Assembly: GCF_035917275.1 (NCBI RefSeq)
Contig: NZ_CP108508.1
Coordinates: 2,356,001-2,420,000, forward strand
DNA length: 64,000 bases
Source: Streptomyces sp. NBC_01237
Lineage (GTDB): Bacteria; Actinomycetota; Actinomycetes; Streptomycetales; Streptomycetaceae
Reading direction: 5' to 3'
Positions 1-64,000 of the stretch are shown here, piece after piece. Under the pieces are notes generated by a model that saw only the letters and a program-made list of their open reading frames with translations, did no database searches and had not been told where the DNA came from. Numbering within the stretch: position 1 is the stretch's first letter; each line of letters opens with the position of its first letter. The translations under genes and the position numbers were made by a program.

Positions 1-34
1 GTGGGTCCCCGCCGGATGCTCCGATGAACGTCCC

Positions 35-57
35 GGTGGATATCCGGGTGGATATCC
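35..57. repeat. Two direct copies of an 11-bp motif
   Basis: GGTGGATATCC occurs at 35-45 and again at 47-57, a 12-bp period that places the copies on nearly the same helical face. No reading frame is convincing here. The spacing would suit a regulator site upstream of the first gene, but the function is inferred only. Confidence 0.3.
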
Positions 58-82
58 CGATGCGTGTCCACCGTACGTCTAG

Positions 83-99
83 GTGGCACGTTTTGCCAC
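83..99. promoter_or_regulatory. Palindrome upstream of the first TetR gene
   Basis: GTGGCA and TGCCAC form a perfect inverted repeat with a 5-bp spacer, 62 bp before the chosen start of the TetR gene. TetR regulators usually repress themselves through palindromes of this size, so this is a plausible autoregulatory operator. Binding is inferred. Confidence 0.4.
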
Positions 100-160
100 A
101 ACGGCATTTCGCGCATCTTTGTTCCGTCCGCACGGTTGCCGCCGGGGTAATCTGCTGGGA

Positions 161-790
161 ATGAGTCCTCAGCAGCCGTCCCTCACCGAACGCCGCAAGG
201 CCGCGACCCAGCTGGACATCGCACGGGCGGCCGCGGCGCTCTTCACCGAGCGCGGGCCCGACGGCACCACGGCCGAGGACATCGCCCACCGGGCGGGCGT
301 GGCGCTGCGCACCTTCTACCGGTACTTCCGCTCCAAGCAGGACGCGGTGGGGCCGCTGCTGTCCGGTGGCGGAGAGCGCTGGCGGGCTCTGCTCGAAGCG
401 GCGGAGCCCGGTTCCCCGTTCGCCGAGGTCCTGGAGCGCGCCGTCACCGACGCGCTGGCCGCGCCGGACGCGTCGGCCGTCGAGCAGCTCACCTGGACAC
501 GCGGCCTGCTCCGGGCGGCCGACGGCGATCCGGCGCTGCGAGCCGTCTGGTACCGGGTCAATCAGGATTCCGAGGAGCGGCTGCTTCCGGTGCTGGCCCG
601 GCTGGCGGGCCGGGGCGCGGACCCGCTGGAGGTACGGCTCGCCGCCGCGGCCGCCACGGCCGCGGTACGGGTGGCGCTCGAAGCGTGGGCCCGGACCGAC
701 GCACCGGCGACCGGCCCCGGCTCGCCCGCCGCGCTCGCGGTGCGCTGCCTGCATGAACTCATGGGCGGAACACGGCTGTTCAAGGGGTGA
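161..790 (+). CDS. TetR family transcriptional regulator
   Basis: This is a cytoplasmic one-component DNA-binding regulator of 209 aa, a usual TetR length. Residues about 18-65 form the TetR helix-turn-helix: a first helix ending LFTERG, the TTAEDIAHRAGV turn region, and the recognition-helix motif TFYRYFRSK. The C-terminal alpha-helical part should bind an unknown ligand. The frame is open from position 83, but the homology begins after the ATG at 161, so that start is chosen. A 17-bp palindrome lies upstream at 83-99. The 3' end overlaps the convergent acetyltransferase gene by 11 bp. The target genes are not evident. Confidence 0.85.
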   Translation: MSPQQPSLTERRKAATQLDIARAAAALFTERGPDGTTAEDIAHRAGVALRTFYRYFRSKQDAVGPLLSGGGERWRALLEAAEPGSPFAEVLERAVTDALAAPDASAVEQLTWTRGLLRAADGDPALRAVWYRVNQDSEERLLPVLARLAGRGADPLEVRLAAAAATAAVRVALEAWARTDAPATGPGSPAALAVRCLHELMGGTRLFKG

Positions 791-1322
791 GCGAGCGCCC
801 CATCAGGATGTCGTCGACGTAGCGACCGTTCAGGAAGAACTCCCCGCTCAGCACGCCCTCCACGACGAAGCCCTCCGACGCGTACAGGGCGCGGGCGGGG
901 GCGTTGTGCCCGAGCACGCGCAGCGTGATCCGGTTGGCGCCCTGGCGCCGCGCCTCGGCGAACGCGGCCCGCAGCAGGGCCCGTGCGACGCCGTTGCCGC
1001 GTGCCCAGTCGGCGACGGCGAGGCCCTGTATCTGCCGTACGTGCGCGTTGCAGACCAGCGGGGTCGGCGGAACGAGCCGGATGTACCCGGCGATACGAAG
1101 CCCCTCGGAATCGTCCGCCGCCCCCGGCTCCGCCCCCGCCTTCGCCTCCGCCACGAGAAAGTCCTCGGGCCGGTGCCGCTCGTCGTAGAAGGAGTCGTAC
1201 GGCGGCTGCGCCCGCGGCTGCACGGCGTGCAGCGTCGACCAGGTGGCCCGGTCGAGCTCCCCCAGCTCGTCGTTGTCGGCGAGCAGGGCGTGACGGACGG
1301 GGAGGAGGGAGAGCGAGGCCAT
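780..1322 (-). CDS. GNAT family N-acetyltransferase
   Basis: A 180-aa GCN5-related N-acetyltransferase, expected to move an acetyl group from acetyl-CoA to an amine. The acetyl-CoA-binding motif A region reads QIQGLAVADWARGNGVARAL (about residues 99-118), a loose match to the Q/RxxGxG/A signature. It is followed by the motif B region around LRVLGHNAPARALYASEGF, typical of RimI-type enzymes. The start is the ATG opening MASLSLLPVR, because upstream codons in the same frame show no homology. It is convergent with the TetR gene and divergent from the epimerase gene, with 54 bp between starts. The substrate is unknown. Confidence 0.8.
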   Translation of the reverse strand: MASLSLLPVRHALLADNDELGELDRATWSTLHAVQPRAQPPYDSFYDERHRPEDFLVAEAKAGAEPGAADDSEGLRIAGYIRLVPPTPLVCNAHVRQIQGLAVADWARGNGVARALLRAAFAEARRQGANRITLRVLGHNAPARALYASEGFVVEGVLSGEFFLNGRYVDDILMGRSLTP

Positions 1323-1376
1323 GCCATCACTGTGCCACGCAGCGATTTCGTGGGACTCATGGGGCAGGATGGGGCC

Positions 1377-2276
1377 ATGCTGCGCTCCCGTATCGCCGTC
1401 AGCGGATCGACCGGACTCATCGGAGCGGCGCTGGTGCGCTCGCTGCGGGCCGACGGGCACGAGGTGGCCCGCCTGGTGCGGCGGCGGGCCGCCGCCGGCG
1501 ACGAGGTGGAGTGGGATCCCCACCGGGGCTACGTCGATGTGGCGGGCCTGGTCGGCTGCGACGCCGTGGTCCACCTCGCCGGTGCCGGGGTCGGCGACCA
1601 CCGCTGGACCGAGGCGTACAAGCGCGAGATCCGCGACAGCCGGGTGCTGGGAACGGCCGCGATCGCCGAGGCCGTGGCCTCGCTCGACACTCCGCCCGAG
1701 ATCCTGCTGTCCGGGTCCGCCATCGGCTTCTACGGCGACACCGGGGACCGCGCGGTGGACGAGAGCGCGCCGCCCGGCGACGGTTTCCTGCCGTCCGTGT
1801 GCGAGGAGTGGGAGGCGGCCACCGCCGCCGCCGAGGAGGCGGGCGTACGGACGGTGCACGCGCGCACCGGACTGGTGGTCGCCCGCCGGGGCGGGGCCTG
1901 GGGCAGGCTCTTCCCGCTGTTCAAGGCCGGGCTGGGCGGGCGGATGGGCAACGGCCGCCAGTACTGGAGCTTCATCGCGCTGCACGACCATGTCGCGGCC
2001 CTGCGCCACATCCTCGATACCCGCACACTGTCCGGACCGCTGAACCTGACCGGGCCCGACCCCGTCACCAACGCCGAGGTGACCGCCGCGATGGGCCGGG
2101 TACTGCGCCGTCCGACCCTCTTCACCGCCCCCGCGCCCGCGCTGCGCCTCGCGCTGGGGGACTTCGCACAGGACGTGCTGGGCAGCCAGCGCGTCCTGCC
2201 GGGGCGGCTCCTGGACTCGGGATTCACCTTCGCCTTCCCCGGAATCGACGCCGCCATCCGCGCGGCTCTGCGCTGA
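1377..2276 (+). CDS. TIGR01777 (SDR39U1/YfcH) family epimerase-like oxidoreductase
   Basis: A 299-aa extended short-chain dehydrogenase/reductase of the SDR39U1 type. The N-terminus has the Rossmann dinucleotide motif GSTGLIGAAL (residues about 9-18). The family signature DAVVHLAGAGVGDHRW follows near residue 60, and SGSAIGFYGDTGD carries the active-site Ser and Tyr region near 105. Length and order match the family, whose substrate is generally unknown. The start is the ATG opening MLRSRIAVSG; the frame is open far upstream without homology. It is probably cytoplasmic and transcribed singly. Confidence 0.85.
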   Translation: MLRSRIAVSGSTGLIGAALVRSLRADGHEVARLVRRRAAAGDEVEWDPHRGYVDVAGLVGCDAVVHLAGAGVGDHRWTEAYKREIRDSRVLGTAAIAEAVASLDTPPEILLSGSAIGFYGDTGDRAVDESAPPGDGFLPSVCEEWEAATAAAEEAGVRTVHARTGLVVARRGGAWGRLFPLFKAGLGGRMGNGRQYWSFIALHDHVAALRHILDTRTLSGPLNLTGPDPVTNAEVTAAMGRVLRRPTLFTAPAPALRLALGDFAQDVLGSQRVLPGRLLDSGFTFAFPGIDAAIRAALR

Positions 2277-2454
2277 CGGTCTCCCACCGGCGGGAAGGCC
2301 GCGACGACGTGTGCGACCCCGTGCACCCGTTGCCGGCCGCGCGCGACTGTACCTGTATCGGCCATCCTCCTACCCTCGACCCGAACTCCGGCATTCCGGG
2401 GGCCTGTTGGGGGCAAGAGCCCCCCACCAGTCGCGCCGACTCGGGGAGGGTCCT

Positions 2455-3810
2455 GTGCTCAGCACGGCACATCACGCGGACGTGGTCATCATCGGGGCCG
2501 GGATAGCCGGCCTGTCAGCTGCCCATCAACTGACCAGCGCGGGGGTCAGCGTCACCGTCCTGGAAGCCGCCCCCCATGTCGGCGGCCGGATGGTCACCCA
2601 CGAAGTGGACGGGTTCCGGCTCGACCACATCGGTCCCCTGCTCAGCACCGCACTTCCGGAGTTGCGGCTCACCCCCGGACTCGACGCACTGGTGCTGCGG
2701 GAGTTCTCGCCCGGAGTCCTCGTCCACAGCGAGGGCCGCCGCTACCGCACCGGCGACATCAGGAGCACGAGGGGCGCACTCCGGGCCGTGCGCATCCGGT
2801 CGAGCGCCTCCCGTGCACCGCACGGCGTGCACCGCGGTGACTCACGGGGCGGCCCCCGGGGCGGCGCGATGGCGGGGGCGATCGACCGGGCCAGGCTGGG
2901 CGGAGCGCTGTCCCGGCTCGCCACCGTCCCGGCGGGCCGGCTCCTGACCCGGCCGGAGAGGACCGCGCTGGCCGCCCTGCCAGCGTACGGTCTCCCCGCC
3001 CGTACGGTCGACGGGTTTCTGCGCCCCCTGCTCTCGGCACTGCTCAGCGATCCGTCGCTCACCACGTCGAGCCGGTGCGCCGACCTCGCCCTGCGCAGTT
3101 ACGCGCAGGGCGGGCTCTGCGTACCCGAGGGCGGCTCGGCGGCGCTCCCGGAACTGCTGGCGGCCGCCCTGCCGCCGGGCACCGTACGGACGGGAGTCCA
3201 TGTCACCGCCGCCGACATCACCTCGGTGCGCACCGAGGAACACGGTGAACTGGGCTGCCGCTCCCTGCTGCTGGCCACCGGGGCGGGTGCCGCCGTCGAA
3301 CTGCTGCCGGGACTGCGGACGCCGTCCTTCCATCCGGTGACGGTCCTTCACCACACGGCGCCCGCTCCCCCGCCGACGGGCCGCTCGCTGCTGCTGGACG
3401 CCGACCGTTCGGGGCCGGTCGCGTACACCGCCGTGATGAGCGAGGTCGACCCCTCGCGAGCTCCCCGGGGCCGGACGCTGATCAGCTCGACGGTGCTCGG
3501 CACCCCGCCGCCGGACCTCGACCGCTCGGTGCGCACCCATCTCGCGGCGCTGTACGGCACCCCGACGGACGACTGGGAGCTGCTGGCCACCCATCACGAC
3601 CCGGAGGCGGTCCCGGCCATGGCGCCCCCGCACGACATGCGCCGCCCGGTACGGCTGCTCGCCGGGCTGTACGTGTGCGGCGACCACCGCGACACGAGCA
3701 CGGTCCAGGGCGCGCTGTACTCGGGGCGCCGCGCGGCTTCGGCGATCCTCGCCGACCTGGGCATACGGAGGGAGTACGGGGCCGGGGCCACGCTGCCCGA
3801 GGCGGCGTAG
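2455..3810 (+). CDS. FAD-dependent oxidoreductase (amine oxidase/desaturase-like)
   Basis: A 451-aa flavoprotein of the NAD(P)/FAD-dependent oxidoreductase fold. The N-terminus carries the FAD-binding motif VIIGAGIAGLSAA, ending with the acidic residue of VLEA and followed by the GGRM signature of protoporphyrinogen oxidases, amine oxidases and carotenoid desaturases. The C-terminus has the second FAD-contact motif GLYVCGDHRDTSTVQGA. The GTG start at 2455 sits 4-5 bp after a GGGGAGGG ribosome-binding site, so the upstream extension of the frame is discarded. The substrate cannot be assigned; nothing nearby belongs to porphyrin or carotenoid synthesis. Confidence 0.8.
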   Translation: MLSTAHHADVVIIGAGIAGLSAAHQLTSAGVSVTVLEAAPHVGGRMVTHEVDGFRLDHIGPLLSTALPELRLTPGLDALVLREFSPGVLVHSEGRRYRTGDIRSTRGALRAVRIRSSASRAPHGVHRGDSRGGPRGGAMAGAIDRARLGGALSRLATVPAGRLLTRPERTALAALPAYGLPARTVDGFLRPLLSALLSDPSLTTSSRCADLALRSYAQGGLCVPEGGSAALPELLAAALPPGTVRTGVHVTAADITSVRTEEHGELGCRSLLLATGAGAAVELLPGLRTPSFHPVTVLHHTAPAPPPTGRSLLLDADRSGPVAYTAVMSEVDPSRAPRGRTLISSTVLGTPPPDLDRSVRTHLAALYGTPTDDWELLATHHDPEAVPAMAPPHDMRRPVRLLAGLYVCGDHRDTSTVQGALYSGRRAASAILADLGIRREYGAGATLPEAA

Positions 3811-3893
3811 GCCCGGCCACGCGCACAGGCCGGCTTCCGACAGTGCTCTGCGAGCCCCGCTCACCGAGCGGCCCGGCCCCGCGCACAGGTCGG
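3811..3893. repeat. Direct repeat in the intergenic region
   Basis: Near-identical 23-bp stretches lie at 3811-3833 and 3871-3893, exactly 60 bp apart, between convergent genes. They differ at two positions. No function is apparent. Confidence 0.3.
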
Positions 3894-3989
3894 CCGGGGT
3901 TCAGCTCACCGTGCCCGCCCTCGCGGCTCCGGGCGCCCGCGACTGCCACCGGCTCCTCGCCGCCCGGTGGCACGCCGCTCCCGGCCGGG

Positions 3990-5639
3990 TCAGCCGAGGG
4001 TGGCGACCCGGTCGCGGTATCCCCGTACCGCGGCCGCGTCCCGGTACGGCTCCAGACGGCGCTCGAACTCCCGGACGTACTCCGTCGCGCGGGCCGAGCG
4101 CATCTCGGACGCCTGCTGGGCCGCCTCGGCACCCAGCAGGCATGCCTGGTCCAGTTCACCGAGCCCGAGGCGCGCGGTGGCGAGCACCACGCGGCAGAAC
4201 AGCCTGCTGCGGGCGTACGCGGGGGCGCGCAGCTGGAGCGAGCGCTCCGCGTGCTGGGCCGCGGCCCGGTACTGCTGGAGATCCCGGTGGCAGTGCCCGA
4301 ACTCGTCGGCGAGCTGGGCCTCGTCGAAGAACCGGGCCCAGTGCGGCAGCTCGTCACCGGGGCGCGAGGACTCCAGGGCGCGCTCGGCGCGGGCCAGCGC
4401 GGCGACGCACGCCCGCGCCTCACCGAGCACCCCGTGGCCGCGCGCCTCCACCGAGTGGAGCAGTGCCTGGGCGACGGGCGGGGCCGAGGAGCCGATGCCC
4501 TGCTGGGCGACGCGCGCGAGCTGGACGGCCTCCCGCCCGTGCCCGAGGTAGACCGCCTGCCGGCTCATGGTGATCAGCACATAGGCGCCGTAGCCCCGGT
4601 CACCGGCCGCCTGCGCGAGCCGCAGGGCCTGGACGAAGTAGCGCTGGGCGAGGCCGTGCGCGGTGATGTCGTACGAGGTCCAGCCCGCCAGCCGGGTCAG
4701 GTCGGCGGCGGCCGAGAACAGCCTGCGGCCGGTGGTCTCGTCGTAGCTCCCCCGGAGCATCGGCTCGGCCTCGTGCTCCAGGTACCGCACGAGTGCCTGC
4801 CGGGCATGACCGCCGCCGTAGGCGTTGTCGAGGGTGCGGAAGAGCTCGCCGACCGAGCGGAGGGCGGCGACGTCCCCGTTGCCGACCCGCTGTCCCGGTT
4901 CGCGGTCGGTGGAGCGCTGCCGGGGCACGACGGGCGGCATCGGAACGGGCGGCATCGGAGGTGCGGGAGGGCGCACATAGCCGGGGCCCGTCGTAGCGCC
5001 GCCGCGGCTGCGCTGCCCGCCCACGACGGTGGAGCGGTGGAGCGATGCGCCCGGCGCGGCCGCGCCCATCGGGCCGGAGGATCCGCCGGCTCCCCCGGCC
5101 CCGGCCGTCCTGCGGGGTGCTCCAGGCGGCGCCGGGGCCGGAGCCGCCGCACCGGGCACGGGCGCGCCCTGATCCGGCGACTCGTCGTTCCCCACCCACT
5201 CGTCGGCCCGCCCGATCAGCCAGTCCCGGCTGGGCACGACCAGGCCGGCCGGGGTGAAGGCGATCTTGCGCAGCTCCGCGTGGCTGCCCGAATCCTTGCG
5301 CCAGAGACCGCTGACGATGTCGACCGCCTCGGCCGGGGTGGCCGCGAACTCCAGTCCCGCGTAGACGGGCGCACACGCGTCGAGGCCCAGATCCTGCGCG
5401 GAGAGCCGGCGCCCCAGCCGCCGGGTGAAGACCTCGGCGATCAGCGCGGGCGTGGTTCCCCGCGGCTGCTGGCCCCGCAGCCAACGGGTCACCGAGGTCT
5501 TGTCGTACCGCAGGTCGAGGCCGTGTTCGAGGCCGAGTTGATCGACCCGGCGGGCCAGGCCGGCGTGGGAGAAACCGGCTTCCGCGATGAGTGAGGCGAG
5601 TCGGCGGTTGGGGGTGCGCTGCGGGGGTCGTTCCGACAT
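3990..5639 (-). CDS. NsdA-like HTH/TPR regulator
   Basis: A 549-aa cytoplasmic regulator. Residues 1-70 form a helix-turn-helix region (PNRRLASLIAEAGFSHAG, then TSVTRWLRGQQPRG), resembling the N-termini of Streptomyces differentiation regulators of the NsdA type. A Pro/Ala/Gly-rich linker at about 160-270 separates it from an all-helical C-terminus rich in tetratricopeptide-like repeats (about 275-545). NsdA proper lies elsewhere in S. coelicolor, so this is read as a paralogue. It is divergent from lipB across 266 bp. A role in development or antibiotic control is inferred from the family only. Confidence 0.7.
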   Translation of the reverse strand: MSERPPQRTPNRRLASLIAEAGFSHAGLARRVDQLGLEHGLDLRYDKTSVTRWLRGQQPRGTTPALIAEVFTRRLGRRLSAQDLGLDACAPVYAGLEFAATPAEAVDIVSGLWRKDSGSHAELRKIAFTPAGLVVPSRDWLIGRADEWVGNDESPDQGAPVPGAAAPAPAPPGAPRRTAGAGGAGGSSGPMGAAAPGASLHRSTVVGGQRSRGGATTGPGYVRPPAPPMPPVPMPPVVPRQRSTDREPGQRVGNGDVAALRSVGELFRTLDNAYGGGHARQALVRYLEHEAEPMLRGSYDETTGRRLFSAAADLTRLAGWTSYDITAHGLAQRYFVQALRLAQAAGDRGYGAYVLITMSRQAVYLGHGREAVQLARVAQQGIGSSAPPVAQALLHSVEARGHGVLGEARACVAALARAERALESSRPGDELPHWARFFDEAQLADEFGHCHRDLQQYRAAAQHAERSLQLRAPAYARSRLFCRVVLATARLGLGELDQACLLGAEAAQQASEMRSARATEYVREFERRLEPYRDAAAVRGYRDRVATLG

Positions 5640-5905
5640 CAGCTGTACGGTCTCCTGCCTTCGGGGCCCGGCGGGCAGCCCTTATGGAACGGCGCGAATT
5701 TAGCGGCCTCCTGGGCAATGACAGCCGCATTTGCTCCACATTCATCCGATCGTGTGAGGATTGCGGGCAGAGCTGACGGGAACAACCTGCCGGATCGCCC
5801 GTTCCGGAGCGGCCGTACAGTGGCTCGGGGCGCGATCAGTGCAGGGTGAACGTGACTCCGGGGACACCCCCCGGCTCCCGGCACCACGACTAGGAAGGCA
5901 TCCCC

Positions 5906-6715
5906 GTGAGTGAGCTGCGGTTCGTCCGTCTGGGGTTCGGCGAGGAAGCGGTCGAGTACCAGGCGGCCTGGCAGAAGCAGCGCGAGGTGCACGCGGCCCG
6001 GTTCGAGGACACGGTCCCCGACACCTGCCTGCTCCTTGAGCACCCGCCCGTCTACACGGCGGGGCGGCGCACCGCCGACAGCGAGCGCCCGCTGGACGGC
6101 ACTCCGGTGGTCGACGTGGACCGCGGCGGCAAGATCACCTGGCACGGCCCGGGGCAGCTCGTGGGCTACCCCATCCAGAAACTGCCGCGCCCGGTCGACG
6201 TCGTCGCGCATGTCCGCCGTCTGGAGGACGCGCTGATCCGCACGGCCGCCGACTTCGGCCTGGAGACCTCCCGGATCGAGGGCCGCAGCGGCGTCTGGGT
6301 GCTGGGCGACCCGGTCGAGGAGCGCCGGGCGGCCGGTGGGCTCTCGCTCGACTTCGACCCGAGGCTCCAGGACGAGGAGTTCGACCCCCGGCTGAACGGC
6401 CCCGAGTACGCGCCCTCCAACGCGGGCCAGCGCCGCGAGGACCGCAAGCTCGCCGCGATCGGGATCCGGGTCGCCAAGGGTGTGACTATGCACGGTTTCG
6501 CCCTGAACGTGAACCCGGACAACACCTGGTTCGACCGGATCGTGCCCTGTGGCATCCGGGACGCGGGCGTCACCTCGCTCAGCGACGAGCTGGGCCGCGA
6601 GATCACCATCGCGCAGGTGCTTCCGGTCGCCGAGAAGCACCTCAGGGACGTCCTGGAGAACGCGGACCTCGCCCCCCGGGTGGTCGAGTCTGCGAGGGCC
6701 GAAGCCCGGGCGTAG
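5906..6715 (+). CDS. lipB: Octanoyl-[acyl-carrier-protein]:protein octanoyltransferase LipB
   Basis: LipB moves octanoate from acyl carrier protein to a lysine of the lipoyl domains of 2-oxoacid dehydrogenases and GcvH, the first step of lipoate assembly. The protein has 269 aa. Family signatures visible are [12 protein letters not shown], the catalytic lysine in [11 protein letters not shown] (K181) and the catalytic cysteine in IVPCGI (C215). An insertion near residues 130-170 ([10 protein letters not shown]) is common in actinobacterial LipB. The start is a GTG eight bases after an AGGAAGG ribosome-binding site. lipA follows after 123 bp and completes the pathway. Confidence 0.95.
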
Positions 6716-6838
6716 GCCGTTCGGGGGAATAGGCCCCGCCGGCCACAGGTTGGCCAGGCGTAAGACCGTTTGAACTACGGGCGTACCCTGGTGTTCGCCG
6801 AAGAATCGAATGCAGTGAGAGCAAAGGGGAGTGCCGGA

Positions 6839-7816
6839 GTGTCCGCTGTCGCACCCGACGGGCGCAAGATGCTGCGCCTGGAGGTCCGGAACAGCCAGAC
6901 CCCCATCGAGCGCAAGCCCGAGTGGATCAAAACCCGGGCGAAGATGGGCCCCGAGTACAACCAGTTGCAGAAGCTCGTGAAGAGCGAGGGGCTGCACACG
7001 GTCTGCCAGGAGGCGGGCTGTCCCAACATCTTCGAATGCTGGGAGGACCGCGAAGCCACCTTCCTCATCGGTGGCGACCAGTGCACCCGGCGCTGTGACT
7101 TCTGCCAGATCGACACGGGCAAGCCGCAGGCGCTGGACCGCGACGAGCCCCGCCGCGTCGGCGAGTCGGTCGTCACGATGGACCTGAACTACGCCACCAT
7201 CACCGGCGTCGCCCGCGACGACCTGGAGGACGGCGGTGCCTGGCTGTACGCCGAGACCGTGCGCCAGATCCACGCGCTGACGGCGGAGCGGGAGGCGGGC
7301 GCGACCAAGGTCGAGCTGCTGATCCCCGACTTCAACGCGGAGCCCGAGCAGCTCGCAGAGGTCTTCTCCTCGCGCCCCGAGGTGCTCGCGCACAACGTGG
7401 AGACGGTGCCGCGGATCTTCAAGCGGATCCGCCCCGGTTTCCGTTACGAGCGTTCCCTGGAAGTCATCACGCGGGCCCGTGAGGCCGGTCTGGTGACCAA
7501 GTCCAACCTGATCCTCGGCATGGGCGAGACCCGTGAGGAAGTCAGCGAGGCGCTCCAGGACCTGTACGACGCGGGTTGCGAGCTCATCACGATCACGCAG
7601 TACCTGCGGCCGTCCGTACGGCACCACCCGGTCGAGCGCTGGGTGAAGCCGCACGAGTTCGTGGAGCTGAAGGACGAGGCCGACGCGATCGGCTACTCCG
7701 GAGTGATGTCGGGGCCGCTGGTGCGTTCCTCGTACCGCGCCGGGCGTCTTTTCCAGCAGGCGATGGAGGCGCGCGGCGCCGCCACCGCGGCCCCCGCGGC
7801 CGCACCCGCCGTGTGA
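6839..7816 (+). CDS. lipA: Lipoyl synthase LipA
   Basis: A radical SAM enzyme that inserts two sulfur atoms into protein-bound octanoyl groups to make lipoyl cofactors. The 325-aa protein has both iron-sulfur sites: the auxiliary cluster motif C-x4-C-x5-C (C56, C61, C67) and the radical SAM motif C-x3-C-x2-C (C82, C86, C89). The C-terminal RSSY motif supplies the serine ligand of the auxiliary cluster. The frame is open from a TTG at 6770, but family similarity starts at [10 protein letters not shown], so the GTG at 6839 after AAAGGGGA is chosen. The substrate comes from LipB next door. Confidence 0.95.
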
Positions 7817-8085
7817 ATCCGCGCACAAGTCACTACTGAGCGGTAATGGTTCGTCCGACGCGGCCCGTACGCTCCCCGCAGGTCGGGGACGCGTATGGGC
7901 CGCGCCAACGTGCGCGCCGCCGGAATCAAGGTTTCATTGGTGTTTGACCGACCGGTCACGCACTGGTAACACCGAGCAGTGACCCTAGGTGGAACCGGCA
8001 GCAGCTCCCGCAGCGGCCGCCGTCACTGTTCGCCGCACGTCGCTCCGCCCCCATTCCGCGCATCCGCTCCGAGGGGAACACCACG

Positions 8086-8286
8086 ATGCAGGCCGCGCCG
8101 GTCCGTGCCCACGCCATCCCGTCCGTCACCGATGCCCTCCGCGCCGTCGAGTCGCTGCTGCTGAGCAGCGGCCAGCGCACGGCCCGCCGCAACGCCTGGA
8201 CAGCGGTCCTGGAGGACCGCCGCCGGGCCAAGGACCGGGTCGAGGCCCTGCACGTACTGGAGGCCGTGGCCGACCAGCGTTCCTAG
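8086..8286 (+). CDS. Small conserved hypothetical protein
   Basis: A 66-aa protein starting at an ATG about 9 bases after AGGGGA. It is rich in Ala, Arg and Leu, has no signal peptide or cysteines, and is probably one or two helices (VTDALRAVESLLLSSG, then LEDRRRAKDRVEALHVLEAV). It sits between lipA and the DUF4191 gene, 19 bp before the latter. I recall a similar small ORF in this place in other Streptomyces genomes, which supports a real gene. The function is unknown. Confidence 0.65.
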   Translation: MQAAPVRAHAIPSVTDALRAVESLLLSSGQRTARRNAWTAVLEDRRRAKDRVEALHVLEAVADQRS

Positions 8287-8305
8287 GCCACGTAAACTTC
8301 TGTGC

Positions 8306-9013
8306 ATGGCGAGGAAGGCAAACACTGAAGGCGCGGACAGCGCCGAGAACGCGGGGCGGCTCAAGCAGATCGCCCTGACCTACAAGATGACCAGGCGGAC
8401 CGACTCCAAGATCGGTCTTGTCGTCGCGGGTGTGGGAATCGTCACCTTCGGTGTCCTCCTCGCCATCGGCTTCGTGGTCGGGCATCCGGTCTATCTGGGC
8501 ATCCTGGGCTTCGTACTGGCCCTCCTCGCAATGGCGATCGTCTTCGGGCGGCGTGCCGAGCGGGCGGCCTTCGGGCAGATGGAGGGGCAGCCCGGCGCGG
8601 CGGCGGCCGTACTGGACCGGGTGGGCCGTGGCTGGACCACGACGCCCGCGGTCGCGATGAACCGCAGCCAGGACGTGGTGCACCGCGCCGTCGGCAAGGC
8701 CGGCATCGTGCTGGTGGCCGAGGGCAACCCGAACCGGGTGAAGTCACTCCTGGCGGCCGAGAAGAAGAAGATGGCCCGCATCGTGATCGACGTACCGGTG
8801 CACGACATCATCGTCGGTGACGGCGAGGGCCAGGTGCCGCTGAAGAAGGTCCGCACCAAGATGCTGAAGCTGCCCCGCGTCCTGTCCGGCCCGCAGGTGA
8901 CCGCGGCCAACGACCGGCTGCGGGCGATGGGCGACCTGATGAGCAACATGCCGCTGCCGAAGGGGCCGATGCCCAAGGGCATGCGGATGCCGCGCGGCGG
9001 AAAGATGCGCTGA
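8306..9013 (+). CDS. DUF4191 family membrane protein
   Basis: A 235-aa protein of the actinobacterial DUF4191 type. After a basic cytoplasmic N-terminus (residues 1-35) come two adjacent membrane segments (about 38-60 and 64-82) and a long basic cytoplasmic domain with the conserved stretch VGKAGIVLVAEGNPNRVK. The tail is rich in Met, Pro, Gly and Lys (PLPKGPMPKGMRMPRGGKMR). No clear ribosome-binding site precedes the ATG, so translation may be leaderless or coupled to the small gene upstream. It ends at a strong hairpin shared with the convergent RDD gene. Function unknown. Confidence 0.8.
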   Translation: MARKANTEGADSAENAGRLKQIALTYKMTRRTDSKIGLVVAGVGIVTFGVLLAIGFVVGHPVYLGILGFVLALLAMAIVFGRRAERAAFGQMEGQPGAAAAVLDRVGRGWTTTPAVAMNRSQDVVHRAVGKAGIVLVAEGNPNRVKSLLAAEKKKMARIVIDVPVHDIIVGDGEGQVPLKKVRTKMLKLPRVLSGPQVTAANDRLRAMGDLMSNMPLPKGPMPKGMRMPRGGKMR

Positions 9014-9026
9014 CCGCGCCGGACGC

Positions 9027-9081
9027 GAGAAGGCGGCCCCGGAATCCGATCGGCTCGATCGGATTCCGGGGCCGCCTTCTC
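9027..9081. terminator. Bidirectional terminator hairpin (26-bp stem)
   Basis: A perfect 26-bp inverted repeat with a GCT loop lies between the 3' ends of the convergent DUF4191 and RDD genes. It can stop transcription from both sides. Confidence 0.85.
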
Positions 9082-9142
9082 GTCTCCGTACCGCCGGCGT
9101 GCGCGTCGGCTCAGCTGGGGAACCGCCGGCGTGCGTGGTGGC

Positions 9143-9610
9143 TCAGCCGCGGACCTGAACGGCGCGGGCGAGCCGGTCGTGCAGTCCGCGCCCGTCGCGG
9201 TCCCAGACCAGGGCGGGGATCACCAGGAGGAGCAGGACGCTCCGCAGGATCACCCGCCCGAAGCCGAGCCGGCCACCGCCCTCGGCGACGACCCGCAGCC
9301 CGAGGATGCGCTTGCCGGGTGTGGAACCGATGGTTCCGACGGTCAGCACGCTCAGCACGAGGAAGACGCCGAGCGCCCAGTTGCCCGCCGCCTGCTGGTC
9401 ACCGCGAGCGAGCAGCCCGTATGCGATCAGCATGCAGAGCGACCAGTCGATGAAGAGGGCGCCGAAACGGCGGCCGAGCGGGGCCACGGCCCCCGGTCCC
9501 TCCTCGGGCAGACCGAGCCTCTTGCCCCGGTAGCCGAAGTCGGCACCCATCTCCTCGGCGGCCGCACGCGGCCCGGAGAGCCACGATCCGATTGCTTGCC
9601 TGTTGTCCAC
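9143..9610 (-). CDS. RDD family integral membrane protein
   Basis: A 155-aa membrane protein. The RDD domain opens with [17 protein letters not shown] (the Arg and Asp of the signature, with the first membrane helix) and continues with a second helix ([17 protein letters not shown]), the [11 protein letters not shown] motif, a third helix ([15 protein letters not shown]) and the closing [12 protein letters not shown] motif. The start is the GTG opening [10 protein letters not shown]. It is divergent from glnA, with 220 bp between starts containing the GlnR operator. RDD proteins are often of unknown function; transport or ion-exchange roles are known for a few. Confidence 0.85.
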
Positions 9611-9696
9611 CCGACCACGGTACTGCGCCCCCTTCCGCGACCGGCCGGGCGGGGCACCGATACACGTCGCCGAGGTGCTGCTCACACCCGCCCCGG

Positions 9697-9734
9697 TTAA
9701 CTTGGGCGAAACAAATGGGTCATGCTTGAGAAAT
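9697..9734. promoter_or_regulatory. GlnR operator of glnA (a1-b1-a2-b2 boxes)
   Basis: Four 5-bp boxes are separated by exactly 6 bp each: TTAAC (9697-9701), GAAAC (9708-9712), GTCAT (9719-9723) and GAAAT (9730-9734). They match the known Streptomyces GlnR consensus gTnAc-n6-GaAAc repeated twice. GlnR is the OmpR-type activator of nitrogen-starvation genes. The site lies about 100 bp before the glnA start. Confidence 0.85.
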
Positions 9735-9830
9735 CCCGCCTGCCTATGGTCGGGTCCAGCGTGTGCCACCGCACTGGCGCACAAGAAGCTGCAACCCCGT
9801 CCCGCCCGGGCCGGGAGTAGGAGGAGTTGG

Positions 9831-11240
9831 ATGTTCCAGAACGCCGACGAAGTGCAGAAGTACGTCGCGGACAACGACGTCAAGTTCATCGACGTCCGCT
9901 TCTGCGACCTGCCCGGGGTGATGCAGCACTTCACGATCCCGGCAGCGTCCTTCGACCCGGCCGAGGAACTCGCCTTCGACGGTTCGTCGATCCGCGGCTT
10001 CCAGGCCATCCACGAGTCCGACATGGCCCTCCGCGCGGACCTGTCGACGGCTCGGGTGGACCCGTTCCGCCGCGACAAGACGGTCAACATCAACTTCTTC
10101 ATCCACGACCCGATCACCGGCGAGCAGTACAGCCGTGACCCGCGCAACGTGGCCAAGAAGGCCGAGGCGTACCTCACCTCCACCGGCATCGCCGACACGG
10201 CGTACTTCGGTCCCGAGGCCGAGTTCTACGTCTTCGACAACGTCCGCTTCCAGACGTCGGCGAACGAGAGCTTCTACCACATCGATTCCGAGGCAGGCGC
10301 CTGGAACACCGGTGCGACGGAGAACAACCGCGGCTACAAGGTCCGCTACAAGGGCGGCTACTTCCCGACCCCGCCGGTCGACCACTTCGCCGACCTGCGT
10401 GCCGAGATCTCCCTGGAGCTGGACAAGAACGGCCTCCAGGTCGAGCGCCAGCACCACGAGGTGGGCACCGCCGGCCAGGCCGAGATCAACTACAAGTTCA
10501 ACACGCTGCTGGCCGCGGCCGACGACCTGATGCTCTTCAAGTACATCGTGAAGAACGTCGCCTGGCGCAACGGCAAGACCGCGACCTTCATGCCGAAGCC
10601 GATCTTCGGCGACAACGGCTCGGGCATGCACGTCCACCAGTCCCTGTGGGCCGGCGGCGACCCGCTGTTCTACGACGAGCAGGGTTACGCGGGCCTGTCG
10701 GACATGGCGCGCTACTACATCGGCGGCATCCTCAAGCACGCCCCGTCGCTGCTGGCCTTCACCAACCCGACGGTGAACTCGTACCACCGCCTGGTCCCCG
10801 GCTTCGAGGCCCCGGTCAACATGGTCTACTCGCAGCGCAACCGCTCCGCCGCGATGCGTATCCCGATCACGGGCTCGAACCCGAAGGCCAAGCGCGTCGA
10901 GTTCCGCGCCCCGGACCCGTCCTCGAACCCGTACCTCGCCTTCTCGGCGCTGCTGATGGCGGGCCTCGACGGCGTGAAGAACAAGATCGAGCCGGCCGAG
11001 CCGATCGACAAGGACCTCTACGAGCTGGCTCCCGAGGAGCACGCCAACGTCCAGCAGGTCCCGACCTCGCTCCCGGCCGTCCTCGAAGCACTGGAGGCGG
11101 ACAACGAGTACCTCCAGGCCGGCGGCGTCTTCACGCCCGACCTGATCGAGACGTGGATCGACTACAAGCGCACGAACGAGATCGCCCCGATCCAGCTGCG
11201 CCCGCACCCGCACGAGTTCGAGCTGTACTTCGACCTCTAG
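9831..11240 (+). CDS. glnA: Type I glutamine synthetase GlnA
   Basis: This enzyme makes glutamine from glutamate, ammonia and ATP, the main ammonium-assimilation step; it is a cytoplasmic dodecamer. The protein has 469 aa, the GSI-beta length. Motifs visible are the beta-grasp signature FDGSSIRGF, the ATP-binding motif [16 protein letters not shown] (from about residue 257), and the adenylylation site Tyr397 in [10 protein letters not shown], the target of GlnE encoded at 52.9-55.9 kb. The start is the ATG after TAGGAGGA. A four-box GlnR operator lies upstream and a strong hairpin follows, so it is probably transcribed alone. Confidence 0.97.
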
Positions 11241-11266
11241 AGAGCGGGCCCGCGAGGGCACGGATC

Positions 11267-11305
11267 GAGGGCCGTCACCCCGTTAGTTCCGGGGTGGCGG
11301 CCCTC
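11267..11305. terminator. glnA terminator; first copy of a duplicated hairpin
   Basis: A 16-bp stem (GAGGGCCG-t-CACCCCG with its complement) closes a 7-bp loop 27 bp after glnA. The same hairpin recurs, almost base for base, at 12926-12964, so the two copies bracket the two-gene cassette in between. Confidence 0.85.
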
Positions 11306-11757
11306 GCTGCTTTGTTTCCGGGCTCCGTGTGCGGCAGCGGGCCTCTTGGTCTCCGAACAGTGCTCGTGATCAGTGACCTGCGGCGATTGTTGCGGCGGAG
11401 CGCTGATTCGGCCTTCCTTTGCCGGCTGGCGATGGGGTGCGCCGGTCTTGGCCCGGCGTCCTGCGGACTGTGTGTGGATCTTGGCCACCCGGTCCCCGAA
11501 GCGTGCGCCCGCGCGTGCGGGAGCCGTTCTTCTCGGCTGTCGGCCGCACCTGCGGTTCGTCCACGAGACGGGAGCGCGAGATGTTGGGTTACCTTGGGTG
11601 CGGCGCTGCTGCGGCAGCGTGTCTCGCCACATCCGGTCCCGGCGCCGGAGCGAGCAGTGGGCTCTTGAGAGTCATCCGCAGTTGGCAGTCAGCACGCATC
11701 CGGACATCCGATCCGTCTCTCCTGTCGTCGCCGGGCGGCACATGGAAGGGGCTACGT
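11306..11757. other. 452-bp leader region without a convincing gene
   Basis: This stretch lies inside the terminator-flanked segment, before its first gene. Open frames exist on both strands, but none has good codon structure plus a ribosome-binding site. Base composition is less GC-skewed than the neighbouring genes. It probably holds the promoter of the cassette and may hold remnants of an older element. Confidence 0.4.
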
Positions 11758-12657
11758 ATGTCCAGGTCACGCAACACCAACCGGCTGGCCAAGAAGATCC
11801 GTGATCACACGTCGCTGACGCTCTCGACCGCTTCCAGGCTGGCACAGCAGGCCAATGTCTACTGCGGGTCCTCGGTCGCGGATGCCCCCGCCCCGTATCA
11901 GCGCCGCCTGGAAGCACACGTTGCGCACGTGCTGGCAAGCCGCTTCCAGGATCGCCAGCTCAACGGCGCCCTCCTCGGAGTTCGAGAGGCCCAGCCGGAA
12001 GACCAGGGTCTGAAGCTGACTCTTGACTCCGATATGGCCGACGATGTGCTGCGTGAGCTGCTCCCGCGGTTTGATCACTACTACGGAGGTATCCGCGGAA
12101 TCCCCGGACTGCGTGTCCGCGGGAGCAACAGGCAATTGGTGCTCCACGACGCTCTCAGCTCTGCGCGAGTCACCCTGGTGCGACCCGATCGCGGCCCCAT
12201 GCGTCTGCCGTCCGCCCGTGATGGGGAGGTGCTTCTGTGGACAGGAGGCCCCGAAAGCCTCTCTCACGACGAAGGGCAGGAAGCCGAGGATTGGGTGGGC
12301 TCGCGAGCGATTCGTGACCTACAGGTACGCGACGTGCTGTTGAGTCGAATTCTGCGCTTCGCCGGCGTGGTCAACAGGACGGCGGAGCCACACGGGTTCG
12401 CCAACTGCTACACGCATCACTCCGGCGATCTTGTGATCGAGTGGTGCTGCGGTGACACCGTGGAAACCCTCTGCGCAAACCTCTTGGCTCACGGCTTCGC
12501 TCACGGTCTCCCTCGGGAGAAGGCGATCAGGTTGCTCTCTCGTCACTCAGCTCATCTCGGCGAACGCACAGTGATCTTGAATCGCCACGGTTCGTGTCTG
12601 TACGGCGGCGAGGCGCAGGAGGTCGCGGAGTACATCAGGAAGGGATACGGCTCGTGA
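11758..12657 (+). CDS. Hypothetical protein, first gene of the cassette
   Basis: A 299-aa protein not recognised. The ATG at 11758 follows GGAAGGGG at good spacing. Residues 8-30 (RLAKKIRDHTSLTLSTASRL) resemble the short helical N-termini of proteins carried by Streptomyces plasmids and integrative elements. The middle has ELLPRFDHYYGGIRGIPGLR. The C-terminal part has histidines and cysteines (FANCYTHHSGDLVIEWCCGD) that could bind metal. No signal peptide or membrane segment is seen. More A/T-ending codons than its neighbours suggest recent transfer. It overlaps the next gene by four bases (GTGA), so the two are probably translated together. Confidence 0.7.
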   Translation: MSRSRNTNRLAKKIRDHTSLTLSTASRLAQQANVYCGSSVADAPAPYQRRLEAHVAHVLASRFQDRQLNGALLGVREAQPEDQGLKLTLDSDMADDVLRELLPRFDHYYGGIRGIPGLRVRGSNRQLVLHDALSSARVTLVRPDRGPMRLPSARDGEVLLWTGGPESLSHDEGQEAEDWVGSRAIRDLQVRDVLLSRILRFAGVVNRTAEPHGFANCYTHHSGDLVIEWCCGDTVETLCANLLAHGFAHGLPREKAIRLLSRHSAHLGERTVILNRHGSCLYGGEAQEVAEYIRKGYGS

Positions 12658-12881
12658 CCCTGTCCGTGGTGATGCTCGGAGTGTCGGCGTGCGCAGTCCT
12701 GGGTGTCATCGTGCGCTGTGGGCGGGACGTGGCAGTGTTGCGCCACTTGGAGCGCCTTCTTGATGGCTGCGACCAAGGCCAACGAGTTGAGGTCTGCCGG
12801 ATCCTCGCCGCTTCCCTGCATGGGGTCGGGAGAGCGGAAGCTCGGGACGAGCAGCCGCCAGGTGAGCCGACGGCGCCGTAA
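12654..12881 (+). CDS. Small membrane-anchored protein, second gene of the cassette
   Basis: A 75-aa protein whose GTG start overlaps the stop of the previous gene (GTGA). Residues 1-19 (VTLSVVMLGVSACAVLGVIV) form one hydrophobic membrane segment. The rest is charged and helical (VLRHLERLLDGCDQGQRVEV) and ends in a Pro/Glu-rich tail, so it may anchor the larger protein at the membrane. The family is not recognised. The second copy of the glnA-type terminator follows 44 bp after the stop. Confidence 0.6.
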   Translation: MTLSVVMLGVSACAVLGVIVRCGRDVAVLRHLERLLDGCDQGQRVEVCRILAASLHGVGRAEARDEQPPGEPTAP

Positions 12882-12925
12882 GAACGCCGGCCTCCTGGGT
12901 GCTGAGGAATTGCACACGCGTTGAC

Positions 12926-12964
12926 CGAGGGCCGTCACCCCGTTTGTTCCGGGGTGGCGGCCCT
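12926..12964. terminator. Second copy of the glnA-type terminator hairpin
   Basis: The same 16-bp stem as at 11267-11305, with TTTGTTC instead of TTAGTTC in the loop. It serves the cassette and, on the other strand, the lipoprotein gene that ends at 12991. Confidence 0.8.
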
Positions 12965-12990
12965 CGGGCGTCGGTGGCCGGCCGGCGCCG

Positions 12991-13476
12991 TCAGTGGCGC
13001 AGGGCCGTTGCCACCTCTGCCGTGACGTCTCCGTCGAGCTTGCGGTTGCTGCGGGCCGTGGCGTCCTTGGGTGTGGCGGGCCGGGCGTCGTCGACCGTGA
13101 CGACCGTGGTGTCGAGCAGGTTGCCGCCCTTGTCATGGAAGTTGATCTGCACGGCGTAGGACTTGGCCGAGTCGGTGCCGTTGGTCACGGTGAACTCCGC
13201 CGTGGAGCGGCCGTCGCCGTCCTTGCCCACCGTGCCGAGCTCGATGTCGCCCTTGGCGTCGACGCCATCCTTGAATTCGTTCAGTTTGTCCTGTGCGGCG
13301 GCCGTGGCGGAGGCGACCACGTCGGAGCCCCTGGATGCCACCGAGGAGGCTGCCGACGCGGCCTTGGAGACCGCGCCGGAGGGGCTGTTCCCGTCGTCCG
13401 AACAGCCCGCGGCGGCCGATGCCACGGCCGCGGCCAGCAGCACGGCCCGTACGCCTCGTACGCCTCGCCCGGTCAT
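12991..13476 (-). CDS. Secreted lipoprotein with FxLYD-like domain
   Basis: A 161-aa protein with a lipoprotein signal peptide: basic GRGVRGVR, a hydrophobic run, then AAAGC with the lipidated Cys at position 25. A Ser/Ala-rich spacer follows (residues 30-70). The C-terminal domain (about 85-161) contains STAEFTVTNGTDSAKSYAVQ and GGNLLDTTVVTVDDARP, a pattern like the FxLYD beta-sandwich domain of actinobacterial lipoproteins. It should sit on the outer face of the membrane. It shares its downstream hairpin with the cassette on the other strand. The function is unknown. Confidence 0.7.
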   Translation of the reverse strand: MTGRGVRGVRAVLLAAAVASAAAGCSDDGNSPSGAVSKAASAASSVASRGSDVVASATAAAQDKLNEFKDGVDAKGDIELGTVGKDGDGRSTAEFTVTNGTDSAKSYAVQINFHDKGGNLLDTTVVTVDDARPATPKDATARSNRKLDGDVTAEVATALRH

Positions 13477-13560
13477 ATGCGCCTCCCAGCACTCGCGATG
13501 GTCCCAGTCAAGGCCGCCGGGGGCGGGGCCGCATGCCGGGTACGCCGACCGGGGCATGGC

Positions 13561-13586
13561 TGTGCCCCCGGTCTCCCGGGGGCACA
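13561..13586 (-). terminator. Hairpin terminator of the 101-aa gene
   Basis: An 11-bp perfect stem (TGTGCCCCCGG and its complement) with a 4-bp loop lies 13 bp past the stop of the gene ending at 13599. Confidence 0.75.
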
Positions 13587-13598
13587 GGTCCAGGTGGG

Positions 13599-13904
13599 TC
13601 AGCGGCCGTAGCGGATCAGGGTGCGGACCATGCGGCACGTGGTGTCGGACGGCGGGTGGATGCCGAGGTGTTCGGCGGTGGTACGTATCTTGTGGTTGCT
13701 GGCGCTGGCCGGCTGATACACGCCCGTGTCGAGCAGGGCGATCGCCAGGCGCATCGCCTTGAGCCGACGGTTGTGGGAGACGTACCACTCGCGGGGGCGT
13801 CCCGCGGGAAGCCTCTTCTTCTGCAGTGGCTTCGGCAGCGGCGGGTGGAAGGGCATGGCGAGCTGAGTGTCGAGCGGCTTGGTCGTGACTGCGGCAACGG
13901 CCAT
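13599..13904 (-). CDS. Small basic hypothetical protein
   Basis: A 101-aa protein starting at an ATG six bases after CCAGGAGG. It is basic and rich in proline near the N-terminus (PFHPPLPKPLQKK), then carries a probable helical DNA-binding-like segment (RRLKAMRLAIALLDTGVY, then IRTTAEHLGIHPPSDTTCRM). The second segment could be a helix-turn-helix, but no family is recognised. It is transcribed in the same direction as the lipoprotein gene, with its own terminator between them, and is divergent from the ArsC-like gene. Confidence 0.6.
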   Translation of the reverse strand: MAVAAVTTKPLDTQLAMPFHPPLPKPLQKKRLPAGRPREWYVSHNRRLKAMRLAIALLDTGVYQPASASNHKIRTTAEHLGIHPPSDTTCRMVRTLIRYGR

Positions 13905-14023
13905 CGGCAACCTCCTGGCACGGTCGTGGATCCCTCACGAACTACCCCCATTTTACTGCCCCCCACTGACAATCGCCCCTGGCCAGAGGGTATTTCGGCA
14001 ACCCCTCCCGTAACCTGGGCCCC

Positions 14024-14383
14024 ATGGAGATCTGGATCAATCCCGCCTGTTCCAAGTGCCGCAGCGCGGTGGACCTGCTCGACGCGGAGGGGGCCGACTA
14101 CACCGTCCGGCGCTACCTGGAGGACATCCCCTCGCCCGACGAGATCCGGGCCGTGCTGGACCGGCTGGGGCTGGAGCCGTGGGACATCACACGCACCCAG
14201 GAGGCGGTCGCCAAGGAGCTGGGGATCAAGGAGTGGCCGCGGGAGGACGGTTCGCGGGAGCGGTGGATCGCGGCGCTCGCCGGGCACCCGAAGCTGATCC
14301 AGCGGCCGATCATCACCGCGGACGACGGCAGCGCCGTCGTGGCGCGTACGGACGAGGCGGTCCGGGAAGCACTCGGGCGTTGA
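14024..14383 (+). CDS. ArsC/Spx-family arsenate reductase-like protein
   Basis: A 119-aa thioredoxin-fold protein of the ArsC family. The N-terminal redox motif is NPACSKCRSA, a C-x2-C arrangement (C9 and C12). The family motifs RRYLEDIPSPDEI, LIQRPIITADD and the C-terminal helix follow. Classical plasmid ArsC uses one Cys with downstream arginines; the Arg in QRP is present here. No arsenic-resistance partners lie nearby, so arsenate reduction is uncertain and a general thiol-redox role is as likely. It starts 40 bp after a run of unstructured DNA, divergent from the small basic protein. Confidence 0.8.
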   Translation: MEIWINPACSKCRSAVDLLDAEGADYTVRRYLEDIPSPDEIRAVLDRLGLEPWDITRTQEAVAKELGIKEWPREDGSRERWIAALAGHPKLIQRPIITADDGSAVVARTDEAVREALGR

Positions 14384-14534
14384 GATCCGGCCGGCCCGCC
14401 TGTACGGAGAGAGCCCCCACGAGCACGCGCGCCCGTCAGCATCTGCCCGCCGTCCGGATCGCGGAGCCGCGGGCCGAGCGGGAGAGCCGGCCGGAGCCGC
14501 GGGCCCGGCTGAGGTGAACGGCGGCCGGAGCGGC

Positions 14535-15032
14535 TCAGCGCTCGTCCGTGCCCGCACGCTTGGCGGTGGCAAGCGCGATCCGGTTCCAGGTGTTGATGGT
14601 GAGGATCAGCGCGAGCAGCTGGGCCAGTTCCGGCTCGTCGAAGTGCGTCGCGGCCCGCTCGTACACCGCGTCGCTCACCCCGCCGTCCGCGACCCGGGTG
14701 ACCGCGTCGGTGAGGGCGAGGGCCGCCTGCTCCTTCTCCGTGAAGAAGTGGGCCGCCTCCTGCCACACGGCGACCATGTGCAGCCGCTCCTCGCTCTCGC
14801 CCGCCCTACGGGCGTCGGTGGTGTGCATGTGGAGGCAGTACGCGCAGTGGTTGAGGTGCGAGGAACGGATCTGCACCAGCTCCACCAGGGCGGGGTCCAG
14901 CCCCTCGCGGGCCGCCGCGTCGAGGCCGATCACGGCCCGGAAGACCTTCGGGACGGCCTTGGCGAAATTGAGCCGGACGGTGGTGGCGGCGGTGGCGGTG
15001 CGGTCGTTCGTCTTGATCTCTGTCGTCGTCAT
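14535..15032 (-). CDS. Carboxymuconolactone decarboxylase/AhpD-like alkylhydroperoxidase
   Basis: A 165-aa helical protein with the AhpD-type core motif CAYCLHMHTTDARRAGE, giving the C-x2-C redox pair and the nearby His that relays protons. Proteins of this kind reduce peroxides or act as small redox partners in the cytoplasm. The gene is divergent from a MocR-type regulator with only 47 bp between starts (32 bp if the regulator starts at 15065), a common layout in which the regulator controls the enzyme gene. Whether it has true peroxidase activity cannot be told from sequence. Confidence 0.85.
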   Translation of the reverse strand: MTTTEIKTNDRTATAATTVRLNFAKAVPKVFRAVIGLDAAAREGLDPALVELVQIRSSHLNHCAYCLHMHTTDARRAGESEERLHMVAVWQEAAHFFTEKEQAALALTDAVTRVADGGVSDAVYERAATHFDEPELAQLLALILTINTWNRIALATAKRAGTDER

Positions 15033-15079
15033 GGGTACGAATCTATGAGCACGGGCGACCGGACATGGGGTGCATTCGC

Positions 15080-16498
15080 ATGGCAGTTTCGTGGGTCAAT
15101 TCGGCTGAGGTCCTCGGCAGTGATCTGCCGCTGGAGCTGTCCGGTACGGGCAACCGGCGGGCCGTCCTGATGCGGGCCCTGCGCGAGGCGATCCGCTCCG
15201 GCCGGCTCGCCCCCGGCACCCGGCTGCCGCCGTACCGTTCGCTCGCCGCCGATCTGGGGCTGGCCCGCAACACGGTCGCCGACGCGTACGCGGAGCTCGT
15301 CGCCGAGGGGTGGCTCGCCGCCCGGCAGGGCTCGGGCACCCGGGTCGCCGAGCGCACCGCGCCCCGCACCCCGGTCGGCAGGCCGCGCACCCCGGAGCGG
15401 TCCGCCCTGCCGGCCCACGATCTGGTCCAGGGCAGACCGGACCCGTCGGTCTTCCCCCGGACCGCGTGGCTGGCCTCGGCCCGCCGCGCGCTCACCCGGG
15501 CACCGCACGACGCCTTCGGGCCGGGCGATCCGCGCGGGCGGCCCGAGCTGCGGCGCGCCCTGGCCGGCTATCTGGCCCGGGTGCGCGGGGTGCGGGCCTC
15601 CCCCGAGCGGATCGTCCTCTGCTCGGGGGCCGCCCACGGGCTGCGCCTGCTGGCGGAGGTGCTGGGCGGGCCATGGGCGGCGGAGGAGTACGGGCTGCCG
15701 TTCCATCGCGAACTGCTCGCCGGGCAGGGGGTCGGCACCCGGCCGCTGACCGTCGACGAACACGGCGCCCGGGTGGCGGAGCTGGGCAGGACGGACCGGG
15801 CCGTGCTGCTCACCCCGGCCCACCAGTTCCCCACCGGCGGGCCGCTGCGTCCCGACCGCCGGGCCGCCGCGGTCGACTGGGCGCGGGCCGCGGGAGCGCT
15901 GGTCGTGGAGGACGACTACGACGGTGAGTTCCGCTACGACAGGCAGCCGGTGGGCGCGGTTCAAGGGCTCGATCCCGAGCATGTGGTGCTGCTGGGGTCG
16001 GTGAGCAAGAGCCTCTCCACCACTCTGCGGATCGGCTGGCTGGTGCTGCCCGAGCGGCTGGTGGAGGCGGTGGTCGCGGCCAAGGGTGAGCGCGAGCAGT
16101 GGTCGAGCGCCACGGAGCAGCTGACGCTCGCGGACTTCGTGGAGTCGGGGGCGTACGACCGGCAGGTCCGCCGGATGCGCCAGCGTCACCGGCGCCGCCG
16201 CGACCAGCTCGTGGCGGCGCTGGAGCGGCGGGCGCCGCACGTCCGGGTCACCGGGATCTCGGCGGGCCTTCACGCGGTGCTGGAACTCCCGCCCGGCACC
16301 GAGCGCTCGGTGGTCCGGGCGGCCGCCTGGCAGGGGCTGGCCGTCGAGGGCCTCGCCGACTATCTGCATCCGAGTGCCCTCGCTCCTCGGGGCGGCGGCC
16401 GGGACGGGCTGGTCGTGGGGTACGCGACACCACCCGAGCACGCGTATCCGGAGGCGCTGGAGGCCCTGTGCCGCGCCCTGCCGCCCGTTCTCGGCTGA
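15080..16498 (+). CDS. MocR/PdxR-type regulator (GntR HTH fused to aminotransferase domain)
   Basis: A 472-aa fusion typical of MocR proteins. Residues about 20-85 form the GntR winged helix (LREAIRSGRLAPGTRLPPYR, then LAADLGLARNTVADAYAELV). Residues about 110-470 form a fold-type I aminotransferase domain, with VVEDDYDGEFRYD and the PLP-binding lysine in LLGSVSKSLSTTLRIGW. Such proteins sense pyridoxal phosphate or related amines. The ATG at 15080 follows GGGGTG; an ATG at 15065 would add five residues and cannot be excluded. The likely target is the divergent AhpD-like gene. Confidence 0.85.
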   Translation: MAVSWVNSAEVLGSDLPLELSGTGNRRAVLMRALREAIRSGRLAPGTRLPPYRSLAADLGLARNTVADAYAELVAEGWLAARQGSGTRVAERTAPRTPVGRPRTPERSALPAHDLVQGRPDPSVFPRTAWLASARRALTRAPHDAFGPGDPRGRPELRRALAGYLARVRGVRASPERIVLCSGAAHGLRLLAEVLGGPWAAEEYGLPFHRELLAGQGVGTRPLTVDEHGARVAELGRTDRAVLLTPAHQFPTGGPLRPDRRAAAVDWARAAGALVVEDDYDGEFRYDRQPVGAVQGLDPEHVVLLGSVSKSLSTTLRIGWLVLPERLVEAVVAAKGEREQWSSATEQLTLADFVESGAYDRQVRRMRQRHRRRRDQLVAALERRAPHVRVTGISAGLHAVLELPPGTERSVVRAAAWQGLAVEGLADYLHPSALAPRGGGRDGLVVGYATPPEHAYPEALEALCRALPPVLG

Positions 16499-16777
16499 GG
16501 CGTGCCACGCGAACTCCGGCGCTGTCGGCCGGGTGATGCCGGGTGAAGGACATACAGACGCCGGAAGAATCCGTTCGCCGGAGCCGCGTGCCAGTCATTG
16601 ACCGGAATGCGGTTCATCGCCGCCTTCGCCAGGTGGTCCCTCACCTCTCCGGGCAGATCGCAGGCACGGAATTCCCCGGTGGCTTTGTTCTTCGTGCCGC
16701 GCTGCCTGCCGGTGATCCGGTTCGGGCTGTTGCGCCACGCACCGGGGACGTCGGCCTCGGCCGCACCGCCGCGCCCG
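16499..16777 (-). pseudogene. Possible gene remnant in the MocR/Gfo gap
   Basis: The 279 bp between the MocR gene and the Gfo/Idh/MocA gene hold an open minus-strand frame from about 16776 to 16360 with reasonable codon structure. It contains phrases such as GEVRDHLAKAAMNRIPVNDW. There is no start codon at its upstream end and it runs into the MocR gene. It may be the remnant of a gene or simply chance in high-GC DNA. The family is not recognised. Confidence 0.2.
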
Positions 16778-17698
16778 CTAGACCCCGTCGGGAGCCCCCA
16801 GGCCGGCCTCGGCCCGCGCGAGCAGTTCGGTGAGCCGCAGCCCGAACCGTACGTCGCAGGGGTGCGGCACTCCGGTACGTACCGATGCGGCCAGTGCGTC
16901 CACCGCCGCCCGGAACGGGTCCACCGCGCCGTCCCACCCCGGCAGGGTGACCGTCCCGTGTTCGCCCCTCAGCTCGATCTCGGTGCCTGCCGCGCCCAGG
17001 GGCGCGCTCAGCCCGAGCGTCACGGTGCTGGAGGCGCCGGAGGTGTGGCGGAGCACCAGGTGTGCGGTGTCGGCGGGTCCGCGGGCCGAGGTCACCTCCG
17101 TCACGTCGCCCAGTACCGGGATCAGGACCGAGAGCACATGCGGGCCGACGTCCCAGAGTCCGCCCTTGTCGCGGCGCCACGGGGAGGCGGCGTACTCGCT
17201 GGTGGAGTCCGGCCCGTACAGCGCGCCGAGCCACTGGGCGCGGGCGGTGAACCAGCCGTCCACCGCGGCCTGTTCGGTGATCCAGTCGGAGGTCGCGGTG
17301 GCGAAACGCAGGGTGCAGAAGACGATGGAGGCGACTCCCGACTCCGCCGCGGCGTCCGCCACCTCACGGGCCCCCGCCACGGTGGTCGCGACCGGCTTGT
17401 CCATCAGGAGATGGCATCCGGCTGCCGCCGCCCGCGCGGCCAGCGGGGCCTGTACGTCCGGCGGCAGCGCGAAGGCGACGGCGTCGCTCGCGGCGAACAG
17501 CGCGTCGATGCCCGCGTCGTCCGTGTACGCCCGTGTTCCATGGGCGGCGGCGAGTTCTTCCGCCGCTTCGGGGCGGCGGCCCCAGATCCCGCTCAGTTCC
17601 ACGTCCGGGTGGGCGGCGAGGGCGGGGGCCTGGGTGTTGCGGGCCCAGGGGCCCGTGCCGAGCAGGCCGATGCGCAGGGGGGCGGTGGGTGTCGTCAT
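16778..17698 (-). CDS. Gfo/Idh/MocA family oxidoreductase
   Basis: A 306-aa NAD(P)-dependent oxidoreductase. The N-terminal Rossmann domain opens with IGLLGTGPWARNTQAPALA; the family motif with the active-site lysine is LLMDKPVATT (about residues 95-104). The C-terminal alpha/beta domain includes GGLWDVGPHVLSVL, carrying the Asp and His usually found at the active site. These enzymes oxidise or reduce sugars and inositols. The start is the ATG opening MTTPTAPLRI. It is divergent from the TROVE-like gene and shares no obvious pathway with it. Substrate unknown. Confidence 0.85.
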   Translation of the reverse strand: MTTPTAPLRIGLLGTGPWARNTQAPALAAHPDVELSGIWGRRPEAAEELAAAHGTRAYTDDAGIDALFAASDAVAFALPPDVQAPLAARAAAAGCHLLMDKPVATTVAGAREVADAAAESGVASIVFCTLRFATATSDWITEQAAVDGWFTARAQWLGALYGPDSTSEYAASPWRRDKGGLWDVGPHVLSVLIPVLGDVTEVTSARGPADTAHLVLRHTSGASSTVTLGLSAPLGAAGTEIELRGEHGTVTLPGWDGAVDPFRAAVDALAASVRTGVPHPCDVRFGLRLTELLARAEAGLGAPDGV

Positions 17699-17895
17699 AC
17701 GGGCCAGTGTGCCCGGTCCGCTTATGGGGTGGCGGTGCGCGAAGGTGGGCGGATACGTTTCTCCGGCCGGCCGCGGGACTTCGGCTGCGACTTCCGGGAC
17801 TTGCCTATGAAGCAGTGATTTCGCTGTTCGCGCCTCCATTCCCCGGCCGGCTCCCCGGTACCCGTACGGGCCGGTGAAGCAGCACGGGGGAATCC

Positions 17896-19470
17896 ATGAC
17901 CACGACAGACGCCGTTCCCGGGACCGCAGACGCCGTTGCCCCGGGCGCCGTTTCCGATGCCTCTGGCGCCGTTTCCGAGACCTTGGCCGACCTCGTCGCC
18001 GCCGAGGACGTGCTGCTCTTCGTCAATGCGGCGATCACCGCGACCGGGCAGCGTGAATTCCACTCGGGGGCGTACCAGCAGCAGTTGTCGCTGGACTTCC
18101 TGCATGAGTACGTACGGGTCAACTACCGCCGGGTGTACGCCTCTTCGCTCGCCCTGGACATCAACGACCACAATGCCGCGCTCATCGTACGGAGCCTGCT
18201 GGAGACCGCCGCCGACGCGAGTGCCGAGGAGCGGCGCACCGAGGGGCGGCTGATCGCGGCGCGGCTGGCGGTGCTGCCGCCGCAGCGCGTCTACCGGCTG
18301 TTCGGTGCGCTGCGCCGGGCCAAGGTCAACAACCGGCGCACGCGGGCGATCATGCGCGACTGGCTGGCCGCCCGGCCGGACCTGGCCCACGACGCGGTGA
18401 AGTACCGCGGCGGGCTGAAGACGGCCGCCCGCCACGTCCATCTGCGGTGCCCGGAGGGTGACGGGCCGCTGGGCGAGGTGGGTGCGTTCCTGTTCCGGTC
18501 AGGGAAGCAGCCGCGCTACCGGCACGGGCTGCTGGACGCCTGGCGCCGGGCCCACTACGAGCAGGGTGCCGTCCACGAGCTGCCGTTCACCGTCGCCGAG
18601 GGCTTCGCCGCCCGGCACGGGATGAAGCGTGAGGTGTTCCTGGAGCGGGCGGCGCCCGGGATGACGCGGCTGGAGCGGCTGCGCACCTTGGGGCAGCGGT
18701 CCACCGGCGCCGAGCCGCGGCGGCCCTCGGACATCGATCTGACCGTGATGCCGCTGACCCGGCTCGCCCTGTACGTACTGTCGCTCGGCTTCGACGTGCG
18801 GGCGGCCGACCGTGCGGAGCTGACCGGTGCGCTGCGTGCCGCGGCCCGCCGGGCGGCGGGTCCGTACGCCGGGAGCTGGGGGCGGGTGGCCGCCGTGCTC
18901 GACGACAGTTACTCCTCGTCCGGGTCGGGCCAGAAGCGCCGTCGTCCGCTCGCCGTGGCGCTGGCCTGCCATTTCCTGCTGGAGGCGCTGGCCGCACCCG
19001 GCGCGTACCGCCCGCTGTGGACTTCGGGCTCCACCGATCCGCTGCTCGTACGCCCCTGGGGGCCGACCCCGCTGGGGATGCGCGTCCTGGACGCGCTGGA
19101 GCCCGGTTCCGGAGGCGCGCCCGACCGGCTGATCATCGTGTCGGACGGCTGGGACAACGCGCCGCCCGGACTCGCGGGCGAGGTGCTGCGGGTGTGGCGG
19201 ACGCGGCTGGATCCCGGGCGGCGGACGGCGGCCGTGCACCTGAACCCCGTATACGACGCGGACGGTTTCGATGTCCGCCGGCTGGCACCGAGTGTGCCGA
19301 CGGCAGGGGTCCGGGACGCGGAGGATCTGCCGTCGCTGGTGGAGATCGCGCAGTTCGCGGAGGGGCGTACGGGGCTCGGTGAGCTGTACGCGTACCTGGA
19401 CCGGCAGGTGGCGCGCTTCCTGGACGGCGGGGCGGGCGACGAGGTACGGATGGAGGGGACGGCACGGTGA
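17896..19470 (+). CDS. TROVE (Ro60-like) RNA-binding/vWA domain protein
   Basis: A 524-aa protein, close to the length of Ro60/Rsr (about 530-540 aa). An Ala-rich N-terminus is followed by a helical repeat region (about 35-330) that I read as a TROVE-type HEAT-like ring. It includes the stretch MPLTRLALYVLSLGFDVR, similar to MPLTALLRNL of Ro60. The C-terminal vWA-like domain has the metal-ion site D-x-S-x-S (DDSYS, residues 336-340) and IIVSDGWDN near 415. Ro60 proteins bind Y RNAs and misfolded RNAs. The stop overlaps the start of the ARPP-2-like gene (GTGA). No Y-RNA-like sequence was found within 200 bp. The family call rests on recalled similarity. Confidence 0.6.
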   Translation: MTTTDAVPGTADAVAPGAVSDASGAVSETLADLVAAEDVLLFVNAAITATGQREFHSGAYQQQLSLDFLHEYVRVNYRRVYASSLALDINDHNAALIVRSLLETAADASAEERRTEGRLIAARLAVLPPQRVYRLFGALRRAKVNNRRTRAIMRDWLAARPDLAHDAVKYRGGLKTAARHVHLRCPEGDGPLGEVGAFLFRSGKQPRYRHGLLDAWRRAHYEQGAVHELPFTVAEGFAARHGMKREVFLERAAPGMTRLERLRTLGQRSTGAEPRRPSDIDLTVMPLTRLALYVLSLGFDVRAADRAELTGALRAAARRAAGPYAGSWGRVAAVLDDSYSSSGSGQKRRRPLAVALACHFLLEALAAPGAYRPLWTSGSTDPLLVRPWGPTPLGMRVLDALEPGSGGAPDRLIIVSDGWDNAPPGLAGEVLRVWRTRLDPGRRTAAVHLNPVYDADGFDVRRLAPSVPTAGVRDAEDLPSLVEIAQFAEGRTGLGELYAYLDRQVARFLDGGAGDEVRMEGTAR

Positions 19471-20585
19471 ACAGGCTGGATCTGGGCGGCCTCGCGGTCC
19501 GGCCCGCGCAGGTGTGGGGCGGCGTCCGGCTGGTCCCGCTGGTACGCGAGGAGCCGGTGGCGGGCCTGCGGCTGCACCGGGAGGTCTACGGGGGCTTCGG
19601 CGCGGGCCTGGTGGAGGCCGGCCCGCGCACGCACTACGCCTCGTACATCCCGCACGGTCTCGTCGCCGACTGGTCGGGCGAGGGGGCGCAGTCGGCGGCG
19701 TACGGTACGCAGCTCGACGACGGCACCCCGGCGCGCACGGTCCGGCTGCCGAAGTACCGGCATCACCGGATGGCCAAGCGGCGGCCCGGCGACCGGCTGC
19801 GCTTCCTGCCGCTGCACCTGGCCCTGGAGGGCTATCTCGCCCTGCACTTCGGCGGCCCCTCGGTCGCCTGGGAGGAGTGGTCGCGCCAGGCGCTGCGCGA
19901 GGGGCTCTCGCCGCGCGCCGAGGACGCCTACCTCGGCTGGTCGGTGCGCGGCCTCGGTGACGCGCTGCGGATCTTCGAGATCCATCCCGGCCAGTGCGGC
20001 GTCATGGTGTACGTCTCCGACGCGCTCGCCGCCGCCTTCGTGCTGCCGCACCCGGAGGACTACCGGCTGCTGCACGCCACGCTGGTGGAGGACCTGTTCG
20101 GGGAGCTGGTGCACCAGTACGCGATGTACGGGGCGCCGGTGGCGGAGTTCGGGGCGCGGATCCGGGACGGCGCCGGTCTGCGGACGCTGGATGATCTGCG
20201 GGCTGCCGCGCGGGCGCAGGAGCGGGCGTGGACGGAGGCGCACGACACCCTGTTCGCACGGGAGCTGCTGGATTCGTCGTACGGGTTCGACCGGGTGTAC
20301 CGGATGGGTTCGTTCACCCTGTGGCGGTTCCTGCCTCCGTTCGTACGGGACGGGAGCGGTCAGCACATCGGGGAGACGATCACCGACCACCGCGGGCAGG
20401 TCGCCTATCTGAAGACGTTCCGGCTCTCCGACGCCCAGGTCAGGCGGGGGTATCTGCTGCGCACGCTGTTCGACGCGGACTGGTCGCTGTCCCGGGCCGC
20501 CGTGACGCTGGGGACGACCGGGGAGGAGCTGGCGCGGCGGCTCCGGGCGGCGGGATTCGCCGCGCTGCTCAAGGGCCATGTGTAG
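19467..20585 (+). CDS. ARPP-2-like protein, partner of the TROVE protein
   Basis: A 372-aa cytoplasmic protein beginning at a GTG that overlaps the TROVE stop. It resembles proteins I recall being annotated ARPP-2 (ARG and rhodanese-phosphatase-associated protein), with the conserved opening AVRPAQVWGGVRLVPLVREE, the central IFEIHPGQCGVMVYVSDALA, and YRMGSFTLWRFLPPF. The C-terminus (about 335-370, DADWSLSRAAVTLGTTGEEL) looks like a Fis-type helix-turn-helix. ARPP proteins were predicted in gene neighbourhoods linked to RNA and nucleotide-based conflict or repair systems. Coupling to a TROVE gene fits an RNA-related role, but no biochemistry is known to me. Confidence 0.55.
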   Translation: MNRLDLGGLAVRPAQVWGGVRLVPLVREEPVAGLRLHREVYGGFGAGLVEAGPRTHYASYIPHGLVADWSGEGAQSAAYGTQLDDGTPARTVRLPKYRHHRMAKRRPGDRLRFLPLHLALEGYLALHFGGPSVAWEEWSRQALREGLSPRAEDAYLGWSVRGLGDALRIFEIHPGQCGVMVYVSDALAAAFVLPHPEDYRLLHATLVEDLFGELVHQYAMYGAPVAEFGARIRDGAGLRTLDDLRAAARAQERAWTEAHDTLFARELLDSSYGFDRVYRMGSFTLWRFLPPFVRDGSGQHIGETITDHRGQVAYLKTFRLSDAQVRRGYLLRTLFDADWSLSRAAVTLGTTGEELARRLRAAGFAALLKGHV

Positions 20586-20651
20586 GGCTGTCCGGCGCCC
20601 GGGGGCGGCCGGTCCGACGCCCGGGGACCGGGCGTCACGGGGGAAACCCAG

Positions 20652-20689
20652 GTAACACGGGGTTCACATCCGGGCAACGGACGGGAAAT
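20652..20689. promoter_or_regulatory. GlnR-like operator of glnII
   Basis: Four 5-bp boxes at 11-bp steps: GTAAC (20652-20656), TTCAC (20663-20667), GCAAC (20674-20678) and GAAAT (20685-20689). The outer boxes fit the GlnR consensus well and the inner two fit poorly. The site is 56 bp before the glnII start, and glnII is a known GlnR target in Streptomyces. Confidence 0.65.
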
Positions 20690-20744
20690 CGCGTCTTGCG
20701 AAGCTGCGCGGTAGAGACCGCAGCACCCGCAAAGGATGGCGTCC

Positions 20745-21779
20745 GTGACGTTCAAGGCTGAGTACATCTGGATCGACGGCACCGAGCCGACCGCCAAGCT
20801 TCGTTCGAAGACGAAGATCATGGCCGGATCCCCCTCGCAGGACGTGGCGGAGCTGCCCATCTGGGGCTTCGACGGTTCGAGCACCAACCAGGCGGAGGGC
20901 CACGCCTCCGACCGGGTGCTGAAGCCGGTCTTCAGCTGTCCGGACCCGATCCGCGGCGGCGACGACATCCTCGTCCTGTGCGAGGTCTTCCACATCGACA
21001 TGACGCCGCACGAGTCCAACACCCGTGCCGTGCTGCGTCCGTTCGCCGAGCGGTTCGCGGGCCAGGAGCCGATCTTCGGCATCGAGCAGGAGTACACCTT
21101 CTTCGACGGCCACCGGCCGCTCGGCTTCCCCGAGAGCGGCTTCCCGGCCGCGCAGGGCGGCTATTACTGCGGTGTCGGCGCCGACGAGATCTTCGGCCGT
21201 GACATCGTCGAGAAGCACCTGGACAACTGTCTGCGGGCGGGGCTGGGCATCTCCGGCATCAACGCCGAGGTCATGCCGGGCCAGTGGGAGTTCCAGGTGG
21301 GCCCGCTGTCCCCGCTGGAGGTCTCCGACCAGCTGTGGATCGCCCGCTGGCTGCTGTACCGCACCGCCGAGGACTTCAACGTCTCCGCGACCCTGGACCC
21401 GAAGCCGGTCAAGGGCGACTGGAACGGCGCGGGCGCGCACACCAACTTCTCCACCAAGGCGATGCGCGAGGGTTACGACGCGATCATCACCGCGTGCGAG
21501 TCGCTGGGCGAGGGCTCCAAGCCGATGGACCACGTCAAGAACTACGGCGCGGGCATCGACGACCGGCTGACCGGTCTGCACGAGACCGCCCCGTGGAACG
21601 AGTACAGCTACGGCGTCTCCGACCGCGGCGCCTCGGTCCGCATCCCGTGGCAGGTCGAGCAGGACCGCAAGGGCTACATCGAGGACCGCCGTCCGAACGC
21701 CAACGTCGACCCGTACGTCGTGACGCGGCTGATCGTCGACACCTGCTGCACCGCGCTGGAGAAGGCCGACCAGGTCTGA
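20745..21779 (+). CDS. glnII: Type II glutamine synthetase GlnII
   Basis: A 344-aa eukaryote-type glutamine synthetase (GSII), a heat-labile second enzyme for ammonium assimilation found in Streptomyces and rhizobia. Signatures are WGFDGSSTNQAEG near the N-terminus, the active-site motif GIEQEYTFFDG, and KPVKGDWNGAGAHTNFSTK for nucleotide and ammonium sites. It lacks the Tyr adenylylation loop of GSI, so GlnE should not regulate it. An ATG at 20736 overlaps the ribosome-binding site AAAGGA, whereas the GTG at 20745 has correct spacing and is chosen. A GlnR-like operator precedes it and a strong hairpin follows. Confidence 0.95.
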   Translation: MTFKAEYIWIDGTEPTAKLRSKTKIMAGSPSQDVAELPIWGFDGSSTNQAEGHASDRVLKPVFSCPDPIRGGDDILVLCEVFHIDMTPHESNTRAVLRPFAERFAGQEPIFGIEQEYTFFDGHRPLGFPESGFPAAQGGYYCGVGADEIFGRDIVEKHLDNCLRAGLGISGINAEVMPGQWEFQVGPLSPLEVSDQLWIARWLLYRTAEDFNVSATLDPKPVKGDWNGAGAHTNFSTKAMREGYDAIITACESLGEGSKPMDHVKNYGAGIDDRLTGLHETAPWNEYSYGVSDRGASVRIPWQVEQDRKGYIEDRRPNANVDPYVVTRLIVDTCCTALEKADQV

Positions 21780-21799
21780 TCCCGCGCTGTCCCGCGTAC

Positions 21800-21843
21800 G
21801 GCAGGGGGCCGCCCACCGGTGTTCCGGTGGGCGGCCCCCTGCC
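21800..21843 (+). terminator. glnII terminator
   Basis: A perfect 20-bp stem (GGCAGGGGGCCGCCCACCGG and its complement) with a 4-bp loop, 20 bp after the glnII stop. Confidence 0.85.
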
Positions 21844-21910
21844 GTGGTCGTTCTCCGGCCGGCTGTCGCCGCCACCGCCGGTTGTCAGTGGCGCGTGTCA
21901 GGGTTGAACC

Positions 21911-22819
21911 ATGCTCGATATCAAGGTGGAGACCGAGAACTCCGAGACGCACACCCGTATTTCGCCGGACGCCCTGAGCGACCTGGTGCACCGCATCGGC
22001 GGTCGCAAGGACCGTTTCCTGGTGGTGCAGCGCGTTCCGGACCGGCCGGGATTCTTCGTGCAGGTCTGGCACGAGGAGGGCGCGGAATACCAGCTGGAGT
22101 ACCGCGCCGGCGGCCCCCGGGACCACTTCCGCGCAGCGGTCGGCTCCCCGGACCGGGTGGCCGGGGCGATGGTGCGGTGGGCGCGCCAGGACTCCGCGTG
22201 GGACGCGGGCATCGAGTGGGCGGACGCCGAGTTGCCCGCAGCCGATCCGGTGCCGGAGCTCGCCCCGGAGATCCGGGAGCAGTTGGAGGACCGGATCCGG
22301 CTGTCGCTGCGCGGCGGTTACGGCACGGTGGACTCGCTCACCGGGACGGCCGAGGACTATCTCGTCAAGGACGGGGTCCACCCCGTCACCAGGGCGCAGG
22401 CCCGCGAGCTGGTGGAACGGCTGTGGCTGGAGCGGGTGGACGAGCAGACCCGTTGGACGGACGTCACCGACGCGGACCGGCTGGAGCGGGCGTTCGCCGC
22501 ACTGGAGGGGCGCGGGATAACGGCCCGTGAGCACTTCACCTGCTGCCGCTCCTGCGGGCTGAGCGAGATCCGCGCGGAGAACGAGCAGGCGCGCGGCTTC
22601 GTCTTCTTCCACACACAGAACACCGACGGCGCCGCCTCGGGGCACGGCCTCTCGCTGTACTACGGCGGGTTCGACGGGACCGAGGGGACCACCACGGACG
22701 TGGGTCAGGAGGTCGTGGCGGCCCTGCGCGAGGAGGGGCTGACGGTGAAGTGGGCCGGTTCGCCGGACAACGCGATCGAGGTGGACGCTCTGGACTGGCG
22801 CAAGCGGCTGATCGGCTGA
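21911..22819 (+). CDS. DUF6891-like hypothetical protein
   Basis: A 302-aa acidic cytoplasmic protein. The N-terminal 110 residues form a beta-rich region (ISPDALSDLVHRIGGRKDRF, then FFVQVWHEEGAEYQLEYRAG). The C-terminal part (about 125-300) resembles the DUF6891 domain, with the cysteine motif FTCCRSCGLSEI, then ARGFVFFHTQNTDGA and SLYYGGFDG. Paired cysteines (CCRSC) might bind zinc. It starts 67 bp after the glnII terminator and so has its own promoter. No role in nitrogen metabolism is evident. Confidence 0.65.
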   Translation: MLDIKVETENSETHTRISPDALSDLVHRIGGRKDRFLVVQRVPDRPGFFVQVWHEEGAEYQLEYRAGGPRDHFRAAVGSPDRVAGAMVRWARQDSAWDAGIEWADAELPAADPVPELAPEIREQLEDRIRLSLRGGYGTVDSLTGTAEDYLVKDGVHPVTRAQARELVERLWLERVDEQTRWTDVTDADRLERAFAALEGRGITAREHFTCCRSCGLSEIRAENEQARGFVFFHTQNTDGAASGHGLSLYYGGFDGTEGTTTDVGQEVVAALREEGLTVKWAGSPDNAIEVDALDWRKRLIG

Positions 22820-22870
22820 GCGGATCGACGTGGGGGGGACAAGGAGGGGATCGACGCGGGAAGACGAGGA

Positions 22871-22912
22871 CGGGACGGGGAGAGGGACGGCGCGGGACGG
22901 GGAGAGGGACGG
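22871..22912. repeat. 22-bp-period tandem repeat, two copies
   Basis: CGGGACGGGGAGAGGGACGG occurs at 22871-22890 and again at 22893-22912. It is G-rich on the plus strand and lies just after the DUF6891-like gene. It may be a slippage product; no function is seen. Confidence 0.5.
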
Positions 22913-23085
22913 TGCGGGGCGGGGAACACCGCCCGGTGGCACGGAAAGTACCGCCCCGTGAGCACGGAGCGTACGGGCGGTGAGCAGGGGGCGTACGCGA
23001 GCGGTGAGGCAGGTAACACCAAGGGTCCGTATCGACGGGTGAGAGGACCCTCCTGCCCTGCCGCAATCTCTGCTTCAATGGGGAC

Positions 23086-23205
23086 ATGGCCAGCTTCCAG
23101 CACATCGCGTCGGGTCCCAGCGACCTAGAGCCGTTCTGGCCTTCCCGTCAGCATCATGACTTCGACCGGGTGTGTTGCCGCGCGTGGAACGCGCAGGCCC
23201 TCTAA
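23086..23205 (+). CDS. Possible 39-aa leader peptide upstream of the winged-helix regulator
   Basis: ATG to TAA encodes 39 residues beginning MASFQHIASG and ending CCRAWNAQAL. There is a Cys-Cys-Arg cluster near the end and a His-His pair in the middle. The ORF ends 81 bp before the regulator gene. A purine-rich site (ATGGGGAC) sits a few bases before the ATG. Short cysteine-containing leader peptides occur upstream of several actinobacterial operons, and this one could couple translation to expression of the regulator. The call depends on conservation that cannot be tested here. Confidence 0.4.
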   Translation: MASFQHIASGPSDLEPFWPSRQHHDFDRVCCRAWNAQAL

Positions 23206-23286
23206 AGCCGCTCACCCGGCCTTCGGTCCGCGCGCACGACGCAAGTCCGTCCTTGACGACTCCTCGCGCGAAAGAGCTGACCCTTC

Positions 23287-23961
23287 ATGGCGAACACTCG
23301 TACCTTCTCCACCGCTTCCGCTGCCACCGCGGCGCCCGCCGCGGCCACCACCGCCCGCCCCCTCTCCCCCAACCGGCACCGGCTGCGCGCCGTCGACCGT
23401 GACGAGGTCGTCCGGATCTCCGACGTGGCCGACTTCCTGCCGCCGGGTGCCACCTGGCTGCCCGCGCCTCAGCACACCCTTCCCGCGCTGCCCGGCCACC
23501 CGCCGATGATCGGTTACCTGGTGCTCGTACCGGCCGATCAGCAGCCGGCCATCGCCGGAGCGGTCGCCGCCTCCCAGCACCGGCAGGCCGACCGGACCGG
23601 TGAGCGGCAGTTCGACCGGGCGGACCGGCTGCCGGTCGCCCAGCACTTCGTACCGGAGGCGGTCGACGCGGCCCAGCCGGCCGGGCCCGTCCGGATCGAC
23701 GCGACCCGGCGCACCGCCGCGGTGGACGGCAGGACGCTGGATCTGACGTACCTGGAGTTCGAGCTGCTGGCCCACCTGGTGGCGCATCCGCACCGGGTGC
23801 ACACCCGCGATCAGCTGGTGACCACGGTCTGGGGCTACGGGCACGTGGGCGACGGGCGCACCGTCGATGTCCATGTGGCCCGGCTGCGCCGCAAGCTGGG
23901 CGCCGAGTACCGCCGCTCCATCCAGACGGTCCGGCGGGTGGGCTACAAGTACGCCCCCTGA
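23287..23961 (+). CDS. Winged-helix (OmpR-type) regulator without receiver domain; possible GlnRII
   Basis: A 224-aa protein. An Ala-rich N-terminus (1-35) and a variable middle (to about 130) carry none of the Asp phosphorylation-site motifs of a receiver domain. Residues about 135-224 form an OmpR/PhoB winged helix: LTYLEFELLAHLVAHPHRVH, then the recognition segment RTVDVHVARLRRKLG and the closing TVRRVGYKYAP. In S. coelicolor the OmpR-like regulator GlnRII is encoded shortly downstream of glnII, and this gene holds that position. The identity is inferred from location and domain type. A 39-codon ORF and a long leader lie upstream. Confidence 0.75.
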   Translation: MANTRTFSTASAATAAPAAATTARPLSPNRHRLRAVDRDEVVRISDVADFLPPGATWLPAPQHTLPALPGHPPMIGYLVLVPADQQPAIAGAVAASQHRQADRTGERQFDRADRLPVAQHFVPEAVDAAQPAGPVRIDATRRTAAVDGRTLDLTYLEFELLAHLVAHPHRVHTRDQLVTTVWGYGHVGDGRTVDVHVARLRRKLGAEYRRSIQTVRRVGYKYAP

Positions 23962-23981
23962 CGGGCCCGAGTCGGGCTTAT

Positions 23982-24019
23982 GTGGCCCGGCCCCCGGCAC
24001 GAACCGGGGGCCGGGCCAC
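23982..24019. terminator. Bidirectional terminator between convergent genes
   Basis: A perfect 16-bp stem (GTGGCCCGGCCCCCGG and its complement) with a 6-bp loop lies between the winged-helix gene and the MMPL gene, 20 bp after the first stop. Confidence 0.85.
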
Positions 24020-24034
24020 GTTGCCGTGTGCGGG

Positions 24035-26167
24035 TCAGCCGCGCGTTCCGGCCCCCGCCGTGACCGCGGTCCCGTCCGGTGCCGGGGCGTCGTGCTCCAG
24101 GCTCGGCAGCCGGGAAAGTCCGCGCGGGGTGCGCCAGTTCCGCTCGCCGAGCAGCAGCATGACGGAGGGCAGCAGGACCATCCGTACGACCGTGGCGTCC
24201 AGCAGCACCGCCACCGCCAGGCCGACGCCCATCTGCTGCATGTCCTGCATGGACAGGGTCCCGAAGACCGCGAACACCGCCACCATGATCGCCGCCGCAC
24301 CGGTCACCGCACCGGCCGTGTGCCGGATGCCGGTGTCGATCGCGGTCCGGTTGTCCGCGCCGCCGAGGCGGGCCTCACGGATCCGGGAGACCACGAACAC
24401 GTGGTAGTCCATGGACAGTCCGAACAGGACCACCAGGACGAACAACGGCATCCAGGACTCGATGGCGCCGACGCCTTCGGAGCCGATCAGCGAGGCACCC
24501 CAGCCGTGCTGGAAGACGGCGACCATCACACCGTAGGCGGCGCCCACGGAGAGCAGGTTGAGCAGGATCGAGGTCACCGCGATGACGTACGAGCGGAAGC
24601 AGAACAGCATCAGCAGGAAGGTCACCACCGTGATGAACGCGAAGACCGGGACCATGCCGCGCTTCAGCTGATCGTTGAAGTCGACGGAATTCGCGAGTTC
24701 CCCGGCCACATACGCCTGGGCCCCCGTGCCGTCGAAGGCGTCCGGTACCCGTTCCTCGCGCAGCTCGGCCAGATCCGCCTTGCCGCCCGGCAGCGGTACC
24801 TCGATCTCCGCGACGTTCCGCGCGGCGTGGACGGTCACCTTGTCGAAGGAGCCGAGCGCCCTGCGGAGTTCCGGCGTGCCGATGTCGTCCGCCGAGACCA
24901 CGACGAGGGCCGGGGCGGGGCCGCCGGGGAAGCTGTCGGTGATGTGCCGGTGGGCGACCGCGAGCGCCGAGTCCGAGCCGAACTGCTTCTCCAGTCCGAG
25001 TGCCTCGGTCTTCATGCCGAGGGCGGGTGCCGCCAGGGCGAGCAGGACCAGGACGGCGCCGACGGCGAAGACCTTGGGCCGGGCCAGGACCGGGCCCAGC
25101 ACGGTGCCGGCGATGCCTCCTGCGGGCCGCACGCCCCGCTTGCCACGCCGGTTCAGCAGCGGTACGCGTCCCGCGTCGATCCGGTCGCCGAGCCAGGACA
25201 GCAGGGCCGGCAGCACTGTCACGGAGCCCAGCATCGCGATGAACACGACGATGATCGTGGCGAGCGCGAACCCCTTGAACAGCAGCAGTCCGGACAGGAA
25301 CATGCCGCCCATGGCCACCATCACGGTCACGCCGGAGACGAGCACGGCCCGGCCGCTGGTCGCCGCCGCGATCCGCAGCGCCGTCTCGGCGTCCCGGCCC
25401 GCGGCCCGCTCGTCACGTTCGCGGCGCAGATAGAACAGGCAGTAGTCGACGCCGACGGCGAAGCCCATCAGGAACATCACGGAGTACGTGGTCTGGAACA
25501 GGTGCAGCTGGTGGCTGGCGAGCGAGAGCAGACCGAAGGCGGCCATGCACGCGGTCAGCGCGAGCCCCACCGGGAGCAGGGCGGCCACCACGGCGCCGAA
25601 GGCCACGAGCAGAATGCCCAGCGCCAGCGGTACGGCGGTGAACTCGGCCTTCTTGAAGTCCTCGGCGAGCAGGTCGCCGAGCCACTTGCCCGCGCTGGCC
25701 TCGCCGAACTGGTGGATCTCGACGTCCCCGTGTTCCTTCCCGGCCGACGCGACCGCGTCCAGCACCGGCTGCACCCGGTCGGCGGCGGTCGCCGCGTCGC
25801 CCTTCATCTCGAAGGTGATCAGGGCGTCCCTGCCGTCCTCGGAGGGGACGGGCTCCGCGAGGTTGCGTACCTCGCCGGTCTTCCGCACGGCGGCGGAGAC
25901 GTCCCGGGCGGCCGCCTTCCACTCCCCGGCGGCGGACGCGGACACCATGACCAGCTCGCCCGCGGGTTTGTCGAGCCCGGCGTCGGAGAGGATCCGCTCC
26001 GCGCGGACCGAGTCACCGGCGCCGTTCTCCGCGTCGGTCATCTCGACCATGCCGGACGCTCCGCCGATGCCCGTGGCGAGCACGACGAAGAGCAACCAGC
26101 CGAGAATGGCCGTTTTGCGGTGGTGCGCGCTCCACACACCGATGCGTGCCGCGAGGTTGCGCCTCAT
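24035..26167 (-). CDS. MMPL family RND-type transporter
   Basis: A 710-aa integral membrane protein with the MMPL layout: a first membrane helix (TAILGWLLFVVLATGIGGAS), a large extracellular loop (about 40-165), a block of five or six helices, a second extracellular loop (about 375-480), and a second block. The proton-relay-type motif MGFAVGVDYCLFYLRRERDE near 225 and its repeat LFGLSMDYHVFVVSRIREAR near 590 are typical of MmpL and HpnN-type exporters. Such proteins export lipids or hydrophobic compounds using the proton gradient. It is divergent from the two-component system, which may regulate it. The start is the ATG opening MRRNLAARIG. Confidence 0.85.
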   Translation of the reverse strand: MRRNLAARIGVWSAHHRKTAILGWLLFVVLATGIGGASGMVEMTDAENGAGDSVRAERILSDAGLDKPAGELVMVSASAAGEWKAAARDVSAAVRKTGEVRNLAEPVPSEDGRDALITFEMKGDAATAADRVQPVLDAVASAGKEHGDVEIHQFGEASAGKWLGDLLAEDFKKAEFTAVPLALGILLVAFGAVVAALLPVGLALTACMAAFGLLSLASHQLHLFQTTYSVMFLMGFAVGVDYCLFYLRRERDERAAGRDAETALRIAAATSGRAVLVSGVTVMVAMGGMFLSGLLLFKGFALATIIVVFIAMLGSVTVLPALLSWLGDRIDAGRVPLLNRRGKRGVRPAGGIAGTVLGPVLARPKVFAVGAVLVLLALAAPALGMKTEALGLEKQFGSDSALAVAHRHITDSFPGGPAPALVVVSADDIGTPELRRALGSFDKVTVHAARNVAEIEVPLPGGKADLAELREERVPDAFDGTGAQAYVAGELANSVDFNDQLKRGMVPVFAFITVVTFLLMLFCFRSYVIAVTSILLNLLSVGAAYGVMVAVFQHGWGASLIGSEGVGAIESWMPLFVLVVLFGLSMDYHVFVVSRIREARLGGADNRTAIDTGIRHTAGAVTGAAAIMVAVFAVFGTLSMQDMQQMGVGLAVAVLLDATVVRMVLLPSVMLLLGERNWRTPRGLSRLPSLEHDAPAPDGTAVTAGAGTRG

Positions 26168-26402
26168 GCGGTTTTCGCCCCCAGAAAGTAAACGTCGGAC
26201 AGGACGCTGACGAATCTAGGGACGGCGGGCCGCCCTCCCCAGCCGTCGAAGCACCCACTGCCCGAGCCGTAGGGCGAGGTCGGGGGGTGGTGCCAGGTAC
26301 ACCCCCGCGCGGGTGGCGAACCGGCTCACGCCCGTGGCCCCGCCCGGGTGAGACTGTCCTCGGACCGGGATCTGCTCGGGTCCCGCGAGGGGAGATACCA
26401 CC

Positions 26403-27671
26403 ATGAATGCGATGCTGGAGCGGATACGGCCGCCGATGCGGGCGGCCGGACGCGGTTTCGCCCTCTCGCTCGTCGGTCTGGTGGGGTCGATCACCCTGTT
26501 CGTGCTGGCGGTGCTCTCCATCGCCTTCATCCTGCTGGGCATCGGGCTCGTCACCACTCCCCCGGTGCTCGAAGCGGTGCGCAAGCACGCCAATCAGCGC
26601 CGGCTGTGGGCGGTCACCTGGTCGGACGTCCGCATTCCGGTGCCGTACCGGCCCTTTCCGCCGGATGTGCGCACGGGTTTCACCGGGCAGGTGGAGCGCA
26701 CGACGCTGATGCTGAAGGACCCGGCGACCTGGCGCGACCTCCAGTGGCTGCTGGTCGACATGACGGCCGGATACGTCCTGTCGGTCCTGGCCGCCGCGCT
26801 GATGATCTACCCGCTGGAGTCGCTGGTCCTGGCGGCGGGGCTGTGGCGGGTGTTCCGGGACGACGCGTACTGGTACGGATTCGTGCCGGTGGACAGCCAG
26901 GCGTCGGCGCTGGCCGCCGTCGCCCTGGGCATCGTGCTGTTCGCCGTCGGGCTGAAGGTCAGCGAACCGCTGCTGCGACTGCACTTCGTGCTCGCCCGCT
27001 CGCTCCTCGCTCCCACCCATGAACAGGAGCTGGCGCGGCGCATCGACCGGCTCACCGAGACCCGCCACGAGGCGGTGGACACGGCGGCGTCCGAACTGCG
27101 GCGCATCGAACGGGATCTGCACGACGGCGCCCAGGCCCGGCTGGTCGCCATGGGCATGAACCTGGGCACCATCGAAGCGCTCATCGAGAAGGACCCGGCC
27201 CAGGCGAAGAAGCTGCTGGCGATGGCCCGCGCGTCCTCCGCCGAGGCCCTCACCGAGCTGCGCGATCTGGTGCGGGGCATCCATCCGCCGGTACTGGCCG
27301 AGCGGGGGCTCGGCGACGCGGTGAAGGCGCTGGCCCTGCGGCTGCCGACCGAGTCCGAGGTGCATGTGGAACTGGCCGGGCGGGCCGGGGCGCCGGTGGA
27401 GTCGGCGGCGTACTTCGCGGTCAGCGAGATCCTGACGAACGCGGTGAAGCACTCGGGTGCCGACCGGCTCTGGGTGGACCTGCATCACGCCGACGGGATG
27501 CTGCGCGTCTCCGTGACGGACAACGGCAGGGGCGGTGCGGCGATCGGTTCCGGCTCGGGGCTGAGCGGAGTCGAACGCCGACTCGGTACATTCGACGGCG
27601 TACTGGCCGTCAGCAGCCCAGCGGGCGGTCCCACCATGGTGACCATGGAGATCCCTTGCGAGTTGTCCTAG
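26403..27671 (+). CDS. Two-component sensor histidine kinase (NarL-type partner)
   Basis: A 422-aa membrane kinase. Residues about 15-60 and 115-185 contain four hydrophobic membrane segments of a sensor domain common in Streptomyces. Residues about 235-300 carry the HisKA_3 dimerisation/phosphoacceptor motif RDLHDGAQARLVAMGMNLG (phosphorylated His in DLHDG). The C-terminal ATPase domain has the N-box SEILTNAVKHSGA and the G-box DNGRGGAAIGSGSGLSGV. The start ATG follows GAGGGGAG. It overlaps its response regulator by 16 bp and is divergent from the MMPL transporter gene. The signal is unknown; envelope stress is a guess. Confidence 0.9.
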   Translation: MNAMLERIRPPMRAAGRGFALSLVGLVGSITLFVLAVLSIAFILLGIGLVTTPPVLEAVRKHANQRRLWAVTWSDVRIPVPYRPFPPDVRTGFTGQVERTTLMLKDPATWRDLQWLLVDMTAGYVLSVLAAALMIYPLESLVLAAGLWRVFRDDAYWYGFVPVDSQASALAAVALGIVLFAVGLKVSEPLLRLHFVLARSLLAPTHEQELARRIDRLTETRHEAVDTAASELRRIERDLHDGAQARLVAMGMNLGTIEALIEKDPAQAKKLLAMARASSAEALTELRDLVRGIHPPVLAERGLGDAVKALALRLPTESEVHVELAGRAGAPVESAAYFAVSEILTNAVKHSGADRLWVDLHHADGMLRVSVTDNGRGGAAIGSGSGLSGVERRLGTFDGVLAVSSPAGGPTMVTMEIPCELS

Positions 27672-28309
27672 CCGAAGATCTCTTCCTGTTGCGCGACGGC
27701 CTGGTGCGCATGCTGGAGGCCTACGATTTCGAGATCGCCGCGGCTGTGGAGACCGGGCCCGAACTGACCCGTGCTCTGGCCGAGTTGAAGCCGGACGTCG
27801 CCGTTGTCGACGTCCGGCTTCCGCCGTCCCACACGGACGAGGGCCTCCAGTGCGCGCTGGCCGCCCGCCGGGCGCGGCCCGGACTGCCGGTGCTGGTGCT
27901 GTCGCAGCATGTGGAGCAGTTGTACGCGCGTGAGCTGCTGGCGGACGGCAACGGCGGCATCGGCTATCTGCTCAAGGACCGGGTCTTCGACGCGGACCAG
28001 TTCATCGACGGGGTCCGCCGGGTCGCGGCGGGCGGTACGGCGATGGATCCGCAGGTCATCTCGCAGCTGCTGTCACGCCGTTCGCAGGACAAGCCGATGG
28101 GCGGTCTCACCCCGCGCGAGCGCGAGGTCATGGAGCAGATGGCCCAGGGCCGTTCGAACGCGGCGATCGCCTCGCACATGGTGATCACGGAGCGGGCGGT
28201 GGCCAAGCACACCTCGAACATCTTCGGGAAGCTCGGGCTGCCGCCGTCGGACGACGACAACCGCCGCGTTCTCGCGGTGCTCGCCTACCTCGACCGGGGC
28301 GGCTCCTGA
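27656..28309 (+). CDS. LuxR/NarL-family response regulator
   Basis: A 217-aa response regulator starting at a TTG inside the end of the kinase gene. The receiver domain (1-120) has the acidic pair in VVLAEDLFLLRDG, the phosphorylated Asp in DVAVVDVRLPPS and the conserved Lys in GYLLKDRVFD. The C-terminal LuxR-type helix-turn-helix (about 145-210) reads LTPREREVMEQMAQGRSNAA, then ITERAVAKHTSNIFGKLGL. It pairs with the upstream kinase. Its stop overlaps the 3' end of the convergent fucosidase gene by 25 bp. The likely target is the divergent MMPL gene, which is inference. Confidence 0.9.
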   Translation: MRVVLAEDLFLLRDGLVRMLEAYDFEIAAAVETGPELTRALAELKPDVAVVDVRLPPSHTDEGLQCALAARRARPGLPVLVLSQHVEQLYARELLADGNGGIGYLLKDRVFDADQFIDGVRRVAAGGTAMDPQVISQLLSRRSQDKPMGGLTPREREVMEQMAQGRSNAAIASHMVITERAVAKHTSNIFGKLGLPPSDDDNRRVLAVLAYLDRGGS

Positions 28310-30006
28310 GGGGCCGTCGCGCCGAGGTGGAGCGTGGTCGCACCGAGGTGCGGTGCGGCCCGGGACGCGAGGACCTTCACCCGTACCGCCGTCGCGGTGA
28401 CCGGCGCGGGCAGGGGCAGGATGCGCCGGTGGCCGATCGTGGTGCCCTCGGCGATCCGCTGCCAGGCCCCGCCGATCCGGGCCTCGACGGCGAACCGTTC
28501 CACCCGCTGTCCGCGCCGGATGTCCTCGCGGACGGCGACGCGGTCGAAGGTGTACGGACCCGGCCCCCGCTTGCGTACGTCGGTGCCGTACGTGGTGCGC
28601 ACCGCCTTGCCGAAGGCCGTGAGCGAGGCGACGTCCGCGTCGGCCATCCGGCCGTCCGGGGCGGGCGGCACGTTCAGCAGGAGCGAGGCGTTGCGGCCGA
28701 CGCTCTTCTCGTAGAGGTCCATCAACTGCGCTGGTGTCTTGGGCTGCTGCTCGGGGTGGTAGAACCAGCCGGGGCGGTTGGAGACATCGGCCTCGGCCGG
28801 GTACCACTGGAGGTACTTGGTGGTGGGGGCCAGAATCCGGTCCCGGGAGCCGATGTCCGGATCGGTGGAGTCGTTGGGCAGGCCGCCCAGTCCGGTCCAG
28901 GGGTCGGTGGTGTGCGGGGTGACGCTCCACTCGGTCCCACGGGCGATGCCGTTCTCGTTGCCGACCCAGCGCACGCCCTGCGGGCCCTGGAAGACGACGG
29001 TGTCCGGCGAGAGGGCCTTGATGGTGTCGAACCACTGCTTGACGTCGTACTTCTGGGTGATGCCGGAGCCCGACCAGGGGTTGGCGCCGTCCAGCCACAG
29101 CTCCTCGATCGGCCCGTACTCGGTGAAGAGCTCATAGACCTGGTTGAGGTAGTACGCGTCGTAGTCGTCGGCCCGCACCGTGAAGGTGGGCAGCCTGCCG
29201 CGCCTGACGTCGGCGGCGCGGTCGTCGCCCGGGACGAGGGTGGGGATGGTGCGCTCGGTGACGGCGCTGCCGTTGCCGAAGCGGCCCTCGCCTGCCGGGG
29301 CGCGGTCGCCGTCCTCCAGGGCGACGCGTTCGGGCAGGCTCAGCGGCTTGCCCTCGGCCTGCTTCTCACGGATCGTCTCGACCCATCGGGCGTGCCAGGC
29401 GTGCGGGAGTTCGGCACCGTCGGAGGGCGAGAGGTACAGGCCGACCTTGAGCCCCGCCCGGCGGGCGGCCCTGACGTAGGCGCCGACGACGTCGGGGCTG
29501 CCGGGGCTCAGTGCCACCGAGTGGTCGGTGTAGCGGCTGGGGTAGAGGACGAAGCCGTCGTGGTGCTTGGCGGTGAGCATGACCTGCTCGGCACCGGCCG
29601 CCCGGTAGGCGCGCATCCACTGGTCGACATCGATGTCGCCGGGGGCGAAGAGCTTCTCGTCCTCGGTGCCGGAGCCCCACTCGCGCCCGGTGAAGGTGTT
29701 CATCCCGAAGTGGGTGAAGGCGGTGATCTCCCGCTGCTGCCAGGCGAGCTGACCGCGGGTGGGGACGATGTTCGCGGCCTTCTCGATGATCCGTTCCGGG
29801 CTGTCGCACGCCTCGACGGTCAGCTGCGAGGCGGGTCTGACGGGCGCGGTGCAGGGGCCGCCCGGCGGTGCGGAGCGCTGAGCCGACGCCGGTCCGGCCG
29901 CCGGTCCGGCCGACTGCGCCGTCGCCTGCGCGGTTGCCTGTACGGGGATGAGCGCGGTCGCCGCCGCCAGTGCGAGCGCGCTGAGCACACGGGTGCGTCG
30001 TGCCAT
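28285..30006 (-). CDS. Secreted alpha-L-fucosidase, GH29
   Basis: A 573-aa secreted glycoside hydrolase expected to release fucose from glycans. The signal peptide is residues 1-27 (ARRTRVLSALALAAATALIP). The GH29 catalytic domain (about 85-475) shows TAFTHFGMNTFTGREWG, the substrate-binding HHDGFVLYPSRYTDHS and EELWLDGANPW with the catalytic nucleophile Asp. The C-terminal 100 residues look like a beta-sandwich (VTATAVRVKVLASRAAPHLG). The start ATG follows GGGAGGG. It is monocistronic. Fucosidase activity is a family inference; some GH29 enzymes prefer other linkages. Confidence 0.85.
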   Translation of the reverse strand: MARRTRVLSALALAAATALIPVQATAQATAQSAGPAAGPASAQRSAPPGGPCTAPVRPASQLTVEACDSPERIIEKAANIVPTRGQLAWQQREITAFTHFGMNTFTGREWGSGTEDEKLFAPGDIDVDQWMRAYRAAGAEQVMLTAKHHDGFVLYPSRYTDHSVALSPGSPDVVGAYVRAARRAGLKVGLYLSPSDGAELPHAWHARWVETIREKQAEGKPLSLPERVALEDGDRAPAGEGRFGNGSAVTERTIPTLVPGDDRAADVRRGRLPTFTVRADDYDAYYLNQVYELFTEYGPIEELWLDGANPWSGSGITQKYDVKQWFDTIKALSPDTVVFQGPQGVRWVGNENGIARGTEWSVTPHTTDPWTGLGGLPNDSTDPDIGSRDRILAPTTKYLQWYPAEADVSNRPGWFYHPEQQPKTPAQLMDLYEKSVGRNASLLLNVPPAPDGRMADADVASLTAFGKAVRTTYGTDVRKRGPGPYTFDRVAVREDIRRGQRVERFAVEARIGGAWQRIAEGTTIGHRRILPLPAPVTATAVRVKVLASRAAPHLGATTLHLGATAPQEPPRSR

Positions 30007-30174
30007 GGTTCCCTCCCATTCCCGACCAGGATTGGTCGGATCTCTCGGGTACCGACATGCGCATGCTGCCGCATGGAGGGGCACACGGGAAGGGCGTCCA
30101 CCACAGAGATCCCATCTATCGACTCCGCGACCCCCGGTCGACTCGGTGACGCCCGAGAACTCCCCCCTGACGGC

Positions 30175-30921
30175 TCAGTGCCGCGCCACGGCCAGACTGA
30201 CCACGTACGTCTCCTCCACCATGCCGTCCGGGAAGACCCCCGCCAGCAGCTCGCCCTCCCGGGCGAGGAAGTCCCGGACCTCCTCCTGGTCGGCGACCAG
30301 GAAGTCGGAGTAACTGCCGAGGTTGGCCAGGTGCACATCGAGCGGCACCCGACGGCTCCAGGGCAGCCGGAGAGTGCCGAAGGCGATGCCGTCCGGCAGG
30401 CCGCGGAACCGGGCCCGCTCGTCGTACCGGGTCTCGGCCGCGCCGAAGAACTTCCGCAGCCTGGCGTCCTGTTCACCGATCCACGGCACGGCCGGGTCGG
30501 AGTCGTTCCACCACAGGGCGAGCGCCCCGCCGGGCCGCAGGACCCGGCGGACCTCCGGGACCGAGCGGTCCGGATCGGTCCAGTGCCAGGACTGGGCATA
30601 GGTCAGCAGGTCGACGGAGCCCGACCGCAGCGGCAGGTGATTGCCGTCGCCCCGGACGACCGGCACCTCGGGGAGCCTGCGGCGGAACTCCTCGGCCATC
30701 CCGTCACCGGGCTCCACGGCCACCGTCCGGCTCCCGCGCGCGTGCAGGAGCGCGGTGCCCAGCCCGGTGCCCGCACCGATGTCCGCGACCCGCGCACCGG
30801 CCAGCGCGAACCCGGCCAACTCCTCGACCGCGTCCAGGAGTACGGGTGGGTACGAGGGCCTGCTCGCGCCATAGGCGGCAGCCGCCGCATCGAAGGAACG
30901 CGCACGTGAGGTATTCGTCAT
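30175..30921 (-). CDS. Class I SAM-dependent methyltransferase
   Basis: A 248-aa methyltransferase of the UbiE/Coq5-like group. Motif I is ARVADIGAGTGLGTALL (about residues 43-59). Post-motif I ends VAVEPGDGMAEEF. Motif II is GSVDLLTYAQSWHWTD. RVLRPGGALALWWND is the typical post-motif III. The substrate is unknown; the closest family members act on small molecules or lipids. It is divergent from the PF10118 gene with 122 bp between starts. Confidence 0.85.
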   Translation of the reverse strand: MTNTSRARSFDAAAAAYGASRPSYPPVLLDAVEELAGFALAGARVADIGAGTGLGTALLHARGSRTVAVEPGDGMAEEFRRRLPEVPVVRGDGNHLPLRSGSVDLLTYAQSWHWTDPDRSVPEVRRVLRPGGALALWWNDSDPAVPWIGEQDARLRKFFGAAETRYDERARFRGLPDGIAFGTLRLPWSRRVPLDVHLANLGSYSDFLVADQEEVRDFLAREGELLAGVFPDGMVEETYVVSLAVARH

Positions 30922-31043
30922 ACGGTCATCATCGCCCGACGCCCGCCCACGGCTGAGGCGCCGGGACCGCCCGGGGATCCCCGTACGCGAAAATTCCCCG
31001 CACGCCCCTGTTCCCCCCGCATACCCGTCAGTACATTGACAGC

Positions 31044-31949
31044 ATGTCTAACACGCAGCCAGCGGCGGTCGCGTCGGAGCGGACGCCGCTCAAGGCCCGC
31101 CAGGTCTCGTTCGCCTGGGACCGGACTCCCCTCCACTGGGTGCCGGGCGACCCGTTCACCACACACACCATCAATGTGCTCCATCTGCTGCTCCCCGCCG
31201 GGGAGCGCTGGTTCATCCGGGTGTACCGGCAGATCCTCCCGTACATCCAGGACGAGCAACTGCGCCAGGACGTCATCGGGTTCATCGGCCAGGAGGCCGT
31301 GCACTCGCAGGCCCACGACGATGTGCTGCCCCATCTGAAGCGGCAGGGCCTGGACCCCACCCCGTACACCGCCCAGGTCGACTGGTTCTTCGAGAAGCTG
31401 CTCGGTGACCGGACGCTGCCGCCCGGCCGGGCCTCGAAGTGGTGGCTGATGGAACGGGTGGCGACGATCGCCGCGATCGAGCACTACACCGCGTTCCTCG
31501 GCGACTGGATCCTCAACGCCGAGGCCCTGGACCGGCGGGGCGCCGATCCGACGATGCTGGACCTGCTGCGCTGGCACGGTGCCGAGGAGGTCGAGCACCG
31601 GTCCGTGGCCTTCGATGTGTTCATGCATGTCGACGGCGGCTACCGGCGGCGGCTGCGGACCTGGGCGACGGCGTTCTCCGCGCTGATCTTCCTGTGGCAG
31701 CGCGGCGTCCGCTTCTTCATGGAGAACGACCCGAGCCTGCTCGACGGCAAAGCCTCCTTCAAGGCGTTCCACGACAGCGGCAAGCAGGGCACGCTGCCCA
31801 GCACGGGGGCCATCCTGCGGTCCGTCCCCAGCTATCTGAGCCGCTCCTACCACCCCTCGCAGGAGGGCAGCACGGCCCAGGCCGTCGACTATCTCGCCCA
31901 ATCGCCCGCGGCGCTGGCCGCCGAGGCCCGTACGACGGGAACCCCCTGA
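31044..31949 (+). CDS. PF10118-type metal-dependent hydrolase family protein
   Basis: A 301-aa protein resembling the predicted metal-dependent hydrolase family PF10118. Metal-binding candidates are IGQEAVHSQAHDDVL near residue 80, AAIEHYTAFLGDWIL near 150 and GAEEVEHRSVAFDVF near 185, giving three Glu/His clusters as in ferritin-like di-metal proteins. A hydrophobic helix (ATAFSALIFLWQRGVRF) follows near 215. It lies 3 bp before a ferredoxin reductase-type gene, and the two probably form one operon with the following TetR gene. That neighbour suggests an oxygenase-like reaction fed with electrons, which is inference. Confidence 0.75.
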   Translation: MSNTQPAAVASERTPLKARQVSFAWDRTPLHWVPGDPFTTHTINVLHLLLPAGERWFIRVYRQILPYIQDEQLRQDVIGFIGQEAVHSQAHDDVLPHLKRQGLDPTPYTAQVDWFFEKLLGDRTLPPGRASKWWLMERVATIAAIEHYTAFLGDWILNAEALDRRGADPTMLDLLRWHGAEEVEHRSVAFDVFMHVDGGYRRRLRTWATAFSALIFLWQRGVRFFMENDPSLLDGKASFKAFHDSGKQGTLPSTGAILRSVPSYLSRSYHPSQEGSTAQAVDYLAQSPAALAAEARTTGTP

Positions 31950-31952
31950 CCC

Positions 31953-33029
31953 ATGGCACTGCCCCGCCTGCGCACCGTCGTCCTGGCCACCGGCGCCGCC
32001 CTGCTCGCCAGGCGGGCCCTGCGGCACCGCATCGCGAAGTCCCCGCTCTGGCCCATGCCCGCCCTGGCGGAACCGGTATCGGGCCGCTCCGGGCGCCGTT
32101 CCACCGTCACCCGGCGGCTGCTGGTCACCGAGCGGACCATGGCCGCCGACGGTGTCGTCCAGCTCCGGCTGGAGGGACCCGACCTGCCCCGCTGGGAACC
32201 CGGCGCCCATCTGGACCTGGTGCTGCCGTCCGGTCTGGTGCGGCAGTACTCCCTCTGCGGCGACCCGGCCGACCCCGGTACGTACACGGTCGCGACCCGG
32301 CTGGTCGAAGGCGGCCGGGGCGGCTCGCAGGAGGTGCACGCCCAGCTCCACGAGGGCGAGGAGGTCGAGGTCCGCGGCCCGCGCAACCGCTTCCCGCTGG
32401 CGGACGCGCCCGCGTACGTGTTCGTCGCGGGCGGCATCGGGATCACCCCCGTCCTGCCGATGCTGCGCGCCGTCGCCGCCTCCGGTGCCCCGTGGCGGCT
32501 GCTGTACGGCGGCCGGTCCCGCGCCTCGATGCCGTTCCTGGACGAGATCGAGAAGCTCGGCGCGGACGGGGACCGGGTGAGCGTCGTCGCACAGGACGAG
32601 GCGGGCCACCCGGACGCCGCCGCGTTCCTGGCGGGGACGGCGCCCGGCACCGCGGTCCACTGCTGCGGGCCCGAGCCCCTGATGGACGCGGTCGGCGCCG
32701 CGCTCCCGGACGGTTGCACCCTGCACCTGGAGCGCTTCGCCCCAGCGGTGTCCGGCGCGGCGGGCAGCGGCTCCTTCGAGGTGGAGCTGCACCGCTCGGG
32801 CCGCACGGTGCGGGTCGCCGCCGGCCAGTCGGTGCTGGCCGCCGTGCGCGAGGAGCTGCCGTCCGTCTCGTACTCCTGCGAGCAGGGCTTCTGCGGGACG
32901 TGCCAACAGCGCGTCCTGGAGGGCGAGATCGAGCATCGCGACGAGCTCCTGACGGACGCCGAGCGCGACGACTCGATGCTGATCTGCGTCTCGCGCTGCC
33001 GCGGCGAGCGCCTGGTGCTGGACCTGTAG
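31953..33029 (+). CDS. PDR/VanB-type oxidoreductase with C-terminal 2Fe-2S domain
   Basis: A 358-aa flavin-dependent reductase. The FMN/FAD-binding barrel (about 45-145) has the RQYSLCG motif. The NAD-binding domain (about 145-255) opens AYVFVAGGIGITPVLPML. The C-terminal plant-type ferredoxin domain (about 270-358) has the cluster ligands C-x4-C-x2-C in SCEQGFCGTC, plus a distal Cys in MLICVSRC. Such enzymes pass electrons from NADH to an oxygenase. It starts 3 bp after the PF10118 gene, which is the natural partner candidate. Confidence 0.85.
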   Translation: MALPRLRTVVLATGAALLARRALRHRIAKSPLWPMPALAEPVSGRSGRRSTVTRRLLVTERTMAADGVVQLRLEGPDLPRWEPGAHLDLVLPSGLVRQYSLCGDPADPGTYTVATRLVEGGRGGSQEVHAQLHEGEEVEVRGPRNRFPLADAPAYVFVAGGIGITPVLPMLRAVAASGAPWRLLYGGRSRASMPFLDEIEKLGADGDRVSVVAQDEAGHPDAAAFLAGTAPGTAVHCCGPEPLMDAVGAALPDGCTLHLERFAPAVSGAAGSGSFEVELHRSGRTVRVAAGQSVLAAVREELPSVSYSCEQGFCGTCQQRVLEGEIEHRDELLTDAERDDSMLICVSRCRGERLVLDL

Positions 33030-33090
33030 GGCCCCGGTCCATGGACAGGGCCCGGCGATCTCTGCGGCCCGCCCCGGCTAGGCTGTTGGC

Positions 33091-33813
33091 ATGACGACCG
33101 GGGTGCGGCGCAGGATGGGCGTCGATGAGCGCAGGCAGCAGTTGATCGGCGTCGCGCTGGAGTTGTTCAGCCACCGCTCCCCCGACGACGTGTCGATCGA
33201 CGAGATCGCCGCCGCCGCGGGCATCTCGCGGCCACTGGTGTACCACTACTTCCCCGGGAAGCAGAGCCTGTACGAGGCGGCGCTGCGGCGGGCCGCCGAC
33301 GAGCTGGCGGCCCGATTCCTGGAGCCGCTGGAAGGCCCCCTGGGCGCACGTCTGCTGCGGGTGATGGGCCGGTTCTTCGACTTCGTGGACGAGCACGGGC
33401 CGGGGTTCTGGGCGCTGATGCGCGGCGGGCCCGCGGTGGGCTCCTCGACGGCGAACGCCATGATCGACGGGGTCCGGCAGGCCGCCTACGAGCAGATCAT
33501 CGCCCACCTGGGTGTCGAAGTGCCGCCCGCCCGACTGGAGTTGGTCGTACGGTCCTGGGTGTCACTGGCCGAGGCGACGGCGTTGATCTGGCTGGACGGC
33601 CGACGGATTCCGCGGGCCGAGCTGGAGATGCAGCTGGTGCACGACTTCGCGGCACTGGCCGCCGTCAGTGCCGCCTACGACCAGGAGATGGCGGGCATCG
33701 TGCTGCGGGTCCTCGCCCAGGAGCCGGCGGACGGCCCGTTCGGAGATCTGCTGGCGCGGCTCTCCGCCCTGGCGCCCGCCGTGCCCGCCGTGCCCCCGCA
33801 GCGGCTGCCGTAG
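33091..33813 (+). CDS. TetR family regulator of the hydrolase/reductase operon
   Basis: A 240-aa TetR protein. The N-terminal helix-turn-helix (about 14-60) reads LIGVALELFSHRSPDDVSID, then EIAAAAGISRPLVYHYFPGK. The C-terminal domain is helical and of usual TetR length. It lies 61 bp after the ferredoxin-reductase gene in the same direction, so it probably controls that operon, a common arrangement. The ligand is unknown. Confidence 0.85.
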   Translation: MTTGVRRRMGVDERRQQLIGVALELFSHRSPDDVSIDEIAAAAGISRPLVYHYFPGKQSLYEAALRRAADELAARFLEPLEGPLGARLLRVMGRFFDFVDEHGPGFWALMRGGPAVGSSTANAMIDGVRQAAYEQIIAHLGVEVPPARLELVVRSWVSLAEATALIWLDGRRIPRAELEMQLVHDFAALAAVSAAYDQEMAGIVLRVLAQEPADGPFGDLLARLSALAPAVPAVPPQRLP

Positions 33814-33825
33814 CGCGACACGCGG

Positions 33826-34176
33826 TCAGCTCTTGCGGTAGGACGGGTCCAGGTCGCGGGTCTCGGCGGAGGTGTGCAGGGCGAGCCCTTCGGCGGGTTT
33901 CACATAGCCGCTCAGCAGATCCAGCACGGACGCGGTGAGCCTGCTCCTGATCTCCGGGGTGCGGCCCGCCAGCATGCCGATGGAGACATGGACGATGACA
34001 TCACCGGCCGCGGCGTCGCCCACCACGGAGTCCTCGACCCGGCGGAATCTGGTCTTGCAGTTGGGGATCTTCGTGCTGACCGTCTCGGCGACCAGCGGGT
34101 GCAGGGCGAGCGCGAAGCCGCGGCGGTCGAAGGTGTCGTCGAGCTCTGCGGAGTAGTCGACGGTGATCTGCGGCAT
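33826..34176 (-). CDS. 5-carboxymethyl-2-hydroxymuconate isomerase-like protein
   Basis: A 116-aa tautomerase-fold protein of the HpaF/CHMI type. After the start Met comes a proline (MPQITVDYSA), the catalytic residue of the tautomerase superfamily. The family motif VSIGMLAGRTPEIRSRLTAS lies near residue 70. In Escherichia coli the family isomerises an intermediate of homoprotocatechuate breakdown. No other genes of that pathway are near. The start ATG follows CAGGAGCG. It is convergent with the TetR gene. Confidence 0.8.
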   Translation of the reverse strand: MPQITVDYSAELDDTFDRRGFALALHPLVAETVSTKIPNCKTRFRRVEDSVVGDAAAGDVIVHVSIGMLAGRTPEIRSRLTASVLDLLSGYVKPAEGLALHTSAETRDLDPSYRKS

Positions 34177-34389
34177 CAAGCGCTCCTGAGGTACGGGGGT
34201 TGGCGGGGGCCGGTCCTGCCGGTTGTCGGAACCCACCCTTACGTTGATCGTCGGGCCCGCACAAGGGGAGCCCCGCCCCTCGCGTCAGCGGCGGGCCCGC
34301 CCCTCGTGGCAGCGGCACGCTCGCGTGGGCCGGCAGCCCGCTCCCCCGGGCAGGCAACCCGCTCCTCTCGGGCAAGCGGCCCGCTCGCG

Positions 34390-36432
34390 TCAGGTCAGCA
34401 GCTCGCTCTGGAGGGCGGCGGCGAGTCCGACCTCCGCGTTGTCCGTCTGCCCCCGGTCGAACGCGCGCTGGTAGGCGGCGTCGCCGACGGCCGCCCGTGC
34501 CTGCCGCTCGCAGGTCTCCCGGACCGGGCCGAGCTCCGGTGTGCCGCGCTGCGGGTGGCCGACCATCCGCCAGTACGCCTGCCCGGTGCCGTAGATCCTG
34601 GCCGCCTGGGCGCCCGCGCCCTGGGCGGCGACGGCGGCGGCGAGGATGTCCAGACCGAGGGCGACGCCGAAGCTGTCCCCGAGCCGGTGCTTGCCCGCGA
34701 GCATCGACCGGGCGTGCGTGGCGGATTCCCCCGGGCGGCCCTGGAGCAGGGAGATCAGGGCGAGCTGGTAGTCGACGTAGGACCGGATCCAGTACTCGTC
34801 CTGCGCCCGGCAGACGGCCCGCAGCCGGACGGCGGCTTCCGCGGCCTCGGCGAGCCTGTCCAGTGCCGTCATGGCGAAGACGGTGATGAGGCGGCAGCGC
34901 AGCCGGTAGGCGGATTCGGCGGGGACCGCCCCGGTGTACGGAAGCACCCGCCCGACCTCGTCGAGAGCCGCCCGGGGCCGTCCGGTCATGAGATGGGTCA
35001 GCCCGGACAGATAGGTGGCACTGAGCAGGCCCTCGTCGTCCCGGTCGCGCCTGGCCTCGGCGACACAGCGCGCGCCGAGCCGCTCGGCGGTCGCGAAGTC
35101 GCCCTGGAGCAGGGCCGCGACCCCGTGCACCCATTGCAGCCTGGTCCGGTCGGGGCCGCCGGCCGGGCCCGCCGCCAGGGCCTTCCCGGCGTACACGCGG
35201 GCCTCGGACAGGTGCCCGCAGCAGCTCCAGAAGAAGCCGACCCGGCCGGTCATCTCCTGGGCCGCACGGATGTCGTGGGCGAGCAGATGGTCGAGGGCCG
35301 CGCACAGGTCGAGGTGCGCGGCGGCGATCCGGTGGTACCAGGAGACCTGTTCGGGACCGGTCCAGCCGGCGTGGGCGCGGCGGGCGAGCCCGAGGAAGAA
35401 GGCGGCGTGCCGGTCGGCGGCGGCCCGCTCCTCACCGAGTTCGGCGAGCCACATCCGCCCGTACTCGCGCAGGGTGTCGAGCATCCGGTGGTGCTCCCCG
35501 TCCTGTTTCACGACGGACTTGGCGACCAGACCCCGCAGTGCCTCGCCGACGCCGTCCGCGGTGAGCGGTCCCGCCGCGCAGACCTCCCGGGCGACCTCCT
35601 CGTCGAAGTCGGTGCGCAGGGGGGTCAGACGCGCCCACAGGAGGCGTTCCAGCGGGGTGCAGAGTTCATGGCTCCAGCCGATGGTGGTGCGCAGGGCGCG
35701 GTGGCGCCGCGGCCACAGCGAGTCGTCGTTGAGGGTGTCCAGGCGGGAGCCGATACGGGCGGCGATCTGCTCGACGCTCTGCGCCGCGGTGGCAGCGGCG
35801 GCCAGCTCGATGGCGAGCGGGATGCCTTCGAGGCGGCGGCAGATCTCGGCGACGGCCGCGGCCTCGCCCGGTGCGTCGAGGGTGGCCCCGGGGTCGGCGG
35901 CCCGTACCCGGTCCTCGAAGAGGCGCAGGGCGTCGGGGGCCCCGTCGACCGGCAGCGGCGGTACGTCCAGCAGGAATTCGCCCCGGGTGCCCAGCGGCTG
36001 CCTGCTGGTGATCAGGACGGTCAGGCCGGGTGAGGTGGTGAGGATCTCGCCCAGCAGATGGCCGCACGCGGTGCGCAGGTGTTCGCAGGAGTCGAGGACG
36101 AGCAGCAGCCGCTTGTCGACGAGCCATTCGCACAGTGCGTCGACGGGCATCCTCAGCGTGTGGTCGGCGATCCCGACCGCGTCCGAGACGGTGGGGAGCA
36201 GCAGCCTGTCGTCGTAGAGCGGGGAGAGGTCGGCCCACCAGGCGCCGTCGGGGTAGTGGTCCGCCGCGAGCCGGGCGCCCCGGACGGCGAGCCGGGTCTT
36301 GCCGACGCCGCCGGGGCCGGTGAGGGTGGTCAGCCGGTGGGTGGCCAGGGCCCGTTCCAGCCGGGCCAGTTCGGCCTTCCTTCCGACGAAGCTGCTCGTC
36401 TCCTCGGGAAGGTTTCCCACCATGGTCCTCAT
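34390..36432 (-). CDS. AfsR/NB-ARC-like ATPase with TPR repeats, no HTH
   Basis: A protein of about 680 aa. The N-terminal STAND-type ATPase domain (about 12-290) has the Walker A motif TLTGPGGVGKTRLA, the Walker B region LLLVLDSCEH and the GLPL-like stretch EGIPLAIELAAAA. The rest (about 330-670) is a helical tetratricopeptide region ending in RQARAAVGDAAYQRAFDRGQ. Most family members in Streptomyces carry a DNA-binding domain (SARP or LuxR type); none is seen here. Starts at GTG 36435 or ATG 36432 are equivalent. It may be an adaptor of a regulatory pathway. Confidence 0.75.
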   Translation of the reverse strand: MRTMVGNLPEETSSFVGRKAELARLERALATHRLTTLTGPGGVGKTRLAVRGARLAADHYPDGAWWADLSPLYDDRLLLPTVSDAVGIADHTLRMPVDALCEWLVDKRLLLVLDSCEHLRTACGHLLGEILTTSPGLTVLITSRQPLGTRGEFLLDVPPLPVDGAPDALRLFEDRVRAADPGATLDAPGEAAAVAEICRRLEGIPLAIELAAAATAAQSVEQIAARIGSRLDTLNDDSLWPRRHRALRTTIGWSHELCTPLERLLWARLTPLRTDFDEEVAREVCAAGPLTADGVGEALRGLVAKSVVKQDGEHHRMLDTLREYGRMWLAELGEERAAADRHAAFFLGLARRAHAGWTGPEQVSWYHRIAAAHLDLCAALDHLLAHDIRAAQEMTGRVGFFWSCCGHLSEARVYAGKALAAGPAGGPDRTRLQWVHGVAALLQGDFATAERLGARCVAEARRDRDDEGLLSATYLSGLTHLMTGRPRAALDEVGRVLPYTGAVPAESAYRLRCRLITVFAMTALDRLAEAAEAAVRLRAVCRAQDEYWIRSYVDYQLALISLLQGRPGESATHARSMLAGKHRLGDSFGVALGLDILAAAVAAQGAGAQAARIYGTGQAYWRMVGHPQRGTPELGPVRETCERQARAAVGDAAYQRAFDRGQTDNAEVGLAAALQSELLT

Positions 36433-36508
36433 CACCGTCCGGCGCGCTGGGGCAGGGGTCCGCCGGTGAGGCAGCGGGTGCCCGGCAGCGCCCCCCGCTG
36501 CCGGGACC

Positions 36509-36557
36509 GGCCGGTCCCGGCCCCGTTCCCCGAGCGGGGGCGGAACCGGGACCGGCC
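36509..36557 (-). terminator. Terminator of the amylase-pullulanase gene
   Basis: A 12-bp stem (GGCCGGTCCCGG and its complement) encloses further pairing of GTTCC with GGAAC. It lies 86 bp beyond the stop at 36643, in the direction of transcription. Confidence 0.6.
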
Positions 36558-36642
36558 GGAGCGGCAGGGCCGGATGCGCACGGTGTCCAGCTGTTTCGCG
36601 GCTCCTTCGCCGACGTATGCCGTCACCGTAGACCTGTCGGGG

Positions 36643-39600
36643 TCAGCGCGCCGAAAAGACGGCGACCGTCCTTCCTGGGACGGTGAAGCTGCCCGATTTC
36701 TCGTCGTACGAGGCCTTCTTGACGGTAGAGTCCGCGCCCGCCGCCTGGACGGGATGCAGGGCGTAGGCGGTGCCGGCGAGGGCCGGGAGGCGCTGGCCCG
36801 CGGCGGCGGGGGTGGCGTTGAGGACGACCACGAGTGGGCCGAGGCGCATCGTGATCACGCCGGGTGTCTCGTCCTTGCCGGAGAGCGGGAAGGACAGGGC
36901 CGCCTGGACCTGCTCGGTGCTGGTGAGGCCGAACTCCTTCTCGGTGGCCCGGATGGTGGCCAGGTCCCGGTACGCGGCGGAGGCGCCGTCGATCTGCGCG
37001 CAGCCCGGGGTGAGGGCGGCAGAGGTCAGCAGGGGCTTCGCGTAGGACCACTTGTCCTTGTTGTCGGCGGCGGGCGGCAGGCCCCGGCCGAAGCCGTTGC
37101 CGTCCCGGCAGTCCCAGTGGAGGGCGTTGAACCAGTCGCCGCTGTCGTAGGAGTTGCGGTCCAGGGACTTGGAGCGCAGCAGGTCGGTGCCCGCCTGGGA
37201 GAGGGAGGGTCCCTGCGAGAGGGTGGACGCCGCCATCGCCAGGACCTGCATCCTGGCCCGGTCGGCCGCCGAGGTGCCGGCCGGGAGCTTGAAGGCGAGC
37301 GTGTCGTAGAGCGTCTCGTTGTCGTGGGCGTCGGAGTAGGCGAGGGCGTCACCCGGTTCGGCGGCGTACCCGGCGGGCGCCCCGTTGTAGTCGACGGCCG
37401 AGCCCTTGACCGTACGGCCGGTGCTGTCGGTGAAGGTGTAGTCGGCGAGGCTGCCGGTGAGGCCGACCTTGATCAGGTCCTGGTAGTGCAGCAGGCGTGC
37501 CTTCTGCTCGGCGGTGGTGCCGTTGGCCGGGGAGGTGTTGGGGTCGGTGTAGAGACCGCTGGCGAAGCCCTGGACGCCGGGGTCCTCGTCGAAGGGGCTG
37601 CCGCCGCGGACGGCGTCGCGGGCCCGGTCGGAGAAGGTGGCGATGCCGGTCGCGGCCATGTTCTTCTGGGTGGCCTGGACGAAGCGGGCGTCGTCCGCGA
37701 TCTCGCCGAAGTTCCAGCCCTCGCCGTACAGGATGATCTTCTTGCCGTCGACGCCGTCCCTGGCGGGGGTCAGCCCGTCCAGTGCCTTGCGCACGGCCAG
37801 GATGTTGGCCTTGGGGTGGTGTCCCATCAGGTCGAAGCGGAAGCCGTCGACCTTGTACTCCTTGGCCCAGGTGACGACCGAGTCGACGACGAGCTTGCCC
37901 ATCATGGTGTTCTCGGGCGCGGTGTTGGCGCAGCAGGTCGAGGTGGCGACGGTGCCGTCCTCCAGGAGCCGCTGGTAGTAGCCGGGCACGATGCGGTCGA
38001 GGACGGACCTGTCGTCCTGGCCGGAGGCGACGGTGTGGTTGTAGACCACGTCCATGACGGTGCGCAGGCCGGAGCCGTTGAGGCCCTGCACCATCCGGCG
38101 GAATTCGACGGTGCGCCTCGTGCCGTCGGGGTCGGAGGCGTAGGAGCCCTCGGGGACGGTGTAGTGCAGCGGGTCGTAGCCCCAGTTGAAGGCGTCCTTA
38201 CCGGCGCTCCTCGCGACGCACTCCTGCTGTTCCTCAGAGTCGGGGGCGTACACGGACAGGTCGCAGGCGGGCGTCTGCTGGTCCGACTTCTTCTCCGGGA
38301 TCGTCCCGATGTCGAAGGCGGGCAGCAGGTGCACATAGCTGGTGCCCGCGTCGGCGAGCCGCCGCAGGTGCTTCATGCCGTTGGACCGGGTGTCGGTGAA
38401 GGCGAGGTATTGGCCGGGGTGCTGGGAGGTGCGGTCCGCGATCGAGAAGTCGCGGATGTGCAGCTCCTGGATCTGGGCGTCGCGCAGCGGTACGGCGGCG
38501 GGCTTCCGCAGGCCGGACCAGCCGCTGGGGGCCAGCTTCGGGTCGGCGAGGTCGATGACGAGACTGCGGGCGGAGTCGGTGGTGAGGGCGGTGGAGTAGG
38601 GGTCGGTGACCTTGTTGGTGACGGTCTTCTGCACGGTGGGTGCCCAGACCCGCACGGCGTACCGGTAGGGCTTGCCGTTCCAGCTCCTGCTGCCGGTGAC
38701 CGACCAGACGCCGGTGCGGTCGTCGCGCCGCATCGGGACTGTGCGGCCGTCGAGTTCGAGCGAGACGGTACGGGCGGTGGGTGCCCACAGCGACAGGGTG
38801 GGCGTGCCGTGCCGGAAGACCGGTCCGAGGGCGGCGCCGCTCGCGTTCTTCCCGTACAGGTCGTCCAGGACACCGGCGGTCTGCACACCGGTGGCGGCGA
38901 GCAGGGCGCCGTTCGCGGCCCGCTGGGTGGCGATGAGCTGGCCGCGCAGGGATGCGCGGACCCGGTCACGGTCGCGGGCGTCGACGGTGAACGCCGGGTA
39001 GTCCTTGAGGTGCGGGTACTTCGCCTTCTGGGCGTCGGTGAGGGCGGCGGTACGCAGGCGCAGCCACCGGCCCTCGTCGGAGAGGGCGCCGTCGACGACG
39101 GAGATCGGGGTGTCCGTGGCGTACACGAGCTGCTGGCTGGTGGCGTCGGTGGCCTTCACCTTCCAGACGACGGTGCCGGAGTCGATCCACTGGGCCTCGG
39201 CCCTGGTGAGGTCGGGGGTGGGGACGCCGCCGGCCTGCGGCAGGAGATAGCCGGGCTGCCCGCCGAGCATCCAGACCTCGTGCCCGTGGGTGGCGAGGTC
39301 GAGTGACTGGTCGCTGGGGAGGTCCTTCTCGTCGCCCTTGTGCAGGATGTAGCTGAGCGAGGTGGCGCCTTCGGTGAGCGGTACCTCGAAGGTGACGCCG
39401 TAGGAGTTCTTCTTCACCGGCTGGAGCGGCTTGGACCAGTCGGTGGGGTTCTTGGCCCCGGTCCAGGTGTGCAGCCCCCAGCCGTCGTAGTCGCCGTCGG
39501 CCCGGTGGTAGTTGAGGACGGCCTTGGTGGTGTCCTGACCGGGTGCTTCGGGTGCCTCGGTGCTCTGGCCGTCCTTGCCCTGTTCGATCCAGACCTGTCC

Positions 39601-41958
39601 GGTCCTCGCGAGGTCGACGGTGCGCTGCGGGCCGTCCGCGGTTCCGGCCTTCTCGACGGTGTACGGGAGGGAGGAGGTGCCCTCGGCGAGCTTGATCCAG
39701 GCGAACGCGCCGTAGGCGTCGCGTCCGATGAAGTCGCCGGAGGTGTCGCCGGACTTCAGCTGCCAGCCCTCGTAGTCGCCGTCCGCGCGCTGGTAGTGGA
39801 CGACGGCGTAGTCGCGTTCGACGGCGACGGGCTTCTCGGCGGGCGGCGCCTGGCCCGCGGTGGTCGAGGCGAGCGCACTGGCCGTGCGCCCGGCGCGGTC
39901 CACGACGACGGCCTTGTACCGCAGTGGCGTCCCGGCCTTCACGGAGGCGTCCAGGTGCTGGGTGACCTTGTACGGGGCGTGGTCGGCTGAGCCGAGGGTG
40001 CGCCACTTGCCGTTGCTGGCCTGAGCTGCGAAGACGACCCGGTTGAGCTGTCCGCCGTCGGTGTCCGCGGCCAGCTCGACGGTTCCGGTGGCTCCGGCGG
40101 CGGGCGCCTTCAGGGTGACGGCGGGCCGGGCGTCCGGGGAGCCGAGGGGCTTGTCGGCGCGCAGCACGATGCTGGAGAGCGCGGGCACGGTGACGGTGAT
40201 CCTCTTGTCGCCGCCGCTGCGGACCGTGCCGGAACCGCCGTACAGCGTACGGAAGTTCATGTGCGCGGACTCGGTGGCCAGCTCGACGGTCCGCGGTCCG
40301 GTGCCGTTGTTGGTGGCGACGACGTACTCGTTGGACCGCTCGGTGCCGGTGCGCGAGAAGGCGTGGACGGAGCCTTCCGCGTAGCGCTCGGTCTGGACGC
40401 CGTCGCGCAGCGCCGGGTGCTCCTCGGTCAGCCGGGAGAGCCGGGCGATGGAGCGGTAGATCGGGTGGCCGGTGTCGTACGCGTCCGTGGCGTGCGTGCG
40501 GTCGGTGCCGATCCGATCGTCGTCGAGGTAGTCGGCGGCCTTCGAGGCGAAGAGGGGCTGGCGGGCGTCCTTGTCGCCGCCCGCGCCGGTGAAGCCCTGC
40601 TCGTCGCCGGAGTAGATGACGGGGTTGCCGCGCGCGAGGAACATCAGCTCGTTGGCGAGGCGGGCCCGCCGGAGCAGTTCGGCGTCGTCGGCCTTCGGGT
40701 TGTCCTGCTGGAGGAAGGTGCCGATGCGGCCCATGTCGTGGTTGCCGAGGAAGGTCACCTGCTCGTAGGCATTGGCCTTGTCGGTGGTGTAGCGGTAGTC
40801 GTCGCGGTACACGGCGGCGAGCTTCGAGGCCGGGGCGCCCTGGGAGGCGTACTGCCTGGCGGCCTCCTGAAACGGGAAGTCGAGCGTCGCGTCGAGCCGT
40901 CCCCGGGTGACGTAGGGCGAGGTGATCGCGGTGTCGGAGGAGTACACCTCGCCGAACATGAAGAAGTCGTCCCGGCCCCGCTCGGCGGCGTAGGTGTCCA
41001 GCGCGGTGGCCCACTGGGTCCAGAAGTCCAGGTCGACGTGTTTGACGGTGTCGATGCGGAAGCCGTCGATGTCGAAGTCGCGGACCCACTTCTCGTAGAT
41101 CTCCGCCATGCCGGTGACGACCTCGGGCCGCTCGGTCCACAGGTCGTCGAGCCCGGAGAAGTCGCCGTACTCGGCCGACTCGCCGGCGAAGGTCGAGTCG
41201 CCCCGGTTGTGGTACATCGTGGGGTCGTTGAGCCAGGACGGCTTCTTGGTCACGGCGTTCACCGTGGTCTTCGGGGTGTACGGGAACGCGTCCCCGTCGA
41301 CCTTCGCCATCTTCCGGCTGTCGTCGAACGGGCGGCCGTTCCTGTCGAGGTAGGGGTAGGCGCCCTTGGGCTTGTAGCCGTACTCCTTCTCGGCGTAGTC
41401 GACGGTGTCGGCCGTGTGGTTGGTGATGACGTCGAAGAAGACCTTCATGCCCTTGGCATGGGCCTTGTCGATCAGCTTCTCCAGGTCGGCGTTGGTCCCG
41501 AAGTGCGGGTCGACCTGGGTGAAGTCGGTGATCCAGTAACCGTGGTAGCCGGCCGAGGCGTCCTTGCCGGTGCCCTGGACGGGCCGGTTCCTGAAGATCG
41601 GGGCGAGCCAGATGGCGGTGGTGCCGAGGCCCTTGATGTAGTCGAGCCTGCCGGTCAGGCCCTTGAGGTCGCCACCCTGGTAGAACCCCTTGTCGGTGGG
41701 GTCGTACCCGGTGTCCAGGCGTGAACCGGTCAGCCCGCCGCGGTCGTTGGAGGTGTCTCCGTTGGCGAAGCGGTCGGGCAGCACGAAGTAGAACTGCTCG
41801 CGGGTCAGGTCGTGCCGGGCCGGCTCACGGGCCAGTGCGGCGTCCGAGGGCGGGGCCGGTGGCCGGGGCGACGCGGCCGCGGAGGCCGCCGGGACGACGG
41901 GCAGCAGCGCCGCGCAGAGTGCGGCGACGGCCCCCCGCCGGAGGGTTGTTCGGGACAC
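36643..41958 (-). CDS. pulA: Secreted bifunctional alpha-amylase/pullulanase (two GH13 domains)
   Basis: About 1,771 aa, exported by a signal peptide ([20 protein letters not shown]). The first GH13 domain (about 45-580) has nucleophile [11 protein letters not shown], acid MFGEVYSSD and FLGNHDMGR. Two PUD/CBM41-like repeats follow, each with YxRADGDYxGW (about 700 and 820), then an alpha-1,6-glucosidase-type GH13 domain (about 1,000-1,765) with [22 protein letters not shown] and [12 protein letters not shown]. It should cut both alpha-1,4 and alpha-1,6 bonds of starch and pullulan. The GTG at 41958 starts it; ribosome-binding site GAGGAG. The size matches the S. coelicolor orthologue I recall. 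It lies next to the amylase gene. Confidence 0.9.
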
Positions 41959-42017
41959 GGGGCGGGTACTCCTCGAATTCGCACGGGGTGGGAACGGGGC
42001 GGGACGGGTACCGAGGG

Positions 42018-42057
42018 GCGGGCCCGGGGGTGCATCGCGGTGCACCCCCGAGCCCGC
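42018..42057 (-). terminator. Terminator of the alpha-amylase gene
   Basis: A stem of 17 bp with one mismatch (GCGGGCCCGGGGGTGCA and its near complement) has a 6-bp loop and lies 22 bp past the amylase stop, before the start of the amylase-pullulanase gene. Confidence 0.75.
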
Positions 42058-42078
42058 CCGGACACGGCCGGGGTGGGG

Positions 42079-43806
42079 TCAGCCGCGCCAGACGTCGCCG
42101 GTCAGCGGGGACCTGCCGGAGGCCGGGACGGTGGCGGTGCGGTTGGCGCCGCTCTCCCAGGTGACGTTGCCGGCCGCGTCCTTGCGGAGGTACTTGTACG
42201 CGAAGGACGTACCGGCGGGCAGACTCACATCGAGCTTCCAGACGGGGTACGTGGCCGGGTCGAGCTTCAGTGCCTTGGCGGGGTCCCAGGAGCCGAGGGC
42301 CTGCTGGTCGCCGGTGACGTAGATGTTCTGGCCGGGCTGGGTGGTGGCGTTGACGCCGAAGGAGGCGCCGGACTGGCCCGTACCGGGGTCGGTCGGACCG
42401 GTACCGCCGCCGGCGCAGGTGCGGGCGCCCGCGTGCAGCGCGACGGCGGTGTCGGCGCCGAGGGTGGCGGTGAACCGGCCCGATCCGTCGACGGTGACGC
42501 CGTTGCCGGACTGGATGTCGCAGTAGTCACCGGCGGGCAGCGACGTCTGGAACGTACGGGTCAGGGCGGAGCCCTCGTGGTTGATGGCGACGTACGCCTT
42601 CGCGCCCCGTCCGAACGCGATCCGGTCGGCGCCGTTGTCCCACCAGTCGGTGACCGCCTGACCGCGGGCGGCGTTGCGGAAGCCGACCATGGTGGAGATC
42701 TCGCGCCAGGCGTGCTGGCACTTCCAGCCGTCGCTGTAACAGGCGCCGACCTGGCCGCCGTTGGGAGGTCCGGCGTCCTTGTCGGACCACTCGTATCCGG
42801 AGTGGACGTCCGGGGAGCCGTAGGGCCAGGCCAGCATGAAGACATTGGCGAGGGTGTAGTCCGCGCCGTTCTTGTAGGTCAGCGTCTCGCCGTTGCGCTC
42901 GGTGTCGTGGTTGTCGACGAAGACCGCCGATTTGCCCGACTCCATGAAGCCCCAGCCCTCGCCGTAGTTCTTCAGGTTGGCGAGGTTCTCGTTGAGGAAG
43001 GTCTGCTTGAGGCCGCGGGCGTAGCGGAATTCCTGGACGTCGCCGGTGCCGAGGTACTCGGAGGGCGAGACGGCCTCGCCGCCGCCGTGGATGGCCTCCT
43101 GCTTCCAGTAGACACCGGGGTTGCTCAGCCGGGACTTGATGGCGGCGAGGTCACCGGCGGGCATGTGCTTGGCCGCGTCGATCCGGAAGCCGTCGACGCC
43201 GAGGGAGAGCAGGTCGTTGAGGTACCCGGCGATCCTGCCGCGTACGTAGTCCTCGCCGGTGTCCAGGTCGGCCAGGCCGACGAGTTCGCAGTTCTGTACG
43301 TTGCCGCGGTCGCCGTAGTTGGTGATCGGCGCCTGGCAGTCGTTCATGTCGTTGACCGAGTAGATGCCCGGGTAGTCGTACTTGCCGTAGGCGGAGCCCC
43401 CGGTGCCGGTGCCCGAGCCGGCCGACATGTGGTTGATGACGGCGTCGGCGACGACCTTGACCCCCGCCCCGTGACACGTGTTCACCATGGCGGCGAAGGC
43501 GTTCCGGTCGCCGAGCCGGCCGGCTATCCGGTAGCTGACGGGCTGGTAGGAGGTCCACCACTGGCCGCCCTGGATGTGCTCCTGGGGCGGCGAGACCTGG
43601 ACGAAGCCGTAGCCGGCCGGACCGAGGGTGTCCGTGCACGCCTTGGCTATGGAGTCGAACTTCCACTCGAACATCACGGCGGTGACGTCCTTGTCGCCCG
43701 GACCGGCGGCCTGTGCGGTGTCCGCCGCGCCGAGTTGGGCGGGGACGGCGAGGACAGCGGCGCCCGCCACGAGTGCGAGCGCGGCGGAGAGGGGTCTGCG
43801 TGCCAT
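42079..43806 (-). CDS. Secreted alpha-amylase with CBM20 starch-binding domain
   Basis: A 575-aa secreted GH13 enzyme. The signal peptide is about 1-34 ([20 protein letters not shown]). The catalytic domain (about 40-395) shows the conserved region [10 protein letters not shown], the nucleophile [10 protein letters not shown], the acid near [16 protein letters not shown] and [11 protein letters not shown] beta-domain follows, then a Gly/Pro/Thr linker, then a CBM20 domain (about 475-575) with [20 protein letters not shown] and [16 protein letters not shown]. It hydrolyses alpha-1,4 bonds in starch. ATG after AGGAGGAAAGAC. A palindrome at 43890-43904 upstream resembles MalR sites. Confidence 0.93.
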
Positions 43807-43889
43807 GTCTTTCCTCCTGCTGTGGGGGAAACGCGGGTGACGGTGCAGCCTCACGTGGCAACGCGCCGTGCCCTCAAGGCTCCTGAAGG

Positions 43890-43904
43890 TTCTTGCTGCA
43901 AGAA
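43890..43904. promoter_or_regulatory. MalR-like palindrome upstream of the amylase gene
   Basis: TTCTTGC-T-GCAAGAA is a perfect inverted repeat, 84 bp before the amylase start. It shares CTTGC/GCAAG halves with the palindrome between malE and malR. Streptomyces amylase genes are controlled by LacI-type repressors of the MalR/Reg1 type at CTTGCA-like direct and inverted repeats, which supports an operator. Confidence 0.6.
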
Positions 43905-44015
43905 TGCAAACCTTGCCGCGGAGCAGACCGTACGAGCCCGCCCCGCCTCGGTCAACCCTTTGGACATCTCCCGCTCACATCCACGAAATCAGGCAGTTTC
44001 CTGCCTGCAAAGTCT

Positions 44016-44036
44016 TTCGCAAGTTATTGCGGGAAG
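44016..44036. promoter_or_regulatory. Second palindrome in the amylase upstream region
   Basis: CGCAA-GTTA-TTGCG is an inverted repeat extended on each side by TTC/GAA-type bases. It lies 210-230 bp upstream of the amylase gene. Its role is uncertain. Confidence 0.35.
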
Positions 44037-44228
44037 GTAAAGTTCATCCGGACTCCGGCCCGGTCGGCCGGGGGTCCCGGCCGCCTCGGCGCCGGGCCCC
44101 ACGCGCCCGGCCGGCCGGGCCGGTCACGGCAGGAGAGGCACCCGGAGTCGCAACTCCCCGCAGGCCCGTCCCGGGCCGACTCCCGGTGCCTCTCCTGTAC
44201 GTCAGGGGCCTCCCCCGTTCCCGTACGA

Positions 44229-44341
44229 CCGACGCCTCTCCCGGACGGCGGGTGCCTCCCGGACACCGACGCCTCTCCCGTACGGCGGGTGCCTCCCGGA
44301 CGTCCGGTGTCCCTCCCGTACGGCGGGCGGTTCCCGTCCCC
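44229..44341. repeat. 37-bp tandem repeats after the LacI gene
   Basis: Unit 1 spans 44229-44265 and unit 2 44266-44302, differing at two bases; a shortened third copy runs to 44341. Each unit contains CTCCCG and CGGCGGG, so the repeats can fold into hairpins and may end the LacI transcript. Confidence 0.55.
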
Positions 44342-44343
44342 GG

Positions 44344-45393
44344 TCAGACGGCGCGCACCACCGCAGCCGTCGACCCCCGTACCACCAGCTCCGGCTGGAA
44401 CACGTACTCCGTGCGCTGCACCGGGCTGCCGCCGATCTCCTCCAGCAGGGCGCCCACCGCCGCCGCGGCCATCGCCTGCACGGGCTGGCGCACCGTGGTC
44501 AGCGGCGGGTCGGTGAACGCGATCAGCTGCGAGTCGTCGAAGCCGACGACCGAGACGTCGCGGGGGACGTCGAGCCCCCGCCCCCTGGCCGCCCGCACCA
44601 CACCGAGCGCCATCAGGTCGCTCCCGCAGACGATGCCGGTGCAGCCCAGGTCGAGCAGGGCGCCCGCCGCGACCTGGCCGCCCTCCACGCTGAACAGCGT
44701 GGAGCAGACCAGGAGTTCGGCCTCGGCCCGGGACAGGCCGAGCACCGAGACCGACGCGTCGAGGAAACCGTCGCGCTTACGGCGGGAGGGGACGTAGCGC
44801 TGCGGCCCGATCGCCAGACCGATCCTGCGGTGGCCCAGGTCCGCCAGGTGCCCCACGGCCATCCGCACGGCGGCGGTGTCGTCGGGCGAGACGAACGGCG
44901 CGCTGATCCGTTCGTTGTAGCCGTTGATCAGGACGAACGGTACGCCGCGCTCGGTGAGCGCGGCGTACCGCGCCGGGTCGGCCGACAGGTCGGCGTGCAG
45001 CCCGGACAGGAACACGATGCCGCCGACGCCCCGTTCGACGAGCTGCTCCACGAGCTCGTCCTCGGTGGCGCCGCCCGGCAGCTGGGTGCAGAGCACCGGG
45101 GTGTAGCCGTGCCCGGCCAGGACCTGTTCGACGGACTGCGCGAAGGCCGGGAAGATCGGGTTGGTGAGTTCGGGTGTCACCAGCCCGATCAGTCCGGCGC
45201 TGCGCTGCCGCAGCCGCACGGGCCGTTCGTAGCCGAGGATGTCGAGCGCCGCGAGCACCCGCTGACGCGTGGTGTCCGCGACGCCCGGCTTCCCGTTGAG
45301 CACCCGGCTGACGGTCGCCTCGCTGACCTCGGCCTGTCCGGCGATGTCGGAGAGCCGCGGCGCCGGACCGGTCCTGGGTGCGGGCAGGGTCAC
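44344..45393 (-). CDS. Second LacI-type regulator, coupled to aglA
   Basis: A 349-aa LacI-family repressor. The N-terminal helix-turn-helix is RLSDIAGQAEVSEATVSRVL, followed by the hinge NGKPGVADTTRQRVLAALDIL. The sugar-binding core (about 65-345) is close to MalR throughout, for example EVSEATVSRVLNGKPGV, with ITSS replaced here by FLSGLHADLS. The GTG start overlaps the aglA stop (GTGA), so it is made with AglA. It is a near-duplicate of MalR at the other end of the cluster; the recognition helices look almost identical, so the two may share operators. Confidence 0.9.
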   Translation of the reverse strand: MTLPAPRTGPAPRLSDIAGQAEVSEATVSRVLNGKPGVADTTRQRVLAALDILGYERPVRLRQRSAGLIGLVTPELTNPIFPAFAQSVEQVLAGHGYTPVLCTQLPGGATEDELVEQLVERGVGGIVFLSGLHADLSADPARYAALTERGVPFVLINGYNERISAPFVSPDDTAAVRMAVGHLADLGHRRIGLAIGPQRYVPSRRKRDGFLDASVSVLGLSRAEAELLVCSTLFSVEGGQVAAGALLDLGCTGIVCGSDLMALGVVRAARGRGLDVPRDVSVVGFDDSQLIAFTDPPLTTVRQPVQAMAAAAVGALLEEIGGSPVQRTEYVFQPELVVRGSTAAVVRAV

Positions 45394-47066
45394 ACCGTCC
45401 ACCACACGGTGCTGTCGGCGGGCAGCACGGCCTCGGCGCCGTCGACGGTCACCGGGGCGCTGGCCAGCAGCACATTGCCGCGGGCGGGCATCCGCACCGG
45501 GGCGCCGGTGGTGTTGACGGTGCAGACGAAGCCGGGCCGGCCGAAGACCAGGACCCCGTCGGGGGCGTCCAGCCACTCGACCGCGGTGCCCGCGCCGAGC
45601 CCGGGGTGCTCGCGCCGGGCGGCGATGGCGGCCCGGTAGAGCTCCAGCGTGGAGCCCTCGGCCCCGGTCTGCGCCTCGATGGAGAGGTCGCCCCAGCCGG
45701 CCGGCTGCGGGAGCCAGCTGCCGCCGGTGCCGAAGCCGTACGAGCTGCCCTCGCGGGTCCACGGGATCGGCACCCGGCAGCCGTCGCGGAAGCCGTCCTG
45801 GCCCTCGGCACGGAAGAACGACGGGTCCTGACGGGCCTCGTCGGGCAGGTCGGTGACGTCGGGCAGACCGAGCTCCTCGCCCTGGTAGACGTAGGCGGAG
45901 CCGGGCAGGGCCAGCATCAGCAGGGTCGCCGCACGGGCCCGGCGCAGGCCGAGCTCGCGGTCTCCGGGGGTACGGATCTGGGTGCCGAGGCCGGGCGGGT
46001 TGGCGAACCGGGTGGAGTGCCGGGTGACATCGTGGTTGGAGAGCACCCAGGTGGCGGGGGCGCCGACCGGCAGCATCGCCGCGAGCGAGGTGTCGATGAC
46101 CGTGCGCAGTTCTGCGGCGTCCCAGGCGGTGGACAGGTACTGGAAGTTGAACGCCTGGTGCATCTCGTCGGGGCGCACGTAGTTCGCGGTGCGCTCGACG
46201 GTGGGGGTCCATGCCTCGGCGACGGCGATCCGCTCGCCCGGGTACTCGTCGAGGATGGTGCGCCAGCTGCGGTAGATCTCGTGCACGCCGTCCTGGTCGA
46301 AGAACGGCATGACGTCGTTGCCGAGCAGCTTGAGCTGGTCGTGGCCGCCGAGGTCGGGCAGGCCCTCGGCCTTGACGAGACCGTGGGCGACGTCCACCCG
46401 GAAGCCGTCGACGCCCATGTCGAGCCAGAAGCGCAGGATCGAGCGGAACTCGTCGGCGACGGCCGGGTGCTCCCAGTTGAAGTCGGGCTGCTCCGGGGCG
46501 AACAGGTGGAGGTACCAGTCGCCGGGGGTGCCGTCGGGGCCGGTGGTCCGGGTCCAGGCCGGGCCGCCGAAGATGGACTCCCAGTCGTTGGGCGGGAGTT
46601 CGCCGTCCGCGCCCTTGCCGGGGCGGAAGTGGTAGCGGTCGCGCAGGGCGGAGCCGGGCCCCTCGGCCAGGGCGCGCTTGAACCACTCGTGCTGGTCGGA
46701 GGAGTGGTTGGGCACCAGGTCCACGATGATGCGCAGGCCCAGGTCATGGGCGTCGCGGATCAGGGCGTCGGCGTCCAGCAGGCTGCCGAACATCGGGTCG
46801 ATGGCCCGGTAGTCGGAGACGTCGTAGCCCGCGTCGGCCTGCGGCGAGGCGTAGAAGGGGCTGAGCCAGACGGCGTCGACACCGAGGTCCTTGAGGTACG
46901 GGAGCCGGGCGGTGACGCCCGCGAGATCGCCCATGCCGTCGCCGTTGCCGTCGGCGAAGCTCCGTGGGTAGACCTGGTAGATCACCGCGTCCTTCCACCA
47001 GCCGGTGCGGTGGCCCGGGGCGTCGTCGGACGTGCCGGTGGAGGGGGCAGCGAGGTGCTGGGTCAT
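45390..47066 (-). CDS. aglA: Cytoplasmic alpha-glucosidase AglA (GH13)
   Basis: A 558-aa GH13 enzyme without a signal peptide, so it acts in the cytoplasm on imported maltodextrins. Visible motifs are WWKDAVIYQVYPRSFAD at the N-terminus, LRIIVDLVPNHSSDQH (region I), the nucleophile DGFRVDVAHGLVK (region II), the acid AVAEAWTPTVE (region III) and VLSNHDVTRH (region IV). It sits downstream of malEFG after a terminator, so it probably has its own promoter. The start is the ATG opening MTQHLAAPST. The partner regulator gene overlaps its stop. Confidence 0.93.
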   Translation of the reverse strand: MTQHLAAPSTGTSDDAPGHRTGWWKDAVIYQVYPRSFADGNGDGMGDLAGVTARLPYLKDLGVDAVWLSPFYASPQADAGYDVSDYRAIDPMFGSLLDADALIRDAHDLGLRIIVDLVPNHSSDQHEWFKRALAEGPGSALRDRYHFRPGKGADGELPPNDWESIFGGPAWTRTTGPDGTPGDWYLHLFAPEQPDFNWEHPAVADEFRSILRFWLDMGVDGFRVDVAHGLVKAEGLPDLGGHDQLKLLGNDVMPFFDQDGVHEIYRSWRTILDEYPGERIAVAEAWTPTVERTANYVRPDEMHQAFNFQYLSTAWDAAELRTVIDTSLAAMLPVGAPATWVLSNHDVTRHSTRFANPPGLGTQIRTPGDRELGLRRARAATLLMLALPGSAYVYQGEELGLPDVTDLPDEARQDPSFFRAEGQDGFRDGCRVPIPWTREGSSYGFGTGGSWLPQPAGWGDLSIEAQTGAEGSTLELYRAAIAARREHPGLGAGTAVEWLDAPDGVLVFGRPGFVCTVNTTGAPVRMPARGNVLLASAPVTVDGAEAVLPADSTVWWTV

Positions 47067-47165
47067 GTCGTCCCTGGGGTGTCTGGGTGGGGAGCGGCGC
47101 CGGGACCGGGTCGGGGATCCGGCGCCGCCGTGACGGATGCGGTGATGCGGGTCGTGCGGGTGGCG

Positions 47166-47197
47166 GGAAGGGGGCCGAAGACCATCGGCCCCCTTCC
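47166..47197 (-). terminator. Terminator of malEFG
   Basis: A perfect 13-bp stem (GGAAGGGGGCCGA and its complement) with a 6-bp loop, just past the malG stop at 47201. Confidence 0.8.
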
Positions 47198-47200
47198 TGG

Positions 47201-48079
47201 TCAGCCCTTGACGGCTCCGGCGGACATACCGGTGACCAGGTGCTTCTGCGCGAAGAGGAAGACCAGGGCCGCCGGGATCGCGATGAGCACGGAGGCCGCG
47301 GTCATCGGGCCCCACTGGGCCCCGTACTGGTTGACGAACTTCTGCAGTCCGCCGGCGAGCGTGAGGTTCTCGTCACCGACCATGAAGGCGGAGGCGTACG
47401 CCACTTCGCCCCAGGCGGTGATGAAGGAGTAGAACGCGGTGACCGCGAGGCCGGGCTTGGCCAGCGGCAGGATGAGCCGCCAGAACGTGCCGAACGGGGT
47501 GAGTCCGTCGACCTGCCCGGATTCGTCGATCTCCCGCGGGATGGTGTCGAAGAACCCCTTCATCATCCAGGCGCAGAACGGCACCGAGATGGTGAGGTAG
47601 GTGATGACGAGGCCGGCGGGCTGATTGAGCAGGCCGATGCTCGACATGATGTTGTAGATCGGCACGATGAGGACCGCGACCGGGAACATCTGTGTGATCA
47701 GCAGCGTCCACATCAGCCCGCGCTTGCCGGGGAAGCGGAAGCGGCTGACGGCGTAGCCGGTGGTGGCGGAGACGAACACACCGATGACGGTGGAGAGCCC
47801 CGCGATGATCACGGAGTTGCCGAACCAGCTCAGGAACTCGGTGTCCCTGATCAGGTTCGTGTAGTTGACGAACGTGGTCTCGCGGAAGAAGTCCGTCGTC
47901 GTGGCGTACTTGGCGGGCTTGAGCGAGGTCAGCAGGACCCACAGCACCGGGAAGACCGCGATGACGGACGCGATGATCAGGGTGAGGTGCAGGGCCACGG
48001 AGGCGAGCGGCGAACGGTCGCCGCGCAGGCGCGGCTTGCGTACGGCGTGCCGGCCGGGGTGCTCGGTAACGGTGGTCAC
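47201..48079 (-). CDS. malG: Maltose/maltodextrin ABC permease MalG
   Basis: A 292-aa inner-membrane permease with about six transmembrane helices (first: LTLIIASVIAVFPVLWVLLT). The cytoplasmic EAA loop that binds the ATPase reads EIDESGQVDGLTPFGTFWRL. The GTG start overlaps the malF stop by four bases. With MalF and MalE it forms the importer for maltodextrins; the ATPase subunit (MsiK in Streptomyces) is encoded elsewhere, which explains its absence here. Confidence 0.93.
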   Translation of the reverse strand: MTTVTEHPGRHAVRKPRLRGDRSPLASVALHLTLIIASVIAVFPVLWVLLTSLKPAKYATTTDFFRETTFVNYTNLIRDTEFLSWFGNSVIIAGLSTVIGVFVSATTGYAVSRFRFPGKRGLMWTLLITQMFPVAVLIVPIYNIMSSIGLLNQPAGLVITYLTISVPFCAWMMKGFFDTIPREIDESGQVDGLTPFGTFWRLILPLAKPGLAVTAFYSFITAWGEVAYASAFMVGDENLTLAGGLQKFVNQYGAQWGPMTAASVLIAIPAALVFLFAQKHLVTGMSAGAVKG

Positions 48080-49092
48080 CAGTTGTCTCCCTGGGTGCGC
48101 AGGACTCGCCGGTAGACCACGGCGAAGAGCATCAGGAGTACGAGGATCAGCACGCCCCACGTGGAGGACTGCGCGAAGTCGCGCGGGCTGATCTCGAAGG
48201 AGAACTTGTACGCCTGGGTGACGAGGATCTGGGTGGCCTCGCCGGGTCCGCCGCGGGTCAGCAGGAAGATCACCGGGAACATGTTGAAGGTCCAGATGGT
48301 GGAGAGCAGGACCACCGTGGTGGAGACCGGGCGCAGTCCGGGCAGCGTGATGTGCCGGAAGCGCTGCCAGGCGGTGGCGCCGTCCATCTCGGCCGCCTCG
48401 TACTGCTCCGAGGGTATGGACTGAAGTCCGCCGAGCAGGGCGACCATCATGAACGGGATGCCGAGCCAGACGTTGACCGCGATGACGGAGAACTTGGCCC
48501 AGGTGGGGTCGTTCAGCCACGGCACCCCGTCGATGCCCGCGCCGCCGAGGATCTTGTTGAGCAGCCCGCGGTCCTCGTTGTAGAGGAAGCGCCAGGCGAA
48601 GACCGAGACGAAGCCGGGGATGGCCCAGGGCAGGATGAGGGCCATCCGGTAGGCGGAGCGTCCGGCGATACGGCGGTTGAGGATGTTGGCCAGCGCCATG
48701 CCGAGGCAGAACGTGATGCCCACGCAGGAGACCGTCCACACCAGCGTCCAGCCGAGCGTGCCGAGGAACTGGGTACCCGTCAGGGCGTCGACGTAGTTGT
48801 CCGCACCCACGAACTTGTAGGTGGCGGGCAGTTCGTTGACCCCGATGGACCGCGCGACGTTGCGCTCGTTGGCGTCGGTCAGCGAGAGGTAGATGCCGCG
48901 GACCAGCGGGTAGCCGATGATCACGCCGATCACGAGGACGACCGGGGCGACCATGACCCAGGCGTACCAGTGGGTCGACATGGCCCGCCGGAGCGGACCC
49001 GGCGGCGGGGGGTTACCAGTACCGCGGCTGGGGCCGCGGACGACGTCGTCGTCCGCGGCCTTCGCCACCGACTGGCTGGTGTGGACAGCCAT
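48076..49092 (-). CDS. malF: Maltose/maltodextrin ABC permease MalF
   Basis: A 338-aa membrane permease with an N-terminal cytoplasmic tail (Gly/Pro-rich), a first helix near residue 45 (YAWVMVAPVVLVIGVIIGYP) and five further helices. The EAA-type loop is EQYEAAEMDGATAWQRFRHI (about residues 232-251). It is shorter than E. coli MalF, as is normal for Gram-positive members. The start ATG lies 20 bp after the malE stop; malG overlaps the 3' end. Confidence 0.93.
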   Translation of the reverse strand: MAVHTSQSVAKAADDDVVRGPSRGTGNPPPPGPLRRAMSTHWYAWVMVAPVVLVIGVIIGYPLVRGIYLSLTDANERNVARSIGVNELPATYKFVGADNYVDALTGTQFLGTLGWTLVWTVSCVGITFCLGMALANILNRRIAGRSAYRMALILPWAIPGFVSVFAWRFLYNEDRGLLNKILGGAGIDGVPWLNDPTWAKFSVIAVNVWLGIPFMMVALLGGLQSIPSEQYEAAEMDGATAWQRFRHITLPGLRPVSTTVVLLSTIWTFNMFPVIFLLTRGGPGEATQILVTQAYKFSFEISPRDFAQSSTWGVLILVLLMLFAVVYRRVLRTQGDNW

Positions 49093-49111
49093 CAGTCGGC
49101 CAACCTTCCTG

Positions 49112-50383
49112 TTACTTCCAGCCCTTGAGGAGCTTGCGGTACGAGTCGCCGGTCGCGGAGGCCGCCTTCTCCGGCGTGGTCTGGCCGGTGAGGACCTTGG
49201 TGTACTCGGTGACGAGCGGGGCGAAGAGGCTGCCGGTCTCCGGGATCCAGGGGCGCTCGACGGCGGTCTCGACGACCGGCTTGAAGAAGCCGACGATCTC
49301 GCTGTCCACGGCCTCCTGCTTGGCGTACGCGGAGGTACGGGTCGGCAGCAGGTTCAGCTCACCGGCCGTCGTGGCCTGGCTCTGCACCGACGTCATGTAC
49401 TCGACGAAGGCGTAGGAGGCGTCGAGGTTCTTGGAGCCCGCGTACACGGCGAGGTTGTGGCCGCCCTGCGGGGCGCCCTGAGCGGCGGAACCGGCCGGGA
49501 CCGGGGCGATGCCCAGGTTGTCCTTGTCCTTGAACTCATTGCCCGCGAGGGTGTCGGCGACGGCCCACGGGCCGTTGATCATCATCGCGACCTTGCCGTC
49601 CTTGAACGCCGACTGCATGTTCTCCCAGCCGTCCGTGGCGTCGGTCTTGGCCGCACCGGACTCGACGAGGTCCTCGACGACCTTGAACGCCTTGACGCCC
49701 TCGGGCTGGTCGACGGTGACGGACTTGCTGCTCGCGTCGACCAGGTCGCCGCCCTCGCCGTAGAGGAAGGACAGGAACCAGTACGCGTCGTCGCCGCGGA
49801 GGTAGAGGCCGGTCTTGCCGGTCTTGTCCTTGATCTTCTTGGAGACGGTCTTCAGGTCGTCGATGGTCGTGGGGACATCGACACCGGCCTCCTTGAAGAT
49901 CTTCTTGTTGTAGAAGACGCCCATGGAGTCGATGACCTGCGGGACGGCGTACGTCTTGTCCTTGTACTTGGTGGACGCGGCGGCCTGCTTGAGGAAGTCG
50001 TCCTGGTTCTTCAGGGCGGAGGTGCCGTCCAGCGGGGCCAGGTAGCCGAGGTCCGCGAACTCGGGGGTCCAGGCGACCTCGGAGCGGATCACGTCGGGGG
50101 CGCCGGCGCCGGCCTGGGCGGCGTTCTTGAACTTGTTCTGCGCCTCACCGAAGGGGACGTTGACGTACTTGACGTCGACCTTCGGGTGCTTCTCCTCGAA
50201 GCCCTCGGCGAGCTTCTTGAAGACCTTGTCCTCGCTGCCGACGGTCGAGGTGTCCCACCAGGTCACCGTGCCGGAGAGCTCGCCCGAGCCCTTGCTCCCG
50301 CCGGACTCGTCGTCGCTGCCGCAGGCGGTCGCCGCGAGCGCCAGGGCCGCGACCAGGGCGGTGGCCGTTATGCCACGTCGCAT
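49112..50383 (-). CDS. malE: Maltose/maltodextrin-binding lipoprotein MalE
   Basis: A 423-aa extracellular solute-binding protein. The lipoprotein signal ends with LAATAC, so Cys21 is lipidated and anchors the protein. The rest is the family 1 two-lobed binding fold, with VTWWDTSTVGSEDKVFKKLA near the N-terminus and MMINGPWAVADTLAGNEF in the middle. It captures maltodextrins and delivers them to MalFG. It is the first gene of malEFG, with a MalR-type palindrome upstream at 50464-50490 and divergent from malR. Confidence 0.95.
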   Translation of the reverse strand: MRRGITATALVAALALAATACGSDDESGGSKGSGELSGTVTWWDTSTVGSEDKVFKKLAEGFEEKHPKVDVKYVNVPFGEAQNKFKNAAQAGAGAPDVIRSEVAWTPEFADLGYLAPLDGTSALKNQDDFLKQAAASTKYKDKTYAVPQVIDSMGVFYNKKIFKEAGVDVPTTIDDLKTVSKKIKDKTGKTGLYLRGDDAYWFLSFLYGEGGDLVDASSKSVTVDQPEGVKAFKVVEDLVESGAAKTDATDGWENMQSAFKDGKVAMMINGPWAVADTLAGNEFKDKDNLGIAPVPAGSAAQGAPQGGHNLAVYAGSKNLDASYAFVEYMTSVQSQATTAGELNLLPTRTSAYAKQEAVDSEIVGFFKPVVETAVERPWIPETGSLFAPLVTEYTKVLTGQTTPEKAASATGDSYRKLLKGWK

Positions 50384-50463
50384 CTGAACTCCTTCAACTG
50401 CCGTACCGCTCCGTCGCGGCGCCGGGTCGACGTGAACGTAACAAGGATGAAAGACGACCGAAA

Positions 50464-50490
50464 GACCTTGCGGAAGATTTCTGCAAGGTC
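50464..50490. promoter_or_regulatory. MalR operator candidate upstream of malE
   Basis: Arms GACCTTGC and GCAAGGTC pair perfectly, and the interior also pairs (GAA/TTC), giving a 27-bp palindrome 81 bp before the malE start. The MalR repressor of S. coelicolor controls malEFG at this promoter region, and LacI-type repressors bind palindromes of this kind. Confidence 0.75.
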
Positions 50491-50626
50491 CGGCGATCGT
50501 TACATTCGCGTGTCCTCAAGGTTGCCGTCATCCCTCTTGACGGCAGCCCCTACCCGCTGGCAGACCAGGCCACACCCGGTGCCCCCGTAGTGCGACGATC
50601 CGATCGCAGTCCGCATCCGTCACCCG

Positions 50627-50648
50627 CAAGAGCTTGCAAGAAGTTGCT
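50627..50648. promoter_or_regulatory. Second CTTGC/GCAAG site near malR
   Basis: GCAAG-AG-CTTGCAAG-AA-GTTGC forms overlapping imperfect inverted repeats with the same half-sites as the malE palindrome. It lies about 105 bp before malR and could allow autoregulation. Confidence 0.45.
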
Positions 50649-50753
50649 ACGGATGCCCGTGCGAGCACCGTCACCACCGGGCAGGAAGGGGCCTCGCGCC
50701 CGAATCCCGCGCACAGTGGGCAATCCGACACCGGCCCGGTACAGTCGCCTTCC

Positions 50754-51797
50754 ATGACCGCACGGCTTGCCGATATCGCAACTCAGGCGGGGGTCAGCGA
50801 AGCTACGGTCAGCCGAGTCCTGAACGGCAAGCCCGGTGTAGCGGCGACCACCCGTGAATCCGTCCTCGCGGCGCTCGACGTCCTCGGCTACGAACGTCCC
50901 GTACGGCTGCGCAGGCGCAGCGCGGGACTGGTCGGCCTGATCACACCCGAGCTGGACAACCCCATCTTCCCGGCACTGGCCCAGGTCATCGGCCAGGCGC
51001 TGACCCGGCAGGGGTACACACCGGTACTGGCGACCCAGAGTCCGGGCGGCTCCACCGAGGACGAGCTGACGGAGATGCTCGTCGACCGCGGCGTCGCCGG
51101 GATCATCTTCGTCTCCGGACTGCACGCGGACACCTCCGCCGATATGCAGCGCTATGAGCAACTGCGCGCCAAGGGCGTCCCCTTCGTCCTGGTCAACGGC
51201 TTCTCGACCAAGGTGCGGGCACCGTTCATCTCCCCCGACGACCGGGCGGCGATGCGGCTCGCGGTGACGCACCTGGTCGCGCTCGGACACCAGCGGATCG
51301 GCCTCGCGGTCGGCCCGAAGCGCTTCGTCCCGGTGCTCCGCAAGATCGAGGGTTTCCACGCCACGATGCAGGAGCAGCTCGGCCTCGCCCCGGACGAGGT
51401 GGAGGAGTTGATCGAGCACTCTCTGTACACACTGGAGGGCGGTCAGGCCGCCGCGTCGGCGCTGCTGGAGCGCGGGTGCACGGCGGTGGTGTGCGCGAGC
51501 GACATGATGGCCCTGGGCGCGATCCGGGCAGCCCGCCGGCTGTCGCGCCAGGTGCCGCGCGATCTGTCGGTGGTGGGGTACGACGATTCGCCGCTCATAG
51601 CGTTCACCGATCCGCCGCTGACCACCATCCGGCAGCCGGTGACGGCGATGGGCCAGGCGGCCGTGCGCACGCTCCTGGAGGAGATCGGCGGAACCCCGGC
51701 TCCCCACAGCGAGTTCGTCTTCATGCCTGAGCTGGTGGTTCGCGGTTCGACGGCATCGGGACCCGGAGCCCTCTCAGGGTCCCACCCTCGTCCTTGA
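50754..51797 (+). CDS. malR: LacI-type maltose repressor MalR
   Basis: A 347-aa LacI-family repressor controlling the maltose operon and, by family knowledge, amylase genes. The helix-turn-helix ADIATQAGVSEATVSRVLNG and the hinge region lie at residues 4-60. The periplasmic-binding-like core follows, with QRIGLAVGPKRFVPVLRKIE and FTDPPLTTIRQPV. It agrees closely with the S. coelicolor MalR sequence as I recall it. The ATG at 50754 gives MTARLADIA; upstream codons in frame are not conserved. It is divergent from malEFG. Confidence 0.95.
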   Translation: MTARLADIATQAGVSEATVSRVLNGKPGVAATTRESVLAALDVLGYERPVRLRRRSAGLVGLITPELDNPIFPALAQVIGQALTRQGYTPVLATQSPGGSTEDELTEMLVDRGVAGIIFVSGLHADTSADMQRYEQLRAKGVPFVLVNGFSTKVRAPFISPDDRAAMRLAVTHLVALGHQRIGLAVGPKRFVPVLRKIEGFHATMQEQLGLAPDEVEELIEHSLYTLEGGQAAASALLERGCTAVVCASDMMALGAIRAARRLSRQVPRDLSVVGYDDSPLIAFTDPPLTTIRQPVTAMGQAAVRTLLEEIGGTPAPHSEFVFMPELVVRGSTASGPGALSGSHPRP

Positions 51798-51873
51798 GGC
51801 GCAGGATGTGCGACCGGAACCCGACCGGAGGATGATCGGGCGGAGGGGGACGTATCTGGCAGACTCTGTCCCT

Positions 51874-52803
51874 ATGGGTGAATCGCACGTGAAAACACAG
51901 GAAGGCCGGTCGGCGGACACCCCGTCACCCCAGGTGGACGAGGCGTCCCCCGCGGCCGAGCGCAAGAGCACGCTCGCGAAGCTCCGCGCACTGCGGTCTC
52001 CGCGCCGTCCACGTCTCTGGTTCGAAATCCTGCTGATCGCGGTCAGCTACTGGCTGTATTCACTGGTGCGCAACGCCGTGCCCGAGCAGAAGGCCGCCGC
52101 GCTGAGCAACGCGGACTGGATCTGGTCGGTGGAGAAGTCCCTGGGCCTCGCCTTCGAGGAGAGCGTCAACCATGCCGTCAATTCGGTGACATGGCTGATC
52201 GTGTCGATGAACTACTACTACGCGACACTGCACTTCGTCATCACCATCGGTGTGCTCATCTGGCTGTTCCGCCGTCACCCCGGCCGCTACGCGGCGGCCC
52301 GGCTGGTGCTCTTCGCGACCACGGCCTTCGCCCTGCTCGGCTACTACCTGTATCCGCTGGCGCCGCCCCGCCTGATGAACGGCGGGAACTTCATCGACAC
52401 GGTGATGCTGCACCAGACCTGGGGCTCGATGGCCTCGGGCAACCTCAAGAACATGTCGAACCAGTACGCGGCGATGCCGTCCATGCACATCGGCTGGTCG
52501 CTCTGGTGCGGTCTGACGATCTTCGCGCTGGCCTCGGCGCCCTGGGCGCGCATCCTGGGCCTGCTCTACCCGGCGGCCACCCTGGTCGTGATCGTGGCGA
52601 CCGCCAACCACTTCTGGCTGGACGCGGTGGGCGGCATGGCCTGCCTGGCCTTCGGCTTCGCGGTCTCCTACGCCTGGTACGGGGCGCTGCCGAACCGGCT
52701 GCCGAAGCTGGTGCCGTCCGGCGGGGGGCACCTGACGGGATTGACGGCGCGTGCGCCCGCACGGGACCGCCGGCCGGTGCCGGAACCCTCGGGCCACCGC
52801 TGA
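51874..52803 (+). CDS. PAP2-superfamily membrane protein (inositolphosphotransferase-like)
   Basis: A 309-aa membrane protein with a 60-residue charged N-terminus and about six transmembrane helices (first near LIAVSYWLYSLVRNAVP). PAP2-type motifs are MPSMHIGWSLWCGL (Ser-x-His) and VATANHFWLDAVGGMACLA (second His with an Asp). These residues match the Aur1/inositolphosphorylceramide-synthase-like branch. It probably moves a phospho-headgroup or removes phosphate from a lipid. The start may be the GTG at 51889. It follows malR with a 76-bp gap. Confidence 0.8.
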   Translation: MGESHVKTQEGRSADTPSPQVDEASPAAERKSTLAKLRALRSPRRPRLWFEILLIAVSYWLYSLVRNAVPEQKAAALSNADWIWSVEKSLGLAFEESVNHAVNSVTWLIVSMNYYYATLHFVITIGVLIWLFRRHPGRYAAARLVLFATTAFALLGYYLYPLAPPRLMNGGNFIDTVMLHQTWGSMASGNLKNMSNQYAAMPSMHIGWSLWCGLTIFALASAPWARILGLLYPAATLVVIVATANHFWLDAVGGMACLAFGFAVSYAWYGALPNRLPKLVPSGGGHLTGLTARAPARDRRPVPEPSGHR

Positions 52804-52878
52804 CGGCTCCCCCGTCACGCGCCTGCTGACCGCTCCCCCGGTCGCACAGCCCCGCGGAAGCCCGCCCCACGGAACCCG

Positions 52879-55872
52879 TCACGCGGCCCCGTAGAACCGC
52901 TCCTCCACCACCGCCCGCGCCCGGCGTGTGATCCGCCGGTAGTCGTCCAGCATGTCGCCGACGTGTCCGGGCTCGTAGCCCAGGTAGCGCCCCACCGCCG
53001 TCATCTCCCGCCCGTCGGACGGAAACGTGTCGCCGGGCCGCCCCCGTACCAGCATCACCGCGTTGCGCACCCGGGTCGCCAGCACCCACGCGTCGTCCAG
53101 GGTCCGGGCCTCGTCGGCCGGGATCAGCTCCGCCGCGCACGCCGCGGACAGTGCCTCACGGGTACGGGTCGTGCGCAGTCCGGGCACCGACCAGCCGTGC
53201 TGCATCTGCAGCAGCTGCACCGTCCACTCGACATCGCTCAGCCCACCGCGCCCCAGTTTGGTGTGGAGCGTCGGGTCGGCGCCGCGCGGCATGCGCTCGG
53301 ACTCCATCCGGGCCTTGAGACGGCGGATCTCACGGACCTCGTCCTCCCCCAGGCCCTCCCTGGGATACCGCAGCGGATCGATCAGTTCGACGAAGCTGCG
53401 CCCCAGCTCAGCGTCGCCCGCCATCGGTTCGGCCCGCAGCAGGGCCTGGCTCTCCCACACCAGCCCCCAGCGCCGGTAGTACGCCTCGTACGACTTCAGG
53501 GTGCGCACCAGCGGACCGCTCTTGCCCTCGGGCCGCAGATCCGCGTCGATCAGGAGCGGCGGGTCCGCCGTGGGCAGCTGGAGCAGTCTGCGCATCTCGG
53601 TGATCACCGTGTTGGCCGCCCGGCTCGCCTCCTCGTCGCCGACGCCCTCGCGCGGCGCGTGGACGAACAGGACGTCGGCGTCGGAGCCGTAACTCAGCTC
53701 GTGACCGCCGAAGCGGCCCATCCCGATGACGGCGAACCTGGTCGGCAGGGTGTCGCCCCACTGTTCGCGTACGGCGGCGCGCAGGGCGCCGGAGAGCGTG
53801 GCGGCGTTCAGATCGGTGACCGCGGAGCCGACCCGGTCGACGAGAGCGCCGTGATCGGGCTCGGCGGGGCTCTCCTCGGTGCCGTAGGAGCCGATGATGT
53901 CCGCCGCCGTCGTGCGGAACAGCTCCCGCCGCCGTACGCCACGGACCACGGCCACCGCGGACTCGGCGCCCGCGGCCCGCCCGACCGCGGCCAGCACCTC
54001 CTGCTCCAGGTTGTTCCGGGTGCGCGGCTTCAGCCCCTCCGGGTCGCCGAGGATCGCGACGGCCTCCGGGGCCCGCAGCAGCAGGTCGGGGGCGAGGCGG
54101 CCGGCCGACAGGACCCGGGCGAGGTTCTCCGCCGCGGCCCCCTCGTCACGCAGGAGCCGCAGGTACCAGGGGGTCTTGCCGAGCGCGTCGGACACCTTGC
54201 GGAAGCCGAGGAGTCCGGCGTCCGGGTCGGCGGAGTCCGCGAACCAGCTGAGCAGCACCGGCAGCAGCGTGCGCTGGATGGCCGCCTTGCGCGACACCCC
54301 GGACGACAGCGCCTCCAGGTGCCGCAGCGCGGCGGCCGGGTCCGCGTACCCGAGTGCTTCGAGCCGGGTTCCGGCCGCCTTCGCGCTGAGCCGGGACTCG
54401 CCGGGCGCCAGCTGGGCGACGGCGTCCAGCAGCGGCCGGTAGAACAGTTTCTCGTGCAGCCGCCGTACGACGGAGGCGTGCCGCTTCCACGCCTTGTTCA
54501 GCTCGGCCACCGGATCCGTGCGCATGCCCAGGGAGCGGCCGAGCCGCCGCAGGTCCGCCGGGTCCTCGGGCACCAGGTGGGTACGGCGCAGCCGGTAGAG
54601 CTGGATGCGGTGTTCCATGGAGCGCAGGAAGCGGTACGCCTCGTCGAGCTGCGCGGCGTCCGCGCGGCCCACGTACCCGCCCTCGGCGAGCGCCCGCAGC
54701 GCCTCCAGCGTCGTACCGCTGTGCAGGCCGGCGTCGCTGCGTCCGTGCACCAGCTGGAGCAGCTGCACGGCGAACTCCACGTCCCGCAGTCCACCGGGAC
54801 CGAGCTTGAGCTCCCGCTCCACCCGGTCGGGGGGGATGTTGTCCACGACGCGGCGCCGCATCTTCTGTACGTCGGGGACGAAGTTCTCCCGGTCCGCGGC
54901 CTGCCACACGAGCGGGGAGACGGCCTCGACGTACTCCGCGCCGAGCTCCGGGTCACCGGCGACGGGCCGGGCCTTCAGCAGCGCCTGGAACTCCCAGGTC
55001 TTGGCCCAGCGCTGGTAGTACGCGAGGTGCGAGGACAGGGTCCGCACCAGCGGCCCGTTGCGGCCCTCGGGGCGGAGGTTGGCGTCGACGGGCCAGATGG
55101 TGCCCTCGACGGTGGTGTCGGAGCAGATCCGCATCAGGTGGGCGGCGAGCCGGACCGCGGCCTGCATGGCCCCGTTCTCGTCGGCCCCGCCGACCGGCTC
55201 GGCGACGAAGATCACGTCGACGTCGGAGACGTAGTTCAGTTCGTGTCCGCCGCACTTGCCCATCGCGATGACGGCGAGCCGGCACTGCGCGGCGTCGGCG
55301 GGCGCGGACGTACGGGCCATGGCGAGCGCCGCCCGCAGCGTCGCGGTCGCCAGGTCGGCCAGCTCGGCGGCGGTCTCGGCCAGGTCGGTCGTCCCGCACA
55401 CGTCGCGTGCCGCTATCGCCAGCAGGCACCGGCGGTAGGCGACGCGCAGCGAGTCCGGGTCGACGGCGTCGGCGAGCCCGTGCTCGAACTCGGCGACCCC
55501 GGGGTGCAGATCCACGGCCTCGTACGTGACGAGTGCCTGCCAGTCCCGCGGGTGCCGCGCCAGATGGTCCCCCAGCGCCTCCGAGGCGCCGAGAACGCCG
55601 AGCAGCCGGTCCCGCAGGGGCTTGGCGGTGACCAGGGTGTCGAGCAGGACCTGCCGTTCGTCGGCCTCCTCCGCCTCGGCCAGCCGGACGAGGCCGCGCA
55701 GCGCGAGATCGGGGTCGGCGGTCGCCCCGAGCGCTTCCAGCAGGACCGGATCGGACCGTACGGAGGAGAGGGCGTCCAGGTCCAGCAGCTGTTCGGCGGC
55801 GGACGGGTCGGTGAATCCGTGCCGCAGCAGTCGGGTGAACGTACTGCTTCTGCGCCCCGGCACCGTTGTCAT
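52879..55872 (-). CDS. glnE: Glutamine-synthetase adenylyltransferase GlnE
   Basis: A 997-aa bifunctional enzyme that adds AMP to Tyr397 of GlnA and removes it. It has two nucleotidyltransferase domains: the first around residues 200-225 (MGKCGGHELNYVSDVDVIF) and the second around 710-735 (MGRFGGHELSYGSDADVLF), each with the paired catalytic aspartates. A central regulatory region (about 330-530) and C-terminal helices (ERFYGAA end) complete it. Its target GlnA is encoded at 9.8-11.2 kb; no GlnB is in the window. The gene lies alone, with a PNPOx-like gene divergent from it. Confidence 0.95.
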   Translation of the reverse strand: MTTVPGRRSSTFTRLLRHGFTDPSAAEQLLDLDALSSVRSDPVLLEALGATADPDLALRGLVRLAEAEEADERQVLLDTLVTAKPLRDRLLGVLGASEALGDHLARHPRDWQALVTYEAVDLHPGVAEFEHGLADAVDPDSLRVAYRRCLLAIAARDVCGTTDLAETAAELADLATATLRAALAMARTSAPADAAQCRLAVIAMGKCGGHELNYVSDVDVIFVAEPVGGADENGAMQAAVRLAAHLMRICSDTTVEGTIWPVDANLRPEGRNGPLVRTLSSHLAYYQRWAKTWEFQALLKARPVAGDPELGAEYVEAVSPLVWQAADRENFVPDVQKMRRRVVDNIPPDRVERELKLGPGGLRDVEFAVQLLQLVHGRSDAGLHSGTTLEALRALAEGGYVGRADAAQLDEAYRFLRSMEHRIQLYRLRRTHLVPEDPADLRRLGRSLGMRTDPVAELNKAWKRHASVVRRLHEKLFYRPLLDAVAQLAPGESRLSAKAAGTRLEALGYADPAAALRHLEALSSGVSRKAAIQRTLLPVLLSWFADSADPDAGLLGFRKVSDALGKTPWYLRLLRDEGAAAENLARVLSAGRLAPDLLLRAPEAVAILGDPEGLKPRTRNNLEQEVLAAVGRAAGAESAVAVVRGVRRRELFRTTAADIIGSYGTEESPAEPDHGALVDRVGSAVTDLNAATLSGALRAAVREQWGDTLPTRFAVIGMGRFGGHELSYGSDADVLFVHAPREGVGDEEASRAANTVITEMRRLLQLPTADPPLLIDADLRPEGKSGPLVRTLKSYEAYYRRWGLVWESQALLRAEPMAGDAELGRSFVELIDPLRYPREGLGEDEVREIRRLKARMESERMPRGADPTLHTKLGRGGLSDVEWTVQLLQMQHGWSVPGLRTTRTREALSAACAAELIPADEARTLDDAWVLATRVRNAVMLVRGRPGDTFPSDGREMTAVGRYLGYEPGHVGDMLDDYRRITRRARAVVEERFYGAA

Positions 55873-55994
55873 CCGCGCTCTCCTGCCCGCCGCCCCTGAG
55901 AATCACACCGGTTCGAGCCTAAGGCTTGTCCCGCACGGATGAATCCGGAGCCTGGGAGGAGTCCGCACACCGAGGAAGAAATATGGGAGGAACC

Positions 55995-56510
55995 ATGCCG
56001 TCGAACACCCCGGTGACCGAGCTGGACGCCCGGTTCAGCAGCAAAGATGCCACGGCCCGTCCCTGGCAGGAGGGGGTGGCCCTGCTGGACGCGGCACAGC
56101 TGTACTGGCTCTCCACGGTCCGCCCGGACGGCCGCCCGCACGTCACACCGCTGATCGGGGTCTGGTGGGAGGGTGCGCTGCATTTCTGTACGGGTCCCAC
56201 CGAGCGCAAGGCGCGCAATCTGCTCGCCAGTCCGGAGGTCGTCCTGACGACCGGCGCCAACACGCTGGACACCGGCTTCGACGTGGTCGTCGAGGGCCGG
56301 GCGGAGCAGGTGACGGACGAGAGCAGGCTGGGCCTGCTGGCCGAGGCGTGGGAGGCGAAGTACGGCGGTGACTGGCACTTCGAGGTGAGCGACGGCGCGT
56401 TCGTCAACGGGCAGGCCGGCCGCGCCGACGTGTTCGCGGTGGCCCCGCGCACGGCCTTCGGCTTCGGCAAGGGCGAGCCGTTCAGCCAGACGCGGTGGCA
56501 GTTCGGCTGA
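55995..56510 (+). CDS. Pyridoxamine 5'-phosphate oxidase-like (split-barrel) protein
   Basis: A 171-aa flavin or F420-binding split-barrel protein. The core motif YWLSTVRPDGRPHVTPLIGV and the following WWEGALHFCTGPTERKARNL are typical of actinobacterial PNPOx-like and F420-dependent families. NTLDTGFDVVVEGRAEQVTD completes the barrel. The ATG at 55995 follows GGGAGGAACC and gives the best start. It is divergent from glnE. Whether the cofactor is FMN or F420 cannot be told from the sequence. Confidence 0.8.
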   Translation: MPSNTPVTELDARFSSKDATARPWQEGVALLDAAQLYWLSTVRPDGRPHVTPLIGVWWEGALHFCTGPTERKARNLLASPEVVLTTGANTLDTGFDVVVEGRAEQVTDESRLGLLAEAWEAKYGGDWHFEVSDGAFVNGQAGRADVFAVAPRTAFGFGKGEPFSQTRWQFG

Positions 56511-56579
56511 CACCCGCGCGCTCTCCTGGCCCGCACCGCCGGGCCCGGGTGCGGCCCCTTCCCCGAGCGGAGGCGGCCC

Positions 56580-56663
56580 CACCCGGGCAGGGTCCCGGTT
56601 CACCCGCGCAGGGTCCCGATTCACCCGGGAAGGGTCCCGATTCACCCGGGAAGGGTCCCGATG
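56580..56663. repeat. Four tandem 21-bp units copying a gene's last codons
   Basis: Units start at 56580, 56601, 56622 and 56643 and differ at a few bases. On the minus strand three of them spell the last six codons plus stop of the methyltransferase gene (encoding IGTLPG or a near copy, then TGA). The real stop is at 56642, inside the second-nearest unit; the extra copies lie beyond it. Confidence 0.8.
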
Positions 56664-57430
56664 ACGACGGTGGCGTACAGCTCCTCGGAGGTCACCAGGC
56701 GCGGGATCAGTCCGCTGCCGCCCACGGTCTCCGCCGCCCGCGCCGCCTGGCGCTCGCTCGTCTCGACCAGCAGGCTGCCGCCGGGTGCCAGCCACCGCGG
56801 CGCCTCGGCCGCCACCCGGCGCATGACGTCGAGTCCGTCCCCGCCGCCGTCGAGCGCGACCCTCGGCTCATGGATGCGCGCCTCGGCGGGCAGCAGTTCG
56901 ACGTCGTCCGTCGGTACGTAGGGGACATTGGCGAGCAGGATGTCGACCCGGCCCCGCAGCGAGCCGGGCAGCGGGGCGAAGAGGTCCCCCTCGTAGACCT
57001 GCCCGAGTCCGCCCACATTGCGCCGGGCGCACCGTACGGCCGCGGGTTCGACATCGGCGGCGTGCAGTTCGACCCGGTCCAGGGTCGCGGCCAGCGCGGT
57101 GCCGAGCGCGCCCGTTCCGCAGCAGAGGTCGACGACGACCGCCTGTGCGGGCGCGAGGGCCGCGGCCTGCCGGACGAGGAATTCGGTACGGCGGCGGGGC
57201 ACGAAGACACCGAGGTCCACGGCGATGCGCCGACCGCAGAACTCGGCCCAGCCCAGGACGTGTTCGAGGGGGAGCCCGGCGACCCGGCGTTCGACCATCG
57301 CGGCGAGGGCGGCCGGGGATTCGGCGGTGGAGACGAGGAGTTCGGCCTCGTCCTCGGCGAAGACACAGCCGGCGGTACGGAGCGTGGTGGCGATCGAGGA
57401 GAGCGAGGACTGCGAAGAGAAGACCGACAT
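56642..57430 (-). CDS. PrmC-related N5-glutamine methyltransferase-like protein
   Basis: A 262-aa methyltransferase of the PrmC-related group. An N-terminal helical domain (about 1-65) precedes the catalytic domain, with motif I AVVVDLCCGTGALGTALA (about residues 100) and the family motif NVPYVPTD in place of NPPY (near residue 160). PrmC proteins methylate the GGQ glutamine of release factors; the NVPY form is typical of the related paralogue whose target is unknown. Three tandem units follow or include its last codons. It starts with ATG after TCCGCTTC-type sequence with no strong ribosome-binding site. Confidence 0.8.
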   Translation of the reverse strand: MSVFSSQSSLSSIATTLRTAGCVFAEDEAELLVSTAESPAALAAMVERRVAGLPLEHVLGWAEFCGRRIAVDLGVFVPRRRTEFLVRQAAALAPAQAVVVDLCCGTGALGTALAATLDRVELHAADVEPAAVRCARRNVGGLGQVYEGDLFAPLPGSLRGRVDILLANVPYVPTDDVELLPAEARIHEPRVALDGGGDGLDVMRRVAAEAPRWLAPGGSLLVETSERQAARAAETVGGSGLIPRLVTSEELYATVVIGTLPG

Positions 57431-57713
57431 GAAGCGGAGCCTTTCGGGAAGCCGATGGGCGCTCCGCGATCGCCTATGCCGGTGGGACGACGCGATCGTG
57501 AGAGGTGAGCACCCAGCCTGATCCAGCGGTAATGGGTCTCACCTCCTCGGTCGGCCCCCTTGTCGGGGCGGTCCCCGTGCGGGGATGGGTCACACTACCT
57601 CAGTCGAGCGCGTGTTCCCGCGGCCCCGCCGGAGCCGTGCGCCGGCTCTCCGGCGCAGGTCACGGGCCCTGCCGGGGGCGTCCGTCATCTGCACTTGTCG
57701 CGGAATGTCTGCG

Positions 57714-57929
57714 TCACCGATGTGTCCCGCGGCCACCGTCGAAGAGCCGGTTGTGGACCGACGACGAGCGATTGGCCGCCTTGATGTGCCGGATTTCCTC
57801 CCGGTGCCGACGCTCGATCTCCAGGCCGTCGAAATTCTCCGTACGGCGCCGGGACCTGATGAGCAGCTTCACGATCAGCACGACGACCACCGTCGTCAAC
57901 CCGCCGAAAAGCACCAGCAGTTCCGTCAT
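57714..57929 (-). CDS. Small single-pass membrane protein
   Basis: A 71-aa protein with one membrane helix near the N-terminus (LLVLFGGLTTVVVVLIVKLL) and a highly charged cytoplasmic tail rich in Arg, Glu and His (SRRRTENFDGLEIERRHREE). The start ATG follows GGGGAATC. It lies 160 bp downstream of the MFS gene's stop, past that gene's terminator. Not recognised; small Streptomyces proteins of this kind are often of unknown function. Confidence 0.6.
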   Translation of the reverse strand: MTELLVLFGGLTTVVVVLIVKLLIRSRRRTENFDGLEIERRHREEIRHIKAANRSSSVHNRLFDGGRGTHR

Positions 57930-58019
57930 GCGTGATTCCCCCGTTCCCCACGTGGGGACATTGTCGCCCGCGCCCCGACGCCCGGCAAGGTCACCCCTCC
58001 GCCGGCGGCCGCTCGCGGA

Positions 58020-58062
58020 CATGGCTGTGCCCCGCGCCTCGACGGCACGGGGCACAGCCATG
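58020..58062 (-). terminator. Terminator of the MFS exporter gene
   Basis: A perfect 15-bp stem (CATGGCTGTGCCCCG and its complement) with a 13-bp loop lies 28 bp past the MFS stop. Confidence 0.75.
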
Positions 58063-58089
58063 GAGACCCCACGTCACGGGGCTTCGGAA

Positions 58090-59628
58090 CTACAGATCCA
58101 CGCTGTCGCGCAGCTTCGTGGAGGTCAGGAACAGGGACGCGATGACACCGATCACCGCGATGGCCGCCGAGATCAGGAAGATATGGCCGGTCGCGTCGCC
58201 GTACGCGGCGCGCACGACTTCCTGTATCTGCGGCGGCATGGCCGCCACGTTCAGGGTCGAACCGCCCGACCCGGAGGCCGCCGGGTCGATGCCCAGCTCC
58301 TTCAGACCGTGGGTGATCTTCGTGGCGACCTGGTTGGCGAGCACCGCGCCCAGCACCGAGACGCCCATGGTGCCGCCCAGCGAGCGGAAGAAGGTGATCG
58401 CCCCGCTGGCCGCGCCGAGTTCGCTGAGCGGGACGGTGTTCTGGAGGACCAGGACCAGGTTCTGCATCGACATGCCGACCCCGATGCCGACGGCGAGCAT
58501 CCCGAACGACACGAGGACGAGGTTGGTCTCGTGGTCGATCGTGGACAGCCCCAGGAAGCCGAGGGTGAGCACGACGACACCGGTGATGATGTACGGCTTG
58601 ACCTTGCCGGTCTTGGAGACCATGCGGCCGGCGACGGTCGAGGAGACGAGCACTCCGGCCATCAGCGGGATGGTGAGCAGTCCGGCCTCGGTCGGCGAGT
58701 AGCCGCGGCCGATCTGGAAGTACTGGCCGAGGAAGACCGCGCCGCCGAACATCGCCATACCGACCGCGAGGCTCGCGACGATGGCGAGGGCGGGGTCCCG
58801 GCGGCGTACGACATGGAGCGGCACGACCGGCTCCTTGACCCGGGCCTCGACCAGGACGGCCGCGCCCAGGATCACGACGCTCGCGCCGACCATGGCGGCG
58901 GTCTGCCAGGAGAGCCAGTCGAAGTCGTTGCCGACGAAGGTGACCCAGAGCAGCAGGAGGCTGACCCCGGCGGCGATGAGGGTGGCGCCGAGGTAGTCGA
59001 CCTTGGTCTCGGGGCGGCGCACCTCGGCGAGGTGCAGGGTGCGGCCGAGCATCACGGACGCGAGAAGCGTGAACGGCACCGCGACGAAGAAGCACCAGCG
59101 CCAGCCCAGCCAGGACGCGTCGGTGATGAAGCCGCCCAGCAGCGGCCCGCCGACGGTGGCGACGGCCATGACGCCGCCGAGGTAGCCGTTGTAGCGGCCT
59201 CGCTCCTTGGGGCTGATCATCGCGGCGATGATCACCTGGACGAGCACCTGGAGGGCGCCCATGCCGAGGCCCTGGAGGGCACGGAAGGCGATGAGCTGCT
59301 CGGTGGACTGAGCGAAACCGCAGGCGATCGACGAGACGACGAAGATGCCGATGGATATCTGGAGCAGCATCTTCTTGCTGAACAGATCGGCGAGCTTGCC
59401 CCAGATCGGGGTGGAGGCCGTCGAGGCGAGCAGGGTCGCGGTGACGACCCAGGTGTACTGCGACTGCGTGCCGTTGAGCGAGCCGATGATCTGCGGGAGC
59501 GCGACCGAGACCACCGTGCTGCTGATCATCGCCACGAACAGCACGATGAGCAGCCCGCTCAGGGCCCGCAGTACGTGGCGGTGATCCATCGGCGCGACGT
59601 CGGTCGGCGCGGCCGTTTGTGCGCTCAC
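58090..59628 (-). CDS. DHA2-type MFS drug exporter
   Basis: A 512-aa inner-membrane exporter with 14 predicted helices. The DHA2 signatures are visible: the loop motif GKLADLFSKKMLLQ between helices 2 and 3, antiporter motif C around MAVATVGGPLLGGFITDASW, and RALQGLGMGALQVL. The GTG start at 59628 has a good ribosome-binding site (GGAGG) seven bases before. It is divergent from a TetR gene over a strong palindrome, so it is probably repressed by that TetR protein and induced by its substrate, as in many drug efflux pairs. Confidence 0.9.
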   Translation of the reverse strand: MSAQTAAPTDVAPMDHRHVLRALSGLLIVLFVAMISSTVVSVALPQIIGSLNGTQSQYTWVVTATLLASTASTPIWGKLADLFSKKMLLQISIGIFVVSSIACGFAQSTEQLIAFRALQGLGMGALQVLVQVIIAAMISPKERGRYNGYLGGVMAVATVGGPLLGGFITDASWLGWRWCFFVAVPFTLLASVMLGRTLHLAEVRRPETKVDYLGATLIAAGVSLLLLWVTFVGNDFDWLSWQTAAMVGASVVILGAAVLVEARVKEPVVPLHVVRRRDPALAIVASLAVGMAMFGGAVFLGQYFQIGRGYSPTEAGLLTIPLMAGVLVSSTVAGRMVSKTGKVKPYIITGVVVLTLGFLGLSTIDHETNLVLVSFGMLAVGIGVGMSMQNLVLVLQNTVPLSELGAASGAITFFRSLGGTMGVSVLGAVLANQVATKITHGLKELGIDPAASGSGGSTLNVAAMPPQIQEVVRAAYGDATGHIFLISAAIAVIGVIASLFLTSTKLRDSVDL

Positions 59629-59677
59629 GCGCAACCTCCGGAGGGTCTGGGCAGGAAAAGGAAGGCTTCACCATACA

Positions 59678-59707
59678 TGCACAGTGGGCAATTTTGCTCA
59701 CTGCGCA
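59678..59707. promoter_or_regulatory. TetR operator between the exporter and its regulator
   Basis: The arms TGC-x-CAGTG-x-GCAA and TTGC-x-CACTG-x-GCA form a 30-bp palindrome with unpaired x positions. It lies 30-50 bp from each start and should be the binding site of the TetR protein encoded to its right, controlling both genes. Confidence 0.8.
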
Positions 59708-59736
59708 ATAATGCCCGGCAGGTAGATACTGGCCGC

Positions 59737-60327
59737 ATGGAGAGTTCTGTGGGACTGCGGGAACGCAAGAAGGAAGCCACCCGGCAGGCCGTGCACGAGG
59801 CGACACTGCGCCTGACCGTCGAGCACGGCTTCGACCATGTGACGGTGGAGGCGGTCGCCGACGCGGCCGGGATCTCCCGCAGAACGTTCTCCAACTACTT
59901 CACGAACAAGGAGGACGCCCTCCTGTACGGGGAGGAGCAGCAGATAAGAGGTCTGGTCCAGGCCGTGCGCGAGCGCCCCGCCGATGAGCCCGCCTGGACC
60001 GCGCTGCGGGCGGCGATGGCCCGGTTCACGGAGCGGGTGGCCCCGCCGGAGCGCGAGTGGGCGGTACGCACCCGGCTGGCCATGCGCCACCCGTCCCTCC
60101 TCGCCCGCCAGCTGGCCAACCACGCCGCGATGGAACGGGACCTGGCGGACGCGGTGGCCGCCCGCCCGGGTCCCCCCGGCGGAGCGGTGCGGCCGATGGT
60201 CCTCGCCGCGGCCTTCCTGTCCTCGATGCGGATCGCGATGCGCATGTGGATCGAGGAGGACCGGGCCCGGCAGCCGGCCGAGGTGATCGAGGAGATCCTG
60301 GACGAGATGGCCCGCGGCTTCGCGTGA
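59737..60327 (+). CDS. TetR family regulator of the DHA2 exporter
   Basis: A 196-aa TetR regulator. The N-terminal helix-turn-helix reads AVHEATLRLTVEHGFDHVTV, then EAVADAAGISRRTFSNYFTN (about residues 15-60). The C-terminal domain is helical and ends with VIEEILDEMARGFA. It is divergent from the MFS gene, and the palindrome between them (59678-59707) is the probable operator. The inducing drug is unknown. Confidence 0.9.
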   Translation: MESSVGLRERKKEATRQAVHEATLRLTVEHGFDHVTVEAVADAAGISRRTFSNYFTNKEDALLYGEEQQIRGLVQAVRERPADEPAWTALRAAMARFTERVAPPEREWAVRTRLAMRHPSLLARQLANHAAMERDLADAVAARPGPPGGAVRPMVLAAAFLSSMRIAMRMWIEEDRARQPAEVIEEILDEMARGFA

Positions 60328-60500
60328 ACCGCCGAGAACAGCCTTTGGGCGCGCCCGGCCGAAATCCGTCGCACTCACTTTCTGACAAATTTCAGGAAGA
60401 AGAGATCGCTTGACGCGGGATCAGGCAGAATAAATAATCACCGATGCACTCACCCACCGAAAATAAATCACCCGAATCATCACCGATCAAGGGATTTTCC

Positions 60501-60911
60501 GTGCGAGTCATCAAGAAGGCGCTTTCCGTTGCGGTCGCCACGGCCGCATTCGGTCTCGTGTCGTTCGGCGCAACGCCCGCAATGGCCAGCGGGTCCGGCA
60601 ATTGCGTCTCGGGCGACGCCTGTCTCTTCTACAACTCCAGCCAGTACGGATACGGATCGTTCTACGGCGCCCCGTACAACGGCAACTACACCAGCGACAT
60701 GAAGTTCGGCGGTGGAAACGGGAGCGGCAGCGGTGTCCAGGTCAAGAACCACGCCGCGGCGGCGGAGAACATGGCCGGGTGGCCTCTGAATATCTATTAC
60801 AATTCCGACGGGAATTGCAAGATAGCGTGCTTCACCATCAATTCCAGGACACGTGCGGACTTCCCGGAGATCCTGCGCGACAACAACGCTTCGCAGGGCT
60901 GGGGAATCTAA
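60501..60911 (+). CDS. Secreted peptidase inhibitor family I36-like protein
   Basis: A 136-aa secreted protein. The signal peptide is residues 1-29 (VRVIKKALSVAVATAAFGLV) with cleavage after ATPAMA. The mature part is small, Gly/Asn/Tyr-rich and has two close cysteine pairs (NCVSGDACLFY and NCKIACFT) that should form two disulfides, as in I36 metallopeptidase inhibitors such as SMPI. An ATG at 60444 would add 19 residues, but the GTG at 60501 gives a proper signal peptide after AAGGGA. Codons are somewhat less GC-rich than the neighbours. Confidence 0.7.
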   Translation: MRVIKKALSVAVATAAFGLVSFGATPAMASGSGNCVSGDACLFYNSSQYGYGSFYGAPYNGNYTSDMKFGGGNGSGSGVQVKNHAAAAENMAGWPLNIYYNSDGNCKIACFTINSRTRADFPEILRDNNASQGWGI

Positions 60912-61050
60912 GGGCTGTCCCGAGTTCCTCCTTCTGGATCATCTCGGGCCCGCGCGTGCCGCGGCACGCGCCCGCTGCGGCCGGTCCGGATCGACGGGGC
61001 CGGCCGCGGCCGACCGGTGGACCCCGCTCAGCACAAGGACCTCATCTCCC

Positions 61051-61998
61051 ATGCATGACCGCTCCCGACTGCCCCTACGGGCGGCCACCACGCTGGCCGC
61101 CGCCGGAATCCTCGCAGCGGCCTGTTCCGCTCCCGAAGCCGGACCGCCCCCGGCGAAAGCGCCCCGTGTCGGCGCCACTCCGCAGATGACGGGGATGCAG
61201 GGAAAGCAGCTTCCCATCGAGCCGTATCTGCTCGACACCGACCAGAACAACAAGATCCAGCACGCCCGGCAGGTGCTGGTGTCGCGCTGCATGAAGAGAT
61301 TCGGGTTCGACTTCGCATTCCCCGTGCCGGTCCGTGATGACCGGACGCCGAACACCCAGTCCGAGCAGCGCTACATCAGCGACCCGGAAGTGGCCGAACG
61401 ATTCGGCTACCACAACCCCCGCCCCCAGCAGAAGGCTCCGGCAGAACCCACGCTGTCCGCCGCCGAGAACGCGGTGCTCGTGGGAGAAGGAGAGCCGGGA
61501 AAGACCGGCAGCCCCTTTCCGGCCAAGAGTTCCGCACCGCCCGCCGTCCACCGCGGCATGCCGGTTCCGGAGGGGGGATGCTTCGGTGAGGTCGACCGCG
61601 AGCTGATCTCCAAGAACGTGATCATCCAGGAATCCGACCTGGTGATCCGCATCAACATCGGCAATATGCAGCGCTCGCTGCGCGACAGGAGGGTCCAGTC
61701 CGCGTTCCGGAAATGGTCGGCCTGCATGAAGAAGCAGGGCTACGACTACGCCACCCCCATGGACGCCGAGGCGGACCCCCGGTGGACCCGGTCAGCGGCA
61801 CCCACTCCCGGCGAGATCACCACCGCCCTCGCCGACGTCGACTGCATGCGGTCCACCAATGTGGTGGGCGTCTGGTTCGCCGTCGAGAGTGCCTACGAGA
61901 AGGTGGAGATCGAGAAGAACGCGGCGGAACTGGCCGAAGTGGCGAAGAACATCGGGATCAGCCTGCGCTACGCCGCGACCGTCAACGGCCGGGAGTGA
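61051..61998 (+). CDS. Hypothetical lipoprotein
   Basis: A 315-aa secreted lipoprotein not recognised in any family. The signal peptide ends in ILAAAC (Cys25), with a Pro-rich segment after it. The mature part contains three or four cysteines that may pair (SRCMKRFGFDFAF, EGGCFGEVDRELI, WSACMKKQGYDYATP, DVDCMRSTNVVGVW), each in a similar C-x2-3-K/R-x-G-type setting, which hints at an internal repeat. It starts 139 bp after the I36-like gene in the same direction and could be cotranscribed. Confidence 0.65.
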   Translation: MHDRSRLPLRAATTLAAAGILAAACSAPEAGPPPAKAPRVGATPQMTGMQGKQLPIEPYLLDTDQNNKIQHARQVLVSRCMKRFGFDFAFPVPVRDDRTPNTQSEQRYISDPEVAERFGYHNPRPQQKAPAEPTLSAAENAVLVGEGEPGKTGSPFPAKSSAPPAVHRGMPVPEGGCFGEVDRELISKNVIIQESDLVIRINIGNMQRSLRDRRVQSAFRKWSACMKKQGYDYATPMDAEADPRWTRSAAPTPGEITTALADVDCMRSTNVVGVWFAVESAYEKVEIEKNAAELAEVAKNIGISLRYAATVNGRE

Positions 61999-62153
61999 TT
62001 CCGAGCGTTCACCGTCAGCTGTTGCGACACCGGGCGGGCCGCGGCGACCGGCACGGCGGCCGTCCCGCGCTTTTGGACCGAGCGGGATGACCGGCGCACA
62101 AGCGTCCTCGGGAACGGAAAAGAGCTGGCGCACCCGGGCCCCCACGAGCGAGC

Positions 62154-62723
62154 ATGCGACGCATGAGCGACCGACCCGCACGCTGGACCCGGGCCACCGT
62201 CTACCCCGACATGTGGGCGGACCCGGACGACGACCCCCGCGACAACCAGGGCGCCGGCCCGGACGGCGAGCTCGCGACGCTGCTCGACTTCCTGTCGGGC
62301 TACCGCATGACCCTGCGGATGAAGTGCGAGGGCCTGGACCCGGAGCAGTTGGCCCGCCGGTCGGTTCCCCCGTCGACGATGTCGCTGCTCGGCCTGGTTC
62401 GGCACCTCGCCGAGGTGGAACGGGACTGGCGCAACTGGATCAGCGACGGTGACCCGCTGCCGAAGCTGTACGGCAGGAAGGACGCGGACTTCGACCTGGC
62501 TGTCGCCGAGCAGTCCGAGGTCGACGCCGCGTACGCCGATCTGGCACGCGAACAGGCCGCGCTCGACGCCTCGTTGGCCGAGCACCCGGATCTGGGCGAG
62601 CGTCTGGGCAGGGACGGGATCGCGGTTCGGGAGCTGATGGTGCACAGGATCGACGAGTACGCCCGCCACTGCGGGCACGCCGACCTGTTGCGCGAGTGCG
62701 TCGACGGACGAGTGGGCCAGTAG
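62154..62723 (+). CDS. DinB-like (DUF664) family protein
   Basis: A 189-aa four-helix protein of the DinB/DUF664 type, widespread in actinobacteria. His residues placed as metal ligands are VRHLAEVERDW near residue 85 and ELMVHRIDEYARHCGHADLL near 160, the usual pattern for DinB metal sites. Roles such as thiol transfer or mycothiol metabolism are known for some relatives. The start may instead be the ATG at 62163. It is convergent with the edge gene. Confidence 0.8.
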   Translation: MRRMSDRPARWTRATVYPDMWADPDDDPRDNQGAGPDGELATLLDFLSGYRMTLRMKCEGLDPEQLARRSVPPSTMSLLGLVRHLAEVERDWRNWISDGDPLPKLYGRKDADFDLAVAEQSEVDAAYADLAREQAALDASLAEHPDLGERLGRDGIAVRELMVHRIDEYARHCGHADLLRECVDGRVGQ

Positions 62724-62750
62724 CCACGGTCCGATCCCCGGTGGGCGCCC

Positions 62751-64000
62751 TCAGGTGAACGGAGTGGCCCAGTGCTGGAGGGCGCGCTCGGCAAGGAACG
62801 CGACCAGCTGAATATCGGGTCCCAGATCCCGGGCTTCACGGCCGGCGGGAAGAATGACGTCCGGACGCTTCCCGCCGCCGCCCTCCTTCGCATGCACGAT
62901 TCTGCATCGCAGATCGTAGACACGCTCCGATACATGGGGCCGGTAATCCGTTCCGGCGACCGGCTGGAAGGCCGCGCCGACCGGCAGACAGTGCAGCCCT
63001 GTGATGAGTTGTGGGTTGCTCAGATCCGGAAGCAGCCGGTCACCCACCAGATGCCCCGTCACCTGTGTGGTGGTGAGGGCGGCATCGATGACCGCGTCAA
63101 GCTTTCCCCGCTCCGTGCGAAGCGGATTTGTCCCGTAGGGGGAAGACGCCTCGTTCACTTTCTTCCCCTGGGCCAAGGCGCAGGTGTCGGCCGCCCTTCC
63201 CATATAGAACTCCAGCACCTGATAGTACTTCAGGTACCTTTCGAGGGAATCGCGTCCCGTGGAAGTCGCAGCCGCGTACATTTCCGCCGGAATGGCATCG
63301 TATGTGCGTACGGGGAATTTCACCCTCCCCGCCCTGTCACGGTGCGAGCGACCGTTCAACGCGTAATCGGGGTTCCACAGACGCAGCGAGACTCCGGCGT
63401 TCCTGGCGATTTCGTGGCAGTAACTCGTGCCGTACTCGACCAGTGCCTCTTCGGCCTCCGTGGGGTCGGAGAAGGAGAACCCGCTGAGCTCCAGCGCCAC
63501 GGAGAGCGACTGCGGGAGCCGCCTCCGGTAGAGCACCTCCAATGCCCCGTCGGATCGGGTGACGCGGATCTTCCTCGCGTCGGTGGCCGGCGGCACCGGA
63601 GGCTCCTCGCAGAGGAAGGCACCCCGGTGAGCGAGAGTCCCCAGGAAGTCGTCGCGCAGCGGACCCTCGGTCTTCATGTCCTTCCGCCGGACGTTCCACT
63701 TCTCGGAGCGCGCGACGGCCCAGGGAAGACTTTCGTAGTCGCCCACGAGGCGGGCGGAGATGATGCCGTCCCGCTCGTACCACAGCGCCTGCCGGCCCGG
63801 TAGCGGGAAGGCGGATTCAAGAATTCCTGAGAAAGCGCCCAGTTGGGAAGCGGAGCGGAATCGGACTCTGTGTTCCGGACCTCGCTTCGGCCCCGAGAAG
63901 ATGATGCGCGCATCATCACGCTGCCCGCGTCCGCCATTCCACTGCACCGTAACGTCCGCACGCGTCCGGGCTTTGACCCCGAGGGCGGCAACCGCCTCGG
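62751..64000 (-). CDS. Hypothetical protein with HEPN-like C-terminus (5' part beyond the window)
   Basis: At least 415 aa; the frame is open to the window edge, so the true start lies outside. The C-terminal 160 residues look like a HEPN-type helical domain. A helix reading RYLKYYQVLEFYMGRAADTC is followed near the end by YDLRCRIVHAKEG, whose R-x4-H motif (RCRIVH, coding at about 62892-62909) matches HEPN ribonuclease signatures. HEPN proteins are common in antiphage and stress systems. The upstream part is not recognised. Codons end in A or T more often than in core genes nearby. Confidence 0.6.
   Translation of the reverse strand, partial: EAVAALGVKARTRADVTVQWNGGRGQRDDARIIFSGPKRGPEHRVRFRSASQLGAFSGILESAFPLPGRQALWYERDGIISARLVGDYESLPWAVARSEKWNVRRKDMKTEGPLRDDFLGTLAHRGAFLCEEPPVPPATDARKIRVTRSDGALEVLYRRRLPQSLSVALELSGFSFSDPTEAEEALVEYGTSYCHEIARNAGVSLRLWNPDYALNGRSHRDRAGRVKFPVRTYDAIPAEMYAAATSTGRDSLERYLKYYQVLEFYMGRAADTCALAQGKKVNEASSPYGTNPLRTERGKLDAVIDAALTTTQVTGHLVGDRLLPDLSNPQLITGLHCLPVGAAFQPVAGTDYRPHVSERVYDLRCRIVHAKEGGGGKRPDVILPAGREARDLGPDIQLVAFLAERALQHWATPFT

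Follow-up and report, generated by a model that had tools for sequence, protein, structure and literature searches.

A candidate Y-RNA-like structured RNA beside a Ro60-like and ARPP-2 gene pair in Streptomyces

The coupled gene pair and its spread

The window, a stretch of 64,000 nucleotides from Streptomyces sp. NBC_01237 (contig NZ_CP108508.1), contains a compact locus in which two overlapping genes are preceded by a conserved RNA element. Its features are:

17754..17759, plus strand: -10-like hexamer TACGTT (TANNNT), with a transcription start predicted at the first base of the RNA terminal stem
17765..17852, plus strand: Y-RNA-like structured non-coding RNA, a candidate new family recognised by conservation and covariation, 43 bases upstream of gene A
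17896..19470, plus strand: Ro60-like gene (gene A), 524 aa, with a predicted HEAT-like helical region and a vWA domain
18901..18915, plus strand: vWA metal-site motif DDSYS (D336, S338, S340)
19467..19470, plus strand: stop/start overlap GTGA of genes A and B, read from the sequence
19467..20585, plus strand: ARPP-2 gene (gene B), 372 aa, Pfam PF22549
20424..20561, plus strand: C-terminal Fis/NtrC-type helix-turn-helix (HTH) of the ARPP-2 protein, residues 320-365, within the last ~50 residues

The predicted model of the gene A product, with a pLDDT of only 76, consists of a HEAT-like, putatively ring-forming region followed by a vWA domain. In Foldseek, its top five matches are all Ro60, Rsr or TROVE proteins, and whole-length Ro60 matches outrank other vWA proteins; the same ranking is obtained in the VIA structure comparison, save that Rea1 MIDAS chains tie with the lowest Ro60 rows. 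The jumbo-phage TROVE structures PDB 9kop and 9l5y were among the proteins compared by both methods. The metal-site residues D336, S338, S340 and D417 are all kept in the alignment, and the DDSYS motif is conserved in the Nostoc-type, Alkaliphilus and phage relatives as well. The first-pass annotation, which had proposed a Ro60-like helical region and an intact vWA metal site from the sequence alone, is borne out on both points. No Pfam family, TROVE (PF05731) included, scored above its cut-off for the gene A product, and the protein is therefore named Ro60-like rather than a Pfam TROVE member. Sequence searches against solved structures with either protein returned nothing useful, and neither PADLOC nor NCBIfam gave a match for the locus proteins up to E 1.

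The gene B product matches Pfam PF22549 (ARPP-2) over its cut-off (E 2.2e-123, residues 4-281), and VIA recovers the Fis-type HTH at its C-terminus, so that the earlier identification of this protein holds in both parts. The ARPP-2 model is poor (pLDDT 49.6) and too weak for the N-terminal domain, and its VIA rows are confined to residues 265-365. Pfam PF20208 and PF22549 cross-match and thus form one ARPP superfamily, for whose enzymes an absolutely conserved cysteine and glutamine have been proposed (excerpts of PMC9503650). Q176 is common to the ARPP partners of the window, Nostoc, Alkaliphilus and the phage. C177 is present in 27 of 30 ARPP rows and missing from the Nostoc, Alkaliphilus and phage relatives; since no cysteine is common to all ARPP partners compared, cysteine catalysis is not assumed here. 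A search of phage records and viral contigs for ARPP-2 found none.

The two genes form a fixed pair. A scan of the named-genome collection for ARPP-2 yielded 218 places, and in all of the best 80, which were kept as named loci, gene A lies whole or in part directly upstream. A single stop-free alignment covering at least 450 residues of gene A was obtained in 73 of these 80 loci, and the four-base overlap, noted earlier as GTGA in the window, occurs as RTGA in 66. Among 295 same-genus genomes, any ARPP-2 match and any gene A match were each found in 47, while substantial copies of A and B occur in the same 42 genomes and neither occurs alone, a count of substantial matches only, in which some copies are split or partial. 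Each gene is present as one full-length piece in 38 of the 42; both are split or partial in G508, G609 and G670, gene A in G542 and gene B in G579. Left out of the count are genomes with short fragments of ARPP-2 (G369, G503, G505, G544, G564) or of the Ro60-like gene (G419, G450, G503, G552, G658). Wherever inspected, the genes stand side by side, as had been anticipated. Of the two outcomes that the first-pass annotation had named against its own reading, neither was found: a Ro60-like fold is predicted, and the genes are not unlinked in most genomes.

Near-identical versions of both proteins and of the locus are found in Streptomyces. A phylum-wide sample of 396 genomes contained 7 with a match at E <= 0.001 and 3 that exceeded the ARPP-2 cut-off, so the locus is patchy. 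The protein searches listed 120 of 1377, 120 of 1506 and 120 of 1444 matches; among the 120 of 1444 listed, gene A has many cyanobacterial relatives, and all named ones are cyanobacteria. Three Nostoc plasmids, two of them typed as conjugative, carry relatives of A (47-48% identical) and B (42%). In Nostoc L082 and L083 (8204-8943), though not in L084, xisH and xisI separate the Ro60-like gene from the ARPP-2 gene, and the gene A-like stretch of L083 has no annotated gene. Downstream of the pair in the window lies a gene (20736-21779) that is presumably glutamine synthetase-like. With a crude gene picker, a homologue was found downstream in 53 of 81 gene sets (80 loci and the window), so that the locus often occupies the same chromosomal position.

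The RNA element upstream of gene A

The absence of a nearby Y RNA, part of the first-pass annotation, is contradicted by the Y-like candidate described here. In an alignment of the DNA upstream of gene A (24 sequences), positions 17765-17852 form a conservation island, with a mean majority-letter identity of 0.93 vs 0.66 upstream and 0.67 downstream. An RNA profile built from 41 actinobacterial seeds gave a single match each in 122 of 155 sequences searched; the 33 without a match are L037, B-centred loci (flank of ~1.5 kb), other-match loci, the phage and Alkaliphilus. The element is present in 79 of the 80 named loci, the exception being L037, which starts within gene A, and only its 5' half is found in L047 and L062. 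It also occurs in all 30 A-centred same-genus loci, in the window and in nine B-centred loci, which are mostly cut at their ends; some of the same-genus genomes may share species with the named loci. All three Nostoc plasmids carry it (E 1e-8 to 6e-8 in the profile search). Both L047 (6436-7726) and L062 (6734-7720) lack the 3' half of the RNA along with ~420 codons of gene A, and about 1.0-1.3 kb of unrelated sequence, with near-identical end points in the two loci, stands there instead; L062 retains a full-length ARPP-2 gene, and that of L047 is interrupted.

A covariance model, R1, detects the RNA as a single copy in 45 of the 295 same-genus genomes, namely the 42 that have both genes and, in addition, G505, G552 and G651. 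An intact RNA lies beside fragments of A and B in G552 and of B in G651; for G505, found by its RNA, one search gave a short ARPP-2 fragment and another a chance-level match (E 0.87). Loci L165, L166 and L167, in which an intact RNA adjoins remnants of the protein genes, suggest decay of the locus that left the RNA behind. Because the RNA tracks both genes, it is assigned to this locus rather than to the oxidoreductase-like gene upstream, the flanking sequence of which was not seen upstream of the RNA in Kibdelosporangium. Two viral contigs that match the exact RNA pattern were dismissed as chance, as they contain no relative of the proteins and R1 scores only one of them (18.2 bits, E 0.12).

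The consensus structure was derived by RNAalifold from an alignment of 44 of the 90 distinct elements. It has 22 pairs: the 5' and 3' ends, which are also the predicted transcript ends, pair into a conserved terminal stem, with an 8-bp helix, a single bulged base and then GGGA/UCCC, and after these four pairs follow an internal loop, a 7-bp helix and a 3-bp hairpin. The bulged base is a pyrimidine throughout (C in 86 of the 90 distinct elements, the window's included, and U in the remaining 4). Of the cells, 99.7% are paired vs 95.7% in shuffles. Changes on both sides affect 9 of the 22 pairs and 31 cells, vs 3.0 and 3.9 in shuffles, and none of 500 shuffles reaches either value; sliding the partners left only 33-47% paired, with both controls being inflated by the relatedness of the sequences. 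In the 8-bp terminal helix, it is mainly the three Nostoc sequences, themselves nearly identical, that contribute the double changes; several of their terminal pairs are swapped through compensatory changes. Further double changes occur inside the actinobacteria (e.g. columns 6/87, 14/80 and 39/53), and the inner helices covary too, with G-U intermediates (GC/GU, UG/CG). Ten single-sequence folds gave z-scores of -2.1 to -4.5 and contain the terminal helix in every case, the fold of L080 departing from the consensus in its inner part.

Rfam 15 contains no family for the element and gave only sub-threshold matches to unrelated families; YrlA (RF02553) and the other known Y RNA families in Rfam do not match. 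For this reason the element is called Y-RNA-like and not a member of a Y RNA family. A YrlA match elsewhere in the same genome (38.4 bits vs a cut-off of 69) was rejected, as the locus it falls in carries genes for tRNA-Asn and tRNA-Met. ARAGORN found no tRNA in the window. R1 was also run on 11 loci around TROVE-family matches and found no RNA there. In same-genus loci L170-L175 and L177, the similarity of the proteins to Pfam TROVE is confined to a short stretch late in the profile (around positions 289-351), and R1 detects no RNA within ~1.5 kb on either side of these matches.

Of 93 distinct upstream sequences from actinobacteria, 83 have a TANNNT box that starts 11 bases ahead of the RNA, so placed that transcription would begin at the terminal stem. 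For the window and Nostoc L082, a sigma-70 scan that requires a -35 box called no promoter, and a terminator scan called no terminator between the RNA and gene A; an mRNA leader or another promoter type may therefore apply. All 98 plus-strand elements measured lie on the same strand as gene A and just upstream of it, the distance from the RNA 3' end to a conserved codon near residue 35 of A having a median of 58 nt (range 31-178). The spacer between the RNA and the start codon is not conserved (identity 0.67).

Distant relatives and known systems

More distant Ro60-like proteins were found on an Alkaliphilus plasmid (Clostridia; L122; 22-25% identity) and in the uncultured jumbo phage LR756500.1 (L121; 21-22% identity). 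In both, an ARPP-1 protein follows within 60 bases of the Ro60-like gene (E 1.2e-22 in Alkaliphilus, 6.3e-25 in the phage, where the two genes occupy 5902-8513). These ARPP-1 partners cross-match ARPP-2, the Alkaliphilus protein above the cut-off and the phage protein below it, and end without the C-terminal HTH, which makes the Ro60-like/ARPP pairing independent of that HTH. The DNA-binding partner, which the first-pass annotation had placed at the core of its reading, is thereby weakened as a central idea; its proposals on fold, ARPP-2 identity and adjacency stand, while its statement on Y RNA does not. R1 detects nothing in either locus, and no RNA was seen on reading the sequence that flanks the phage genes. 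Upstream of the Alkaliphilus Ro60-like gene, L122 6226-6472 contains a strongly folded stretch of about 200 nt (z -6.6), which is followed by a terminator-like hairpin recognised by eye and by folding; the terminator scan calls none.

Ro60 proteins with small RNAs are known as a kind. In Salmonella, Rsr and Y RNAs are encoded in one operon with RtcB (rsr-yrlBA-rtcBA), and in Deinococcus radiodurans Rsr is tethered to PNPase by a Y RNA (excerpts of PMC7790460). The Streptomyces locus resembles these systems, as far as the excerpts describe them, in the predicted Ro60-type fold with a vWA domain, in a small structured RNA adjoining the protein gene and in a protein partner in the operon. It differs in that the protein lies outside Pfam TROVE, the RNA has no Rfam family and lies upstream of the gene, and the partner is ARPP-2 instead of RtcB/RtcA or PNPase. 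As at the Ro60 site on vertebrate Y RNA, described in excerpts of PMC4726728, the ends pair into a terminal stem from which one pyrimidine bulges, whereas the three-nucleotide bulge on the opposite strand is not clearly reproduced and an internal loop follows after four pairs. Sequence homology to vertebrate Y RNA is not claimed, and the window has no poly-U tail at the 3' end of the RNA; as with Y RNA, the element is encoded beside a Ro60-type gene.

ARPP proteins have been placed in predicted immune systems and proposed to act as enzymes on ribose moieties in ADP-ribose-related systems, with HIRAN, WYL and deacetylase proteins as two-gene partners (PMC9503650, in excerpts). The ARPP protein here belongs to the same superfamily, and the word TROVE is absent from the main text of that paper. 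TROVE proteins of jumbo phages were described as Ro60-type RNA-binding proteins (excerpts of PMC7824862), and the jumbo phage found here likewise has a Ro60-like gene, with ARPP-1; unlike at the actinobacterial locus, no R1-type RNA was found there. In the literature passages retrieved, no paper on the RNA element and none on a Ro60-like/ARPP partnership was found, and the latter may already be in print in the surveys by Burroughs and Aravind.

A probable ribonucleoprotein and its alternatives

The locus is best explained as a three-part unit, in which the ~87-nt Y-RNA-like RNA, the Ro60-like ring/vWA protein and the ARPP-2 partner probably act together as a ribonucleoprotein. We read the RNA as a new Y-RNA-like family, which would be expressed and bound by the Ro60-like protein. 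Y RNAs dock on the outer face of Ro60. By analogy, the RNA would be transcribed from its own -10-like box, its 5' and 3' ends would pair, and the terminal stem with its bulged pyrimidine would most likely dock on the outside of the Ro60-like ring. The ring, like Ro60 and Rsr, may handle damaged or misfolded RNA, whose single-stranded ends it would take up, while the translationally coupled ARPP-2 could serve as effector or adaptor of the particle and its HTH could recruit it to DNA or control expression of the locus itself. The likely function, judged from the known relatives, is thus that of an RNA-handling ribonucleoprotein with an ARPP partner, possibly in RNA surveillance or a damage response; the gene pair may sense or repair RNA, as the earlier interpretation had supposed.

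The main alternative, which we consider rather unlikely, is that the Ro60-like/ARPP-2 mRNA carries the element as a cis-acting leader, either an autoregulatory protein-binding site or a riboswitch. The uniform strand and close upstream position of all 98 elements would suit a leader, as would the missing terminator call between RNA and gene, but the TANNNT box places the start of the stem at +1, the ends pair in the fashion of a Y RNA, the spacer to the start codon is unconserved, and the folded Alkaliphilus stretch with its terminator-like hairpin lies upstream of its gene as a separate entity. Far less probable is a role of the element as DNA, for example as an operator or recombination site bound by the ARPP-2 HTH. 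Its inverted-repeat ends and the Fis-type HTH of the partner could be taken in this sense; inner-helix covariation through G-U intermediates fits RNA instead, a bulged span of 87 nt would be unusual for an operator, and three genomes retain the whole element beside mere fragments of the genes.

Least probable of all, by a little, is a vWA-type chaperone or maturation pair unrelated to RNA, whose resemblance to Ro60 would be one of shared architecture. vWA domains are common in many chaperone systems, and the lack of a Pfam TROVE match and the low model confidence are compatible with such a pair. Against it stand the whole-length Ro60 matches, which rank first in Foldseek and are tied in VIA only at their lowest rows by Rea1, and the structured RNA that accompanies the gene across two phyla.

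More tentatively, at somewhat less than even chances, we suggest that the locus represents an undescribed kind of Ro60 particle, with a new Y-RNA-like family in place of the known Y RNA and an ARPP protein in place of the RtcB/PNPase partners. This module, whole or as its Ro60-like/ARPP core, would serve against RNA damage or in conflicts with phages, and would do so in actinobacteria, in cyanobacteria (including on conjugative plasmids), on a Clostridia plasmid and in a jumbo phage. The candidate RNA family is absent from Rfam 15 and would add to it. With RNA, protein and partner in less than 3 kb of genetically tractable bacteria, the locus would give access to the roles of the RNA on the ring and of the partner, would allow one to ask whether a ring with its RNA can work without nuclease and ligase partners, and provides the little-studied ARPP family with a testable RNA context.

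The folded Alkaliphilus stretch is not counted as a member of the RNA family and is kept as a lead. One of its helices begins with GCGATTTCCG, which differs by a single base from the GCGACTTCCG present in the window RNA and in two of the three Nostoc RNAs, and the motif GCGAYTTCCG occurs once in L122 6226-6472, with 0.01 occurrences expected in the locus.
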